Source of the DNA: Coemansia sp. RSA 922
Lineage: Eukaryota > Kickxellomycota > Kickxellomycetes > Kickxellales > Kickxellaceae
Direction of reading: 5' to 3'
NCBI GenBank assembly: GCA_027577415.1
Contig: JANBQS010000006.1
Span: 1 to 64,000 of the forward strand
Length of the DNA: 64,000 bases
In this document: positions 1 through 64,000 of the stretch, one piece after another
Layout of the letters: each line of letters opens with the position of its first letter
Position numbering within the stretch: the first letter of the stretch is position 1
Notes under the pieces: model-generated
Databases searched by the model: none
Told to the model about the DNA's origin: nothing
The model's input: only the letters and a program-made list of their open reading frames with translations
Position numbers and translations under genes: made by a program

Positions 1-1325
1 GCGTAGACAAGCTTGCCTTGGACACCTGATACTGAAACTTACAAAATCGCCATTGCTCAAAATATCCCCCCACCCGATCCCTCTTTTTGCGTTTATTGCG
101 TTGCGTCCGCCAATGAAAATGCGAGTGTCCGGATTTCGCCTTGCGGCGGCCACATCCCCCGGCTTGACTCCCGCCAGCTCACCAGTCCATTGACATTTTC
201 TCGCATTCAGCTCTTCTGGTTGGCTGTCGCAACGGGACTTATTTTAAAAACGGGGGAGGAGGGGGGCTGTAGCCCGCAGCCACCCGCTCTCAGAAAGGTG
301 GGCTATGCAATTTATCACCATATCAGCATCAATTGGTAAGATCAACTGGTAAATGGCGCCTGATGCCTTGCATTGGCCACGGGTATCTGTATGCGCTTCT
401 CAGAAAAAAGCATTAAACACCCTATTGTTGGCCTTGTCAAAGTGTTTGTCACTTGCGACAGAAGCTAATTATATCCAAGAACAACCAAGCCTCCAAACAT
501 ATCTGTGGACATTTGTCCTTGTGCTGATTGCGGACTACACCTATTGCGATTGCTTGCAAAATGGGACAATTATTCGCCACATCAGCTTGCTAATTAATTT
601 TTTTTTAGCTCTCGCCTTTTTTTAGTATTCAGGCATCACCTAATCCTCTCCCCACTCTTTATCTTGTCGGGGTCCAAGGCGCTAGGTAATTAAATGAATT
701 GTCCCTCACCTCCCTCTTTTTTTATTTTGTCGCATGATCTTGGCTCACGTTTTTCGCATTCTCGGCAACATACGCATGCACAGCGGTGCGTTAAATGGGG
801 GATCACTCCCCCGTTTTGTGGCTTGGTCATACCCCCTCCCCTCATTCTTGATAGCGGAATGTAGAGGTATCCTTACTGCTCAGACTATTTCCCCAAATAT
901 TTTGTCCCACCCAATCAGTATCGTTCAAAACTTCTACTGCTGTTTTTTCAAGTCCACTTTCGATTGGCATATGCGGCTTTGATCCAAACAAATAAAGTGA
1001 CGCCAAAATTGACGTATTTTCGATTCCTGTGGCGTGGCAAAATAATTGACGCTGTGTGCCGAAAAGGGGTGAGCCGTATGGCTATGCGTTTCCATGTATG
1101 TGTCTATAGAAGTCCGAATACTTTGACTTAAGCAAAGCGTATCCGATTATTACCAACAAGAGGGACTCGCTGACAATAAAGAGGACAATTGATCCGAGAT
1201 ATGGCTACCATTATGTGCATCCAAATATATTATCCATGACAAAACAAAGAAACACAAGCACTCTATTCCTATTCTCACTCTGTTATACTGCGTTGATCAG
1301 CTACGAGATGGCATCAATGGTGATG
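1..1325. other. intergenic, no gene recognised
   Basis: AT-rich sequence with scattered short open frames that have no recognisable domain and the composition of chance frames. No tRNA, repeat array or convincing promoter was seen. Confidence 0.5.
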
Positions 1326-1631
1326 TCACTTTAAATAAGATCGATTGTTGAAAGATATGCACAAGCAAACACCACCACATGTTGTATCTGCTAGCGTGAG
1401 TTGCAATATAGCAAGATACTTGATTGACCTGCGTTGCCCATGTGATACTTTACCGCATTGTTTATAAGCAGTAGTACTAGCGCAAAGAACCAAGCCACAC
1501 TTGGTGTGGTTACCAATAGTAAACATTTGACCACAAAAACTATCGACATGCGTATTCGAGTAAATAAAAATACCATTCGACATAACATTAATCAACAACC
1601 TTAAAATGATAATAGCATGTTTAATACTCAT
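1326..1631 (-). CDS. candidate small cysteine-rich protein, possibly secreted
   Basis: The frame of 101 codons starts at an ATG at 1631 and has a hydrophobic N-terminus (residues about 5-25) that could be a signal peptide. It is rich in cysteine, with C-G-Q-M, K-C-G-L-V-L-C and C-G-G-V-C-L-C clusters. A GT-AG pair at 1453/1391 would remove 63 nt without changing the frame and would bring the cysteines closer together (K-Q-C-A-D-T-T-C), giving an 80-residue product. The gene lies upstream of the secreted protein gene at 1721 on the same strand. I do not recognise the family. Both the reality of the gene and the intron are inference. Confidence 0.35.
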   Translation of the reverse strand: MSIKHAIIILRLLINVMSNGIFIYSNTHVDSFCGQMFTIGNHTKCGLVLCASTTAYKQCGKVSHGQRRSIKYLAILQLTLADTTCGGVCLCISFNNRSYLK

Positions 1632-1720
1632 GATATCATGAAGAATTATAAAAGATGAACCAAAAATAAAAAAGTAGTTGCTAATAATGACAACTATGCG
1701 TCAAGATCATTTGTTGCAGT

Positions 1721-2278
1721 CTACATAGTAGTGATCATGAGCTGAGCAGTAGAACCACCCAGCTTGGTAGGGAACGTAACAGGACCGCCATAAGAGTCGA
1801 GCATCAGGCCGACATTGCCACCAACAGCAGCCTTACAAGCATCAGTAACGTCAATGGTAGGCGGCATAAGGTTGTCAGTCGAGCTAAACTGCGCAATCGA
1901 CGGGCCAGCCGGAGGAGCGGTTCTTGGCGTGACAGTGCTAGCGTCGTAGTCCCCAGTCAATGGCGAGATTGATAGCGAGTAGAAGCTACCGGCTCCAGAC
2001 GATGAGACTGGCTGCGGGAGCATCAGCGTGCAGCTCTGGATAGTCGACATGTCAGAGACATCGCTAGGCAGAGTGTAGCTCATCAGAATACGGCGGAAGT
2101 CGCGGTTACCCAAGAACGCGGTGTACGTGGGCTGGTTGCTCAAGTTGGTGTCACTGCAGGGAGTCGTACCGCACATCATGTTGGTGTAGACGAGACCGGC
2201 GTCCTTGGAAATTGGCACCATGTAGTTCGTGGCAGCAGCAGCCGCGGCAAAAGTAGTGATGGCAAAGGAGAGCTTCAT
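1721..2278 (-). CDS. secreted DNRLRE / CBM96-like protein
   Basis: The protein has 185 residues. Residues 1-16 form a typical signal peptide (basic start, then an alanine-rich hydrophobic stretch). The remainder reads as one beta-sandwich of the DNRLRE type: an R-x-I-L-M-S-Y-T-L segment near residue 62, a T-I-Q-S-C-T-L-M-L strand, an I-D-V-T-D-A-C segment near residue 142 and a final P-T-K-L-G-G strand. These correspond to the 'rsyl-FDls', 'DVT' and closing segments of the family, which includes carbohydrate-binding CBM96 modules. No catalytic domain is present, so it may be a wall- or glycan-binding secreted protein. A TATA box lies 95 bp upstream. Family assignment is by pattern only. Confidence 0.6.
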   Translation of the reverse strand: MKLSFAITTFAAAAAATNYMVPISKDAGLVYTNMMCGTTPCSDTNLSNQPTYTAFLGNRDFRRILMSYTLPSDVSDMSTIQSCTLMLPQPVSSSGAGSFYSLSISPLTGDYDASTVTPRTAPPAGPSIAQFSSTDNLMPPTIDVTDACKAAVGGNVGLMLDSYGGPVTFPTKLGGSTAQLMITTM

Positions 2279-2372
2279 AGTTAATATGTAATAAATAAAA
2301 TGGTATCAAGATTAAGAGTGAATATGAGTGTGTGAGGTATAAAAATGTAGCTTTACAGGGCGCATGTAGTTG

Positions 2373-2380
2373 CTTTTATA
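2373..2380 (-). promoter_or_regulatory. TATA box of the secreted DNRLRE-like gene
   Basis: TATAAAAG reads on the minus strand 95 bp before the ATG at 2278. The spacing matches other TATA boxes in this window, at 7323, 25454, 30775 and 56703. Confidence 0.6.
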
Positions 2381-3245
2381 CAAACTTTTGTCCTGCTCCT
2401 CTTTTACATATCATGGCTGACATGTCCTAGTCATATCAAGCCAGGAGCTTTTCCACCGAGAGAAACAGGTAGTCACACCATACACGGGACATCATTTTTG
2501 TCACTTCTCGCCCTACTCCAGTTGCAAATGAGAAAAGAGGGGGAGCGGCTGGATTGTTAAGCAGGGGATACACGCCCAGACACATTTTTTTCTCACCACT
2601 AGAAGCCACTCCGCTGCTGGTGAGAGAGGTGGCCCCTTTGTCCTTCGCCCTATTTTGAGGAGCCCCTTGCAGAAGCTAGAGTTTCCCATGCAATTGTCTG
2701 CGCAAGAACAAAACAGTTGCCCCTTGAGCTCCATGAGAGAACTTACAATGCATAAAAACCAGGCAAAATGTTTTTTTGCTCTGTTGCAGTGATGCTCTTC
2801 CGACGCCATTGCAAGTCTCCGAATTTAGTTCCGAGGAGAGGAGTTGGTGGCACCCGTTTTATTTTCAGGGTAAGGCTTGCAAAATTGGTTCACACGTTCC
2901 CAAAAGCACATGCCTCCGTCTATTGGCCTCATTTCTAGGCCACAGCTTCTTCCTTCAAATGCAGGGCATGCTCATTATGCATGGCTAGCACTCTATTGTT
3001 GCCTGGATACGACAATGAAGGAGCCAAATGACAACGGAGCTGCCTCTCACTTTGTAGAGTACATGTCTACTGCTCCCTAATCCACCTTTCTGTTGATCAG
3101 CTGAGTTGATCTTGCTCATCATGATCTCAACTTTGGATTGTACTGCGCGTTCCTTTAACAAATTAGAGCGGGTTTGCTTTCTTTACTATTTGTTTACCTT
3201 TTATTTTCAAAGCAAATTCATTTAGTATTGACTTGAAACCAAGTA
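2381..3245. other. intergenic, no gene recognised
   Basis: This stretch separates the divergently transcribed secreted protein gene and ORC5. It contains only short open frames without recognisable motifs. Confidence 0.5.
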
Positions 3246-4745
3246 ATGAGTACTATAGGCGAACGCCTATTGACGAAATTCCCTGGACGCAATGACCAAA
3301 TTGAACAGCTCTTGTCCTTGTTAGGCGAGGTAAGATAAACACAGACAACAGCCTGGACTCTCTTTGTTGCCCAGCAACCGAAAATATGCCGAGCACGCTG
3401 CTAAACCTTATACACTATGAGATTTATAACGTAGTCAGAAGACCCAGCTCCGCCGTGCGTGTTTGTGTACGGGCCGAGCGCGACAGGAAAGACTGCGGTT
3501 ATTCGTGACCTATTCAACGAGTACGACACTAGCGGGGGTCATTACGCTTATATTAACAGCGTCGAGTGCTTTACGCCACGACTATTGTTTGAGCGAACGC
3601 TCAACGCTTGGGCCGGCCATGTTCCGAGTGCAGACAACCGGTTTTCAAACTACGCCAGGTGCGACAACTTGGTAGACTTTGTCAACAGCGTACGCGACTT
3701 GCTAGTGACAAGTGGAAAGCAACACGAGGCTCACTATATGGTAATCGATCAGGCAGAGCGGCTGCGAGACCGTGGACCAATGCTTCTGACCTCGTTGTTG
3801 CGCCTGTCAGAGCTAACCGGAGGAGCCAACATATCTGTAATTCTAATCTCCAATGTGGTGTGGGACAAGTTCCGGCCGCGACACGGTGGAGCAGCAGATC
3901 CGCTGTCGATTTTCTTCCCGTACTACACTAAGCAGCAGATTCTTCTAGTCTTGGCCAAGGACTGCCCACTGGATGAGCCTCAGGGTTTCTTTTTAACGTT
4001 TGTCGACGCCGTTTACGAAGTATTCCACCGCAACTGCGTGGACTTGAACGAGCTTCGGCACTTGGTGGCTATGCTCTACCCAAAGTTTGTGCAGCCTGTA
4101 TTTGAGAAACAGGCTACACGCAATGAGTTTGCCAGGCTGTTCAAGCTCTGCCAGCCGTATTTTGCTGCTGCCTCTGAGCGTTTGTATTTGCGCGAAATCT
4201 CGACGTCTGAGTGGCAAAAGTACTCGGCGGTAGCCTCGGCGAAGAACAACCCAGAGGACGTTGCTACGTCTATTTACCACATGGCTGAGAACAGCGATGG
4301 CATGGACTTGCCGCACTACACAAAGTTCCTGCTTATATCGGCCTACTTGGCTTCGTACAACCCGTCAAGGCTTGATGTGCAGTACTTTGCGCGCGGGAAA
4401 GACCCGACGCAAAAGCGCAAGCGGAAGGGCGGAGGGGCTTCGGCGGCAGCAGCTGAGGATGCCCTGGGTGGAAGAGACAGGCAGCAGTTGTTGGGGCCCA
4501 GGAGCTTTGCTATCGAGCGTATGCTGGCCATATTTTATAGCGTCATTGCCGAGCCTGTCGATAGCGCCGTTGATGTGCAGACTCAGATAGCCTCGCTTAT
4601 CACGCTGCGGCTGTTGACAAAGACATCGGCTGGCGACCGCCTAGACGGGATCAAGTGCAAGTGTAATGTCAGCCTGGAGGCTATCCGGGCGATTTCGCGG
4701 AGCGTGCGGTTTGAAATCGATCGGTTCCTGTACAACTTTACTTGA
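3246..4745 (+). CDS. ORC5: origin recognition complex subunit 5
   Basis: This is an AAA+ subunit of the nuclear origin recognition complex that marks replication origins. Exon 1 is 3246-3329 (28 codons, M-S-T-I-G-E-R-L-L with the typical F-P-G-R-x-x-Q-I-x-x-L-L start). A 105-bp GT-AG intron (3330-3434) follows, and exon 2 is 3435-4745. The acceptor GTAG before 3435 keeps the frame and gives S-E-D-P-A-P-P-C-V-F-V-Y-G. The joined protein has 464 residues, close to the family size. A Walker A motif, G-P-S-A-T-G-K-T, is at residues 41-48. The Walker B-like strand ends V-I-D-Q-A-E, with Q where D-E is usual. A low-complexity basic/alanine-rich stretch lies near residue 350. The gene is convergent with RPB5, 97 bp away. 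Confidence 0.93.
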
Positions 4746-4842
4746 GGATCGTGTTGCTCCTTTTTACTGTTTATCGCGAAGTAACGTTTTTTTTGGAATA
4801 TATTTATATGAAGAAAATCTTCTGAAAATCGAGGGCTTTGCC

Positions 4843-5469
4843 TTACATGCACATACGGTATGTGACGTAGCGGCCGGCAGTTTCAGAGGGTCTGATGATC
4901 TGGACTACTTGACCACGACCCATTCCATAGTATCTAGCAACGGGATCGTCCTGCTGAATCCTGGGGAGCTGGGTCTCCTTCAACCGATACCTCTTCAGGA
5001 TCTCCTTCTTCTGCTCGTCATTAAGCACCTTATGCTGAGGAACTAGCTCGTGCTCGGTGATGTTTACCAAAAGATCGGCCTCGTTAAACTTTTCCATACG
5101 GTATTTCCCCGAAACCTGAGACATAACACCGCCAGCTTTCGGAGTAAGAGTATGACGATAGACAACGATAGCACTAGTGACCGACTCCTTGGTCATTTTG
5201 GCAATATACTCCTTGATGGGTGCAATACCGACTGACTTGTGGTCTGGGAAGAATACAAACATTTGGCTGGTCGGATCATCCTTCTTTTGCACAACAAAGG
5301 TCAGGCGTGCGCGGTCAACTTTGCCGTTTGGCGCGTATTCGGCTTTGAATTTGTCTAATGGGCGGTCCAGATCCGCGCTGGCAACGAGGTAATTCCTATC
5401 GTGGCACAATTGGTGGACCGTGCGGTAAACACGCCAAAGACGGGTAATCTCGCGAGCGTCGGCATCCAT
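4843..5469 (-). CDS. RPB5: RNA polymerases I, II and III shared subunit RPABC1
   Basis: The 208-residue product matches the usual length of this shared polymerase subunit (about 210-215). The N-terminal jaw domain contains L-C-H-D-R-N-Y-L-V, and D-D-P-T-S-Q-M-F-V-F-F-P lies near residue 67. The C-terminal assembly domain carries I-T-E-H-E-L-V-P, L-P-R-I-Q-x-x-D-P-V-A-R-Y-Y-G and I-I-R-P-S-E-T-A-G-R-Y, the most conserved block of the family. It begins at an ATG at 5469 and has no intron. Its 3' end faces ORC5. RPB4, a pol II-only subunit, lies about 31 kb away in the same window. Confidence 0.96.
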   Translation of the reverse strand: MDADAREITRLWRVYRTVHQLCHDRNYLVASADLDRPLDKFKAEYAPNGKVDRARLTFVVQKKDDPTSQMFVFFPDHKSVGIAPIKEYIAKMTKESVTSAIVVYRHTLTPKAGGVMSQVSGKYRMEKFNEADLLVNITEHELVPQHKVLNDEQKKEILKRYRLKETQLPRIQQDDPVARYYGMGRGQVVQIIRPSETAGRYVTYRMCM

Positions 5470-5504
5470 TTTTGAAGTGATTGAGAGTTTGGTAAAAATA
5501 AAAA

Positions 5505-5756
5505 TTAAAAATTAAACAGTAAAGAATCAAAAAAAGCAACACAGACAAAAAGCCTCACTTTGCTGTCTTCAACACGAAAAATGGGTGATTTAATCTGCGT
5601 GATCTGATACTTGGCCTGATCATAACCAGTAGTTCCACTCGGTATGCATTGTCGATGGCCCAGAGCCACTTGTCGCGACAATACCGCTCTGGCATATACG
5701 TTAAAATCTTCAAGCTCTTTGATAACCTTTTCGATTAAAGGGTGCTCTAGCCGCAC
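5505..5756 (-). CDS. unidentified open stretch, probable isolated exon or gene fragment
   Basis: An open frame from about 5756 to 5559 encodes a protein-like sequence (H-P-L-I-E-K-V-I-K-E-L, then R-Q-V-A-L-G-H and S-G-T-T-G-Y-D). It has no ATG start; the frame opens at a GTG shortly after an in-frame TAA. After S-K at 5559 there is a good donor (AAA|GTGAGG), and the remaining codons to the stop are low-complexity. Another protein-like frame on the same strand near 5825-5885 (P-L-L-L-P-T-E-T-F-E-Q-L) might be a preceding exon, but no canonical joining was found. RPB5 begins only 35 bp beyond the end, leaving no room for a further exon. This may be a fragment or relic. I do not recognise it. 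Confidence 0.35.
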   Translation of the reverse strand: MRLEHPLIEKVIKELEDFNVYARAVLSRQVALGHRQCIPSGTTGYDQAKYQITQIKSPIFRVEDSKVRLFVCVAFFDSLLFNF

Positions 5757-5889
5757 GCAGAATTATAATACTGTTGAAACGCTGGGATGACAGCGATTGA
5801 AGTTGTAGTATTTGTATTTACAGGCAAGCCGGCCAAGTTGTTCAAATGTCTCCGTAGGCAGCAACAGTGGCGTTGCTATTTGTGTTGGT

Positions 5890-7322
5890 TATTTTGAGTA
5901 GTCGTTTCAGTTAGAACTTCTGGGTAGTTGAAGCGACAACTATCTCAACACCATTGTACAAGCAGAGACGTAAACAAACGTTTTTTCTCTCTGTCCTCGT
6001 GGTGTGTTCCGCTAGCAGACACATTTCAAACTCTTATCTTGAGTCTTTCTATCAGCATAGAGACCCACACACTGTCAAATGTTGTGACAAGTAGTGTGTA
6101 AAAATAAAGTACAAAAAATTGATGTACTACAAATAGGGAGAGATAACAAAGAGTGTGTCTCTAGTCTCGAATATTAGGAAAAACTTTGGAGTGGGCGGAA
6201 AGCATTTTTGGACACAAAGTTGGCTCCATGGCCCACTACTACTACCGGCGAGTTTTTTGAAGAGGCGAGTTTGAAAAAGGCACAGTCACTACCCAAAATT
6301 TTATTGGGCAACTTTCCCACGGCAGCTATTACATGCTGTGAACTGGTAAAAGTGTGCTCCATGATGTTCTAAACGAAAATACGTTGGCCCGTAAAAGGGG
6401 TAAAAAGAGGGCCAATCTATTTTTAGATGTCCATGCGACACATACACGGCTCTTTGGCCTTGGTTGACCCGCTCACCATGCTGCTGTTGCCGAGGCAAAA
6501 GAGGGCGGGTCAGCAATGAGGCGCTTTACCTCCCCCCCATTTTATTCCCGGTCAGCCGAAGTGCATTTGAGAGGTCGTCGCCACCTGTACTTCATGTATT
6601 AGTTTTTGCAAGTGCAATAACTGACACCCCCCCCCCCCAAATATTTCTTCTGTGTGGGGTTTAGAAATCGGTGGAAACCGGAATTCGCCCTGTAAATTGT
6701 AAAAGGCATGAATGATTTTATACACTAATATTTAAACACCGAGCGAAGGTAAAAAAAACCAAGCACCGCCTTTAGCATACCCCAAATATTTGCTCTCATT
6801 CGCTCTCTTGGCCATGTATTTCTCCAAAGAGGGCGGACAGTGAGTGTGTAGTGGACTTGGAGTTCTGCGAGTAAGGTATTCACAAAACACAAACGAGGGT
6901 GCCATTCCATCTGCTTGTTAGTCATTGAACTTTGGATAGTGGAGGGACTGCCTCCATTGTCGGCCCTGCTTGCCACTAATAAACTCCACTATAAGGTGAT
7001 GTGCATACAACCCTTGTCACCGAAGCGATGTGCCTCTATCTCGTTGTATAGGTAGAGTAAAAATTCCCAATAAATTTCTTGCCAGACAAAACTGTGTCAG
7101 CTCCATATGTCTATAATTGGGTTGTTCGGCCCGGCTCTTGTAATATCTAACACCAAAAGAAGTCGTTCCTCAGATGGCGCAGCCTCTGGCATTCCGGCTT
7201 CCCCCCAAAAAAACCAGGGGTCGCTAAGAAAAGCGTGCATTGCCGGGATTCTGAGCTACGGGATGCTCCGGAATACCAAGCCTCTTTAGCCCAACAAATA
7301 CGTTGCGGCTGTGTAGAATTTG
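5890..7322. other. intergenic, no gene recognised
   Basis: About 1.4 kb without a supported gene. It contains a run of 11 cytosines near 6630 and several purine/pyrimidine-biased tracts. Open frames here are short and featureless. Confidence 0.5.
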
Positions 7323-7330
7323 TATATAAA
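7323..7330 (+). promoter_or_regulatory. TATA box of the small membrane protein gene
   Basis: TATATAAA lies 97 bp before the ATG at 7420, followed by a pyrimidine-rich leader. Confidence 0.55.
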
Positions 7331-7419
7331 CTGCATTAGCACGCCTACTTTTCGCTTTTCTTTTCACCTCACATTATGTTTTATTAACATACCAATTTAG
7401 CACATTTTCTTCACAAACC

Positions 7420-7764
7420 ATGTTGTTCTTTCTCTTTATTCTCTTCTGCACTTTCTTGACGTCCACGCTGGGGCAGGGAGTGAATCAGTTGCCCGAGGTG
7501 CCAGTCCGCGCCATCTTGGACACACAGCACATTGTTAACTTTTGTATAGTTTTTGGCACAGGTCTGATGATTGGCGCCTTTGCTGGATTTCTCATGGCTC
7601 AGTATGGACGCGCTCAGTCACCGGCCGACAAGATACCCGACAGTGAGTGGATTGCACCATACCAAAGCATGCCCACCAAAATGAACAGTAAGTTGTCTGT
7701 CAAAATGTTACTCTGATAATAGTGTCCTGCCTGCTATTCAGGTCAGCAGCACCATCAACAATAG
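7420..7764 (+). CDS. small membrane protein of unknown function, two exons
   Basis: Exon 1 is 7420-7687, the GT-AG intron is 7688-7741 (54 bp, donor GTAAGT, acceptor TTCAG), and exon 2 is 7742-7764. The product has 96 residues. A hydrophobic N-terminus (residues 1-18, ending S-T-L-G-Q) could be a signal peptide or anchor. A clear transmembrane helix spans about residues 39-60 and contains G-x-G-x-x-I-G-A-F-A-G, suggesting helix packing. The tail is polar and the spliced C-terminus ends in a Q-Q-H-H-Q-Q cluster. Without splicing the frame would end in a different short tail, so the intron decides the C-terminus. I do not recognise the family. The TATA box and intron support a real gene. Confidence 0.6.
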
Positions 7765-8365
7765 TCGTGGGCTCAAAGTACAAGACATCGTCAATTTAGA
7801 TGATAATTTTAAAATTCTGTACAATCTCTACGATATAGGTAAGCCGCCAGAGATGCAGCTTCCCCAGCAGTGCTCAAAAATAATACATAGCAGACATAGC
7901 TAGGTCATACAGAGCCAAATCATAATGTCGATATAGAGACCTACCTTGCCAAAAAAGACAAAAATCAACAAAAAATGAAAAACATAAAAAAAATGCTCTG
8001 ACTTCTTACTTGACACCTATGGTGGGCAAGGATATATATACTGGAACGATTACAATGATCATCACACCAAGCATTAACAGTTGATATCACCAGGTGATGC
8101 CGGAAACAGAAGACTATTGATTTGATCTCCCAAGTGTGCATATGTCATTCTTCTTTAGCAAGCGAATGGAAAAATAGAGAAATTAAGGCCCTGGTGCCTT
8201 GGTGCCAGTAGTTGGTGCAACCGTGTGCAGAGCTGCCAGCACGTATGCTTGAGCTGGCCACCTCCAGCTAACGAAATTAAATGAGCAGCTTCAAAGTACC
8301 CACTACTCTAGTGGTGTAAAGAACAACTATAGGTAATTTTCGTTTAATACTTGCTTAAACAAAAT
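7765..8365. other. intergenic, no gene recognised
   Basis: AT-rich 3' flanks of two genes whose 3' ends face each other. Nothing further was seen. Confidence 0.5.
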
Positions 8366-10036
8366 TTAAAGCTTGTGAAACAGCAAACGACGTAGTCGAG
8401 GTGCATATTGCCTAAACATATCCGAGGCGATTGCCTCTTCTACCATCTCCATGAATTGAGTGTGCGAGCTACGCGAGGTGGCAGCATAGTCAAAGTTGGG
8501 ACACGCCAATGCCAGCAACAACACGCATAACACGAGGTCCTTGTCAATCTTGTTTACGGTGTCTCTGAGGCTACAAAACCTGAATCGCTTACCCATCGAG
8601 GCATAGGTCAAGAGCATAAAAGATGGAAGATCATCTCGAGAGATACCAGCAGGAATCGCACCAATTCGCAAAGACATTGTATGGAGGTCTGACAAAAGCG
8701 GAAGCGATTTGATAATGGCAATGACTTCCCAGAGCTCCAGCCATATATGCAGTATAGTCAGAACTTGGATACAAGTGTGGTTACCAAGAGCTGATATGAC
8801 AGGCGCAATCTTATTGCCAGGTGGAGCGCTACCAATCTCTCGCACTGCAGCCCGTGGACCGATACCTAGTTCGAATTTTATGGTCTCGGCGATGGTGGCA
8901 AAAGGCTGAGATCTGAACACGTCCTTATACTGGACGCTGACGCGCTGCAGCTTCGGGTGACTACCAGGCACAAATACCTTGTGTCTACAAAGTGCCCTAA
9001 ATGTTGAATCGTCTACCTTAATATCCAAGGACTCTAGTGTCCCAGCATTGCCCCTGAAAAACATGTCGTCCTCAAGTGAATGGCTTAGCCACAGGCGAAG
9101 ACTCCGGAGAGATGGAAACGGAACAGCGCCCTTAAACTCTAGTTGTCGCGATGCAACTGGGACAAACAGATCCCTCAGCTTAAGCGAGAGCAGGCGTGGG
9201 TAGGTTGTGTGGTTGCCGTCCGCATCCCTGATCAGGCCAGAAATATCGATGTCAATATCAGTGTCGATACTAAGCGACTGCAACGTCGGCGCATTGAGTC
9301 GTGCAAGTTGGATAAGCAGATCGAGCTTGCTTCTACGAGTGAGCCGAATGTGAGATAGGTTACGAATGCTCTCTAGCTGCAATACCACTGGCGCACTTCC
9401 TTCGAAATCGGAATTATAGTCAATGCTGCTGACGAGCTGGAAGAGTCCCGAGATCATACTGCTGAAGTGACGACCCGCAATAATGAACGGCTGGCCAAAG
9501 TAGCTAACTAGCACCGTGATATTAGTGACTACAGGCGCCATGCTCTGGATTCGCTGAACAAAGGCATAGATGTTAGCCAAAGTTATAGCTGGACTAATCG
9601 TGTCTTCATAGCCTGGGGCAAAGGCGAAGGTAAAAGCGCGGGCCCGTTGAAAGACACATCCATCATAGGGTTCTTGTGACAACAACTTCAGCGCCTCGCC
9701 CGAGTAAACAGTTTGTTCGTTTATTTTGATGATTATCTCCTTCGACAGATGGTGCGTAGGATATCCAAAGCCAAGGCTGTCCTTTTGAAGGCATGTCATG
9801 TCATTGGCGTCGCTTGAAGAGCTAGAGAATACCAGACTGGTAAAGTGAAAATAAAGCGAATAAGCGATTGCTCGAAAGTTGCTGCACACCCACAGCAATG
9901 GTCTGAGCAGAGTACGGTACTCTTTTGAGTGTACGAAGACTCCAGAATACGCAACACGACTGCTCGCCACAGCGTGGTTGACGATAATCCGCGTGATATG
10001 AAGTGGGAGGATTTGAAGTGACGATAGAGTGTGCAT
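8366..10036 (-). CDS. F-box/LRR-like protein, subfamily 1
   Basis: The ATG at 10036 is preferred over upstream in-frame codons because it gives M-H-T-L-S-S-L-Q-I-L-P, matching the starts of the other members in the window. The product has 556 residues. The N-terminal ~60 residues fit an F-box-like pattern: L-P-x-H-x-x-x-x-I-V-N-H, then L-L-R-P-L-L-W-V-C-S-N-F-R-A-I-A. The rest is a leucine-rich repeat-like solenoid. The family signature appears as D-D-M-F-F-R-G-N-A-G-T-L-E near residue 330, and the C-terminus has A-C-P-N-F-D-Y-A-A and R-L-R-R-L-L-F. F-box proteins usually bind SKP1 and present substrates to ubiquitin ligases; that role is inferred here. The gene is divergent from the 10443 gene, 406 bp between starts. 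Confidence 0.7.
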   Translation of the reverse strand: MHTLSSLQILPLHITRIIVNHAVASSRVAYSGVFVHSKEYRTLLRPLLWVCSNFRAIAYSLYFHFTSLVFSSSSSDANDMTCLQKDSLGFGYPTHHLSKEIIIKINEQTVYSGEALKLLSQEPYDGCVFQRARAFTFAFAPGYEDTISPAITLANIYAFVQRIQSMAPVVTNITVLVSYFGQPFIIAGRHFSSMISGLFQLVSSIDYNSDFEGSAPVVLQLESIRNLSHIRLTRRSKLDLLIQLARLNAPTLQSLSIDTDIDIDISGLIRDADGNHTTYPRLLSLKLRDLFVPVASRQLEFKGAVPFPSLRSLRLWLSHSLEDDMFFRGNAGTLESLDIKVDDSTFRALCRHKVFVPGSHPKLQRVSVQYKDVFRSQPFATIAETIKFELGIGPRAAVREIGSAPPGNKIAPVISALGNHTCIQVLTILHIWLELWEVIAIIKSLPLLSDLHTMSLRIGAIPAGISRDDLPSFMLLTYASMGKRFRFCSLRDTVNKIDKDLVLCVLLLALACPNFDYAATSRSSHTQFMEMVEEAIASDMFRQYAPRLRRLLFHKL

Positions 10037-10442
10037 TGAATTTGAATTGCAAATAGACATGCGAATGATAAAAATATAGAGAAAAGATAAAATTGTTGAT
10101 ACCCGCCATATCTCAGGTACAAAAGCTGTCTCCCACACAGATGTAATCCAAAAGTCGCCAGAGATCAGATCAGCCCCTAAAAAGGCTGGGAAGGTGACGT
10201 CATAACATATTTTTTACGTACTTTTCGCTTGACCATTTATCAAATTAAACAAAGTGGATTGGGCAACTTTTTCTCTCAATTTGTCGATCCAACCGCAGCA
10301 ACTAGAAAGAAACCACGTCCATAATTGTGATTTACAAAGAAGATATCTGATACTCAGTGCTACGGTCATTGCCATTTGTTTGCACTTGTTTCTTTATACA
10401 CCTTTTTGTTCTTTCTTTATTACTTGACTCTCCGTATTTTTG

Positions 10443-12185
10443 ATGCGTACTCTATCGCTGTTCCAGATTCTTCCGTCTCACGTTGTTGAGCTGATTGTCG
10501 ACCATGTCGCAGGGAGCAGCCGCTTGCAGTTTGATGGCGTTACTGACGACTCTGAGGCGTATGCAGTGCTTTTGATGCCATTGCTGAGTGTATGTCAGGA
10601 TTTCCGTGCTGTTGTTCTCGCCCGCTACTGCAAGATCCACTCGCTTGACCTCACCTTCTTTTCCGATCAAGGCATCGACAAAATGAACTTGTGGCCAGAA
10701 CGACTCAGGGGCATTAGGTTTCCGACGCATCTTTACGCGCGAGAACTGGATATTACTTTTGGAATGTTTAGCGTCTATAACGGAACTGCATTAAAGAAAC
10801 TATTGAGCGAACCTTACAGCGACGTTTTGTTTCCAATGGTCCGCTCACTGAAAGTCACGTTGACTCGGACGACAAAAGAGCAGCGGCTGCTTGCCAGTAG
10901 TCCTTCCGCGCAGGACATGGAGACCAACATCCGAGCCTTTGTACAGTGTATTAGACTGATGGCGCCGGCGACAAGAAGAGTTTGTATTTTGTTGCAGTCA
11001 CGCTCCGACAACGAATCTCAGTTTGCCGTTCAGCATTTCAGCAGCCTTGTCGCACAACTCAGCCAGCTTGGAAATATCATCGAACACAACTATCACTGCT
11101 GTCCGATGCGTCTAGAGCCGCCGCCAACTGATATACGTAGCCTAGTTCATATGGACGGGACTGAAGAGAACGTCTATATAATGATGCAACTAGCACGACA
11201 TAACGCGGCGACTTTGCAGATACTAAGGCTTCGCATGGGGGAGACACATCATATTGGTCAACTTATCCAGGACGTCGACGGCAGCTATGTACAGTTCCCA
11301 TACTTGATCTCGTTGTGGCTTGAGCGGTGGTTTGGATGGGAAAGGGGGGAGACAGGGCAGCAGACACCACCAGTTTTTCCTAGTGCGACACCCTTTCCCA
11401 AGCTTCGGCATCTGAGCTTTACAGATGGATATCCATTTGGCGACGACACGCCGTTCAGAGGTAACACAGACACTCTCGAGTATGTGCGCTTGTGTCTAAT
11501 CCCTGGTATACTGAGGGTTCTTAAAGAGTGCCAGGTGTTGACTCATAACAGCCATCCAAAACTGCAGCATAGCATATTTGTATTTGAATCAGACCGCCTA
11601 GAAGACCTATTCGACACGGATGTCTCGTATATTCAGTTTGCGCTGAGCATTGGATCCAATGCTCGCGTGCGCAAAGTTGACCTTTGGCCGAGTTCTCTAC
11701 CACAGCAGCCTGTAATTCCGCTACTTTGTGAGTATACCTGCATCCAGGTGTTATCGCTGCCATTTGTATCAATGGATCTCTGGGATGTAATCGCGTTGGT
11801 CAAGGCACTACCGGTTCTCATGGACCTGCATATTGGAACAGCAAGGATAGGATCACAGCCTCGAGGCGTCCATAAACACATGCTTCCCGCCTATGTTATC
11901 GCCAACTATGCGCCAATAGGAGAGCGGTTCCGTTGCTTGCAATTGGAGTTACACGACAAACAATTCGAAGTGTCTGTCAAATGCATGTTTTTGCTGGCGT
12001 TGGTGTGCCCCAATTTTGACTACGCAGCCGTTCCTACCGATCGTCGCGAGCTATTCATGGCACACATGAAAGGGACTATTAGTTCAAACGGGTACAGACA
12101 GCATGCGGCGCGACTTCGTCGATTGTTGTTTGGCGGGTGGAAGGATGAAATTCCAAGTGTCAGTACTCTACAGGCAATTAGCTAG
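10443..12185 (+). CDS. F-box/LRR-like protein, subfamily 1
   Basis: The product has 580 residues from the ATG at 10443. The start M-R-T-L-S-L-F-Q-I-L-P-S-H-V-V-E-L-I-V-D-H-V-A is an F-box-like helix, followed by L-L-S-V-C-Q-D-F-R-A-V. Leucine-rich segments follow, with the family signature Y-P-F-G-D-D-T-P-F-R-G-N near residue 337. The C-terminal F-L-L-A-L-V-C-P-N-F-D-Y-A-A and R-L-R-R-L-L-F blocks are shared with the neighbour at 8366. The two genes form a divergent pair and probably arose by inverted duplication. There are no introns. The substrate is unknown. Confidence 0.7.
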   Translation: MRTLSLFQILPSHVVELIVDHVAGSSRLQFDGVTDDSEAYAVLLMPLLSVCQDFRAVVLARYCKIHSLDLTFFSDQGIDKMNLWPERLRGIRFPTHLYARELDITFGMFSVYNGTALKKLLSEPYSDVLFPMVRSLKVTLTRTTKEQRLLASSPSAQDMETNIRAFVQCIRLMAPATRRVCILLQSRSDNESQFAVQHFSSLVAQLSQLGNIIEHNYHCCPMRLEPPPTDIRSLVHMDGTEENVYIMMQLARHNAATLQILRLRMGETHHIGQLIQDVDGSYVQFPYLISLWLERWFGWERGETGQQTPPVFPSATPFPKLRHLSFTDGYPFGDDTPFRGNTDTLEYVRLCLIPGILRVLKECQVLTHNSHPKLQHSIFVFESDRLEDLFDTDVSYIQFALSIGSNARVRKVDLWPSSLPQQPVIPLLCEYTCIQVLSLPFVSMDLWDVIALVKALPVLMDLHIGTARIGSQPRGVHKHMLPAYVIANYAPIGERFRCLQLELHDKQFEVSVKCMFLLALVCPNFDYAAVPTDRRELFMAHMKGTISSNGYRQHAARLRRLLFGGWKDEIPSVSTLQAIS

Positions 12186-12614
12186 TGGTGCTTATAGCTA
12201 GTGAATTTATTTGCAATAGACAGTGCATGCCATGCCACCAAAAGTGCTCGCCTCTCAGCCTAGAATTCCTAAACTTGTTTTGCCTACTTTTGCTTGGAAA
12301 ATTGATACAGCTTGCTTGTAGTTTTAGCTTTAACAAACACTCTGGGTTGTTGGATGAGCTGCGAATCCCTCTGCTCTATGATGTTCTTTGTAGAGGACAA
12401 GACTTTTCAGAAATGTGTCTTGATGTGAACCCCTTCTGTTTATAGGCAAGTACCTGGCTCTCTTCAAAGAGCACCTTTCCCAATTTTTTCTGAAGAAAGG
12501 GCTAGAGAAAAAGAAAGCCAGGGAGGCCATTCTTTTCTCTCTCTCTCTCTTCTCATCTTTTTTTTAAGCAAATATTGTTCCTCACTATTAGCTATTATAC
12601 AAGTAAACACAAAT
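12186..12614. other. intergenic with CT microsatellite upstream of the 12615 gene
   Basis: It contains a pyrimidine-rich tract with a short (CT)n run near 12538-12552, just upstream of the next start codon. No gene was recognised. Confidence 0.45.
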
Positions 12615-13084
12615 ATGTCTGACAAGTATTTGCAAGAACTTTCTAGTAATCCTATGATCACTATACCTAAGAATATTTCTGAGCTCGCTAAGTTTTTCAA
12701 GGTTGAAGAGGGTCTTATGTATTTTTCAAAGAGGTCTCGTCTGTCGGCAGAAGTTGTGAAATTTGTGAAAGCAAGTTATATGGAGGCTGCTGTCGTTCTC
12801 TTGGATAATTTTTCCATGGAGGGAAATCATATCAAATTGCCAATAGAAGATGATAATATGATAATATGATTTATGTTTTTAATTTTAACAGTGAAGCTGT
12901 ACATGACATTTCCAAGAACTGGTCCGACTTGGTCGATAAACTAGATGTTCTTAATGTACTTTACAATGAACTTGATGGAACCTCCAAAATATACCATGAG
13001 GGAGTGCCGATTAGTGATGATGAAAACTATGCACCATTCACTTATTTGTTTGAAAAGCTTAGGAAACTCCAGAAACATATGTAA
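12615..13084 (+). pseudogene. small orphan gene broken by an 8-bp tandem duplication
   Basis: The first frame (12615-12869) ends prematurely. A second frame, ending at 13084, continues with sensible protein composition. The junction holds an exact tandem duplication of ATAATATG (12853-12860 and 12861-12868), and one copy is enough to account for the frame change. The intended product would be about 155 residues: mixed charged helices, an N-F-N-S-E-A-V-H-D-I stretch, and a C-terminal P-F-T-Y-L-F-E-K-L helix. A weak resemblance to the protein at 16512 is visible (Y-V-x-x-x-F-x-x-x-V-V/A-H). It has no known domain. The duplication could be a natural allele, a recent pseudogene or an assembly error. 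Confidence 0.5.
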
Positions 13085-13199
13085 TTGGTGGTACTTGATT
13101 CTCGGCCAAATGGGTGCTCTTGTGAAAGGGTATGTTGACTACTTTATTGTTTAGTTTTTATATACTGCTGTGTTTCAATAATAAACTATAGCTTCTATT

Positions 13200-13416
13200 T
13201 GTTGAGATTGGGCAGGACGGCGCTCTGGCACACAAGAGCGCAGAAAGCCCTAATCCTATTGAGGAAGGGCTTTCATCAGAGGACTTGTAGTAATAAACTT
13301 TAGTCAAATGTTGTAATGCACTGGGAATATTTAAAAGGCAAGGCAGCGCCCTAAGCATGCCGGCTGGAGATACTCCTCAGCGAGAAGTATAATCTTTATC
13401 TCACATATTCTTGACA
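13200..13416 (+). repeat. solo LTR, family A
   Basis: This 217-bp element begins TGTTGAGATT and ends TTCTTGACA, giving TGT...ACA termini. It is clearly alignable with the minus-strand LTR at 22739-22971, sharing the G-C-rich block around the start, a T-C-A-T-C-A-G-A-G-G segment, a TATTTAAAA box and C-T-C-C-T-C-A-G near the end. No internal retroelement sequence adjoins it. No convincing target-site duplication was found. Confidence 0.75.
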
Positions 13417-14348
13417 ATTTTTGACATTTAAATCAACCAAGCTAAACGTGTGAAGTGTTGGCGAAAATGTAGGTGTAAGTATACTGAAGAAAGGAAGGGA
13501 TAATCTCACTGGATGGCCTCTTCTTTTCTTTTATGTAATGGCCAGGACCTGCTTTCCACCCCCCCTATTTTTTGTGCAAAGCAATGTCTGGCTTTCCATT
13601 TCCCACTATTATTCAAAGGAAACCGCCATTTAATTCAATTTTTTTCTGAAGAAAATGTCTTTTTTATAAAGAAAGACAATAACGGAAGAAATAGATTCAT
13701 TCAGTGTTCAGAGATGCTCTAAAGCTGAACGTTTCCTTCTTTCCGCCAGGACTGGATTATTTACTTGTGTTTATTGTTGTTGAGAAAGCCAAACTTAGGT
13801 CCAGAAACCAAACAATTCCTTCTCCCGCGGATACCAATTAAAAGCTAAAGAGCTCTGGTGGCTATTTCATACCAAGCTATTGCTAACAAATTGTCTCAAC
13901 ACGAATCAGCAGAAATCACCCGAACTAGTTTGAGACCTGTCATTAACAAAAATGTTAACACCGTAGATGAGTGAGAGATTTGACATACACCAACGATGGT
14001 CCTCGGCATTAGCACCACGGGCCTAAATTTATGAAGGCCACCTCACCACAATTAGGCTGCAATAGGAGTAAAGGACAAAGGGTGTGCAAAAGAAAGAACC
14101 GACACACAAAAATAAGCGTTATAAGGAATATGGAACCAGCGTGGATACTTATTTTGTACAATATTCTCTACCAGCTAAAAATGTATTGAGTGAAATAAAG
14201 TAGTAGCTAGTATGTTAATAAATAAAACTAGGTCATTAAAAACTGCTAAACGTAGGGTTCAACCTTGGTGTAACCACAAGTTGCTTGTATCTCTTAGAAT
14301 AGCAGAGAAGCGTCGCCAATATTCAAGCTGATGGCTACTATACGTTGA
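13417..14348. other. intergenic; includes a diverged copy of the 14660 upstream region
   Basis: Positions about 13422-13545 align with about 14663-14775, the upstream region of the small gene at 14349-14660. Shared landmarks in the same order are ATCAA-CAAGCTA, AATGT-GGTG-AAGT-TACTGA and a T-G-G-C-C followed by CTCTTCTTTT. No matching coding region remains to its left, where the solo LTR ends. The rest, to 14348, holds no recognised gene. Confidence 0.45.
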
Positions 14349-14660
14349 CTAAGCAGGTGGTGTGCAACGGAAGTAATACTTTCTATTGGGATCAACAAGA
14401 CCACTCTTAAGCACTACTCCTCCTTTGTCAGGGTGAACATTATAAATCTCTACTGTACAGTTTGGCATATTCTCATGTTCCTTATACAAGTGACTAACTC
14501 CTTCCTTTAACTGGTCTATGGTAGTGTTTTTGTCAATCTTAAATGGAAGTTCAAAAACGCCCGAGCCACTCTGGTAGTCCACATTGGTCAGAAAAAACAA
14601 CTCATTGATACTAACATTAGCATCACGAATATTGAAATCTCTATGGTTTACTGACGCCAT
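14349..14660 (-). CDS. small orphan protein, possibly beta-grasp-like
   Basis: The product has 103 residues from the ATG at 14660 (M-A-S-V-N-H-R-D-F). The order of segments is two strands (E-L-F-F-L-T-N-V-D and V-F-E-L-P-F-K-I), a helix with T-T-I-D-Q-L-K-E-G-V, a strand (T-V-E-I-Y-N-V), a G-G-V-V-L turn and a closing strand (R-K-Y-Y-F-R-C). That order resembles a ubiquitin-like beta-grasp, but this is a reading of the pattern, not a detected homology. There is no signal peptide. The gene sits in the accessory block between F-box/LRR-like genes. Confidence 0.5.
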   Translation of the reverse strand: MASVNHRDFNIRDANVSINELFFLTNVDYQSGSGVFELPFKIDKNTTIDQLKEGVSHLYKEHENMPNCTVEIYNVHPDKGGVVLKSGLVDPNRKYYFRCTPPA

Positions 14661-15317
14661 TTGAATCAATCAAGCTATAAGTTTGTAGAATATCTAAAAT
14701 AATGTGGGTGAAAGTGTACTGAGGAGAAAATATGGCAATGGGAATGGCCATTTTTGCTCTTCTTTTATACGTGGGAGCGGATGCACTTTCCTCCTGCGTT
14801 TTCGTGGATTGCAAGGGAGGGTGCTCTGGCCGAAAACCACACCCAATTATTATTACGTCATAATTGGCTTCTTAGTAGAAAGCCCGCAATCAACGGCAAT
14901 AAAAAACAATCCTTTTGTAGCTATTTTTTTCAAAGGCAACCCTGTGAAAAAGAATGTTCTTCCTCTAAATTCAACAGTGCTGCCAATTCGTCTCAAACAA
15001 TTGCTATGCACTTTTTTGCATTTTCTGAAACAATTTGTCTGAACTTGGGTTTCCATGGTGTGCTTTTCTATTCTTCGTTTTTTTTCTTTTTACTAAGAAA
15101 TAATTGTTGGCAAAAGAAAAGAAAAAAAAAAGAAAAAAAACCTTTTCGTGCCAAGACAGTACTGGCGAAATACAATAATGAGTTTCATGGAATGAGCCAA
15201 ATAAAAAAAAACCAATACATTAACAAGCTTACAGCTATAGAAAAAATTGGATCCTATTTCTATGGACACAGGGGGGTTGTACTTTCACCTTGAGTGAGGA
15301 CTCGATAAAGCCTCAGG
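14661..15317. other. intergenic, low-complexity tracts
   Basis: This is the upstream region of the minus-strand gene at 14660, with long A- and T-rich runs near 15075-15140. Open frames on the plus strand here are rich in low-complexity lysine or phenylalanine and are not supported as genes. Confidence 0.45.
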
Positions 15318-15960
15318 TAATTTGTGGTGAAGATGGGGGCCTAAGAGGTGCCTTTATGCAAGCGCTTGGGCTATGGTGGTGGCGGCAATAACTGTTGCTG
15401 CTTGTTGGTAGCAAGCTCTTTTTCTCAAAATAAGAGTCAAGTGCCTTGGACGGAGCAGGAACTGGTTGCTTGCGAGAGCACTTAGCAGTAGAGTGGGACT
15501 TGTTGGAGACAGTCCCCTTGGCCGTCGTAGTAGTGCCTAGTTCACTCTTGTCAGCACCCGACTTCCTGTGAGTATCAGGCAGAGGAGTCGACGGTTTAAA
15601 GGTCCTTGGAATATCGCCAGTCTCTCGCAGGCTAACAATGATCCATTAGAAGTTGATAACAGCCACTCTGTTGCAGTTGAACCACTGTCTCTTAGTAATT
15701 ACATCGTACTTTGGCACAGTCCACATACATTTTTGGTTTTTGGCACCTTAGTAGACCATGGCATAGTACCTCTCAAGCGTTTGGGTCATTCTTTCGGCGT
15801 GGGTGTTTAACATACAAGAACTCCTCCAGACGAGAGTTGCATACTGGACAGATGCATGACGTTGTACCAGCTTCATTGCCAGCTACAGTTCACACTCACT
15901 GGCTCTCAGCGTTAGGCGTCAATATTTGATACGGGTATGTCTATGAAAAGTATTCTGGCT
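15318..15960 (-). pseudogene. decayed TnpB/Fanzor-like zinc-ribbon gene (C-terminal part)
   Basis: Reading the minus strand from about 15880, one frame gives S-C-I-C-P-V-C-N-S-R-L-E-E-F, then, after one in-frame stop, V-L-C-H-G-L-L-R-C-Q near 15745. A frameshift then leads to K-C, Q-W-F-N near 15690 and V-A-V-I-N-F, then S-L-R-E-T-G-D-I-P. The spacing C-x2-C ... C-x7-C-type pair ... W-N-x-x-x-x-A-x-x-N-F resembles the zinc-ribbon plus 'NRD' end of transposon TnpB/Fanzor-type nucleases as I remember them from fungi. Several stops and at least one frameshift show it is dead. A serine/threonine-rich tail follows, ending near 15318. Assignment is by motif only. Confidence 0.45.
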
Positions 15961-16044
15961 CAGCACCCACCTCTACACTTGTACTTATTGTTGATGTTGC
16001 TCCAGCTGTGATGTAGAATGTAGTTATAGATTCTTGTCAGAGTT

Positions 16045-16088
16045 ACTCCTCAGCGAGAAATATATTCTACTTTCACTTTTTCTTGACA
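16045..16088 (+). repeat. 3' fragment of LTR family A
   Basis: These 44 bp match the end of the solo LTR at 13200-13416 (A-C-T-C-C-T-C-A-G-C-G-A-G-A-A then a T-rich stretch to TTCTTGACA). Only the last fifth of the LTR survives. It lies just beside the decayed TnpB/Fanzor-like gene. Confidence 0.6.
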
Positions 16089-16511
16089 TATTCATCTGGG
16101 CTTATAGCAATCACTCTCAATTCCTGCCTTCAACTCAGCAGTCATGGCTGGTGAACCATGTTGTTGAGACACCATTCTGTCAAAAAAGATTTTCTTTTGT
16201 TTTCTTGTCTTGAATTTTTCTCAAACGACAAATGTAGGCACCAAAGAGCTTCACCAGGCTTTGACAGTTTTCTCACTTTCCAAATTTTTTTCTTCTTTTA
16301 CTCCCTTTCCTTCACGAAGCCAAGCAGCTATTTCAAAGGGATTCCTTTGTAAGCGTTTTTTTTAAAGTCTCGCTCCCCTCCTCCTCTCCGCCAAAGTGAG
16401 CACGTCCTGCTATTTCTCTTCTCCAACAATTATTCCTCCATCACATATACTATTATTCAATACTTGGTTGCTTTTTTTTAGATATCCGTTTCTTTAACAG
16501 ACCACTTTACA
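16089..16511. other. intergenic leader region of the 16512 gene
   Basis: Pyrimidine-rich sequence, with a T-rich stretch and the 5' leader of the next gene. No other feature was seen. Confidence 0.4.
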
Positions 16512-16952
16512 ATGACTAACGTTAACATTACAGTGCTCAAATCCCTGAAAGATGATGAGAAATTTACTAGGGATAGGAAATGTGCCTATGTTGTATATTC
16601 CTTTGATGCTAATGTGGTACATCAGCTAAAGAAAATCAAGTATTTTGGTGAACCAATTGAAGTAGGATTAGCTGATTTTAGTGCTGCAACAACAGAGACT
16701 AGTAGACGTTGTGGTATAAATGTTGACTATAAACGGAATGACATAGTAATTATATGCTATAAGAACAATATTGTTACGGAAATTGATGATGACAACAAAC
16801 TGTTTGCATACTTTGAAAGTGTCAAAGCTAGTATTAGAGATGTCAACCTATGCTATGGCAATAAAAACAGTCTAGGATATAATAAATACAAAGCCGCGAT
16901 TGCTCCACTAGCTCGTGGATTAATTGGTTCTGGTGTTGAGGCCAGTAACTAG
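16512..16952 (+). CDS. small orphan protein
   Basis: The 146-residue product is not recognised. It has a soluble character with no signal peptide: mixed strands and helices, including C-A-Y-V-V-Y-S-F-D-A-N-V-V-H-Q-L near residue 24, an I-V-I-I-C-Y-K strand near residue 79, and a D-D-D-N-K-L-F-A-Y-F-E helix. A faint similarity to the broken gene at 12615 (Y-V-x-x-x-F-x-x-x-V-V/A-H and a D-D-x-N-x-x-x-F segment) suggests they may be diverged relatives. It lies at the edge of the accessory block, facing SF3B3. Confidence 0.55.
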   Translation: MTNVNITVLKSLKDDEKFTRDRKCAYVVYSFDANVVHQLKKIKYFGEPIEVGLADFSAATTETSRRCGINVDYKRNDIVIICYKNNIVTEIDDDNKLFAYFESVKASIRDVNLCYGNKNSLGYNKYKAAIAPLARGLIGSGVEASN

Positions 16953-17399
16953 TCAGCGCCACTGCATGGAATTATTGCTATGTAAATATTCCTTTGGATT
17001 TTCTTTGGTATCATTGTCTAGTGATCTGACTCTGTTTAGTTCTCTCTAGGTTCAATTGGTTTATTTTTGCACCTTTGGATATAGTACTGTTTTTTTTTAG
17101 CCATGCGTAAAAAAATTTTACACACTTTAACATTTATAAATAATATTTTTTGACACTGCTCCACCACTGTGGTTGTGTTGACTACATAATGAGTGTCATT
17201 AAGGAGAGAGGGGGACAAGCGTAAAGCAGCTGTTAAAAAGAAAGTATTTTTATTATTCAAAGGATGGTAATCAATTGATCCTGATTGTGCCCATAGAAAG
17301 AGACGATGACGGTTAAAGATAAATTTAAACGAGTACTTTTTTTAAACAATTAATATTTTTTATTTTACAATAATCGTGAGCTTTTTATTTTTATTCGGT
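16953..17399. other. intergenic upstream of SF3B3
   Basis: AT-rich sequence with no recognised gene. Confidence 0.45.
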
Positions 17400-20300
17400 A
17401 TGTTTCTTTATAACCTGACGCTTCAGCCAGCGTCGGCTATAGGCTCAACAGTGCTAGGTCATTTCTCCGGTGAGAAGCACCAAGAACTAGTAGTAGCACG
17501 TGGACAACAACGACTGGAGCTATGGCGGCCTGACACTACTACTGGAAAACTAAGTATTGAGCATTCCGAAGACCTATTTTGTCGAATTCGCGGACTCTCC
17601 TCGTTTCGTATGGCAGGTGGTAGCAAGGACTATATAGTATTAGCGTCTGATAGTGGAGCTATAGCCGTACTCGAATTCAACAGCAAAAGCCGGCGATTCG
17701 TTACCGTACAGTACCATGAGTTTGGACGCACTGGATTAAGACGACTAGTAGCTGGACAATATGTGGCATCTGATCCGCGTGGACGGGCGGTAATGTTGGC
17801 GGGAGTGGAGCGATCCAAGATCGTATATATAATTACGCGTGACTCTGAGGCACGACTCATGTTGGCATCTCCGTTGGAGGCCAATCGGTCTGGCAGTGTG
17901 TGCTTTGACGTAGTGGGCGTGGATGTCGGGTACGAGAACCCAGTGTTTGCCGCTATTGAAAGCTGCTATGAGGATTCGGAGGGCAGTGGGAAACAGCTGG
18001 TTTATTATGAGTTGGACTTGGGACTGAACCACGTCGTGCGTAAATGGAGTACTGCGGTAGGCGATACGGCACACAAGCTGATTGCTCTGCCTGGTGGCAG
18101 TGACGGGCCGTCTGGCGTGCTAGTGTGCATGGAGGGAAGCATCGAGTATAGGCATTTCACTAGCACTGGCGAGATGGCTGTGTACTCGGTGAATATCCCA
18201 CGACGCGCCAATCTGCTCAATGACACTCGTGGGCTGATGATCGTGGCGAGTGCGGTGCATCGTATGAAGAACGCGTTTTTCATCCTGGCACAGGCAGAGT
18301 CTGGCGACCTGTACAAAATCACGGTGGATTTTGCCGAGGACAGCGTGAGACGCGTGGGCATAAAGTACTTTGACACACTAGCTACGGCAGCATCCAGCAT
18401 ATGCATCCTGAAGGCCGGCTTTCTGTTTGCTGCTGCCGGCGGCGAATCAGGCGGCAGTCACCAGCTGTACCAGTTTGAGAACCTCGGCGATGACGACGGC
18501 GCGTGTTTCTCGGCTGAGGGGCTTTCGTATTTCCAGCCGCATGAACTAAGCAGCCTGGCGCTTGTGGACGAGATTGAGGGCGCATGCCCCATGCTCAAGA
18601 GCCAGGTGCTGCATGTGGCGGTGGGCGAGGACGCGCCGCAGATCTACGCGGCGTGTGGCACGGGCGCAAGGTCGTCGCTGAAGATTATGCGGCATGGAGC
18701 CGAAGTGTCGGAACTCGCCGTCTCCGAATTGCCTGCCACGCCGCGCGCCGTGTGGACCGTAGGCGGCAGTGATCTGATTGTCGTTAGCTTTGCGGGGTCC
18801 ACGCTGGCGCTCGCCATGGGCGAGGGCGACGAGCTGGCCGAGGCCGACAATGCATTGGGGCTGGCCTTGGACGAGGCCACGCTGGCTGTGTGCGGAGTCG
18901 AGGGCGGAGGCATTGTGCAAGTGACGCCCCGTGCTGTGCGCCACGTTATGTCTGACGGGCGGGTCACCGAGTGGGTGCCGCCAATGGGCGTCATTTCCTG
19001 CGCGGCTGTCAATACCCGCCAGGCCGTCGTGGCGCTGGGCAGGTCGGGCGAGTGCGCGTACTTTGAGATGCACGCGGGCGTGCTACGGGAGCACGCTGAG
19101 CGACTTGCTGTCGGCTCGGACGTCACGTGTGTGGCGTTGGCGCCTATCCCCCAGTCGCGGCTGCTGGCGCCGCTGGTGGCCGTTGGGTGCGAGGACCAGA
19201 CGGTGCGCGTGCATGCGTTGGAGCCGCACCGGTGCCTGGAGGCGCTGAGCATGCAGGCTGTGGCTGACGTGGCGCACGCCGTGGCTGTTGTGGACCACGG
19301 GCTGGGCGATCTGGCCATGTATGCGGGGCTGAGGAATGGGCTGCTGGTCCGTGCGCAGGTGGACCCTGTGTCAGGCGACGTGGACGATACGCGGACTCGG
19401 TTTCTGGGCGCACGGCCCGTGCAGCTCTGCCCCTCGGGCCAGTCGGTCGTGGCGCTGTCGGCCACGCCGTGGCTGTGTCACGTGCAGCAGGGCCGTGTGC
19501 GATCCACGCCGCTGTCGTACGACATGCTGGACTACGTGGCGCCGCTGGGCGACAATCTGGTCTGTGTGGCGGGCGCTTCGTTGCGGATTCTGAGTATCGA
19601 CCGGCTGGGCGCGTCGGGAACGCTGACGTGTGCGTCGATTCCGCTGGCGTTTACGCCGCGCGGGTTCTGCGTGCACGACGTGTCCCGCTACTTTGCTGTC
19701 ATCGAGGCTGAGCACGGGCGTTGGGCGCCAGCGCACTATGCTGCCAAGCTCGAAGAGTCGGGGGCCGAGGACGAGGCTTTGCCGCCGGAGCAGTTCGGCC
19801 TTGTGCGGAATGCCGGTGGGTGGGCGTCGCTAGTGCGTGTGCTGAGTCCGTTTGACGGAGAGACTGTGTTCCTTGACGAGCTGCCTGCTGGCCATGCTGC
19901 CGTGTGTCTTGCGCCTGTAAGGTTTGGCAATGACAGCTATGTGGCTGTGGGCTGTGCTGTTGGCCTAAGCTTAAGGCCGAGATCGTGCGAGTCGGCGAGT
20001 ATTCGCTTGTACAAGTGGACTACTGACGGTACTGGTCTGGAGCTGGTACATGTGACGCCGCTGGACGATGTGCCGCAGTCGTTGATGCAGTTCAATGGCA
20101 TGCTGCTGGTGGCGGCAGGTCGCGGCTTGGCGCTGTTCGACCTTGGTATCCGCCGGCTGCTTAAAAAGGCGCAGTCGGTGGTTGCCCCGCATTTGATCTC
20201 ATCGGTGCACATTCATCCGACGCATCCCGATAGCTGGCTGTTTGTTGCGGATGTGCAAGAGTCGGTGCTTTTGGTGGCGTTTAACCATACAGCGCGAGCA

Positions 20301-20906
20301 TTCCATGTTATTGTCGATGACTCGCTGCCCAGGTATATCACTAGTATGCGGGCGTTGGAGGATGGGTTTACGGTGGTGGCGGGCGACAAATTCGGTTCTA
20401 TATTTGTGTTGAGGGCGCCTGAACCTGTTGTCAAAAGTCTTGATGTGGATCCTACTGCTGCTCGCCTGCTTTATGAGAAGCCTACGAGATCCGGCGCTGA
20501 TATAGCGGCTCATTGCTGGCAGAGTGTGGCGGAATTTCATCTTGGCGATATTGTCACCTCTATTGATGTCTGTGCGCTGGCGCCGCATGCTAGACCGGTT
20601 ATTCTCTATACTACGATATTGGGTGCTGTGAATGTCGCCGTGCCAATGGTGAGCCAGAGTGATGTAGATTTTTTCTTGGCACTCGAGGCTGCTATACGCA
20701 AACACTGTCCGCCCATCTCTGGTCGTGACCACCTATCTTATCGCTCGTCTTTTATGCCCGTTAGATCTGTCGTGGATGGAGATCTGTGCGAGTCATTTTA
20801 CTTGCTTAGTCATGAGCAACGTGAACTGGTTTCTGATACTGTTGATAGGACGCAACAGGATATATTAAAGAAAATGGAGGATGTTAGATCCATGTTCGCT
20901 TTTTAA
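17400..20906 (+). CDS. SF3B3: splicing factor 3B subunit 3 (SF3B3/Rse1)
   Basis: The ATG at 17400 gives M-F-L-Y-N-L-T-L-Q, the canonical start of the family; an in-frame GTG 24 nt upstream is not used. The product has 1168 residues, slightly shorter than the usual ~1215. It is a three-beta-propeller scaffold of the U2 snRNP SF3b complex. Clear family blocks include G-G-x-K-D-Y-I-V-L-x-S-D-S-G near residue 75, E-L-D-L-G-L-N-H-V-V-R-K-W, G-G-S-D-G-P-S-G-V-L-V-C, A-V-S-E-L-P-x-x-P-x-A-V-W-T-V, and the C-terminal G-R-D-H-L-S-Y-R-S and V-x-D-G-D-L-C-E-x-F. The middle of the gene is markedly more GC-rich than its ends. Its 3' end is convergent with the uL22m gene, 17 bp apart. Confidence 0.95.
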   Translation: MFLYNLTLQPASAIGSTVLGHFSGEKHQELVVARGQQRLELWRPDTTTGKLSIEHSEDLFCRIRGLSSFRMAGGSKDYIVLASDSGAIAVLEFNSKSRRFVTVQYHEFGRTGLRRLVAGQYVASDPRGRAVMLAGVERSKIVYIITRDSEARLMLASPLEANRSGSVCFDVVGVDVGYENPVFAAIESCYEDSEGSGKQLVYYELDLGLNHVVRKWSTAVGDTAHKLIALPGGSDGPSGVLVCMEGSIEYRHFTSTGEMAVYSVNIPRRANLLNDTRGLMIVASAVHRMKNAFFILAQAESGDLYKITVDFAEDSVRRVGIKYFDTLATAASSICILKAGFLFAAAGGESGGSHQLYQFENLGDDDGACFSAEGLSYFQPHELSSLALVDEIEGACPMLKSQVLHVAVGEDAPQIYAACGTGARSSLKIMRHGAEVSELAVSELPATPRAVWTVGGSDLIVVSFAGSTLALAMGEGDELAEADNALGLALDEATLAVCGVEGGGIVQVTPRAVRHVMSDGRVTEWVPPMGVISCAAVNTRQAVVALGRSGECAYFEMHAGVLREHAERLAVGSDVTCVALAPIPQSRLLAPLVAVGCEDQTVRVHALEPHRCLEALSMQAVADVAHAVAVVDHGLGDLAMYAGLRNGLLVRAQVDPVSGDVDDTRTRFLGARPVQLCPSGQSVVALSATPWLCHVQQGRVRSTPLSYDMLDYVAPLGDNLVCVAGASLRILSIDRLGASGTLTCASIPLAFTPRGFCVHDVSRYFAVIEAEHGRWAPAHYAAKLEESGAEDEALPPEQFGLVRNAGGWASLVRVLSPFDGETVFLDELPAGHAAVCLAPVRFGNDSYVAVGCAVGLSLRPRSCESASIRLYKWTTDGTGLELVHVTPLDDVPQSLMQFNGMLLVAAGRGLALFDLGIRRLLKKAQSVVAPHLISSVHIHPTHPDSWLFVADVQESVLLVAFNHTARAFHVIVDDSLPRYITSMRALEDGFTVVAGDKFGSIFVLRAPEPVVKSLDVDPTAARLLYEKPTRSGADIAAHCWQSVAEFHLGDIVTSIDVCALAPHARPVILYTTILGAVNVAVPMVSQSDVDFFLALEAAIRKHCPPISGRDHLSYRSSFMPVRSVVDGDLCESFYLLSHEQRELVSDTVDRTQQDILKKMEDVRSMFAF

Positions 20907-20923
20907 AATATATATTATATATT

Positions 20924-21652
20924 TTACCAGTTGTAAAACGGCTTTGGATTAATAACTGGTTTACGTTCATTCAGTGGCATCCAAGTATTTTTGTACAACT
21001 TGAACCCCTTGATATCGCGTCTCGGAAGATCACCAGCCAAAAGTGCGCGTTCCTCGGCGTTCCTACCAACGGGTTTTTCTTCGGGTTGTTTCTCCCACAA
21101 CACGTACTTCATATGAGCATACGGTACTCTAATCATACCATATCTACCGCGAGCCTTAGGATCAATACGTTTACGATACTTGCCCTTTCCGACGCGTGCC
21201 AATTTAATAAACATATTATCGGGATTCATTTCCCTTTGAAACATTGCGTTCTTACGAGCCCAGACCAGCGAGTGTTTGATCCGGTCTGAGGCCTTTTTCG
21301 AAGAAAACTGCATCTGACGAATCGCCTCAGTCACAGGGAGACCTGAAATCTGGTTGCCTATCATACGAAGCTTACGTGGGGAGGCGTGGAAATTCGCTGT
21401 ACTATACGTATACTCTCTAACACGTACTAGACCTTGACCTTGACCCGCGCTAACAGTTTGGTAAGAGTGTTGAGTGGCTTTTTCGGTTGATTCGAAAATT
21501 GTCGACGCCTTTTGTGTAGCTGTTTCTACTATCGGCGCCTCAGGTTCGGGTGTTTTTTTGCCCCAGAGCAGTGTCGCTGAACTCGAATGTATCTGCGACA
21601 CCGGGACCGCTGAGATTCGGAGCCGTGAGACTGATTTGAGTAGACTAAACAT
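20924..21652 (-). CDS. MRPL22: mitochondrial large ribosomal subunit protein uL22m
   Basis: The product has 242 residues. The N-terminal ~30 residues are basic and hydroxylated (M-F-S-L-L-K-S-V-S-R-L-R), a likely mitochondrial targeting peptide. The uL22 domain covers about residues 80-200: S-P-R-K-L-R-M-I-G-N-Q-I-S-G-L-P-V-x-E-A-I-R-Q-M-Q-F-S-x-K-K-A. A G-R-Y-G-M-I-R-V-P-Y-A-H block follows, which in family members lines the peptide exit tunnel. The C-terminal extension (W-M-P-L-N-E-R-K-P) is typical of fungal mitochondrial forms. Its stop lies 17 bp from the SF3B3 stop. Confidence 0.92.
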   Translation of the reverse strand: MFSLLKSVSRLRISAVPVSQIHSSSATLLWGKKTPEPEAPIVETATQKASTIFESTEKATQHSYQTVSAGQGQGLVRVREYTYSTANFHASPRKLRMIGNQISGLPVTEAIRQMQFSSKKASDRIKHSLVWARKNAMFQREMNPDNMFIKLARVGKGKYRKRIDPKARGRYGMIRVPYAHMKYVLWEKQPEEKPVGRNAEERALLAGDLPRRDIKGFKLYKNTWMPLNERKPVINPKPFYNW

Positions 21653-21963
21653 TTTTTTTATATAAAAGATAAATACGAATTTCCAAATCTAAAGAAAAAA
21701 GAAAAAGTGTGAAATTAGGGTGATTGAAGAAATTTGAAAATAGATAGTGACTGGTAATTAAATCATGATCGGGATCAACCACTTAGAGCGATATGTAATC
21801 CCTATTATTAAATATCTGAAACAATAAAGAGCTGAGTGCTGTAATTTTATTATTTATTATTGCTTTTTTAAAATGGGTATAAGGCGTTGTTCATATCCTT
21901 AGCCTTTCGCCGGGCGCTGCGTCACTTAGTTGGTGGGGTATTCTCGCTCTTCACAGGCTTTGC

Positions 21964-22713
21964 TCATTTCTGAGATGCCAACTTGTATTTCTTCTTTCCT
22001 CGGGGCTTCGAATTATACCTAGGCTTATCTGGGCTCCCAAGGTTTAGTTTGGTAAGCGTGTCGGCGTTCAGCGTCTCCTCAAATCCATTGATAGCAGTGG
22101 CCAATGTCTTCCTAGTAGCCGTAGCCGCCCGTAGCCGCTGCTGAGTCCACATTATAGGGGCGACCTTTTCCAAGGCTAAGGCTAGCGTTTCAGGTCCGCT
22201 CGGCAGGTCACCAATGATCTCTAGAATTTTCCTGGCTTTTGGCACTATCGTATCGCGTGTCTCAGATTTAAAAGCAGTTCCATCACGCAACTCCTCCATA
22301 ATCCTGTCCTGATAGCGGTGCAGCGGGTACTCAGTTTCCACCACTGCAAATAGATTGTCCAAAGTACGCTCAGTCGGATGTTGCACCACTTTCGCCGCTG
22401 TACCTGTTAGCTTTGCGTGCACCAACCTGTACAAGATAAATTGTGGTGCGCCTAGTAATCCTTCTTGCAGTTCTTTACGGATCTCCAAAGTCCACATCGT
22501 ACTAGAAAGCTCATCATCTTCCCCGCTGAACGTTGGTGCTGCTTCTTTGAATGCGTCTGCAAACCAACGTAGGCTATCCCAGGACATGGCAGTCGAAGCC
22601 GGCATAGCTACCATGGATGTCAAGGGTGTAGCTACCACCATGGCATAGGATGGCGTATCCTCTTTCTTTTCCTCTGCAGTTGACGTGCTGCTCATATCGT
22701 TAATTTGGGACAT
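21964..22713 (-). CDS. LTR-retrotransposon gag-like protein, intact, without pol
   Basis: An intact 249-codon frame starts 25 bp after the end of the LTR at 22739-22971, in the same direction. It shows a gag-like capsid region, about residues 50-210: F-K-E-A-A-P-T-F-S-G-E-D-D near residue 55, a W-T-L-E-I-R-K helix, then L-T-G-T-A-A-K-V-V-Q and helical segments, and a basic C-terminus (R-G-K-K-K-Y-K-L) in place of a zinc knuckle. No protease, reverse transcriptase or integrase follows, and no second LTR was found to the left. It is either the remnant of a non-autonomous element or a gag kept under LTR control. Confidence 0.6.
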   Translation of the reverse strand: MSQINDMSSTSTAEEKKEDTPSYAMVVATPLTSMVAMPASTAMSWDSLRWFADAFKEAAPTFSGEDDELSSTMWTLEIRKELQEGLLGAPQFILYRLVHAKLTGTAAKVVQHPTERTLDNLFAVVETEYPLHRYQDRIMEELRDGTAFKSETRDTIVPKARKILEIIGDLPSGPETLALALEKVAPIMWTQQRLRAATATRKTLATAINGFEETLNADTLTKLNLGSPDKPRYNSKPRGKKKYKLASQK

Positions 22714-22738
22714 GTGGTTAATAATAAGAGTAAAAAAT

Positions 22739-22971
22739 TGTCAAGAATATTATAAGTTAAATAAAGAATATATTTCTCACTGAGGAGTATCTCCAGCCGG
22801 CGCGCCTAGGGCGCTGCCTTGCCTTTAAATACTCCTCGTGCCTTACACCATTTGACTAAAGCTAATCACTACAAATCCTCTGATGAAAGCCCTTCCTATA
22901 AGCTGGTATCAGTAGGATCAGGGCTTTCTGCGCTCTTGTGTGCCAGAGCGCTGCCGTGCCTAATCTCAACA
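22739..22971 (-). repeat. LTR family A upstream of the gag-like gene
   Basis: This 233-bp LTR starts at 22971 (TGTTGAGATTAGGC) and ends at 22739 (TTCTTGACA), reading on the minus strand. It aligns along its full length with the solo LTR at 13200-13416, with small indels. It contains the promoter box for the gag-like gene. Confidence 0.75.
22824..22831 (-). promoter_or_regulatory. TATA-like box inside the LTR
   Basis: TATTTAAA on the minus strand, about 110 bp upstream of the gag-like ATG. The same box is present in the solo LTR at 13200. Confidence 0.5.
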
Positions 22972-23295
22972 CATTTACTCTATTATCCTATTAGCAAACC
23001 AAAGTATTTACCAGTGTTGGATAATTTTATTAGCGAATCACAAACAGGTTGGTCATCAACTCATCTTCCTTTTTTGCTTTCTTTTTTTTTTACTGGGACT
23101 TGTCAAAAAAGAGTCTTTGCAATAAAGGCGGCCAAAATAATTGGATAGCTTAAAGAGAGAGAGAAAAGCTTTAGGGGGAGGGGGAGAAATTTTTTCCCTT
23201 TCTTTTCCTTTCTTTTTTTCTCTCCTTTTATTTTTTCACCCAGCTATTCATCGCTTAGTACTTTTTTATATTTAAACCAGACGCTCAAAGCAACC
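22972..23295. other. intergenic upstream of the 23296 gene
   Basis: Purine- and pyrimidine-rich tracts lead into the next gene. Nothing else was recognised. Confidence 0.4.
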
Positions 23296-24975
23296 ATGTC
23301 CAACTATTTGTCACCAGCTCAAGCCCTTCCTGCCGACGTTCTACGTTCAATAATCAAATGGGTAGTAAACGAAAAAAAATCGCCATTTGTTGAGGCTAGC
23401 TGTCAGTTAGGCAAATTGAAGGAGCTGTTAATTATAAGCTCAACTTGGCGACAAGCAGCCCTTGAGTTTCTGTGGAAACAACTACACCTTATTGTTAATG
23501 TCCCCTCGAATGATGTGTGTCTCAAACGCCCAAATTGGCTTATACATAACATGCTGCCGCATAATGCCGCAAGCTTGGCTAAGAAGATTCATGTATTAGT
23601 CCCTATGTCCTCCATTGTACTCGGCGTTGCACATAAACTTTTAGTTAGCTATATAGGAAGCACGAAATGCTTTCCCTTTGTTTACAACCTTACTGTAAAG
23701 ATTACTGATGTTAAGGACCAGCACTATGTTGCTAAAGACGTTGCTATCTCCAATGCTATAGAGTTTGCCAAGCTTCTCAAATCTATGGCCCCAGATGCAA
23801 AGACAGTAAATATGTTGTGTACTGATGACCCATGGAGAACCTCGAGTAGAAACAAAAATAGAGTCAAAGAATTGGATGAGGAAATACTAGAAGTACTTGC
23901 CGACGTGCTTTATAGTAACGCCAAACGCGCACTACTTGACCTGTTTCAGGTTGATGTAAACAACTTGGCAACTTTTAACGCCATTCCGCCGCTTTCACGG
24001 CTAAGGATACATCGTCAGAAATCACCAGACATGCACGCCAGTCTGGTGCACAAGTCTGCCAATACGCTACAGTATCTAGCGATTCGTATGCATTACGCTA
24101 ACATGCTAATTTATGATACAAATGGTAATGCGGTGATATACCCTAATTTGCAACACCTGCAATTATCTACGGATTCTGCCAACCCGACTGATTCAAATAT
24201 AATGATTACTAAGAAAGTAATCTTTCCTGTTTTAAGAACATTAAGGCTGCCCTTCTCTTATCCATTTAATGACGATGTGTTATTTCGAGGCAACACTGCT
24301 ACCTTGGAGTATCTGGATGCTCGTTTTAATCACGATACTATCCTTATGCTTAACAAAAGCCTAGTGTTTGAAAGCAAAAACAAAGTCTTGCGAAATGTAA
24401 AAATCAACTGGCCTAGTGTCGATATGGATACCGCTGAGTGGCCTAGAGTAGACACGAACAAATGTTTTAGTCACTTGGTGAGTGCAGCAAAAATATTGAC
24501 AGTGTCCAATGAAGGTGTAGCTAATGTCTGCGCTATTGCAGCCCAATATGGCCAAGGGTTCCAGAATATCAAAGTGTTTGATGTTCATTCTGGCGATCTA
24601 TTGTTTTCTGATGTAATTTGTCTACTGAATCTACTCCCAGCCCTTGTCGAGCTTAGAGGTGGTATTAATGGTCTGGGGCCAGAGTTTGAGAATATTTCTC
24701 CTGAAGAACTCCTTGATTACATGGCTTCGATTTATTGTGGTGCAGGAAGGAATTTGCAAATTTGGAGAGTGTATTCCATTACTGACCGGTATAATATTAA
24801 TGTTACAAACTACGTCTTGCTTTTAGCACTTGCAAGTCCAAGGCTCCGTCGAATAGAAATTAAGCCAGATAATGTTAAAGATTATCATGCCAGAGTTACC
24901 AAAGCTCTTGAGAGTGGTCCATATAGCAAATACGCATCCCAATTTAACAAACTACTTGATGTCGCTTTTTGGTAA
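23296..24975 (+). CDS. F-box/LRR-like protein, subfamily 2
   Basis: The product has 559 residues. Its F-box-like start (A-Q-A-L-P-A-D-V-L-R-S-I-I-K-W, then S-S-T-W-R-Q-A-A-L-E) is closely matched by the gene at 62108, and together they define a second subfamily. The middle shares L-S-S/M-S-S-I-V-x-G-V-A-H with that gene and carries the common signature Y-P-F-N-D-D-V-L-F-R-G-N near residue 320. Lower GC and different codon use set it apart from subfamily 1. It sits beside the LTR/gag element. A ubiquitin-ligase adaptor role is inferred only from the F-box-like start. Confidence 0.7.
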   Translation: MSNYLSPAQALPADVLRSIIKWVVNEKKSPFVEASCQLGKLKELLIISSTWRQAALEFLWKQLHLIVNVPSNDVCLKRPNWLIHNMLPHNAASLAKKIHVLVPMSSIVLGVAHKLLVSYIGSTKCFPFVYNLTVKITDVKDQHYVAKDVAISNAIEFAKLLKSMAPDAKTVNMLCTDDPWRTSSRNKNRVKELDEEILEVLADVLYSNAKRALLDLFQVDVNNLATFNAIPPLSRLRIHRQKSPDMHASLVHKSANTLQYLAIRMHYANMLIYDTNGNAVIYPNLQHLQLSTDSANPTDSNIMITKKVIFPVLRTLRLPFSYPFNDDVLFRGNTATLEYLDARFNHDTILMLNKSLVFESKNKVLRNVKINWPSVDMDTAEWPRVDTNKCFSHLVSAAKILTVSNEGVANVCAIAAQYGQGFQNIKVFDVHSGDLLFSDVICLLNLLPALVELRGGINGLGPEFENISPEELLDYMASIYCGAGRNLQIWRVYSITDRYNINVTNYVLLLALASPRLRRIEIKPDNVKDYHARVTKALESGPYSKYASQFNKLLDVAFW

Positions 24976-25453
24976 ACAACACACAAGATCGTTGATCATA
25001 ATTACTTGTATTACCTTTTAAATAACAAACACTGTGAGCACTTTTTTGAAAATTCATTTTATTAGGACTACATTATATTCCTTAAAACTCCAATTCAGAG
25101 TATTATTTTCAATAAACCAGTCAGAAACCGCATAGGTTGATACGTAAAGTAACATATATGTAGTGAGAGATAAACGCCTAGAGCGACAAATCCTAATCAA
25201 AAGTATAAACCGATGGTCAACATCTTATTTGTGAGGTTGTTGTTTGTCCACTCGTGTGGGCCTCGGTGATCAGCGTCGTCTGAATCTAGCTAATCAGACA
25301 AACCATTAAATTAGAACATCCAAGCCACATCTTCAACAGCCTTTTTAAGACTATGCGGACTTTCTCTTAGCTTGTGTAATTTTGGGGAAGACCGTCTCAA
25401 ATTGGGGAAGGGAAAAACTAAGCTGCGGCTCATTTTTCTGCCAATGGCGGATT
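24976..25453. other. intergenic, no gene recognised
   Basis: AT-rich sequence between the F-box/LRR-like gene and the small orphan gene. No feature was seen except the TATA box at its end. Confidence 0.45.
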
Positions 25454-25460
25454 TATAAAG
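25454..25460 (+). promoter_or_regulatory. TATA box of the 25558 orphan gene
   Basis: TATAAAG about 100 bp upstream of the ATG at 25558. Confidence 0.5.
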
Positions 25461-25557
25461 CCCACTGGGAACCAGCCTTTTTGTTGCTTGGAGAAAAGTA
25501 CCATTCAGATTTCTCTTTACGCCATCGTTGCCACGCCACTACAAGTTGATTGCCAAA

Positions 25558-25884
25558 ATGCTACGCGTTACAGCTGGCGACTTTTTCAATCCACAAAGGA
25601 TTATTATCGGTTACATAGGAGAGGGCGGCTTTAGGAAAACCTCTTTTGCATTTAATTGTAAAGATGTACCAAACCTAGCAAAGTTGCTTGAAGAGGAGCG
25701 TCGTTATGACCCTCCGGAAGAGTTTAACGGTATAGGAAAGCTTATCCGCTATCAGTATAATGACACCTTTCAGTGGATTGGTAATTTAAACGAATATAGC
25801 CCAGATATCATCAATGGTTGCAAACACATTCTTGTCGGAAAAGTGGAAAATGTAGATACCCTGGCTGGACAACGGTTGACATAG
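25558..25884 (+). CDS. small orphan protein, possibly beta-grasp-like
   Basis: The product has 108 residues from the ATG at 25558. A first hairpin (R-I-I-I-G-Y-I, then S-F-A-F-N) is followed by a helix (V-P-N-L-A-K-L-L-E-E-E), a strand pair (K-L-I-R-Y-Q-Y and F-Q-W-I-G) and a closing strand (H-I-L-V-G-K-V). This order suggests a ubiquitin-like fold, as for the 14349 protein, but no sequence homology is claimed. No signal peptide or membrane segment is present. The TATA box and leader resemble those of other orphan genes in the window. Confidence 0.5.
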   Translation: MLRVTAGDFFNPQRIIIGYIGEGGFRKTSFAFNCKDVPNLAKLLEEERRYDPPEEFNGIGKLIRYQYNDTFQWIGNLNEYSPDIINGCKHILVGKVENVDTLAGQRLT

Positions 25885-26072
25885 CAACTGAAGACTTTTG
25901 AGGCAAAAATTCCACAAAACAAAATAATAAATATATAATTCTGGAGTTGCCTATACATTTCTTAACTAGTTAGCAGTGTATATAATTGCTTATACAATGA
26001 AAGGTAAAAAAAAACCTATGCAAATCAACAACATAGGCAAGAAAGCTACTCCAAGTGCTAATTGTTATCCGC

Positions 26073-28888
26073 CTAACCTGACTCTGCAATGAGTGGAACC
26101 AGCTTGCGCGAGGGAACTGATATGCCATGGAGCGCCTGAGTATGCTGGAATCGCTTATAGTCGTTAATAAGCCAAATTCCCTCTGGCGATTGCTTCATGT
26201 CAATATTGGCAAAGTTGGTCTTGTTGAGCGTTGCATATTTAGCTGCCTTGTCAGCGCTGCTAATAGCCATTTGCAAGGCATTTGCAATCTTTGACAAGCT
26301 CTCAAATACGATTCCAGGGGCTTCTACATTGACATCAGTGGTATTTGCCACTTCACTCACTTTGCTTGACACAGACGACACCTGCTTGGTCATATAAAGC
26401 GCGCTTAATTCAGCAAGCAGCGACTCAATGCTGCTTGATGCATCTGCTGATGATACAAAGGATTGGACATCCACAATGCTCAGACCCGTGTGACCTTCAG
26501 AGCGCAAGGATCCGTACAGGGCAAGAATTGTACTCGGGTACATTTCAAACTCTTCAGTTGTTGGCTGCCAGGTCTTGGCGGATGACATTTGCATGTCAAG
26601 TCGTGTGTAGCCTTGCGCGGTGTCTTCATTTACATACTTGTCCCAGAATGCAAGCAAATCGTCCTTGCTCAGCTGCTTGAGGTGCTCAACGTCCTTATCC
26701 ACTTTGTCAAAGCTGTACTTACCGGACTTGATATGGGCCCACAGTTCACCAAACTCTTCGTTTATCGAAGTTAGTTTCTCTTGCTTTAGACTGATTAGTG
26801 ACTGAACTGATGACTCAAACTCCTCTGCAGTCAGCTCCGCAGCTTTTGTCGATATTGGCGAATAAACTGGTTGATGCGCTGAGTTACATAAGCCGGATTG
26901 CTTTCTCCCTCCACAATAAATATGAGCGCTCCCTTTCCGGTTTTGTAGGAATCCAAAGTTGCTCCAACTCTGTAACCTAGCTGCTCAGAAGTCCTCAACT
27001 GTGCAAAAAATGAGTTGTGAACTAAATTCTCCAATACTCGAAGTGTGACTACATCTCGAGTATTACCTACAGATCCACAGTAGAACACACACATCACAGC
27101 GCTGTTCAAACACTTCTGGTCGCTAATTGGAACATTCTGGACATAATAACCAGGCTCAATGTCAAGTATGCGACCAGAATTAATTGAGGATCTAGAAACA
27201 GGCTGGAGTTGCAAAAGGTCAAGTACCTGATTGCTGGTGTCGAGTGCCGCTGACTGGTTATAGTTTCCAGACACGAGCATCTTCACATGGGCTTTGCTAA
27301 ATAGCAGCTCAGTATGTTTCTGAAGCCCATCTAGAGTTATACCCTTTAGCTCTTCTTCCAGCATGTCTTGGTCAAATGCAGGCACCATGTGGAGATTGTC
27401 CAGTTGCCTGAAAAGCTGTGAGGTAGGGCCATTCTGTCTTTGGCTCTGTATCATCCGTTCAACTTCCGCCAGGTAAATAGAAAACTGTTGGGTATCAACA
27501 TTGAAGGTCTTTATCTTTTGCAGTGCCGTCTTTAGCAAATTGGGTAGTCCATTGCTAAACCCAGATACTCCAACGTTAATAAGGCCTCCTCCTGGACTCA
27601 TATTAAAGTAACTGCTGGCCATCGAAGCGCTAAACAGCTGCTCTTGTAGTTCGGCCGATACTACCTTGCAAAGTAGAGTCGACAGCAAGTGGTTGAGTGG
27701 GGAATTGTCCACATATTCGGAGCTGATGGCTAGGCCAATGCGTCCATGAGGTGTAAAGAACTGGTCATCTTGCTTAAACCAGACTTCAATCTTGTCATTC
27801 TTTCTGAGAAGTACAGGCTCCAACGCAGGCGGATCGGCAATAGTGGCTGGCTTAGTGACTGATAGGTTTTCAGGCAAAAACTTATTGCGGCCAGGCAAGT
27901 GTAGCATCTTGGCAATGTTACGATTATACTTTACATCAGAAGTCATATGCGAAGGCAAGTCGCCAATAAGGTAGAGAACTCCGTAGTACTTTTCCTCAAG
28001 CCTGCACTCCACAGCCTTGTGCTCCTGCGCACCAATAAACAGGCGGTAGTTACTGGGGTTAAGGTAGCTTAGACACTTTGAAATGATGTCAGCATCATAT
28101 CTGCTAGCTAAATAGTTGTGTGACAATATGTGCTGTGGTGATACATATTGATTACGTCCTTCACCCGAAAGTCTGAGGGCATAGCTCATGGCATCCTCTT
28201 TATCTTTGAAAGCAAACCTGGCTTTGCTAACTAGAGATAGCTCTTTGAAGTACCACTCTTGAGGACCGCTCTCAACTAGCATCTTTATGTACCCAAATAT
28301 GACACTCACCATGGCTTCGTAGTTCTCCAGGCCTTCGGGTGTGGCAGTAACACTAATCTCATATGTGCTGAACCCGTCATAGAACGTGATAATGGAATAG
28401 CCTGAAGTAGCAGTGGCCCAACCATTCTCGCGCAACACTAAGTAAATCGATCCTGGCTCCTTGTGGCCTAGTAGAGCGTTGATATAAGCAAATGGCTTTG
28501 CACTATTTACCGACTTTAGTTCAGGAAGAGCAAACTCCAGCTTGAGTTCGTATTTTTTACAAACGGTCTTGTAGTGAACAAGCTTTCCTAGCTCGGCCTT
28601 ACCAATGGGGTGGAAATCAACCACAGGTCTAGTATTTCCCCTGCTTTCAATATCAGAAAACTTTGACGCCACCCACTCGGATAGCACCTCCAAGCTGTGG
28701 TTGCCGACCACCACTAAATGCATGATGTCTGCCGAGTAGTACTTGTGGTAGAACTTTATCAGCTCCTCACGCAAGTCCAAACCCAGTTCCTCAGCAGCAC
28801 CCTTCAGCGTCTCCGTGTTTCCTGTTGCAAACCAGGAGTAAGGATGTGCAGGATAGGTAGTTCCAGCAACAAGTTGATAAGTGCGGTG
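26073..28888 (-). pseudogene. insulysin-like (M16) metalloprotease, 5'-truncated and frameshifted
   Basis: Two consecutive frames (28888-26831 and about 26850-26073) together match the C-terminal three quarters of insulin-degrading enzyme/Ste23-type peptidases. Recognisable blocks are H-P-Y-S-W-F-A-T-G-N near 28840, L-L-G-H-K-E-P-G-S-I-Y, G-P-Q-E-W-Y-F-K-E, W-F-K-Q-D-D-Q-F-F, and R-T-S-E-Q-L-G-Y-R-V. The N-terminal domain with the H-x-x-E-H zinc site is absent: an in-frame stop occurs at 28889 and no homologous exon was seen upstream. Near 26845 a one-base loss shifts the frame just before A-A-E-L-T-A-E-E-F-E. It cannot encode an active protease as written. An assembly error could explain the frameshift but not the missing domain. 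Confidence 0.8.
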
Positions 28889-29034
28889 TCACGCAGAATT
28901 AGTCAAGATCACTGGATCAGCGAATTGGGCAAGGGTCTGCGGCTTAGCCGCAGTAGAACGTTGTTATTTAAAAAGAGTTTATTGTTGTTTACAAAATAGA
29001 ACTCTTTATCTTCTCTTTATATTTATCGGAATAC

Positions 29035-29169
29035 ATTTTAGTATCACATGCGGCGAGAGTCTAATTGCAAATAACCCTTGTATTCCAAGTCCACTGCCTT
29101 TAGTTCACGGTCAATGCAGTCAGTATTAAACAGTGGCAATATAAAGAACTGTGCATGTGATACTAAAAT
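29035..29169. mobile_element. MITE-like element with 17-bp terminal inverted repeats
   Basis: A 135-bp segment is bounded by perfect 17-bp inverted repeats (29035-29051 and 29153-29169, starting ATTTTAGTATCACATG on the outside). It has no coding capacity. No clear target-site duplication is visible. It lies just upstream of the insulysin pseudogene's broken 5' end. Confidence 0.45.
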
Positions 29170-29875
29170 AAATAAACTAAAGATTAAAGATAAGCTAGGG
29201 AGCTCTATTTTGATAACAACAATAAACTCTTAAATATAATTCTATTCTGCAGTCTAAGCTGCCACCCTTGTCCTGGACTGCTAAATCTCGTGATTACGAT
29301 TGATATTGCGTGACAACGTGGTTGCTTTTGTCCACAGTTATAGAAACTTACAAGTTCTACAAGATGTTGCCAAGCAAAAATATATTCAATAAATAATCCT
29401 AGACATGTGCAGTCAAAAAAGTTACACCTTACCTCCTTGTGTGTCTATTGAGCTCGGAGATGAGTTTTTAAAGGTTGGGAACAAGCAGTGGCACAAGAGC
29501 ATTGTTCCTGAGATTGCATATCTATAAGTTAGTGCTTACAGGTGCCCATTTTGAGGTGGAACCCAGGAATAGTGCCTATGCAGGGCACCAGAAGTAATTG
29601 GATCAGCTGTTTTGTGGATGGCAAAACAAGAGGAACCTGATTGACTTGATTGATAGCTTTTTTGGTTAACGAATGACTGGAATATAATTTATTTGAACAC
29701 GTCTTTTGATACTAATCACAAACAAATATTTATTTACATTATATTGACTTCTAATTGCTAAACTTGTCCAACTGCTACCAGGATGACATGTCAATTTATA
29801 AGCTGCCTAGTTAGCTTTAAAATAAGCGCATCTATTGATGATTGAGTTGTTTTATTACGCAACTACACGATAGCA
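29170..29875. other. intergenic with possible decayed coding sequence
   Basis: A 40-codon frame at about 29405-29527 (I-E-L-G-D-E-F-L-K-V-G-N) and a following protein-like stretch near 29540-29670 (H-F-E-V-E-P-R-N-S-A-Y, then N-K-R-N-L-I-D-L-I) are interrupted by stops. They look like relics but were not identified. Confidence 0.3.
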
Positions 29876-30300
29876 TTAACCAGGTTGGCCTTCTTCTCTC
29901 TTGGCTCTTTTACCAACTACAGCCAACCAAGCATCACACTGAACGTGTACATATCCTTTGATAAGCAATGCAAATAGCTGTTCAGCAGCCTCCACTATCT
30001 CCACAAAAAGGCTGTGAGAGTCCAGACAGGATCAGAAACAAGCATGACAAACCAGAACACAGGTTCAAACTGACCTGACACATTCACTTCATTAAACTTG
30101 GCAAACTTTTGCTATTGTTTGACCTTCAATATAGATACATCCAGTAGCTGTTCTATCACTGTATTGATCGTCTTTGCTTGGCAGAAAATGCTGTTGACAA
30201 TTTCTTGGGTACATGAAGAAAACAAAAGTGTTTGCAAACTTGGCAAGCACTACCTCAACCATGTAATATTCCTCAGTTCTATATTAGGCAGAGTATTAGT
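29876..30300 (-). pseudogene. unidentified gene relic
   Basis: On the minus strand a protein-like sequence runs from about 30300 to the stop at 29876 with two in-frame stops and one frameshift. Segments include L-Q-T-L-L-F-S-S, I-N-T-V-I-E-Q-L-L-D-V, F-E-P-V-F-W-F-V-M-L and F-V-E-I-V-E-A-A-E-Q-L-F-A-L-L-I-K-G. The continuous amphipathic character argues against chance, but I cannot name the family. It may be a helical-repeat protein. Confidence 0.35.
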
Positions 30301-30413
30301 AAAAGTATAGTTAGATTCAGTTTTGTTAATGGTTCAAACACTCAGTCCTCCTACATGTAGTACAAGTGTGAGTGATCCATTAACGGGATTAAGCTCTTTT
30401 AGTGGTCTTGTTG

Positions 30414-30600
30414 CTTTGACCTTTGACCTTTGACCTTTGACCTTTGACCTTTGACCTTTGACCTTTNNNNNNNNNNNNNNNNNNNNNNNNNNNNNNNNNN
30501 NNNNNNNNNNNNNNTTTGACCTTTGACCTTTGACCTTTGACCTTTGACCTTTGACCTTTGACCTTTGACCTTTGACCTTTGACCTTTGACCTTTGACCTT
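30414..30600. repeat. heptanucleotide tandem repeat (CTTTGAC)n with assembly gap
   Basis: At least 19 uninterrupted copies of the 7-bp unit flank a run of N, so the true length is unknown. Degenerate 7-bp units (GCTTTGC) continue near 30635. The array lies about 300 bp upstream of the orphan gene at 30893. A related array (GCTTTGA then CCTTTGG units) lies at the equivalent place before the gene at 33266. Confidence 0.85.
30467..30514. other. assembly gap (48 N)
   Basis: A run of N inside the heptanucleotide array. The gap size is probably an estimate. Confidence 0.95.
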
Positions 30601-30774
30601 CAAGATTTGAGTATCCGTAATGCCTTTAAGCTTTGCGCTTTGCGCTTTAAACAAGCCAAAAAGCATTAAACGAAATAGGGACTAAGGTGTTGTAATAAGG
30701 TAGAGAATGGTTGAAGATGATTTTAAAAGAAATCACCTTTTTTTACCTGATGTCGACTGCCATGACAGAAGTGG

Positions 30775-30782
30775 TATAAAAA
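30775..30782 (+). promoter_or_regulatory. TATA box of the 30893 orphan gene
   Basis: TATAAAAA is followed by GGTAGCCGCTAGGCGCCTAC. The same block, with one change, precedes the paralogue at 33266. Distance to the ATG is about 111 bp. Confidence 0.6.
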
Positions 30783-30892
30783 GGTAGCCGCTAGGCGCCT
30801 ACCCTCTCCTCCATTCTTTCCTTACTCTCTTCAACTCACTTTTTAACTATAAATTGCACTTCCTACTTTTGTTCTACTCATCTACAAGAATC

Positions 30893-31243
30893 ATGCAAGT
30901 CCCAGTGTATCGTTTTGCGACATATAATGCAGCTCCAGAGTTTGTTATGTATATTAACATAACCTGCGGGCATTGTGGAGACGCTACATCTCAAGCAGAT
31001 GCAATACTTACAACTATGAATTATAATAAAGGAGGTATGACGCCATCTTTTGTTAGCAATGGCGTTGTTTTTTCTTGGAAAAGTATTGTACAATATGCTG
31101 GCACTGAACTTGAAGGTCCTACATATTTTGTTCTTATGAATGGTTCAAGCTGGGGAGCATTTTTGAGGAATATTCCTAATAACGCAGACCAGTATAATCA
31201 TCTTATTGGCAAAATCAATCAAGTAGGACCAGCTCCTCAGTAA
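30893..31243 (+). CDS. small orphan protein, variable paralogue 1
   Basis: The product has 116 residues from the ATG at 30893 (M-Q-V-P-V-Y-R-F); in-frame codons upstream lie in the leader. It shows strand-like I-N-I-T-C-G-H-C, a helix, V-V-F-S-W and T-Y-F-V-L-M-N, then a conserved C-terminus W-G-A-F-L-R-N-I-P-N-N-A-D-Q-Y. Against the paralogue at 33266, the first ~84 residues are only about half identical, while the last ~32 differ at one position and the 3' UTR is nearly identical. No known domain or signal peptide was seen. It is part of a tandem duplication of about 1 kb units. Confidence 0.65.
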   Translation: MQVPVYRFATYNAAPEFVMYINITCGHCGDATSQADAILTTMNYNKGGMTPSFVSNGVVFSWKSIVQYAGTELEGPTYFVLMNGSSWGAFLRNIPNNADQYNHLIGKINQVGPAPQ

Positions 31244-31436
31244 TAACATTAATAGAGAACAAACGGCAGCGGTTTCAAGAACTCGGCTCTCTATACCAAT
31301 GCAGCTCTATTTTATAGGCCTCTAAGTATTAGATAGTCTGGAGTACAAGTAGTTTATATTTTTATACTCTCTCGTCAGTCTGGGCAAATAAATATCTAAA
31401 CCATTGCTGATGGTGTGAAAAGCAACCTGAAAAGCA

Positions 31437-32897
31437 ACTAACCCCGTAGATTTACAGTAGGGTCAAAACTGTCCCAATGTTTTTTTGATCCTGACTTCAA
31501 ATTCGAGTATCATCTTCCACACTTGCCCCATCGCTCTGAGACTAAAATAATTAGGATAGCTCATGGTTGATACTACCACGAATAAAAATATCTCTTTGTT
31601 CAATTAATTTCTGGCTAAGCTACTGGCATTTAAGCACGTATTTACCCTTTGACTTTGTTTTTCTTCAATATGTATGCAAATCGCTCCAGAGTCGCTTTCT
31701 CAGCAATCTTTCTTTTTGATATATTTTTTCTTTTTGGTTTTATTATTCTTGCCATCGGCACTAACTAGTAGTACACAAATTGTCAACTTTAAAACATTGT
31801 CTAGGAAATGGCTAAGAAAGCACCATCCATTAAATTATCAGGGTGTGCGGTTATTATACAGCTACCCTTGGATTCAGAGCTAGTCATGTAAAAGAAAAAT
31901 GGTAAGTGCCCACCACGTATCTCGATATGCCTATTATAAACACAGATCACTCCAAGATTATTTTGCAAAATGAAAGAACACACTTTCCTCAGCAGACATA
32001 TTCGGGAAACTTGCCATGGCTATAAACTCAAATAATGGCCTGGGTGACTATGTCAAAATATCAATCGCAGTGCAGATGACATGTCCCACACACACTTTCT
32101 TGTGGACAAGAATACAGTAAGAGCTGAAACATTTGATGGAAAGAGTGTGGATTGACTAATATTGGTTACATGGTACAAATCCTTGCCAATAGATTATTGT
32201 TGTCTTACAATATTACAATATATAGCAGCAAGCACCAACCTTTACTTTATCAGCTCAACAAGTGATATGATTTAGAGATATGTGATGGCTGCCTAGGAAT
32301 AATAACACAAATTATAAATAGACACAAATAAAAATTGTAATAGAAGTATGTGTGGATTCAAGGTATTGCATCACTACGATTTTGCATTGAAAGCTCTTGC
32401 CTGCAGTCAACAGCTGCAACCTATCTCCTACTGTCCTGATATTTTATGATAATTGTGATTGTCCATATTCGCTCAACTTACTCGTAGAGAGCTAAAGCAT
32501 TGTCATTGAAAAGCACCCATACTGCTGACACATGCTCCATATATGGCTATCATCAAATGCCACTTGTCTTGAAGGACGTGCTAACATCAAGATTGCAAGC
32601 TGATTTTAATAAGTAAGAGCAAGCTGTGGATGCAAGTGCAAAGTACACAATTCTGCTTTAGCTCGAAAGAATGCATAATGTATGTCGCTCTTACATCTTA
32701 TTATGTTCAAGAAGCCTAAAGGCTCAAGAGGAAGAAGAAGAGCTTTTGAAGGTTTGAAATACAAAAATCAAAAAACCCAAGATAACCTAGAGTTATTTTT
32801 CAAATACACATTGAATAGCCATTAGTAAGTTTAGGAAAAGAAACTCGTATTGGAAGTCGAAATTGAAAGATATTTGGACAGTTTTGCTTGTCACTGT
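31437..32897. other. intergenic between duplication units, possible relics
   Basis: AT-rich. Protein-like but stop-interrupted stretches occur on the plus strand near 32025-32150 (F-L-V-D-K-N-T-V-R-A-E-T-F) and 32490-32650 (Q-M-P-L-V-L-K-D-V-L-T-S-R). These may be decayed coding sequence; none was identified. Confidence 0.3.
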
Positions 32898-32955
32898 ACA
32901 AGTGTGAATAATCCATTAACTGGGTTAAGCTCTTTTAGCAGCCTAGTTTCTTTGT

Positions 32956-33021
32956 GCTTTGAGCTTTGAGCTTTGAGCTTTGAGCTTTGGCCTTTGGCCT
33001 TTGGCCTTTGGCCTTTGGCCT
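32956..33021. repeat. heptanucleotide tandem repeat, two unit types
   Basis: About four copies of GCTTTGA are followed by about five copies of a CCTTTGG-type unit. Both are one or two changes from the CTTTGAC unit of the first array. Confidence 0.75.
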
Positions 33022-33154
33022 TCAATATTTGAGTGCGCCAAAAAAACACTCTAGCTGGAGACTTCGACATACGTCATTCACTACGTCATGGTTCAGGGTA
33101 AAATTTAAAAGAAATGTCCCTTATTTGTCTGATGCTGACTGCTGTGACAAGTGG

Positions 33155-33162
33155 TATAAAAA
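33155..33162 (+). promoter_or_regulatory. TATA box of the 33266 orphan gene
   Basis: TATAAAAA is followed by GGTAGCCGCTGGGCGCCTAC, nearly identical to the block at 30775. Distance to the ATG is about 104 bp. Confidence 0.6.
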
Positions 33163-33265
33163 GGTAGCCGCTGGGCGCCTACTTTTTTCTTTCCTTACTC
33201 TCTTCACCTCACATTTCAACTATAAATTACACTTCCTACTTTTGTTCTACTCATCTACAAGAATC

Positions 33266-33616
33266 ATGCAAGCCCCAGTATATCTTTTGTCGAAATATCT
33301 AGGTATGGCAGAATTTGTTGCTAATATTACCATAAACTGTGCTCATTGTATTGATGCTATTGGAGAGGCAGATGCAAGACTTTTTGATATCAGTTATGAT
33401 AAAGGAGGTAAGACGTTATGTCTTGTTACCAATGGCATTCTTTATAGTTGGAGTGGTTTTATGGAAAATGCTGGCACTGGACTTGCAGGTCCTACATATT
33501 TTGTTCTTATGAATGGTGCAAGCTGGGGAGCATTTTTGAGGAATATTCCTAATAACGCAGACCAGTATAATCATCTTATTGGCAAAATCAATCAAGTAGG
33601 ACCAGCTCCTCAGTAA
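33266..33616 (+). CDS. small orphan protein, variable paralogue 2
   Basis: The product has 116 residues from the ATG at 33266 (M-Q-A-P-V-Y-L-L). The frame is open far upstream only because the 7-bp array reads through without stops; that part is not coding. It has the same length and layout as paralogue 1: I-T-I-N-C-A-H-C-I-D-A, a helix, I-L-Y-S-W, P-T-Y-F-V-L-M-N and an almost unchanged C-terminus. The two conserved cysteines flanking the histidine (C-x-H-C) are retained in both. Function is unknown. Confidence 0.65.
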   Translation: MQAPVYLLSKYLGMAEFVANITINCAHCIDAIGEADARLFDISYDKGGKTLCLVTNGILYSWSGFMENAGTGLAGPTYFVLMNGASWGAFLRNIPNNADQYNHLIGKINQVGPAPQ

Positions 33617-33938
33617 TAACATTAATAGAGAGCAAACGGCAGCGGTTTCAAGAACTCGGCTCTCTATACCAATGCAGCTATTTTATAGGCCTCTAAGTAT
33701 TAGATAGTCTGGAGTACAAGTAGTTTATATTTTTATACTCTCTCGTCAGTCTGGGCAAATAAATATCTAAACTATTGCTGATAGTGTGAAAAAGTAACCT
33801 GAAATGTGACGAGCCTCGTATATTTAGCTTTCCACCTAATTCTTTAAATCTACAGGAAGTATCCAAGTCGAGGCTGCGTCAAGCATGCCTGCCGAAGCCA
33901 CTCTCTTACAAGAAAGAAACAAACATTTATTAATAATT

Positions 33939-34133
33939 CTACTTGCGATGACACCGACAAAAGGCTGCAATACGCGCCCAGGCAGCACGTAAGACGTCGT
34001 GAGGCGGCGTAATCACCAAGCGCACAGTGCCCGGGTATGAGAAGCAATTACCAGATAGGATCTCAACACTCTCTTCCCACTTGAGTTTGCGACAAAAGTC
34101 TGCGTCGCTTGTAATGCCATCAAAGGCCGCCAA
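33939..34133 (-). pseudogene. tyrosine aminotransferase C-terminal fragment
   Basis: About 62 codons match the very end of tyrosine aminotransferase-type class I aminotransferases: D-A-D-F-C-R-K-L, then E-S-V-E-I-L-S-G-N-C-F-S-Y-P-G-T-V-R-L-V-I-T-P-P and A-W-A-R-I-A-A-F-C. In the family, this follows the catalytic region. There is no start codon and the homology ends abruptly near 34133 in AT-rich sequence, so the PLP-lysine domain is missing. It is a truncated relic next to the second duplication unit. Confidence 0.7.
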
Positions 34134-34670
34134 ATTTATTACATTTTATAGACAAAGTGAACTAGCGTAGGCCTATAAAATAATGTCAATAAATTAATAC
34201 TGGAAAGGTTAAGAGAAAATAAGAAAGGATGTCAACTGGTCAAACACGCACTATATTCAAAGTGCCAAACAAACCAGTGAACTGTGGGAACTGAACTGAG
34301 CAGAGTCGACATAGGACAATGGTACTGAGGGACAAAAGAGATAGTTAATAGAATACGTAAAATATAAATATCAAGTTTGTGTTTAACTTCTAATGAACTT
34401 AAAGCTTTAGAGAGAAAGGCAAGTGTTGTCAAGAGCTGTGAAAAGATGCCTGAACATTGTCGACAAAACCATTTGGGCAGTGTTTCAAACAAGCCTGGCT
34501 GTAGAACCGTTGGGCTGGCGACAATCGAGAGTAAACTGATTTATTACACTTTGCATAAAATAAAGTAAGAAAAATTTTGATTCTTTTTGGGAATTATTTA
34601 TGCTGGAGGTTTGCTAAAATTTTATCATGAACGTGGCCTATTGTCTATGTCGCAGTAGCTGCTGCTGTCA
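34134..34670. other. intergenic, no gene recognised
   Basis: AT-rich with short open frames on both strands that carry no recognisable motif. Confidence 0.4.
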
Positions 34671-35242
34671 CTAGTCTTCCAGTTGAAATGCCTGGCTCGC
34701 GCTGAAGCCGAAGCGAAAAAGTGATCGGCGGGCAGTTGGTGCTGATATTCGGCGCCACGAGAGTCGCTTGCTTGGTCGGGCTGCCTGATATTCGCGCAAT
34801 ACTTGCGGAAGGGGTTTTCCATCTTGTCCTACGAGGTAAAGCTTCTGTGCCTGAGGGTTCGCCAGCCAGACGTTTTCCACGCGCTGTTATTGACTTGACC
34901 TAGTCCTTTATCCCTAGGCTGCCAATAGCCGGATTCCACTCTCTGCCGCCAGATGTCATCTTCCTGCGCCCTGCGTGTTGCATCACTGACGAGGGACTCG
35001 TCCCATTTGATGGTGTTGTCGGTCGGACGCCAGCAGAACTTGCATCCAATTTCGCACGCGATGAAGGTCAAGTAAACAAAAGGCCAAACAGGCCTAATGC
35101 AGCGTGCAATGAAGTGTATGCCTGGGCAAAGGATATACGCACACTGTGTAAAAAGAAGCTTGAAGAGGGGTTTGGTGACCTCCAACGAAAAAGAAAAAAA
35201 AACAAGCACAAAAGAGAAGGATAGAAGAAAGGCGATGTCCAT
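34671..35242 (-). other. uncertain coding region, two frames
   Basis: From an ATG at 35242 an open frame begins with a hydrophobic segment and a second hydrophobic, cysteine-containing segment (C-A-Y-I-L-C-P-G-I-H-F and F-V-Y-L-T-F-I-A-C-E), then a charged part (D-E-S-L-V-S-D-A-T-R-R). Near 34890 the protein-like character moves to another frame (E-N-V-W-L-A-N-P, ending at 34671). This may be a gene with a missed intron, a frameshifted relic, or chance. A similarly GC-rich open stretch on the same strand at 35329-35600 could belong to it. Confidence 0.25.
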
Positions 35243-35600
35243 TTGGTATAATTTAATAGAAAATGAGATATGCTAACGAAGAGTGAAGAGGAAAAAATGG
35301 CAAAAAAAACGAGAAAGCACAGATATGCCTAAATACCCTTGCTTCTGCTGGTGCGGCTGTGGCGCCTGAACACGATGGAAGAAAGGTAGCTCTCCCATTG
35401 TGTCATGAGTATGGCGGGTAGCGGTTTTGCGTGCAGATCACGCATGGGGATGCCGGTTGGGGCAAGAGTGGCTTGCCAATAGCCGTGCATGTGGGGGCAC
35501 ACAACGGAACAAAATGAAACCCTTCCTCTTGGAAACAATGGGCGGTAGAATCATCTTGGCAGAATTTTGGTGGTCATATGGATGCCTCTCCCCGTCAGCT

Positions 35601-36245
35601 CCATACTCCTAAAAACATGCTTGTGAGGAGCTGTCTAAATTGTAAAGTCTTGTCTTTCACTTTGAAAAGAGAAATAGAGTTGTCCATATCCTTTAATGTA
35701 AATAATGTTACGATTTACCAGGCAATCATCCCCTAAATAAACTCCGACATCATGCAAAAAAATACAAGAAACTACACAAGGAGCAGGCTGGAAAGAACAA
35801 TCTAAGTAGTATACTTATTGTGTCTATTCGCCAGTGGTGAGTAATACGCTATCGCCAAACTATAATTATATACATTTTTGAATACCAAATATTGCCAATG
35901 AATATGCACTATAGTCTACACAGGAGTGTCAGCTGCCATGGCTATGATATTCTACGGAAACCTCAAAGGCACACACTGCACTGGAGCGAAATACTTTCAT
36001 CATATTAACAATTTAATGAAAAAGGATGAGTATAATTGCCTACTCGAGAACTCGGGGCGTGAGCTGCTCTAAGCAAGCGTCTGTCAATAAACTGGGTGTT
36101 ATTATTGTCAACGACCAGTACAGTCAGAGCCATGAGCGCAAAAACATCAATGACTTTAACCAGAACTTTGCTTTCGGTAGACAGTGTCATTCCAATAGCC
36201 AGATAGATTGCAATCATATTCATTTGGTTTGTACGTAATAAAAAA
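35601..36245. other. intergenic, no gene recognised
   Basis: AT-rich sequence downstream of RPB4. No feature was seen. Confidence 0.45.
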
Positions 36246-36677
36246 TCATCCTTGGTACTTTTTCAAGCTGTCCATCTGCTTCAACAACGAGTCCAAGTCA
36301 TCGTCGCTAATCTTGTTGCCAATGCTAGGTACCAGAGATTTGATCTCTTCATACTCGCTGCAGCACAAGTTGCCCAGCTGCGCGCACTCGAATGGCTCCA
36401 AGTTTGTTGGCTTCAACAGGGCTCGCACTTCTTTAATTGTGTCGCGGTTAGTGTAGCGGCTAAACTTTTGCACGTATTCAAGCGTTTTCGTATAGACATC
36501 AGTCAGGTTCTTTTCTTCCTTTTTGCTCTCGTACTGCGCCTCCAATAGGACTTTGACTTCGGATATCAGCAAACACTCGGCGTCTTGAAAAACTTCGCCT
36601 AGCTCCAGTTTGCCCGCATCCAAGGTCTCTTCTGCGCGAGGGCGGTATGGTCCCGGTCTCTTTGCAGCACGTATCAT
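36246..36677 (-). CDS. RPB4: RNA polymerase II subunit Rpb4
   Basis: The 143-residue product equals the usual length of the family. Rpb4 pairs with Rpb7 as the pol II stalk. Signature segments are E-C-L-L-I-S-E-V-K-V-L-L-E near residue 34, then K-T-L-E-Y-V-Q-K-F-S-R-Y-T-N-R-D-T-I-K-E-V-R-A-L-L, F-E-C-A-Q-L-G-N-L-C and the C-terminal L-V-P-S-I-G-N-K. The start is the ATG at 36677. It is divergent from the acidic F-box-like gene at 36927, with a 249-bp shared upstream region. No intron is present. Confidence 0.95.
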   Translation of the reverse strand: MIRAAKRPGPYRPRAEETLDAGKLELGEVFQDAECLLISEVKVLLEAQYESKKEEKNLTDVYTKTLEYVQKFSRYTNRDTIKEVRALLKPTNLEPFECAQLGNLCCSEYEEIKSLVPSIGNKISDDDLDSLLKQMDSLKKYQG

Positions 36678-36926
36678 GATATATGTAACGACACAACTTT
36701 AAAAATACATGATATCCAACATTTATATCCGCCAATAACATCTTAACTGAAATAGCCGTGATTAATATCTGATCATCTATGGGGCTTTGACATACTCCGA
36801 ATGATCTGAGCACATTGACGACAACAAAAGACACGCACACATTTCGTATCTCCCTCTTTTGTCTTCGCCTTCTACTCGATCGTTTTTATTTTTTGCACTT
36901 ATTAGGTTAATTAAAATTATCTCAAA

Positions 36927-38954
36927 ATGGCCTCACTGCCTCCCTTCCAAACGCTGCCTATGCTGATCGTATTAAAAGTCGTTGATTATTTGGAGGAGCG
37001 TCCTAGAAACACGTTCGACACCGATATCGACATCGACCTTGTCGAGTATAACGAGGCAAATACTGTTTGCCCGCTTATCTGGGTTAGCGAGCGCTGGCGC
37101 GTGGCGGCGCTCAGCATTATTTGTGACAACTGCGAGGTTAACTTTGACAGCTCCCCTAGAGGTTTCAGCGTAAGTTATCCCGCGTTACCTTTATTGCCTG
37201 ACAACAACTCCTTTTCGCAGTATCATATGGAAAAGCTGGTCAAACGAGTTGTCGTGCTGGCCCCTAGTTGGAGCGATATCGGCAGTAGGAAGTTTAGAAT
37301 CACTCCATCTCTGCCAAAATTTCCGATTTTCCCGTCAGCCGCTACTCTGATGGTCTGCCTGGACGAGGACGACGTAAACCCTCAAAAGGCTGGGCGCGGA
37401 GTAGCCAATCCTGCTAGTGCCGCGCCGCCAAACCGGAATAAAGAGACAGTCGACTTTGTTCGTTCCATTCGCCGCCTGACTCCTGCCGCAACTGGCGTAG
37501 TCGTGTTCTTCCGCTCTCCCAGCTCGACTAATAAAAAGAACCGGGGACAGTGCAACACTCTGCTGTTGCAGTTATGCCAGGGAAAGACTACCCGTCTGCA
37601 CGTCCAATCGTGGACCGACTGTACTTTGTCATCGCTTAAGCTGCGCAGCGTATCGGGATTGACGAGTATTACGCAGGGACTCATTACGGCTTGCGCTCCA
37701 TTTGCGCAGCTCGCCTATCTCAACGCGGGCACACTAAAAGATATAAACCTCAAAAACGTCGATGAAAGCGACTGGCGCACTATAATCTATGGCGACACGG
37801 AGACTCCGGCGGTCTATAGCAGCTTGATAAAGTTGGGCTTGCTGCCTGCGGAAGCCCCTTACGATAGGACTTGGGCGGCTATTGAAGACGCAGTTTTGTT
37901 CCCCGCTTTGATCGAATTGGACGTGATGGACGACTATCCATTTAACGACGACTTGCTCTTTAGGGGTAACGGCAGGACGCTGCGGAAACTCTGCATTCCC
38001 TTTAGAGTACTCACTAAGAATGTCCTTGGCCGATTCAACGTGTTCAGTCGCAGTGGTGTTACGCGAATGAACTTGGTCGACATTGACATTGCAGCGCACC
38101 AGGATAGTGCGATTTTGCTTGGACAAGCAAGCACGCATATTGTGCAGCAAATCCATAGCATACTGGAAGCAACTACAATGCTGTATCTACAGGGCGACAC
38201 GGCCAATAGACATATGCTCAACGCCGTCAAATCCGCACCGGCCACTGCTGTTCTCCAATCCCTTGAGCTATACAATCCGCCACTCGACGCCTGCGATATA
38301 CTCACGATTATTTCGGCGATTCCGAGTCTTGTCACTCTAACTTGCGAGATAGATGGGTCTGTGGCAAGCATTGAGGCGCTATCGGCGAGCGAACATCCGA
38401 CTGCAATACATGAGAAGTATAGCTCATTGAACAGCAACTTTAGGCAGCTATACGTACTCGACGATGAGGACGACGATGATTATGAGGACGATTGGAGTGA
38501 TGAGAACGATAGTGTCGATTTACATGGCGTCCATGAATGTCCCTGTTGTGGCGGATTCCATTACGACAGTGAAGATGATATATTAAACGACATTTATGGC
38601 GACCACTACTATGGCGATGGCTATTCCGACATCGATGATGAAGGCGAAGATGTGGATGACGACGACGACGAGGATGACGACGAGTACGAGGATGTGGACG
38701 ATGAAGACGAAGAAGATCAGGGCGAGGATGATGACAAAGATGAGGCAGAGGTAGATGAAGCTGACAAAGACCTTTTGGCCAGGGAAATAGCTGTTGTCGC
38801 TGTACAAATTGCCGTGCTCTGTCCCAACTTTAAGCATGTGGATCTTCCGGAAGAAATGCGCAACGAGTTTAGTCGCGAGGTCGCTTTGGCCATGGCCAAT
38901 GGTCCGTTCCTGCCTTACGCTGACTCACTCGAACGCCTAATTTTCTCAGAATAG
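36927..38954 (+). CDS. F-box/LRR-like protein with long acidic insert, subfamily 3
   Basis: The 675-residue product starts F-Q-T-L-P-M-L-I-V-L-K-V-V-D-Y-L, an F-box-like helix, then S-E-R-W-R-V-A-A-L. Leucine-rich segments follow, with the shared signature Y-P-F-N-D-D-L-L-F-R-G-N near residue 335. From about residue 510 to 610 a strongly acidic, low-complexity region (D/E runs, with an H-E-C-P-C-C-G-G-F-H cluster inside) interrupts the solenoid. The family C-terminus (L-C-P-N-F-K-H-V-D, then S-L-E-R-L-I-F) then resumes. The acidic insert distinguishes it from all other members in the window. The histidine/cysteine cluster could bind metal; that is inference. Confidence 0.65.
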   Translation: MASLPPFQTLPMLIVLKVVDYLEERPRNTFDTDIDIDLVEYNEANTVCPLIWVSERWRVAALSIICDNCEVNFDSSPRGFSVSYPALPLLPDNNSFSQYHMEKLVKRVVVLAPSWSDIGSRKFRITPSLPKFPIFPSAATLMVCLDEDDVNPQKAGRGVANPASAAPPNRNKETVDFVRSIRRLTPAATGVVVFFRSPSSTNKKNRGQCNTLLLQLCQGKTTRLHVQSWTDCTLSSLKLRSVSGLTSITQGLITACAPFAQLAYLNAGTLKDINLKNVDESDWRTIIYGDTETPAVYSSLIKLGLLPAEAPYDRTWAAIEDAVLFPALIELDVMDDYPFNDDLLFRGNGRTLRKLCIPFRVLTKNVLGRFNVFSRSGVTRMNLVDIDIAAHQDSAILLGQASTHIVQQIHSILEATTMLYLQGDTANRHMLNAVKSAPATAVLQSLELYNPPLDACDILTIISAIPSLVTLTCEIDGSVASIEALSASEHPTAIHEKYSSLNSNFRQLYVLDDEDDDDYEDDWSDENDSVDLHGVHECPCCGGFHYDSEDDILNDIYGDHYYGDGYSDIDDEGEDVDDDDDEDDDEYEDVDDEDEEDQGEDDDKDEAEVDEADKDLLAREIAVVAVQIAVLCPNFKHVDLPEEMRNEFSREVALAMANGPFLPYADSLERLIFSE

Positions 38955-40352
38955 TTGCCACATGTATTTAGCTTTATAATGTATGCGAGCCAGCAATGAA
39001 ATTTACGTGATAAAGACATCTTTATAAAGAAATTTTCAAAGTGTAAACGGCATCTCTTATAGTAGCATCGCTAGAAGTCAGCCTTGTCCCGGGCGCAAAT
39101 GTGTGATATAGTATTAGAGATTATAAGTTACTCTCCAGAAACAGTTAGGAGCTCGTTATTGTATCCTGACATATCAACAAGCATATTTTCTCTCTTGTCA
39201 TCCCTCAGTATCCAAGCTTTGTGCAATCATTGTGACTACAAGCCATTGCACCCGGATTTCCTCTCACAGGCGTCTCAACAAAAACCACACTTTAAGCAGC
39301 AGCAACAACGCCCCCTGATAAATACAAGCACAAACTAAGATCAATATCTAGGGCACTTTAGCGCCGACATCACATACGACGCGGAAATCAACCGAGCGTT
39401 GATCTGCCCAGCAGCGCCCACTTGAAACAAAAATAATACCTCCTAGCATATGTTATCAGCATTAAGCTTACAATCGTCAACTTTCCATATGTGTGCTGCG
39501 CGAAAGAGGGGGTGCTTTAAAAGCGGCAATAAAAAGGATCGGCGGCAAGCAGCGAGTTCTATTCACCCTTCTATCAATAATAAAGGGGGAGAAAATGAGT
39601 AATGATCGCCCTTCACTTTGAGTGACAACAGAACCTCTGCTCCCTGGCTAATCTACAAAACGCCGAATGACTGCACACACAAAATGTACCGTTTTCGGAG
39701 TGCACAAGCCCAAATTGACACGTGAAGCAGTGTGTCGCCATGAAAAAGCAAAAAACGGCTTTATTCTTTGTTTTTGCAAGTGCGTGTCTGTTTTTGTAAA
39801 GCAGTGCTTGACGATGCACAAACTCCCCATTCCTCCCCCCATCGTCAGTGTAAACAGATCGTTTATTAGCATGCTGCATGCAGCTTATTTGGGTGCATCC
39901 CACTCTTTGAAAACAATTAGGCTTAATGCACCCCATTATTATGACATTACCAACTGGTGGACACTATATGTGGAAACGCAATACTTTCAACCTGTTTTTT
40001 TTACACTTACCACGCAAGTGATTTGCATTTGGAAGGAGCTTTCCTATTTTCGGGCACTTTTCCAGACCTTGCAGAAACTGTCGCCCAGGCAAAAATGAGT
40101 GTGTTCCAAAGGGTATGAGACTCATGTTGACCCTTGATGCTCTGTCGCTCTTTAACCGGAAGACAGGTGAAAACAAAATGAGCTCCTCCTCCTCCCCAGT
40201 CTACACCCCGACCTTATATACATGTCTCCCTATTTTTTTTCCAACGGTGTAAACAGCCGTTTTGTTATCTACCCTTTCTCCCTCTAAGCTCCATTTACCC
40301 GTGCTTGCCTCACTATTTTCCCCTTCATTAAGCATATTCATTAGCATCGCGC
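38955..40352. other. intergenic, no supported gene
   Basis: About 1.4 kb. An open frame at 39084-39338 with a leucine-rich helix is not supported by any motif. Long pyrimidine-rich leader sequence precedes the next gene. Confidence 0.45.
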
Positions 40353-41570
40353 ATGTCTAGTCGCGAGATCCACGTTCTGGTTATCGGCGGCTCATGGGCG
40401 GGTATCACAGCTGTCAACGAGCTTGTCAATTTGAGCAACGGCCCATACTCGGGTCTCCGCGTCACACTCGTGGAGCAGCGCACACATTACTTTCACAAAA
40501 CCGGGGTAATAAGAGGATTGGTCGATGCAAAGTACGCCGATAAGATGTTTATCTCTTACAAGGGTCTCTTCAGGGACAGCGAGCTGTCCAATCCAGCTCA
40601 CCGCTTTGTGTGTGCTAGGGTCACTCGCGTTTACGAGAGCTCTGTAGAAGTTGAGGGTGGTGAGCGTATTCCCTACGACTACTTGATCATTGCCACCGGT
40701 ACAACACCCACATCGATGCCAGTGACGCAGTCTATAGACGACGTGGAGTGTCGAGCCAGATACCAAAGGATGCGTAATGCGATCGAGTCGTCGCGTTCTA
40801 TCCTGTTTGTTGGCGGCGGCGCGGTCGGGATCGGACTGTGTTGCGAGATAGCAGAGATGTATCCCAAAAAATGCTTAATCCTGGCACACTCCCACGAAAA
40901 ACTACTGAGCGAGGATCTGTCCGGTAACTTTGCCGCCAACACTGAGCTCCTTGTGAAAAAAATGGGCATCGAGCTTATACTCGGCGAGACTGTACTTTCG
41001 AATACTGCTTACAACGAAGAAGAGTGGGTGGTTACGCCGCAAACAGTCCTTACTAAATCGGGTCGGCGGATTCCTTGCGATTTGGTTATTTGGACTACGA
41101 GGGCTCGGCCATACACAGACTTTATGAACTCTTTACCTCCTACTAACGAGAGGAAGCCACTGGTAGACGTCGATTCAGGCTGTATTAACGTGCGGCCTTC
41201 GCTGCAGTTGTCTGATACTCGATACCCAAATATCTTTGCTGTGGGCGACGTAAATTCCTTGCCCTATGCCGAAAAGTACGCAACGAGCGCCGTTCTCCAG
41301 GCCAAGCACGCCGTTAGCAACATGCGCATACTGATGAACGAGTCTTACGACTTTCGAATTAAAATGTCCCCCACCATGGCAGCCGAAGCAGCGGCCAAGG
41401 CGAATATGGCCTCCTACTCTAGTACTCGAAACACTCAAATGGTGGTCGCTTTGGGCAAAAACAAAGAGGTCTCTAGCACGATCTTTTCTAAATTCAGTAG
41501 CTGGGCTTCGGGTGGCAGCCGAGGGCGGAATTACATGCTCGACAAGGCAGAAAAGATGTTGCATGCTTAG
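40353..41570 (+). CDS. AIFM2/FSP1-like FAD-dependent NAD(P)H oxidoreductase
   Basis: The product has 405 residues. The N-terminal FAD-binding Rossmann motif is V-L-V-I-G-G-S-W-A-G at residues 8-17. I-I-A-T-G-T-T-P follows. A second, NAD(P)H-binding glycine motif, F-V-G-G-G-A-V-G, lies near residue 152. A C-terminal FAD block, N-I-F-A-V-G-D-V, lies near residue 290. The length and order match apoptosis-inducing factor 2/ferroptosis suppressor 1-type proteins, which reduce quinones; activity here is inferred. There is no mitochondrial targeting peptide. Alternative small FAD oxidoreductase families cannot be excluded. Confidence 0.82.
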   Translation: MSSREIHVLVIGGSWAGITAVNELVNLSNGPYSGLRVTLVEQRTHYFHKTGVIRGLVDAKYADKMFISYKGLFRDSELSNPAHRFVCARVTRVYESSVEVEGGERIPYDYLIIATGTTPTSMPVTQSIDDVECRARYQRMRNAIESSRSILFVGGGAVGIGLCCEIAEMYPKKCLILAHSHEKLLSEDLSGNFAANTELLVKKMGIELILGETVLSNTAYNEEEWVVTPQTVLTKSGRRIPCDLVIWTTRARPYTDFMNSLPPTNERKPLVDVDSGCINVRPSLQLSDTRYPNIFAVGDVNSLPYAEKYATSAVLQAKHAVSNMRILMNESYDFRIKMSPTMAAEAAAKANMASYSSTRNTQMVVALGKNKEVSSTIFSKFSSWASGGSRGRNYMLDKAEKMLHA

Positions 41571-41606
41571 TATATTGATAACTAATAAAAGTTTTTTTTA
41601 AAAATT

Positions 41607-42143
41607 TTAGCTTATTGTGCCATGTTCAGGGCGATCAACAAATAGTACATGGTCGTCGTTGACAAACAACCGGGTTTGACTTTGGCAGTAATTGCAAGTG
41701 GTAATGACACGTCGACCGCGCTTTTGGCCCTTGACCCGGGTCATACTCGATATGCCTGGAAGAAGAGGCGTCAGACATACCTTGCAAATACTTCGCTTGA
41801 CGTGTGGGCTCATTCGCAAAACGCTCTTGTGTGATACTAGCCGCATCTCTTTAGCGTAGAACCGCGCCAAAGGCATCATCGTTGCTGAGGTCTGGGGAGG
41901 AAGGGCGCCACTACTACTACCACCGTTACTGTCATTGTCAAGCGTTGTCGACTCGTCTGATTCTTTTCCCTTTGCAGTAGCCTCGGTTGTTACGGCTGCT
42001 GCTGCCGCCGCGTTTGTAGCTGGCAGGGTGGCATAGAACTGGGCCGATTGTAGCAAAAAGTTCATCCGCTCGAACGCCTCCCGATTGGGCAAGTTGCCGG
42101 CACCACGACCGCGATCCTTGCCATCTTTACTGCCTCTGGCCAT
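41607..42143 (-). CDS. RPR2: RNase P protein subunit, Rpr2/Rpp21 family
   Basis: The ATG at 42143 is chosen because upstream in-frame sequence is poly-phenylalanine leader. The product has 178 residues. The zinc-ribbon uses C120, C123, C150 and C153 (S-I-C-K-V-C and T-T-C-N-Y-C), with a basic R-V-K-G-Q-K-R-G-R-R loop between the pairs. A helical A-R-F-Y-A-K-E-M-R-L-V-S segment precedes it, as in the family. The protein assists tRNA 5'-end maturation as part of nuclear RNase P. An alanine/threonine/serine-rich linker of about 50 residues is unusual. The Snm1 paralogue of RNase MRP is a less likely alternative. Confidence 0.8.
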   Translation of the reverse strand: MARGSKDGKDRGRGAGNLPNREAFERMNFLLQSAQFYATLPATNAAAAAAVTTEATAKGKESDESTTLDNDSNGGSSSGALPPQTSATMMPLARFYAKEMRLVSHKSVLRMSPHVKRSICKVCLTPLLPGISSMTRVKGQKRGRRVITTCNYCQSQTRLFVNDDHVLFVDRPEHGTIS

Positions 42144-43023
42144 GGACAAAGAAGTAAAGAGAAAAAATGATGTAGGAGAAACAAAAAAAAAAAGGACGGA
42201 TATAGCCGACACACATGTTGCCTGAAGGAAAAAAAAAAAAAAAAAAAAGACGGCACTAGTATTTTGTCCATTTTTAGGTCTGGTATGGGCACGAACTGGT
42301 GAAACATCTATTTTTGAGTTGTCGCTGCTGGCTGTTGTCAACCCATTCCAGTAGAGATGGAGGCAACAATTCGACCCAACAAGAAAAAGGACAATTGTGC
42401 TCGCTCTCGCCTAATAGGACAACTCGGGCCGGTCCCAGCAGGTATAATTAGGTACAATAGACCCGCGGAACATGCACGACAGCCACTTTAAGGGGGGTAG
42501 AGGGAGATGCCGTCCAGGTGTATTGTGCATTCTGTATTGTGCCTTTCCACGCTGCATTGTACACAAACGTTGCCAAGAATGTGAAAGAGAAAAAAAAAGC
42601 CATACGTCATCCTCTCACTTTTTTTATTGAAGACGAGGGAACAATAGAAGTGTGAAGTACTAGTAGTATCGCAGTAGTCATATAGCGACAAGATCGTTTT
42701 GCCAAATGGGCTCAATGAATATAATGCTGAGGAGCTATTGTGCTTCTCACTGAAGCTGTTCATTAATGACAAGAGCCAATAGCGAGCAAAAGCTAGGAAG
42801 TAGTGAAAGGGAGGACTGCGGGTCTGCTCAGTCCTATTTAACGGACCGGGTCGCACCCCTGTCGGATTTATTTTTTAGTCTGTTCTTCACCAAAAGTCAA
42901 CCATTCACTTTTTCTTTTTTTTTTTTTTTCTACTCTCTTTTGTAACGTCAAAACGGGCTGGTTCCGTATATTATCACACATCTTGTCAACATTCTTATAC
43001 CTCATCTACATCTCATAAAAAAA
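42144..43023. other. intergenic, no gene recognised
   Basis: Contains homopolymer A runs (near 42228-42250) and a T-rich tract before the LPMO gene. No gene was recognised. Confidence 0.45.
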
Positions 43024-44046
43024 ATGCACCGGTTTGTTAGAGTTCTGGTTTCGGCCATGTTGGCTACAACTGCCATGTCCCATGTTTCGATGAAGAGCCC
43101 CTGCGTGCGCTATACGCCGTTCTGCGACAGCTGCCCCGAGCTACCACCCGGCCAGTCGATGGATAACAACATTAACGCTCCGATTGGGACACACGAGAGC
43201 ATCTCACAGCCTCTATGCAAGTACACGACGCCCTACGCCAAGCCGGCGGCACACTGGACAGCTGGCTCTACGGTGTCGGTCGAGTTTAACCCGCATGCTG
43301 CCGTACACGGCGGTGGACACGCAGAGTTCTCGCTGTCGTATGACATGGGTAACACCTTTGTCGTAATCCATCGCGAGCTCCGCTACTGCTTCACTGGCGG
43401 CCCATCCAGCAGCAACACTGGAACCCAACTATCGTACTCCATCCCCTTGCCGGCTGACTTGCCTAGCGGTGATCGTGTGGTATTTGCATGGACGTGGGTT
43501 AATGCCATTGGAAACCGCGAGTTCTATATGAACTGCGCCGATGTGGCTATCTCTGGCAAAGACGGAGGCTCGTTCTCTGGTCCTCAGATGTTGGTAGCTA
43601 ACTACGGTCCCGATACGCCGCTTATCCCCGAGTTTAATGGCAACTATGAGACCGGTATTGATCTGTATAATTCCAGGCCGATTGTCACAGTGACTGGATC
43701 ATCGTACAATAATGTCTCGGCACCGGCAGTTCCTAATGGTGCCTATGGAGCGGGATCTCCGGCTACCCCCATTGTCTCTTCACCTCCGATGCCCGTTGCT
43801 ACTATCCCTGTTTCAAGCGCGCCTTCGGTGCCCTATAGCATGACTCCCACTCCAGCTGCGACTACTGGATACAGCGGTGGAATTCCTTCGCCTGCATACC
43901 CTACAAACGTGCCTTCTCCTTTGCCTGCTACTGGTGGCGGATACGCGGCGAGCGCAGCACCAGTGCCACATTACGTCTCGGCTGGTCCGGCGCTTTATCA
44001 TGCACGCGTTGCAGGAAAATACAAAGCAACGAGGTGCAAAAAGTAG
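43024..44046 (+). CDS. secreted AA11-like lytic polysaccharide monooxygenase 1
   Basis: The product has 340 residues. A signal peptide (residues 1-19) ends just before histidine 20, which would be the first ligand of the copper histidine brace after cleavage. The second ligand is expected in A-V-H-G-G-G-H-A near residue 97. The N-R-E-F-Y-M-N-C-A-D-V-A-I block near residue 170 is typical of AA11-type chitin-active oxidases. About residues 235-330 form a low-complexity proline/serine/alanine tail with no binding module, unlike the paralogue at 45238. Chitin as substrate is inferred from the family. Confidence 0.8.
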   Translation: MHRFVRVLVSAMLATTAMSHVSMKSPCVRYTPFCDSCPELPPGQSMDNNINAPIGTHESISQPLCKYTTPYAKPAAHWTAGSTVSVEFNPHAAVHGGGHAEFSLSYDMGNTFVVIHRELRYCFTGGPSSSNTGTQLSYSIPLPADLPSGDRVVFAWTWVNAIGNREFYMNCADVAISGKDGGSFSGPQMLVANYGPDTPLIPEFNGNYETGIDLYNSRPIVTVTGSSYNNVSAPAVPNGAYGAGSPATPIVSSPPMPVATIPVSSAPSVPYSMTPTPAATTGYSGGIPSPAYPTNVPSPLPATGGGYAASAAPVPHYVSAGPALYHARVAGKYKATRCKK

Positions 44047-45047
44047 TTTTTTTCTTTATGATTTACAAGGTGGTGTAATATTCGGCCATATAAATTCCAA
44101 TATCATAGTTGTTTCCAAGCTGCATGTAAAAACACCTTTAGTTTGCGCCACGCGGTTCCAAAAAGGAAGCGAATCTCATTGTCGTGCATACATTGAGATT
44201 GGGCGGGAGATGAAATAATGCTCCTATATTTTTTTGCGAGTCCGTGGTTTGGAGCAATACACGTGGAGTATCCATTTATAAAAAAAACAACAACAATGAG
44301 GTCTTTTTAAGACGCAATAATTGCTTTCTAGCTCAAGGAAAAAAAAGTACTCTCCCCATTTCTGCGGGAGATTTACCAGACACTTTATTAGTTCACACGC
44401 TTTGGCGTGTAGTGAACTATAGAGTCCATTTTATTTATTTATTTCAGAGCAAATACATTATTTGTAACTTGAAGTAATTTCATTATTTTGCACTATTGAG
44501 TTGTACCGAACTTATCACCACTATCCCTTGCACATTAGGATGCAGATAGCCGGCCCACTGTCAGCTTATGCACTCATGCACGAGAGAGAAAGGTGCTTGG
44601 CATCTCTTTCTCAGTCAGCTCATGACAAAAAAAAAAAGTGGGGGTGACGATCGCAACAAGTGCGTGTCACTTGTCTATCGAGATTTGCATAAAAAAGAAT
44701 GACACTCCGATTTGGTGCGCCTATTGGTCAGTTCCGCTTCTTTGCAAGGTCGTTGTACATGACGATCCTCAAGTTGTTGATACTTTTTTTATCTGGCGTA
44801 ATTGCCGAAGGGACGCTCACGTTCCGTCTATTTTTTATTTTGTCGGCGAAAGACCACGAGGTTGTCTTTTTTTGGGCGGGCCTGATTTCTTGCCTTGGTC
44901 TGACTGTGTGTGGTTTTCCCCCCTTCTCTCACACGTCTTTCTGGATTGCTTGCAGCAGAAAGAACGAGAACAGAATAAGGAAACAGCTCACTGAGAGATT
45001 TGGCGGCATTTTTTTTTTTTTGATATTTCCCTCCTGCCTTCTCGTCA
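44047..45047. other. intergenic between the LPMO genes
   Basis: T-rich leader-like sequence. Open frames are low-complexity. No other gene is supported. Confidence 0.45.
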
Positions 45048-45057
45048 TATATAAAAG
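45048..45057 (+). promoter_or_regulatory. TATA box of LPMO gene 2
   Basis: TATATAAAAG lies 190 bp before the ATG at 45238, followed by a pyrimidine-rich leader. No equal box was seen before LPMO gene 1. Confidence 0.45.
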
Positions 45058-45237
45058 GTCCCAAGACCATTCCTTTCAGACCGAATGTAATGTTTCTCTA
45101 ACAGTTGTTCACTCCTCACTTTTCTTTTTCACTCTATTACCTTTTTTGTACGCCGGTCGTACTCTTCCTTTTTTCGCATCCTCACATCCCCTTGTTAAGC
45201 GTGCTAGTTCACACTTTCCCCCCCTCCTTTTTTTACA

Positions 45238-46284
45238 ATGTTGTTCAAGATCTCTACTATTGCTTTTGCCCTGGTGGCTTCTGTCTCGGCGCACATGGCC
45301 ATGATTGAACCGTGCACTCGGTTTACTCCTAACGGCAAGAACTGCCCCGCGCTTCCGGCTGGTCAGTCATTTGACTACAACATGAAGAATCCTCTTGGCT
45401 ATAACCAGGTCCTGTGCAAGTACACGACACCGTACGCAACGCCCGTAGCGACTTGGACTGCCGGTCAGTCAATCACGACGAGCTTTGAGGCTGGAGGTGC
45501 AGCACACGGAGGAGGACACGTTCAATTCTCTCTATCGTACGACGGTGGCAAGACCTTTGTTGTTATTCACGAGGTGCTCAAACACGCATTCTTTAACGGA
45601 CCCTCTAACGGAAATGCGGCCACAGTCCTAAGCTACACGTTCACTTTGCCTGCTAACGTCCCTGCCAGTAACTCTGCTATCTTTGCCTGGACTTGGGTCA
45701 ACGCCATCGGTAACCGTGAGTTCTACATGAACTGTGCTGATGTCGCTATCAAGAGTTCTTCGACTTCGTTCACTGGAAAGCAGATGACCATTGCCAACCA
45801 CCAAGGATATCCCGAGATTCCCGAGTTTAACGGCAACTACGATACTGGTATCGAGCATTATCTTAATGCTCCCAAGATCACTGTCACTGGTTACGGTTCG
45901 GTTCCCGGCGGCGGCAACAACGGCAACAACACACTCCCCCCTGTTCCTCACGTTCCTCAGACCCCGACTGTCTCGGTCCCCCCTGTTGTCAAGCCTACTC
46001 CTATCGAGGAGGAGAAGCCCGTTTCTAACGTCGTGCCTGTCCCCTCATATGTTCCTTCTCCTGTCCCCTCTGTTCCTTCTCCTGTCGTCTCGGTTCCTCC
46101 TGTTCCTCAGCCTACTAGCCCACCGACTAACAGTGGCTGCACTCACGGTACTCAGACTTGCAATGCTGATGGAGCTGGTTTCAAGGTTTGCGTCTGGGGC
46201 GTTTGGAGCAACACTATTAGCTGCGCAGCAACCACCAAGTGCAAGGCTCTGGCTCCCGGCACTGTTAACTGCGGCTGGCCATGA
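45238..46284 (+). CDS. secreted AA11-like LPMO 2 with C-terminal cysteine-rich module
   Basis: The product has 348 residues. The signal peptide (1-18) is followed by histidine 19 (H-M-A-M-I-E-P-C). The second brace histidine is expected in A-A-H-G-G-G-H-V near residue 85. W-T-W-V-N-A-I-G-N-R-E-F-Y-M-N-C-A-D-V matches the paralogue. A proline/valine-rich linker (about 225-298) leads to a C-terminal module with six cysteines (G-C-T-H, Q-T-C-N, K-V-C-V-W-G-V-W, I-S-C, K-C-K-A, N-C-G-W). Its pattern resembles CBM19-type chitin-binding modules; this is by spacing only. The gene is in tandem with LPMO gene 1, 1.2 kb apart. Confidence 0.85.
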   Translation: MLFKISTIAFALVASVSAHMAMIEPCTRFTPNGKNCPALPAGQSFDYNMKNPLGYNQVLCKYTTPYATPVATWTAGQSITTSFEAGGAAHGGGHVQFSLSYDGGKTFVVIHEVLKHAFFNGPSNGNAATVLSYTFTLPANVPASNSAIFAWTWVNAIGNREFYMNCADVAIKSSSTSFTGKQMTIANHQGYPEIPEFNGNYDTGIEHYLNAPKITVTGYGSVPGGGNNGNNTLPPVPHVPQTPTVSVPPVVKPTPIEEEKPVSNVVPVPSYVPSPVPSVPSPVVSVPPVPQPTSPPTNSGCTHGTQTCNADGAGFKVCVWGVWSNTISCAATTKCKALAPGTVNCGWP

Positions 46285-46379
46285 AAAAATAATAATAACA
46301 ATTCATCGCTAATGTTCTTTCGTTTTTATAGATTAATAACCAAATACAAATACTGATGAACATGTTTTATTTTATTTAT

Positions 46380-47202
46380 TCAGTTTGGATTAGAATGAAA
46401 GAATGCTGGTACCCAGTATCCTGGCTCACAACAATCGTCAGGTTCATCTATCCAGATAATACCCAAACACAACATATCATTGACACATGCATGTATACGG
46501 TCAAAGTCCCAATTCCAGGCCAGACGAATATCCTCTTTTGTAAATTTGTTCGTATACTGGGCCAAAGTCAATACCGTTGAAAAATCCGAGTTCATTTCTC
46601 TCGCTACGCTCTGTACCATTTTGCGTTTCCCAAAGTCGATAATCTTATACCCGCTCTTCAACGGTTTCAACTGACTAATAGCCCGTCGAATATCGTCCTC
46701 AACTATCGGCTCACTACCCTTTAGTCTTCGTTGGATCAACCTACGTCGCAGTTCATCCAATTCTATCAGACCCCCGTTAACTGACCTAGTGCCCACACAG
46801 ATATCTATGATTTGGATACCGAGTTCGCAGTAAAAGTCGCCGACACCCAAGAGTTCGGCCATGTATCCTTTTCGTGATGCTAGTGGGTCTACGCCTATCA
46901 ACTGGCACATTCTCTGTACTTGTACGCGGAATACTGGGTCGCTGCGGATCTCCCGTTGGTGCACGCTGACAAAATCTTCGAGGTTTGACTTCATGACAGT
47001 GATTTGCTCACGAAGCTACAACTAAAAAGTGAGTTAGTTTACATGGAAAAAAGTCGGTTTTCTTTGAGAAATGATATGTTTTTTTGTTAGGGTCTCGTAC
47101 CTTTTCTATTTCTCGTTGAGCCAGTTCAGTTCCTTTTTGAGATAGCGCACGACGTTCTGCCTCTTGTCGACGCAGACCACCAATTCCAACAGCTTTGCGC
47201 AT
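46380..47202 (-). CDS. SNF8: ESCRT-II subunit SNF8/VPS22
   Basis: Exon 1 is 47202-47101 (34 codons, M-R-K-A-V-G-I-G-G-L) and exon 2 is 47015-46380; the 85-bp intron has donor GTACGA and acceptor TTGTAG. The joined product has 245 residues, as usual for Vps22. It keeps the coiled N-terminus and the I-G-V-D-P-L-A-S-R-K-G-Y-M-A-E-L-L-G-V-G-D-F-Y block, then two winged-helix domains ending W-V-P-A-F-F. It acts in sorting ubiquitinated membrane proteins into multivesicular bodies. The acceptor at 47016 is chosen because a nearer AG gives an in-frame stop. Divergent from NDUFB8. Confidence 0.93.
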
Positions 47203-47461
47203 TTTCGGAAACTGAGCTAGATTGAGAGTGGAAAATAAAATAAAATTAATTGTATAATGAGAAATTGCACAAAAAGAAGCAAGTGACGCAGCTGTGCACA
47301 GTCCTTTTTTATTTTTATTTTGGCTGAGCCAAGAACAGCGAAAATCACCAATAATCAAATCAATGCATTAATCTAGATAGCGATTTCAAGTGAGAGATAA
47401 ATGAGCTTTTATTTTGTTTCTTTCACAAACATTTTCTATTCTTATTTTTTATTTAAAGATC

Positions 47462-47962
47462 ATGAATCGCGCACTAGTCGGTTGTGGTACTCTGCTATCC
47501 AAGCAGAGTCGTGTACTAGCAGGACGTACAATGCTTGGAGGAGTACGTTTCGAATCAACGTCTCAGTACAAGAAAAAGTACTATATCGATCCTGAACCAC
47601 AAATTGGAGATTACCCAAACTTGCCACAACGGTTCGCCGAAGAACGGCCACAGCGTGGATGGTGGGACCGTCAGATGAGGAGGAATTTCGGAGAGCCTAT
47701 CCCCGAACAAGACGAGATTCTAAATATGTGGGCACCCACACAGTACTGGTCTCCGGGATGGAAGACAGTTGGCAAAATGTGGGCAGGATTTGTCTTGACG
47801 CTTGGTACGGTGTATTTTGTTATCTCGAAAGCTAGAGGCGAGAGACCGTATATGCGTGCTTATTACCCTTATGGTGGGCTCAAGGAAGAACTCGGCGGAG
47901 TGCCGACTCGTACATTGGCCTCTTCGATTGAAGAGGCTTCGTTGTCAGCTGTCAAAAAGTAG
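47462..47962 (+). CDS. NDUFB8: NADH:ubiquinone oxidoreductase subunit NDUFB8-like
   Basis: The 166-residue product begins at the ATG at 47462; an upstream in-frame start would add a hydrophobic, unlikely extension. A basic mitochondrial presequence (R-A-L-V-G-C-G-T-L-L-S-K-Q-S-R) is followed by I-G-D-Y-P-N-L-P and N-F-G-E-P-I-P, both landmarks of this complex I membrane-arm accessory subunit. A single transmembrane helix is at about residues 105-122, then Y-Y-P-Y-G-G-L. Its presence shows that complex I is retained in this organism. Confidence 0.85.
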   Translation: MNRALVGCGTLLSKQSRVLAGRTMLGGVRFESTSQYKKKYYIDPEPQIGDYPNLPQRFAEERPQRGWWDRQMRRNFGEPIPEQDEILNMWAPTQYWSPGWKTVGKMWAGFVLTLGTVYFVISKARGERPYMRAYYPYGGLKEELGGVPTRTLASSIEEASLSAVKK

Positions 47963-48381
47963 ACATTAATAAATACTTTTATGTATTAGACCATGAGGTG
48001 TATATATATGCACATATATGACTCTGGGAGTGTGTGAGAATCTTTGTTGTCACATTCTCAGGAAGCGTGGGGGGAGGATGATTATCGTTTGGGTTCAACG
48101 TCAAGTGGAAAAAAAGTTGGGCTGACTCAGCGCGCGCGCTAAGGCGAATCAGCTGTTGAGTGGAGGGCAAAAAAGGCGGAGTGCACGCTAGGGCCAATTT
48201 TCTCTTCTTTTCTTTCGTTTTTTCTTTTTTGGCTGCATTATCTTGACACGGGGTGTTTTTTAATATCTATTATTTTTTATTTTATTTTTATCACGATTTC
48301 AACCTGGTCAGAGAGAGAGAGAAAGGTCCTTTCTTTTTTATCTACTAAGCGTATACATACTATTCCAGGGCTGTGACTTCC
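47963..48381. other. intergenic upstream of the P4-ATPase gene
   Basis: T-rich sequence and a short GA repeat (near 48311) before the long ATPase gene. No feature beyond the leader was seen. Confidence 0.4.
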
Positions 48382-51300
48382 ATGGGGCGCACCGCTAACC
48401 GCAACAGTAGCAGCAATGTCCGGGCTGGCGATGAGCGCAATGCCGAACGACAGGCAGCGTCAATGACTATCGATACCACGATTATGCGGCGAGCCAGTAT
48501 GGACGCAGCAGCAGTGTCGCCAACAACGCCGGGCAACGCTGGTGTGCAGGGCGGGAAGATGACAAAGCTGACGCACTATGGGCGTATGCGTAGTGTCACA
48601 GCCCGTGCGTTGCGGCTGGCTGATCCACGAGCAGCGGCAGCAGCGTTGCAGACAGCAGCGGCCACAACGGCTTCGCACCAGCGCACGGCGGTTATGGGCG
48701 AAGACCTGACGGCTGGCGAGGAGCTGCTGGGTCGTATGCGCACGCGTAGTCGCCGCTTTGTCCGCCGCCGGGTAAGCACTGGGTCGGTGCCGACTGGGTT
48801 GTCGCGGCCGGCGTCGGGCGAGTGGGCTGGCGGCATAGCCACGCGCATGTCTTTGGACGCCACTGCAGCAGCGATGAGACTTGCGCCAGGGTCGGGTGAT
48901 TCTCCACATTCAGTGGCTATAACGCCCGGGCCAATAATGGCGGCTGCGCCAGAGTCGAGCATCGGCATTCCGATGCCTGGGTTCTTTTTGGACGCCGCGT
49001 CTGATGAGTGGTCAGGCGGACACTCGTTCCGACAGCGGCTGCGGTTTCCCGACGAGACTGTCACTGTGCCTGCATCGTTGACTAAGCGTGTGCACTATGA
49101 GGTGTCGTACGACTACCCAAAGAACGCAATTTCCACAGCACGCTACAACGTCGTCACCTTTCTGCCGGCGCAGTTTGCAGCGCAGTTTTCCAAAGTGGCC
49201 AACGTGTATTTCTTGTTTATCGCAGCGCTGCAGCAAGTACCTGGGTGGTCGACGACCGGGCGATGGAGTACAGTACTGCCGCTGTGCATTTTCGTTAGCC
49301 TGTCGATTGCGCACGAAGGGTTTGACGATCTGCGGCGGCATCGCATGGACCATGCCGAGAATGCTCAGCGCACTCGGGTACTCAAAGTCAAAGTGCACGA
49401 TCAGGACCACGTTGCTTTTAATTTCAGAGGACTACGGCATCGCGGGTCTCAGAGCATCCACAGCTTCCGCATGCGCAGCTCGCAGAGCATCCACGACATA
49501 GGCCGTTCGACAGTGGCAAAGGCTCGTCGCTGGGGTGGCGCAGTCATTGGAGCTGGCGCTAGCATCCGCCATGCCATTGGCTCGCGCATCGATGACAGTC
49601 GGCGCAAGAAGCGCGAGCAAGAGGACTCGGACGATGACGACGAGGCGGCTGCTGACGCGCCGGCCGATGACCAAGCGAGCCATGACTCGGCGTCTGATAA
49701 CGAGGCATTGGTCGCGGGCGCAACTTTGGCCGAGTCGTTGTTGCGCCGGCGTATTGGCAGAGGCGTCGCTAGTCTACGCAGCTGGCGCAGCAGTGGGCCT
49801 GGCAGCCCAGCCATGCCCCACACGCCCAGGCCTGGTGTATCGTCGCCACTAGCCGGCGCATGTGAGATTGACGTCATCGCTACTCCGGCAGCGCCCAAGG
49901 TGGTTGGTCCTACGGTGGCATTCAACGACGTTGTCGAAGAGGTGCCCGCTGCTGACTCTGCGGCAGCCAATCCGCTGCCGTCCAACATGAGCTGCCGGTG
50001 GAAGCGCAAGCGGTGGGAGAACGTGCAGGTCGGAGATCTTCTGATGATTAGCAAGGACGATTGGATCCCCGCCGACTGCGTGGTCGTCGCATCGTCGGGG
50101 TTCGACGGCACGTGTTTTGTGGAGACAGCAGCGTTGGACGGCGAGACGACGCTGAAGCAGAAGCAGGCGCTGGACGCCACCAACGCTGAGATCCAAACGC
50201 CCGAGCAGCTCGCTGCCTTCAACGCCTTCACCTACGTCGAGCCGCCTAGCCCCGAGCTGTACGCGTTCGAGGGCTTTATGGAGATCGGCGGGCGCCGCTT
50301 CCCACTGACTCCCAACCAGCTGCTGCTGCGCGGCTCGGTGCTGCGCAATACGGCCTACGTCTATGCCCAGGTGGTCTATGCTGGCGAGCACACTCGCCTG
50401 CGGCTCAACGCCACGCGCAACGTGCGCACCAAGGCGCCGCAGACGCAGCGGATCACCAACCGCATCGTCGTGCTGGTCTTTCTGCTGCTGCTGGTGCTGT
50501 GTTTTATCTTCTCGGCCTTGGGCATCCACTGGCACCACGTCAACCACGGCCAGCACTGGTACCTGGCTGGGTCGCGCATGCCGGCGACGGCGCTGATCTT
50601 TGGGTACATTGTCATGATGAACGCCCTGATCCCCATCTCGCTCTATGTCACGCTGGAGGCTGTCAAGATCTTCCAGTGCTGGTTCATTCAGCAGGACGTC
50701 TCCATGTACCACGCCGAGTCTGACTCGCGCGCCGAAGCCCGCACCACGGCTATCAACGAGGACCTGGGCATGGTGCGCTACGTGTTTAGCGACAAAACGG
50801 GCACGCTGACGGAGAACATTATGAAGCTGCGCGCGGTCATGGTAGCTGGTTTCTCGTACTTGCACATGGATCTCGATCGGCTGCAGGCAACCAATGTTGT
50901 CGCTAATGAGTCAGTGGCTGCCGATGAGCGCAATTCTTCGCGCTTGTCTTTTATGCGCCCGCCGTCATCTGCTGCTGCTGCTGGTAATGGCCTTCAGTCT
51001 CCGACATTGCGTAGGGCCCAGATGGCTACTGCTCCTACCAATCTCTTTCATCGCCGTCAGCAAAGCCTGCCTGCGTCTGCGCCCATATTCCAAGGTCTGG
51101 GCACGCCCATTGCTGGCGCTCGCACTCTGCAGCAGTTGGCGGTCACGAACCGCGCAGCTGCCGGCACTGGTGCTGGTCGCCGGTCGCCCTTTGGCCACTC
51201 ACGCGGCCTGTCATCAGCCGCCGCCGCCGCTGTTCCGCCACCCTCATCAAGCTTGCGCTTCTCGCCGACACGACTCGAGGACTCCTTACCTGCCGACGAT

Positions 51301-54300
51301 GACGCTGACCCAGATCTAGTCGACAATACTGGTAATGGACCCGAGACGCATACTCCAGCTGCAGACGATGCTCCGGTCTCTGATCTGCAGGCCCTGCCGT
51401 CGTCGCGTACCATCATGGACGGATTATCTCCACCAACCGATGTATTTAGGTCTCGTGCTGAGTGGTTCCTCCGCTGTCTCGCGCTCTGCCACACTGTGCA
51501 GCCTGACCGCGATCCGCTGACTGGCCGGATAACGGGATATCAGGCAACATCACCCGACGAAAAGGCTCTGGTGGCAGCGGCGGCTGAGCTCGGCTATGTA
51601 ATGAATAATCGCGCAGGACCACTAGTCCAACTACGAGTTGTGGCCTCGGAGCGTATGCGCGATTTCAGCGAGTCTTTGGCTAACGAGATCCTCCTCGACT
51701 CAGCTCCACCGAGTGCTGCAAAGAAGGCCGAGAATGAGAGTTTTGACCGTGGCGTACCTGCGCCTGATCCTACTGACCGTCTGGGTAATTATGAGGTGCT
51801 GGATGTATTGGAGTTCTCTAGTGCGCGTAAACGCATGTCGGTTATTTACCGCTGTCCCGACGGTCGTATCGTTATGATGTCAAAGGGCGCTGACTCTGCC
51901 TTGTGGCCGCGCTTGGCTAACTTGGAGAGTATCAGATCTGATCCCGCCGATGTCTCGTTTATTCCTCGTCCACCGCCACCGGCTATTGCGCATGAGGGGC
52001 CTCCTGCTTTACGTCGCAAGCTGTCGCATCCGAGTGCTGCTTACCTCCATTCGCGTAATTCGTCTGTGGCTAGTCAAGCCGATTTCGTGCGATCAATGGC
52101 TACTCCCGATACTCCCTTTGCCGGTGAGCCGTTGGTTCCACTGTCGCCTAGTGCGTTGGCGCATCCTCAGCGTGTGGCGTCGCGTTTAGGTCATCGTGGT
52201 GGAGGACCAGCCTATGACGGTGATGACAACGACAATGGTGAGCTTGGTAATAGCCAGCACCCGTATTACTCGCCATTAGCTGGCGCCGCTGACGATAGCG
52301 ACTACGACATGGGAGGTACTGACGACGAGCTTGGTCAAATGCCATTATCTTCTCCGCTTATTTTGCCCGCCTACGCATCGCCTCGCTCACCATTCCGACA
52401 AGTCGCCAGGCAACAGCACCGACGCCTGATGAGCGACTCGCAGTTTAGTGCCTTTAGCGAAGCTAGTAGTTTTGGCGATACCCAAGGACACGTTGAGATG
52501 CCGCCGTCGTTCTCGACGCCATCGCGCGAGGAAGAGGAGTGGGCGCGTGGTCGGGCTCTCGAAGCACTGCATCAGTTTTCGACCGAAGGACTACGTACAT
52601 TGGTTTATGCCCATCGCGAGGTGCCTGCCGACTACTACGAGTCCTGGCACCAGCGGCATTTGGCTGCATCTACGGCTCTGGTGAGTCGGCAGCAGCAGGT
52701 CGAGGCTGTGTGCGAAGAGATTGAGCACGACCTCATGCTCTCCGGTATATCTGCTATCGAGGATAGACTGCAAGCTGGCGTACCCGAAACTATCTTCAAA
52801 CTACGTCGTGCTGGTATTCGCGTCTGGATGTTGACGGGCGACAAGGTCGAGACTGCCATTAATATTGGCAAATCCTGTCGACTGCTTGACACCGAGGTTG
52901 TGGAGCAGACCAAATTGGATAAGGCCTTGTTGTCGGGCCAGAGTGGCAAGATGACGCTCTTGGTTATGCAGTCAATGACAGATTACGATGCCTTGAATCG
53001 GCTGATTACGGAGGCTTTGGATGTCGCTCGTTCCTTGGTGCTTTCTGTCGATGAGCGGTTCGAGAGATTGACAAAGAGACAGAGACTTGCTCGCGGGTTT
53101 AAGCGCTTTGGCAATATGCTCGATCCACGCCGCCTACGCAGCCGTAAAGACCTTGATGGTGGAGCTATTGCTAGAGGCGAGTGTCCAGAACCGGTTGACC
53201 AGCAAGCAAAGTCGGAGGGCTACCGAGATGATAAGGAAAGAGGCGACCATCCTTCGTTGACTTCGTCGTCGATCGCCGCTGCTACCAGCGCCGTTGGTAA
53301 TGTTTACCATGGGGCGCCCCCGACTGAGATCGAGTGGGCTGATACTGTGGGCTGCGCGACACCAACTACTCTTGGCGTGGGTGCTCGGCCTGACACCACG
53401 GGTGCGTCTCCTATCCACCCAACGTGTCCAGCTGTTATTGAGCGCGCTTCTTCGGCGGCGACTACCAGCGTATCAAACGAAAAGCCATCCACCAACCGTG
53501 GAAACCAGCCACTGCCTCTTGAACAGTCTTCTTCATCGTCGTCTTCTATGCGTACTCGTGGAGTTGACGAGAAACCTAGTGGTCCCGGAGAAGCACCGGC
53601 TGTAGGCGGTGGTGGAGCGTCGTTGGCGGTTGTCATTGATGGCGAGACTTTGGCTTTGCTAGAAGAACACGCCGACAAGGGGATCTTGGACCGATTCCTG
53701 ACACTTGGTACACTCTGCGACGCGGTTATTTGCTCGCGAGTCTCGCCATCGCAAAAGGCACTCATCGTACATAACATGCGAGTACGTTGCGAAGGCGGTG
53801 GCCCAAACTCATCTGCTCGTAAAAGCGGGTGGCGCCGGTGGCTAATAAACCCTATACGTGATCTGTTTACGCACGATAACGACAAGTACATGGTAACTCT
53901 GGCGATTGGCGACGGTGGTAACGATATTGCTATGATCCAGGAGGCTCACGTCGGTATTGGTATTGCGGGGCAAGAAGGACTGCAAGCTAGTCGTGCGGCT
54001 GATTTTTCTATCGGTCAATTCCGGTTCCTACAAAAACTGCTCTTGGTACATGGTCGGTGGAGCTACGTGCGTGTATCGATGTTTATCATGGGTACGTTCT
54101 ACAAGTGCATGGCATTCTATGCTACTCAGCTCATATTCCAGTTCTACACTGGATTCAGCGGCACGTCGCTGTTCGAGAGTTGGACTTTGTCCATGTACAA
54201 TACGTTGTTCTCCATCTTGCCTGTTCTCGTCGTTGGTATCTTTGAGCAAGACCTGCAGCCTGATACTCTACTGGCATACCCCGAGTTGTACCGCGACATG

Positions 54301-54888
54301 GGTCCACGCAACCACCTATTTACTGTACCATTATTCCTGTGGCGTGTGGTGTTTATCGGTATCGTACACGCAGTAACAGCCGCATTTTTCCCGTTTGCCG
54401 CCAACCTCGCATTAGGCGCCAACTCATCGTCGAATGATCTTTATATCACTGGGTTCGTCGTCTACAGTATCATGGTACTGATTGTGACGCTCAAAATAGC
54501 CTACATCGATGTGCGTCGGTGGGTAATTTTCTCACATCTCAGCGTCATCCTCACTTTGGCGGTTTGGTTCGGATGGAATGGCGTCCTAAACCACGTGTAC
54601 CCAAAGTCACCTGGCAGTGGATATAACGTATTGGGGGTGTTCCATATGTTGATGAAAGAGGGTGCGTTTTGGTTCGAGTGGATTATCTTTGTTGCTATCG
54701 CGATTTGTCTCAACGTACTGATAAAGACCGTGTATTCGGTTAGAGACCCCGTCGAGCATCGTATTATGACGTGGGTCGCTTGTGAAAGACGACAGGAATC
54801 GGTCAAACATAAATTGGAGCGTCGCTTGTGGTTTAACAACTTTGTCGGACGGAATACAGGTGGACGGCCACGTTCGCATAGTGAATAA
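48382..54888 (+). CDS. giant P4-type phospholipid-transporting ATPase (flippase)
   Basis: The ATG at 48382 gives 2168 residues, far above the usual 1100-1700. The start of the conserved part is Y-P-K-N-A-I-S-T-A-R-Y-N near residue 243; the actuator motif L-D-G-E-T is near 585; the P-I-S-L motif of TM4 is present near 750; D-K-T-G-T (phosphorylated aspartate) is at 804. L-T-G-D-K lies near 1490, G-D-G-G-N-D near 1843, and the C-terminal transmembrane bundle ends about 2120. Low-complexity inserts lie at the N-terminus (1-240), between TM2 and the actuator (about 340-540), after D-K-T-G-T (about 830-1010) and in the nucleotide-binding and hinge regions. The subclass (Dnf3- or ATP10-like) is uncertain. 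Confidence 0.9.
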   Translation: MGRTANRNSSSNVRAGDERNAERQAASMTIDTTIMRRASMDAAAVSPTTPGNAGVQGGKMTKLTHYGRMRSVTARALRLADPRAAAAALQTAAATTASHQRTAVMGEDLTAGEELLGRMRTRSRRFVRRRVSTGSVPTGLSRPASGEWAGGIATRMSLDATAAAMRLAPGSGDSPHSVAITPGPIMAAAPESSIGIPMPGFFLDAASDEWSGGHSFRQRLRFPDETVTVPASLTKRVHYEVSYDYPKNAISTARYNVVTFLPAQFAAQFSKVANVYFLFIAALQQVPGWSTTGRWSTVLPLCIFVSLSIAHEGFDDLRRHRMDHAENAQRTRVLKVKVHDQDHVAFNFRGLRHRGSQSIHSFRMRSSQSIHDIGRSTVAKARRWGGAVIGAGASIRHAIGSRIDDSRRKKREQEDSDDDDEAAADAPADDQASHDSASDNEALVAGATLAESLLRRRIGRGVASLRSWRSSGPGSPAMPHTPRPGVSSPLAGACEIDVIATPAAPKVVGPTVAFNDVVEEVPAADSAAANPLPSNMSCRWKRKRWENVQVGDLLMISKDDWIPADCVVVASSGFDGTCFVETAALDGETTLKQKQALDATNAEIQTPEQLAAFNAFTYVEPPSPELYAFEGFMEIGGRRFPLTPNQLLLRGSVLRNTAYVYAQVVYAGEHTRLRLNATRNVRTKAPQTQRITNRIVVLVFLLLLVLCFIFSALGIHWHHVNHGQHWYLAGSRMPATALIFGYIVMMNALIPISLYVTLEAVKIFQCWFIQQDVSMYHAESDSRAEARTTAINEDLGMVRYVFSDKTGTLTENIMKLRAVMVAGFSYLHMDLDRLQATNVVANESVAADERNSSRLSFMRPPSSAAAAGNGLQSPTLRRAQMATAPTNLFHRRQQSLPASAPIFQGLGTPIAGARTLQQLAVTNRAAAGTGAGRRSPFGHSRGLSSAAAAAVPPPSSSLRFSPTRLEDSLPADDDADPDLVDNTGNGPETHTPAADDAPVSDLQALPSSRTIMDGLSPPTDVFRSRAEWFLRCLALCHTVQPDRDPLTGRITGYQATSPDEKALVAAAAELGYVMNNRAGPLVQLRVVASERMRDFSESLANEILLDSAPPSAAKKAENESFDRGVPAPDPTDRLGNYEVLDVLEFSSARKRMSVIYRCPDGRIVMMSKGADSALWPRLANLESIRSDPADVSFIPRPPPPAIAHEGPPALRRKLSHPSAAYLHSRNSSVASQADFVRSMATPDTPFAGEPLVPLSPSALAHPQRVASRLGHRGGGPAYDGDDNDNGELGNSQHPYYSPLAGAADDSDYDMGGTDDELGQMPLSSPLILPAYASPRSPFRQVARQQHRRLMSDSQFSAFSEASSFGDTQGHVEMPPSFSTPSREEEEWARGRALEALHQFSTEGLRTLVYAHREVPADYYESWHQRHLAASTALVSRQQQVEAVCEEIEHDLMLSGISAIEDRLQAGVPETIFKLRRAGIRVWMLTGDKVETAINIGKSCRLLDTEVVEQTKLDKALLSGQSGKMTLLVMQSMTDYDALNRLITEALDVARSLVLSVDERFERLTKRQRLARGFKRFGNMLDPRRLRSRKDLDGGAIARGECPEPVDQQAKSEGYRDDKERGDHPSLTSSSIAAATSAVGNVYHGAPPTEIEWADTVGCATPTTLGVGARPDTTGASPIHPTCPAVIERASSAATTSVSNEKPSTNRGNQPLPLEQSSSSSSSMRTRGVDEKPSGPGEAPAVGGGGASLAVVIDGETLALLEEHADKGILDRFLTLGTLCDAVICSRVSPSQKALIVHNMRVRCEGGGPNSSARKSGWRRWLINPIRDLFTHDNDKYMVTLAIGDGGNDIAMIQEAHVGIGIAGQEGLQASRAADFSIGQFRFLQKLLLVHGRWSYVRVSMFIMGTFYKCMAFYATQLIFQFYTGFSGTSLFESWTLSMYNTLFSILPVLVVGIFEQDLQPDTLLAYPELYRDMGPRNHLFTVPLFLWRVVFIGIVHAVTAAFFPFAANLALGANSSSNDLYITGFVVYSIMVLIVTLKIAYIDVRRWVIFSHLSVILTLAVWFGWNGVLNHVYPKSPGSGYNVLGVFHMLMKEGAFWFEWIIFVAIAICLNVLIKTVYSVRDPVEHRIMTWVACERRQESVKHKLERRLWFNNFVGRNTGGRPRSHSE

Positions 54889-55111
54889 GTCTTTTTTTCA
54901 TATTGTGATAAATAACTGGAAATTTGTATATCTATCCTTGATAGATAAACCATAAAAATTTAAAAGACGTGTAAGGTAATTTTTTTAAATAGCTTATAAA
55001 ACTTTCTTATAAAACCGTTGGAAGGGTCCTACTGAATCGCAACACATTCAATTTTTTTTATATATTTAACACCACTATTTTTTTTTCGTCACAAAAGAAA
55101 TATTTTCGGCC

Positions 55112-55279
55112 ATGCCCAAACATGCTTCTCAAAATTATGTTACATGTGACTACTGCGAAAAGGGATTTTCTAATACTCTCAAGTTAGATACCCATTTATA
55201 TTTCTGTGTTCCATTTTCCAAGAATCAAGGCAAGCATATCTATGCTCTGGACGAACACTATTTGGAAAGAAAGAATTAA
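55112..55279 (+). CDS. tiny C2HC zinc-finger protein (55 residues)
   Basis: An ATG at 55112 opens a 55-codon frame with a single zinc-finger motif: C-D-Y-C-E-K-G-F-S-N-T-L-K-L-D-T-H-L-Y-F-C, i.e. C-x2-C-x12-H-x4-C. The aromatic and leucine positions between ligands match the classical finger fold. The rest is a short polar tail. A TATATATTTA-like stretch lies about 50 bp upstream. Such a small single-finger protein could be a nucleic-acid or protein-binding adaptor, or an orphan fragment of a larger finger gene. Confidence 0.5.
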   Translation: MPKHASQNYVTCDYCEKGFSNTLKLDTHLYFCVPFSKNQGKHIYALDEHYLERKN

Positions 55280-55379
55280 AGTATATTCCTTATTTTTAGG
55301 CTAACAGCATATATCTTTAACTATATCTCAAATAAAAAAGTAGCTTGGTAAATATATTTAGTAAATGTACTCGGTAAAC

Positions 55380-56230
55380 AACAAGCTTTGTAGACGTGGA
55401 GCGTATAAATTGAACTCAGACTTGGCTATTAGACTCTTTATCTCCTCCATAAACGACATACGATAATCTTTTCCATGGCCGCAAAGTCAAAGTTTGGACA
55501 AGCCAGAGTCCAGTAACAACATACATCTTTGCAGCTCCACCTAGATTCCCTGCTGGAGTACACGTAAAAAAAACCAGAACCGGAATCACTTACCCATAGG
55601 AGCATAGGTAAAGCGTAATTACTCTGGAAGTTCAGCTTCGGTAACGCTCTGAGGAATCTCACCTAGCATCGGGAGCCCAAGTATGTAGATCTGAGAGTAG
55701 CAGCATTTACTTGATAAGCATAAGCGCAATCCCAGAATAATAGCCAAACATTGTAAATCGAAAAGAACTTGTTATACTGGCACAGTCCCCAAGTATTGAC
55801 AGTGCCGGATGAACGGTTTCACCAAAGTTGGTCAGACCAGGGAAGTACTCGCACATGCGCTCTAGGTCCAATACTAAAAGCAAAACCTTAAATAGTCCGA
55901 TGCAGTGTCAAATGCACTTGGTCCATCGCACATAAATGCACTAGTACATACATCGAAGAGTTTTGGATGGCTGGTGGGTGTAAATACGTCATATTTCCTG
56001 ATTATTGCAACCGCCTCAGGGCGCAGCAGCAATGTTTTTTTTAGCTTAGAATCATGAGGTCGCCACAATCGAAAGCAATCTGAACTGATTATCCCTTTTG
56101 AGCATAGTGTGAGGGCACTTTGGCACGCCTCCTTCAGATCCGTCTGCTTCCCTGAGTTGCTCCATCTACTGCCCAACCCTGCATTCGTAAGCTGTCCTAG
56201 CAAATAGACCAGAGTTGACAAGATGAGCGG
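55380..56230 (-). pseudogene. F-box/LRR-like protein, subfamily 1, decayed
   Basis: Two separated minus-strand stretches match members of the local family. At 55874-56221 there is D-V-F-T-P-T-S-H-P-K-L near residue 80 of the frame and D-T-A-S-D-Y-L-R-F-C. At 55438-55662 there is A-C-P-N-F-D-F-A-A near the expected C-terminus. Frames change and stops intervene between them; the F-box end and the D-D-x-x-F-R-G signature are missing. It points the same way as the intact gene at 57714. Confidence 0.65.
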
Positions 56231-56702
56231 AGAAGACAGATGGGAGGATATGGATAGTCAGCCACACAAAGAAATGAAAAAGGACTAGTAGTTTAAACCG
56301 TATTAATTTATTATTCAACCTGATGAATTCTAATTATTTACCAGCATTCATACCTTAATGTGAAAGAGTCTTTGCAATGTCCATGTCAAATCAATTTACC
56401 ACCAGCGTGCCGATAACATGTAGTAGTGGGAATAAAAATGTTCCACAACCTACCTGACAAAGTGATGCAGTGAATGTATTCCAACACACATAGAGCTTGC
56501 ATATTGGCTGATATGCATTGCACTAGAAAGTAACATTTAGCTTCCACGGTTGTTGCTACAATGAATTAAAGATGATGATTAATGCAACTTGATGCACCTG
56601 TTCAGCTCGCATTGTCAATACATGCACAACAATAGCGGATTAGGTTTGGCGTTGCTGGCCTTTTCAATTCCCACACTAAAGTATCGCTCCTTGCGAGAAT
56701 GC

Positions 56703-56710
56703 TATAAAAG
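56703..56710 (+). promoter_or_regulatory. TATA box of the HD-domain-like gene
   Basis: TATAAAAG 93 bp before the ATG at 56796. Confidence 0.6.
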
Positions 56711-56795
56711 AGTAATATTTGGCGCGGCCTCTCCAATTGAGGAACACCAACATTTTTACAACCACTGTTTAGCTCCATCAACAACTTCTTTTACA

Positions 56796-57482
56796 ATGTC
56801 TACCTCTACCACCACCATGACTCCCGAGCAACGCGTGTCCAAGCTGTTTGAGATACTCGAAAATTCCGACGAGGAGGAGCACGTCAGTGGTAATATGACA
56901 CAGCTGGATCATGCGCTTCGAGTCGCTAACCTTGCTATGATAGAGAGTTCTGACGAAGATACCATATTAGCCGCGTTAATGCTCAATACCGGTGGGATCA
57001 CGGTTACCATACCTCCATATCCCGGTATGGCTGTCGGGGACAGAATAGAGCTCGTCTGGAGGGGATATGACAAAACCCCGAGCAACGCCATTGATAGCGA
57101 CGAGGTTGGTGATATCTTTGTGCGCAAGCTCGGGCTCTCCAACAAGACAAGCGAGCTGGTCGAGTCTAACACCTTGGCCAAGCGTTACCTTGGGAGCATG
57201 ACGCCTGAGGGCCTTAAGAGCATCATTCCTAAGAGCAAGGGAATCATTACGCGCGAGGACCTTGAAGCCCCTCTCCGGGTGACAATCCCGATATGGGGTG
57301 GCCCACTCTTGCCTACTGAGATGCGTGAGTTTGAGAAAGATCCGCTCTTCAAGCAAAAGGTGCAGCTTGCTGTGTGGGACGTCGCCGCGACCAAGACCAC
57401 CGGGGATAAACCACCTGCATTGGACACGTACCGCGATATGGCTATCAGAAACCTGTTGATGTCGATGAAAACATTGTATTAG
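56796..57482 (+). CDS. PhnZ-like HD-domain protein, metal ligands lost, with inserts
   Basis: The product has 228 residues from the ATG at 56796. Residues about 8-70 resemble the start of PhnZ-type HD oxygenases (M-T-Q-L-D-H-A-L-R-V-A-N-L-A, then A-A-L-M-L-N), and the C-terminus resembles their end (G-G-P-L-L-P-T-E-M, F-E-K-D-P-L-F, V-W-D-V-A-A). The HD pair expected after A-A-L-L is replaced by L-N-T-G-G, and other expected histidines are D and N, so catalysis is unlikely. Between these parts sit I-P-P-Y-P-G-M-A-V-G-D-R-I-E-L-V-W and P-L-R-V-T-I-P, reminiscent of a bacterial beta-sandwich domain. It is therefore a mosaic. It carries a TATA box. Confidence 0.5.
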   Translation: MSTSTTTMTPEQRVSKLFEILENSDEEEHVSGNMTQLDHALRVANLAMIESSDEDTILAALMLNTGGITVTIPPYPGMAVGDRIELVWRGYDKTPSNAIDSDEVGDIFVRKLGLSNKTSELVESNTLAKRYLGSMTPEGLKSIIPKSKGIITREDLEAPLRVTIPIWGGPLLPTEMREFEKDPLFKQKVQLAVWDVAATKTTGDKPPALDTYRDMAIRNLLMSMKTLY

Positions 57483-57713
57483 AGTTTTGTAGGAGCATGC
57501 TATATAGTCTTTGTCTCTGGAAACATCTCGGCATCTTAAGCAATAAATACATTCTGCCAGTAATTATTGAATGCCACTTGTGTCATAAGGCCCAACCTTT
57601 GGGCAAGTAAAGTCATTAAATTTTTTTAGTCTCAAGTTGTCACCTTCGATTTACCTGTCGCATGTAGTAAAAGATAGAGCACATAGATAGTATATTAGTG
57701 TCACTAGAAAGAG

Positions 57714-59402
57714 TCAAAAGAATTCCACGCTGCGACGCACGAAATCCTGTAGACGTGGGGCATACGGCTTGAACATATTCAAAGCCACAGCGGCCTCTAG
57801 CTCTTCTCTAAATCCTTTAGCTTCGCCCCCAAGCATACCAATATAGGTATAATCGGGGTACGCCAGCGCCAACAATAGCATACACGTAGCATTCTCTGCA
57901 CGATAGAGGGGCGGGACTGGCTGATAATTCCAGTATTGCAACCTTCTACCATTCGGAGCGTAAGTCGCCGTAATGTACGTGGGTAGATCATCCATATCAA
58001 CATGATTGAGAATAGACCCAAAAATTGGAGGCAAGGTACGCAGAGTCGATAGAGCTGGTAATGCTCTAACCAAAGCAACAATGTCCAGGAGCTCCAGACG
58101 GAGGAAAGGCAACGTCAGAACTCGGATGGAGGCGTAATTCAAAGTCGATATGAGTGCTGGGACAAGCTCGGAACTTGAATGATCTCCCACAACCTCTCGC
58201 ACCGGTGCTCCTGGACAGATGCTAAGCATAAACCGCAAAGTATCAGCAGGTGTATCGAGTTGACTTGGGTATTCCTCTATCTGATACTTGGTTACGACGC
58301 GCCGCAAATTTGGGTGACTGGTCGGCGTGAAAACGTTGTGGTCAAAAATAATGGAAACCAGCAAGTCGCTCATAAATAGCTCCAAGCGCTCAAGGGTACT
58401 GGAGTTGCCCCTAAAAAGTACGTCATCGCCAAACGGATAGCTGCTACGTAAGCAAATACGCTGAAGACAAGGAAAAGGCACAACTCCCTTAACGGCTATT
58501 CGCTCTGGCGTATAGTCATCAGAGTCATCGCGCAAATAAAGATAGCGTAGGTGTGGGTACGTGACGTAGCTGCCATCGGGGCTCTGGATGAGGCTGGCTA
58601 GGTCGGCGACACAATCAGATGCAAGCAGCAAGGTCTGCAACGTTGGTGCGTTATGCCGCACCAGCTGAATTGATGGACATGTATAGCTATCAATCATAAA
58701 ATCCAAAGAGACCAGGTTGCGAATTATATCTAGCTGCAGTCGTATGGGCACGTCCACCCCAAAGTTGTGGAAGTACATGACATGAGAGGATAGCTGAAAG
58801 AGCTGGGAAACCAAGGTACCGATAAATCGAGTGCCTCTGGCCTGGCTACAATGGGGAGTATAAACCACTCTAATTTTGGTAGCTTTGGGCACCATCTGCC
58901 GGATCCGCCGAACAAACGCCGTGATATTATTCTCAACAGCAATAGCAGTGGGAACACTATTTTCGTCAAGGATATTAGAAGCAAAGTAGAGATTTACCAA
59001 GCGGGCCATCGGAAATGCATAGTCGTTGTAAGGCACAACCGACAGCCGTTTTAGTGACTCGCCCGTGTAAGCATCCCATTCGTTAGTGGCAAAAGTAAGG
59101 ACAGAGGCCAAGTGATGGTGCACTGGAGAGCTATTACCAGGGCTAATTGCAAATGGGCGACGCTCTTCAAGTACACCAGGTCGAACGCTAGTAAAGTCGA
59201 TAGAAAACTTCAAACAGTAAAGTGGAAGGGCTATAGAACGACAGTTGCTGCAGACCCCAAGCAGCGGTTTTAGCCGAGCTTTACGCTTATCTAGACCAGT
59301 GATGACTCCGTCAGAATCCGTGCGAATACGGCCTACAACATAGTTGATAATAAGCTGAGTTACGTGGTAAGGAAGATACTGAAATAGAGATATCAAAGAC
59401 AT
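57714..59402 (-). CDS. F-box/LRR-like protein, subfamily 1
   Basis: The product has 562 residues from the ATG at 59402. It has the F-box-like start F-Q-Y-L-P-Y-H-V-T-Q-L-I-I-N-Y-V, L-L-G-V-C-S-N-C-R-S-I, leucine-rich segments, the signature Y-P-F-G-D-D-V-L-F-R-G-N near residue 325, and N-V-F-T-P-T-S-H-P. The C-terminus is more diverged than in relatives (L-A-Y-P-D-Y-T-Y). It is divergent from the gene at 60280, as 8366 is from 10443. Confidence 0.7.
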   Translation of the reverse strand: MSLISLFQYLPYHVTQLIINYVVGRIRTDSDGVITGLDKRKARLKPLLGVCSNCRSIALPLYCLKFSIDFTSVRPGVLEERRPFAISPGNSSPVHHHLASVLTFATNEWDAYTGESLKRLSVVPYNDYAFPMARLVNLYFASNILDENSVPTAIAVENNITAFVRRIRQMVPKATKIRVVYTPHCSQARGTRFIGTLVSQLFQLSSHVMYFHNFGVDVPIRLQLDIIRNLVSLDFMIDSYTCPSIQLVRHNAPTLQTLLLASDCVADLASLIQSPDGSYVTYPHLRYLYLRDDSDDYTPERIAVKGVVPFPCLQRICLRSSYPFGDDVLFRGNSSTLERLELFMSDLLVSIIFDHNVFTPTSHPNLRRVVTKYQIEEYPSQLDTPADTLRFMLSICPGAPVREVVGDHSSSELVPALISTLNYASIRVLTLPFLRLELLDIVALVRALPALSTLRTLPPIFGSILNHVDMDDLPTYITATYAPNGRRLQYWNYQPVPPLYRAENATCMLLLALAYPDYTYIGMLGGEAKGFREELEAAVALNMFKPYAPRLQDFVRRSVEFF

Positions 59403-60279
59403 TGCCAATATGATAAAAATAAGGGAAATGAAAAAGCGTAGGAATGAAAGCCAAAGAGTAGAATGTCGCTTGATGACACCATGTATGTATTACAGGGATC
59501 TGTGACACCAACAGCAATGCATCCTGTACATGTTGCATGTGTCCGCACCTATGTGCCAATAGAGTCGGCCAAGAAAATATCGGCCAAGCGTTTTGAACTT
59601 TTTTCCTTGTGATATTGGATACTTCAACTACCAACGATATTTGGATATTTTTGAACTGGTCAAATGTGGAACCAAAAAAACTGCAGTCCATACTCGTGGG
59701 TTTCCATTGTTGAGCATGGTACAGACCCGCATAATGGTGCTCAGTATCAGTAAAGCAGCCCACGTATGTCAGAGTAGGATTGCTTGTGAGTTTAGAAGTG
59801 GGTCAGGGAATAGATCAATATGCAATATATTGCTGTAGTGTTAACAAGGAAGGCAAGGCTAGCAAGCTTTAGTTATAGAGCTGGGGCTATGGAGAGTCGC
59901 ATTTAGCCAAAAAGAGCAAATATACCAGAGTATTTATTATGGTCATTCAGACGAAAGCATGGATCGTGTGTCAAGGTGCCCACATTGGTTTAAAAACTGT
60001 CGTTAAAGGACCCAATAAAGCCGGTACACCGTGACCGATATAAAAATCGGTTTATTTACGGGATCTGACTTTTAGCCATGTTCAACGAATCGCCTCTAAA
60101 GAAATTAGTAAATGTGGCTTTTTAATCTGTCATTCCTGATTGATTTATGACGCAAGCAGTTGTTGTGTGCTCCGCAGCAAAGGAATACTGAAAGACGTTA
60201 GAGCCAACAACCCTTCTCTTTTTTCTATTCACCTATTTTATTATTATTTCTTTTTGCATCTTTAAGACTGACCTGAAAA
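59403..60279. other. intergenic between divergent F-box/LRR-like genes
   Basis: An 877-bp shared upstream region. Open frames in it are short and unsupported. Confidence 0.45.
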
Positions 60280-61974
60280 ATGCGCACCTTTTCACCATTT
60301 CAGCTTCTCCCGCCTCACGTAGTCCAGCTTGTAGTCAACCACGTCGCTGGAAGCAGCCGCTTGCAGCTTAGCGGTGTGACATCCAACTCAGTCGAATATA
60401 AGCGGCTGCTGGTGCCACTCATGCGCGTGTGTTGCAACTTCCGTGCTATTGCATTACCACTATATTGCCGTGACTTTAGGCTGCACATGTTTGTGAGGAC
60501 GGACAAAGTTGACATTGAGGAGTTCTCGTGGACTACGCGTACCGACAACTCTAACAGCACACTCCATCTGCTGGCCAGAGAGATTTTTATCCGGGTATAC
60601 ATCAATGATATCTGTGAAGGTCATGCGCTTCGGCTACTGTCGGCCAGGCCATACAATGGTTGCGCATTTCCGCAGGCTCGCAAGCTCACATTTGAGCTTG
60701 TTGTCTGTCGTACATATGCTGGGGAACCCGAGTATACTTATCCTGGAGCATATGCTAATACCTCGGCGTTTATAAAGCGAATCAAGGAGATGTCGCCACG
60801 AGTCAGCAAAATATATCTGGGTATCTCATATAAGAGCGGAGATTCGGCTCCAGGCTCGGGCAAACACATGCGCTTTTTGGTTTCGAAACTGTCCGAGCTT
60901 ACCGATACGACTTTTTTTACCGATGACTGTGATGAGCTGTTAAAAAGCCCGGATCCGGTGCCTGTCTGTAGGCTAGCATGCATCGAGTTCGAAATAAAGA
61001 AAGACGCCAGTCAGATTACGCAACTCGTGCGGCTCAATGCTCTGACGCTTCAGACCATTGGAATCTGTTCTCGTGGTGACGTAGACATTTCTGGGCTTAT
61101 TCGGGACCCTGATGACGGCGAGTATGTCGAGTATCCGCGTGCGCGCACTTTGACAATGTGGTTTCGCAGCGATTCTGTTGTCTCGCAGAGGCCCAACTTC
61201 AAGGGCGCTGTGCCTTTTCCGAATTTGAAGCGCCTTGTCTTGGGTTCCGGCCACCCATTTGGCGACGACGTGCTTTTCAGAGGCAATGGCGCCACTTTAA
61301 AGTATCTTTCGCTGAGTTTGACCTCTGAGTTTGTCACACTTCTCACAAAGCACAACGCGTTCACGAGTACCAGCCACCCCAAACTTCTGTATGTCGCCAT
61401 CCACTTGCCTTTTGCATTTTATCCCGACGAGCTTGTCGAAGCCACCACTTACTTGAAATTTGGATATGGCATCGCGCCAGGTGCACCTGTTCGAAGCATT
61501 GTCGCGGATGGATTCATGGACAAAGTCATTACGCAAAATATTCCGCTATTGGGCAGCGACAGCAATATACAGTACTTGTCTCTATCTCATACGAGCCTTT
61601 CGTTCTGGGATGTAGTTACTCTGGTCAAGTCGCTTCCACTTCTTTCGGATTTGCACACCGGGTCCTCAGGTATCGTCGTACTTCCCCAAGGTATTACTGA
61701 GGAAAAGCTTCCCGAGTATTTACGGGAAAAATACGCGCCAATGGGAGAGCGATTCCGGTGCTGGCATCTGTCTAGTGCGGATTATCCTATGCAGGTAGTA
61801 ATATCCGTACTGTTACTGGCGCTAATTTGCCCCAACTTTGACCATGCGGCGGTGGGGTACACCCGTTCTCAGTTGTTCATGGAAATATTAGAGCGGCAAA
61901 TTTATATGCCTGGTTTCAAACAGTATGCTCCACGCCTGAAGCGTCTTTTGGTTAGCCACAGGAAGATAAAGTAA
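60280..61974 (+). CDS. F-box/LRR-like protein, subfamily 1
   Basis: The product has 564 residues. The start F-Q-L-L-P-P-H-V-V-Q-L-V-V-N-H-V-A-G-S-S-R is nearly the same as in the 10443 gene, 50 kb away. L-M-R-V-C-C-N-F-R-A-I follows, then leucine-rich segments, H-P-F-G-D-D-V-L-F-R-G-N near residue 327, and L-L-A-L-I-C-P-N-F-D-H-A-A. It is convergent with the gene at 62108 (133 bp between ends). Intact and intronless. Confidence 0.72.
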   Translation: MRTFSPFQLLPPHVVQLVVNHVAGSSRLQLSGVTSNSVEYKRLLVPLMRVCCNFRAIALPLYCRDFRLHMFVRTDKVDIEEFSWTTRTDNSNSTLHLLAREIFIRVYINDICEGHALRLLSARPYNGCAFPQARKLTFELVVCRTYAGEPEYTYPGAYANTSAFIKRIKEMSPRVSKIYLGISYKSGDSAPGSGKHMRFLVSKLSELTDTTFFTDDCDELLKSPDPVPVCRLACIEFEIKKDASQITQLVRLNALTLQTIGICSRGDVDISGLIRDPDDGEYVEYPRARTLTMWFRSDSVVSQRPNFKGAVPFPNLKRLVLGSGHPFGDDVLFRGNGATLKYLSLSLTSEFVTLLTKHNAFTSTSHPKLLYVAIHLPFAFYPDELVEATTYLKFGYGIAPGAPVRSIVADGFMDKVITQNIPLLGSDSNIQYLSLSHTSLSFWDVVTLVKSLPLLSDLHTGSSGIVVLPQGITEEKLPEYLREKYAPMGERFRCWHLSSADYPMQVVISVLLLALICPNFDHAAVGYTRSQLFMEILERQIYMPGFKQYAPRLKRLLVSHRKIK

Positions 61975-62107
61975 CCTGTTTATGTATTGGTTGGATAATA
62001 AATGAAGAGCCACACAGCAACAATTAAAAATACTATTAAAGCTAACTCAATTGTTAGTGTGGAAAAAAAACTGGCCTGCTATCAAAAATACAATAGCAGA
62101 TCATCGG

Positions 62108-63763
62108 CTAGCAATGTGCGTTACCAAACACAAGTTTACAAAGTCGGGAGGCATATTTGCTATAAATTTCAGAGTGAATCAGCTCTTCCATACTCTCGTA
62201 AAACTCAGAATCAATAGCATGGAGTGACCATATTAGATAAAGATTTGGACATACAAGAGCTAGAAGAGCTATATCCTCTGCTTCGCAGTCACGATTTGAA
62301 ACCTTGCCCAAGTGCGTGTAAAAGACACGAAGATGGCTTGTCAATATGCCATATTTAGCAATTACGTCCGTGGGTTGATAACCATAACCAGCCTGCCTGA
62401 AAGATCTGCTATGGTCACTAATAATACATGAAAGCTTTACAAGTGTAGGAAGTTTCTTGAGCAAGTCCATCACTCCGAATAAAGCCAGCTTCAACGTATA
62501 ACAATCCAATACTTGGATGTTATTAAAACCACCTCGCTGTACTGCACCCTTAAAACTGTCATATAGCATTGCTGTTGATAGTTTTAGACTACAAGTAGCG
62601 CCCGCCAATTTGCTTATGAATCTGCGTCTAGTAGACTCTGAAGCAACCGAGAGGTCACTTTTAATAAAGTCTCCACGAATATCTATCTCTCTCAAGTATT
62701 TAAACTTGTTTTCAAATTCATGACATTCACTTAGCATTGTAGCTGTATCTCCATCCAAGATCACTGTCAGGCATTCTAGCGAGTCGCTATATCCACGGAA
62801 TAGCACATCGTCAGCATATGGAAAATGAACCAGTATTTTTAGGCTCTTCAATTTACGAAAAGGCGTAATATCTGGAACAGCCACCCTTTTTAGTGAACCA
62901 CTCAAGCCGCATTGAAGTAATTGCAAGTGCAGCATGTTTGGATAGACAACAGCATTACCTTTATAATCATAAAATAGCACTAATGAATTGCCCAATTCAA
63001 CGCTCAGGCTGATCAGCGTACTGGCGCATTTATGAACCAGAGAAGCGCGTAAATCCTGCAAGTTCTCACAGCGCAAGTTTAGCGTGGTGACCAAGGGAAA
63101 AGTGTCGATGGTTGATGTGCACTTGAAAGTAATCACACCAAGGTCGAGATTTGAGTACTTGGTACCGGTACACAGAGAGTTTGAAAGTACGCCAAATACA
63201 CTTTCAACCAATTTATCGACATACCATGATCCGCCCGTGCACAAGACTTCCGCAGTTTCCATGGCAAAGCAATGCGACTTTAGTAGCCGAGTAAATTCAA
63301 GAGCATTGTGAGTGGTAATATCCATTGCACTGGTAGATCTAGTAGAATTTTTAGTAATAGCGAGGGTAAGCTTATAGACAATAGGAAATCCCTTCCTGGT
63401 TCCCACAAACTCTGAGAGCAGAGTGTGAGCAACTCCACTTACAATACTAGACAACGAGACACTTATTCGGAGCCTTCTTACAGCATTTTCTGCACCATGT
63501 TGTAGCTTGGATTCTTTTGTCCAAGTTGGACAATCCATACTAACCCTATTATTTATAGAGTCGATATTCAGGCTTAACTTACTCCAAGCGTGTTCTAAGG
63601 CTGCTTGTCGCCAACTAGTGCATACAGACATTAACTCTTTTATAGTGTCATCGAGGCGTTCTGCGCGGTCCTTTGATACCCTGTAGTTGGCCACTGACCA
63701 TTTAATAATAAGGTGCAAGAGATTAGAAGGAAGAGCTTGTGCTATCGAGACGCACTTGGACAT
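62108..63763 (-). CDS. F-box/LRR-like protein, subfamily 2
   Basis: The product has 551 residues from the ATG at 63763. It is the subfamily 2 partner of the 23296 gene: A-Q-A-L-P-S-N-L-L-H-L-I-I-K-W, S-W-R-Q-A-A-L-E, S-S-I-V-S-G-V-A-H-T-L-L, and the signature F-P-Y-A-D-D-V-L-F-R-G-Y near residue 325 (asparagine replaced by tyrosine). It has lower GC than subfamily 1. The C-terminus ends R-L-C-K-L-V-F. Confidence 0.7.
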   Translation of the reverse strand: MSKCVSIAQALPSNLLHLIIKWSVANYRVSKDRAERLDDTIKELMSVCTSWRQAALEHAWSKLSLNIDSINNRVSMDCPTWTKESKLQHGAENAVRRLRISVSLSSIVSGVAHTLLSEFVGTRKGFPIVYKLTLAITKNSTRSTSAMDITTHNALEFTRLLKSHCFAMETAEVLCTGGSWYVDKLVESVFGVLSNSLCTGTKYSNLDLGVITFKCTSTIDTFPLVTTLNLRCENLQDLRASLVHKCASTLISLSVELGNSLVLFYDYKGNAVVYPNMLHLQLLQCGLSGSLKRVAVPDITPFRKLKSLKILVHFPYADDVLFRGYSDSLECLTVILDGDTATMLSECHEFENKFKYLREIDIRGDFIKSDLSVASESTRRRFISKLAGATCSLKLSTAMLYDSFKGAVQRGGFNNIQVLDCYTLKLALFGVMDLLKKLPTLVKLSCIISDHSRSFRQAGYGYQPTDVIAKYGILTSHLRVFYTHLGKVSNRDCEAEDIALLALVCPNLYLIWSLHAIDSEFYESMEELIHSEIYSKYASRLCKLVFGNAHC

Positions 63764-64000
63764 TGATTGTGAGAAAATAAAAAGTTAATAGAGGAATAGA
63801 AAAAATAAAATAAAAGTAGTGCTAGCTAGAAGAAAGAAAGTGTGACAGCAAAAGAAAAGAGCCCTTTCATTTTTTTCCTTCAAAGATATAAAGATTCCTT
63901 TATTTAGCTCTCTCCCCACCCTTTTTGCCAGGCAAAAAAAAAACACAAAGGCAATAGTAAAAAAATAATCTTCTTATTTAGGTATGTCTAAAGTAAAGTA
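63764..64000. other. upstream region and window edge
   Basis: Purine-rich leader of the 62108 gene. An ATG at 63983 at the very edge may start another plus-strand gene, but only five codons or so are visible. Confidence 0.3.

Follow-up and report, generated by a model that had tools for sequence, protein, structure and literature searches.

The window, by which we mean the whole 64,000-nucleotide stretch of Coemansia sp. RSA 922 contig C6 analysed here, carries two small paralogous genes, a (C6a) and b (C6b), whose starts lie 2.4 kb apart on the same (+) strand. The initial annotation had placed two 116-codon paralogues at 30893 and 33266, and ORFs are present at those starts. A second contig, C14, carries a single-gene counterpart of the locus. 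The features of the pair are as follows.

30414..30600 (+): tandem array of the heptamer CTTTGAC preceding gene a, from Tandem Repeats Finder; positions 30467-30514 in it are N
30758..30892 (+): promoter of gene a together with its 5' UTR, a conserved block; a 206-bp query with this block has nine genome matches
30775-30784 (+): TATAAAAAGG box in the gene a promoter, 118 bp before the ATG (-118)
30893..31243 (+): gene a, from its ORF and a structural model a 116-aa single-exon orphan protein with a predicted beta-grasp fold
30893..31108 (+): hypervariable segment of gene a, codons 1-72, with 65 of 216 bases different from gene b
31109..31428 (+): near-identical 3' block of gene a in comparison with gene b (codons 73-116, stop, and 3' UTR with AATAAA), with the C14 switch point inside it
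31454..32890 (no strand): intergenic stretch between genes a and b, missing from the single-gene C14 haplotype, whose BLAST chain runs from the end of gene a directly to the downstream side of gene b
32950..33022 (+): tandem array of the heptamers CTTTGAG/CTTTGGC preceding gene b, from Tandem Repeats Finder
33131..33265 (+): promoter of gene b together with its 5' UTR, likewise conserved, with 84% identity to the gene a block over the aligned stretch
33155-33164 (+): TATAAAAAGG box in the gene b promoter, at -111 from the ATG
33266..33616 (+): gene b, the 116-aa paralogue, from its ORF
33266..33481 (+): hypervariable segment of gene b, codons 1-72, from pS/pN and base differences relative to gene a
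33482..33801 (+): near-identical 3' block of gene b, from base differences and informative sites

The AATAAA signal lies 143 bases past the stop in gene a and 141 bases past it in gene b. The heptamer array spans -479 to -294 at C6a and -490 to -303 in C14; the run of N at 30467-30514 falls inside the former and the latter is gap-free, so a further gene hidden in the gap is not called for. An RNA element in the 3' UTR was considered and dropped (fold z -0.28 for the first 80 bases in gene a), and Rfam gave no match at E<=0.1 in window positions 28000-36000.

The differences between the two proteins had been described as concentrated at the N-terminus: 41 of 116 residues differ, and 40 of these are within the first 84. 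The near-identity of the C-terminal part and the 3' flank is equally clear, with the break close to codon 73, so that the shared coding end is about 44 codons long rather than the 32 first estimated. Counted in bases, C6a and C6b differ at 13/128 positions in the 5' 135 bp, 65/216 in codons 1-72, 2/132 in codons 73-116 and 5/188 in the 3' 190 bp. Coding sequence is thus more variable than its own non-coding flanks, as the initial annotation proposed, and the same is true family-wide. Among the seven units with both flanks (C542m and C861 have unalignable 3' flanks and were excluded), the mean pairwise distance is 0.186 for the 5' flank, 0.370 for codons 1-72, 0.233 for codons 73 to the end and 0.120 for the 3' flank, and none of 1000 site bootstraps gave either flank a value as high as that of the N-terminal segment. 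The IQ-TREE partition speeds for these units are 0.85 (5') and 0.53 (3') for the flanks, and for codon positions 1-3 they are 1.85/1.50/1.47 in the N-terminal part and 0.80/0.94/0.77 in the C-terminal part.

The promoter block occurs at nine places in the genome and the 3' block at seven. All nine promoter places are followed by an intact ORF, even the place where the protein and C6a share 18% identity. The sequence TATA[AT]A is found at -111 to -127 in 7/9 promoter units, a pyrimidine-rich leader accompanies the TATA box, and a regular expression finds heptamer runs upstream in 6/9 units (within 700 bp of each, or 556 bp for C626). The promoter motif TATAAAAAGGYNGC has 17 genome matches, compared with 4 for a reversed control, and six of the 17 are at family genes. 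Eight of the 11 non-family matches were inspected: three belong to a second small family and the others precede unrelated ORFs, so the motif is not family-specific. The second family (C59, C109 and C157) consists of 110-115-aa proteins (MSLPLPP...) with near-identical promoters, diverging coding parts and a similar TATA box; the layout of the pair is thus not unique to its own family.

One non-family match of the core motif precedes a gene that we take to be WrbA-like. Together with the TATA box, the pyrimidine-rich leader and the many copies, this match would suit an alternative in which the genes encode strongly expressed dosage or stress proteins, kept in many copies for amount and with a surface free to vary. 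Such an account predicts neither the strong divergence between copies nor the codons with omega near 3 described below, and we consider it improbable.

The pair belongs to an orphan superfamily, with members of 105-160 aa, that occupies at least 63 distinct places at E<=0.001 in the assembly searched (20.4 Mb in 960 contigs). This count includes both haplotypes and was merged by hand from several searches, among them searches with four further members as queries; since they scored the best candidates only, it is a lower bound. Some members are clustered, with six places on C103 and five on C432. In-frame stops are present at five of the 63 places (C437:2502, C195, C331:17292, C32:44555 and C432:11440). 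In an alignment of the nine promoter-linked sequences the invariant columns are M1, Y6, A35, N56 and W87. The C-x-H-C pair, regarded in the initial annotation as a kept feature, does not hold up: C28 is present in 7/9 sequences, and the first C and the H occur together in 3/9. A metal site or thioredoxin-like C-x-H-C was accordingly set aside as unconserved in the family.

Homology searches with these proteins gave little. Neither Pfam nor 5.8 billion proteins yielded a convincing relative. In the protein database there was no candidate for gene a, and a profile of 23 members had no match at E<=0.01 among 346 candidates. The database includes many Coemansia proteins; its negative result is no proof of absence, since it may lack annotations of short single-exon genes and a relative is picked up only if it shares 5-residue words. 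Pfam, searched with 23 members, returned 11 families at E<=1 (the HMMER filters drop most matches above 0.1), the best at 0.0048, with at most two members each and none convincing; NCBIfam returned one family for one member (E 0.006). Matches to Thioredoxin_4 (E 0.18) and, for gene b, to CoV_NSP15_M (E 0.041) and DUF6713 (E 0.19) fell short of the cut-offs. The best PDB match by sequence had E 0.066, and tblastn against plasmids found no match. A phage or viral origin was rejected: PHROGs gave three families, one member each, at E 0.0064-0.0095, and there was no viral fold match at E<=0.001. No account of the family appeared among the papers listed by literature searches.

The fold was predicted for members of two clades (pLDDT 85.7 and 89.2). 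The models have a beta-beta-alpha-beta-beta-beta topology with added helices, and their structural neighbours are mostly beta-grasp proteins, with weak scores. Foldseek against the PDB gave no match at E<=0.001 for either model; the two best rows for the second were the Hsp90 co-chaperone Cns1 (E 0.0024, TM 0.36). The predicted topology is shared with the beta-grasp domains of PB1, DIX, FERM, ubiquitin-like and superantigen-like proteins, and the family is predicted to have a beta-grasp (ubiquitin-like) fold. No C-terminal Gly-Gly, as in conjugation of a ubiquitin-like modifier, was found (0/23 sequences end in GG). By eye, no hydrophobic leader was seen in the member sequences.

A predicted ubiquitin-like fold without a visible signal peptide brings to mind the Crinkler (CRN) header domains, which are described as Ubl domains lacking true signal peptides (PMC5289972). 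The proteins could, in that manner, reach another organism as effectors. The 11 Pfam families that at least one of the 23 members matches at E<=1 do not include Crinkler, however, and a length of 105-160 aa leaves little room for a C-terminal toxin domain: unlike Crinklers, the family proteins have no C-terminal domain and end soon after the predicted beta-grasp. Coemansia are mostly saprobes, and we know of no host, which also speaks against delivery. We regard the effector reading as improbable.

The relationship between C6 and C14 gives a view of how copies change. A protein search with RSE1, which lies at window positions 17376-20906 and has the RSE1/DDB1/CPSF1 propellers and CPSF_A in Pfam, found exactly two places in the assembly, on C6 and C14, 98% identical in protein. 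The RSE1 of the window is 98% identical to a partial record from Coemansia sp. RSA 2673 and 91% identical to Coemansia sp. S146, and the next rows are from Kickxellales. Over 10 kb, C14 runs collinear with the window, in segments that are 85-95% identical. The two contigs may be two haplotypes or homeologues, from a diploid, a heterokaryon, a mixed culture or a hybrid. Elsewhere in the window, 2.3 kb at 26306-28608 are missing from the C14 counterpart, and with them the greater part of an M16 (insulinase-type) peptidase ORF (26831-28780). A 675-aa protein at 36927-38954 has no Pfam match at E<=0.001 and is one that we take to resemble an expanded F-box-like family of Kickxellales; in the C14 copy, the first 421 codons include one in-frame stop.

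C6 has two family genes and the collinear C14 has one, an a-to-b chimera. The chimera agrees with C6a in its upstream flank and at most informative sites of codons 1-72, and with C6b at nearly all informative sites from about +240 on; the switch point falls where C6a and C6b are themselves near-identical. The C542p gene on C542 is flanked on one side by sequence like that upstream of a and on the other by sequence like that downstream of b; it has mixed informative sites, and an inverted second family gene, C542m, is about 2 kb away. Segmental replacement, one of the mechanisms first suggested, is seen in C437, a mostly a-type gene with b-type sequence between about +60 and +120. Flank matches on C437 and on C836 each fit one of the two slots, which speaks for the two-slot arrangement being real; an assembly artefact was rejected on this ground. 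As a separate observation, contigs C626 and C836 are 94% identical over 3.4 kb, yet their family genes are 61% identical in protein and lie in opposite orientation relative to the shared stretch.

Conversion homogenising an end of the pair, also proposed at the outset, is borne out at the 3' side by the C14 chimera and by the flank distances (p 0.027 between C6a and C6b; 0.116 and 0.096 from these to C14). The near-identical 3' block is a recombination tract, and since its flank is closer between C6a and C6b than either is to C14, the two were probably last homogenised after the haplotypes had separated. The 5' similarity is common to all nine dispersed units, even the one with so divergent a protein, and so seems to reflect constraint on the promoter and not just recent conversion.

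The initial annotation raised positive selection on the N-terminal segment, and a synonymous divergence as high as the non-synonymous had been named beforehand as evidence against it. For codons 1-72 of C6a and C6b, pS is 0.287, pN is 0.305 and omega is 1.08; positive selection across the whole segment is thus unsupported. Maximum-likelihood omega is 0.97 and 1.07 for the N and C parts in a five-gene clade, 0.86 for three genes over the whole length and 0.86 over eight genes, from which C542m was excluded as too divergent. What does stand is positive selection on a subset of codons, about 20%, with omega near 3. The M1a/M2a comparison on eight genes gives 2dlnL 13.2, and with separate trees 9.8 for four segments (p 0.007) and 9.7 for two (p 0.008). 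In a parametric bootstrap of the two-segment model, 0/60 null simulations reached 9.7 (maximum 6.96), and leaving out one gene at a time on one tree gives 8.4 to 15.7. Within two single clades the comparison is not significant (2dlnL 4.0 and 3.6), and the EYP clade gives 7.1 with a mean omega of 0.47. A signal in the MIY clade (2dlnL 24.9) was set aside because C614b is truncated and the alignment gappy. Sites with posterior >0.75 lie in loops or helices in 13 of 14 cases and in a strand in one (Fisher p 0.06). In the predicted model the high-omega helix pairs 62/66 and 85/89 are spaced four apart, as an exposed face would give. Both patterns are suggestive only.

Presumed haplotype pairs add a closer comparison. 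C6a and the C14 gene differ by 3 synonymous and 16 non-synonymous changes (omega 1.47, Fisher p 3e-5), whereas omega is 0.09, 0.24 and 0.26, with pS 0.09-0.10, for three ORFs nearby, of which RSE1 was compared over its whole length and two others in part. The pN of the gene pair (0.060) is below the pS of the neighbours, and thus the pair alone is no demonstration of positive selection. Omega is 0.15 and 0.20 for C22/C142, 0.50 for C240/C724, 0.84 for C715a/C599 (a pairing to which a third contig, C614, is about equally similar) and 0.87 for C626/C836; this spread implies that the clades differ in regime. A neighbour of the C22/C142 family genes, presumably an R3H protein by resemblance, has omega 0.14. 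Also beside these two genes is a 146-aa protein (MPGPF...), at C22:30613-31050 and C142:17306-17743, with omega 0.50.

With mean omega at 0.86-1.07, the low pN of C6a/C14 and in-frame stops at 5/63 places, the genes might be dispensable duplicates under relaxed constraint, drifting near-neutrally while conversion homogenises their ends, with promoters alike by common descent and no role in conflict. This is unlikely in our judgement. ORFs are intact in 8/8 genes, compared with a mean of 1.16/8 in 300 neutral simulations, none of which kept all eight; these eight had been chosen as ORFs of 85-140 aa, and choosing by promoter instead gives 9/9 units with an intact ORF. Nor would drift alone explain why coding sequence diverges more than its flanks, the invariance of Y6, N56 and W87 in nine sequences or the excess of high-omega codons. 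About a fifth to a third of the codons are conserved and about a fifth fit omega near 3. The best reading of a variable gene between frozen flanks combines a slow promoter and 3' UTR, exchange of ends and a coding part that is partly conserved and partly at omega near 3.

We consider it probable on balance that this is a birth-and-death family with a conserved core promoter, reshaped by unequal crossing-over and conversion and under diversifying selection in part of the protein. Such a family is recognizable here by many paralogues with broken copies, a copy-number difference between haplotypes, exchange between paralogues and codons with omega>1. The pair would be one site of a multigene family of small single-exon predicted beta-grasp proteins, whose copies swap ends by unequal crossing-over and gene conversion and whose TATA core promoter would be kept by selection for expression. 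The proteins may act inside the cell as binders, with loops and outward helix faces diversifying against a changing partner such as a parasite, a competitor or a non-self factor, so that the family would work as a recognition repertoire.

Parallels exist among known systems. The sea urchin SpTransformer (Sp185/333) genes are likewise clustered beside short tandem repeats and unequal in number between alleles, and conversion and unequal crossing-over are named as the processes behind families of this type (PMC8634487). They encode animal immune-response proteins with element patterns (PMC8634487); the fungal family differs in its predicted beta-grasp fold, no visible signal peptide and no known trigger. 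The HYP hyper-variable effectors of cyst nematodes also have a hypervariable coding part flanked by conserved stretches (PMC11228951). HYP1 and HYP3, however, lie at single-gene loci, differ in the order of their motifs and have conserved stretches that are coding (PMC11228951), whereas the fungal family has point differences, dispersed genes and non-coding conserved flanks. Intracellular recognition is suggested by the divergence pattern, the lack of a visible signal peptide and analogy with systems such as SpTransformer, and an effector, allorecognition or immune role may be envisaged.

Tentatively, and as a possibility that we rate as rather doubtful, Kickxellomycete fungi may have a cytosolic recognition repertoire of ubiquitin-fold proteins for allorecognition or defence. 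It would comprise tens of genes sharing a type of core promoter, encode proteins that diversify at exposed loops and helix faces, and differ in gene content from one haplotype to another. We know of no such recognition system in this lineage, and to our knowledge few recognition or defence gene families have been described in early-diverging fungi. The family is large, polymorphic between two haplotypes of one genome and has no convincing Pfam or protein-database match, and its single-exon layout makes it easy to test. In C6 and C14, where a chimeric gene stands opposite both parent types, the exchange that shapes the family can be read base by base.
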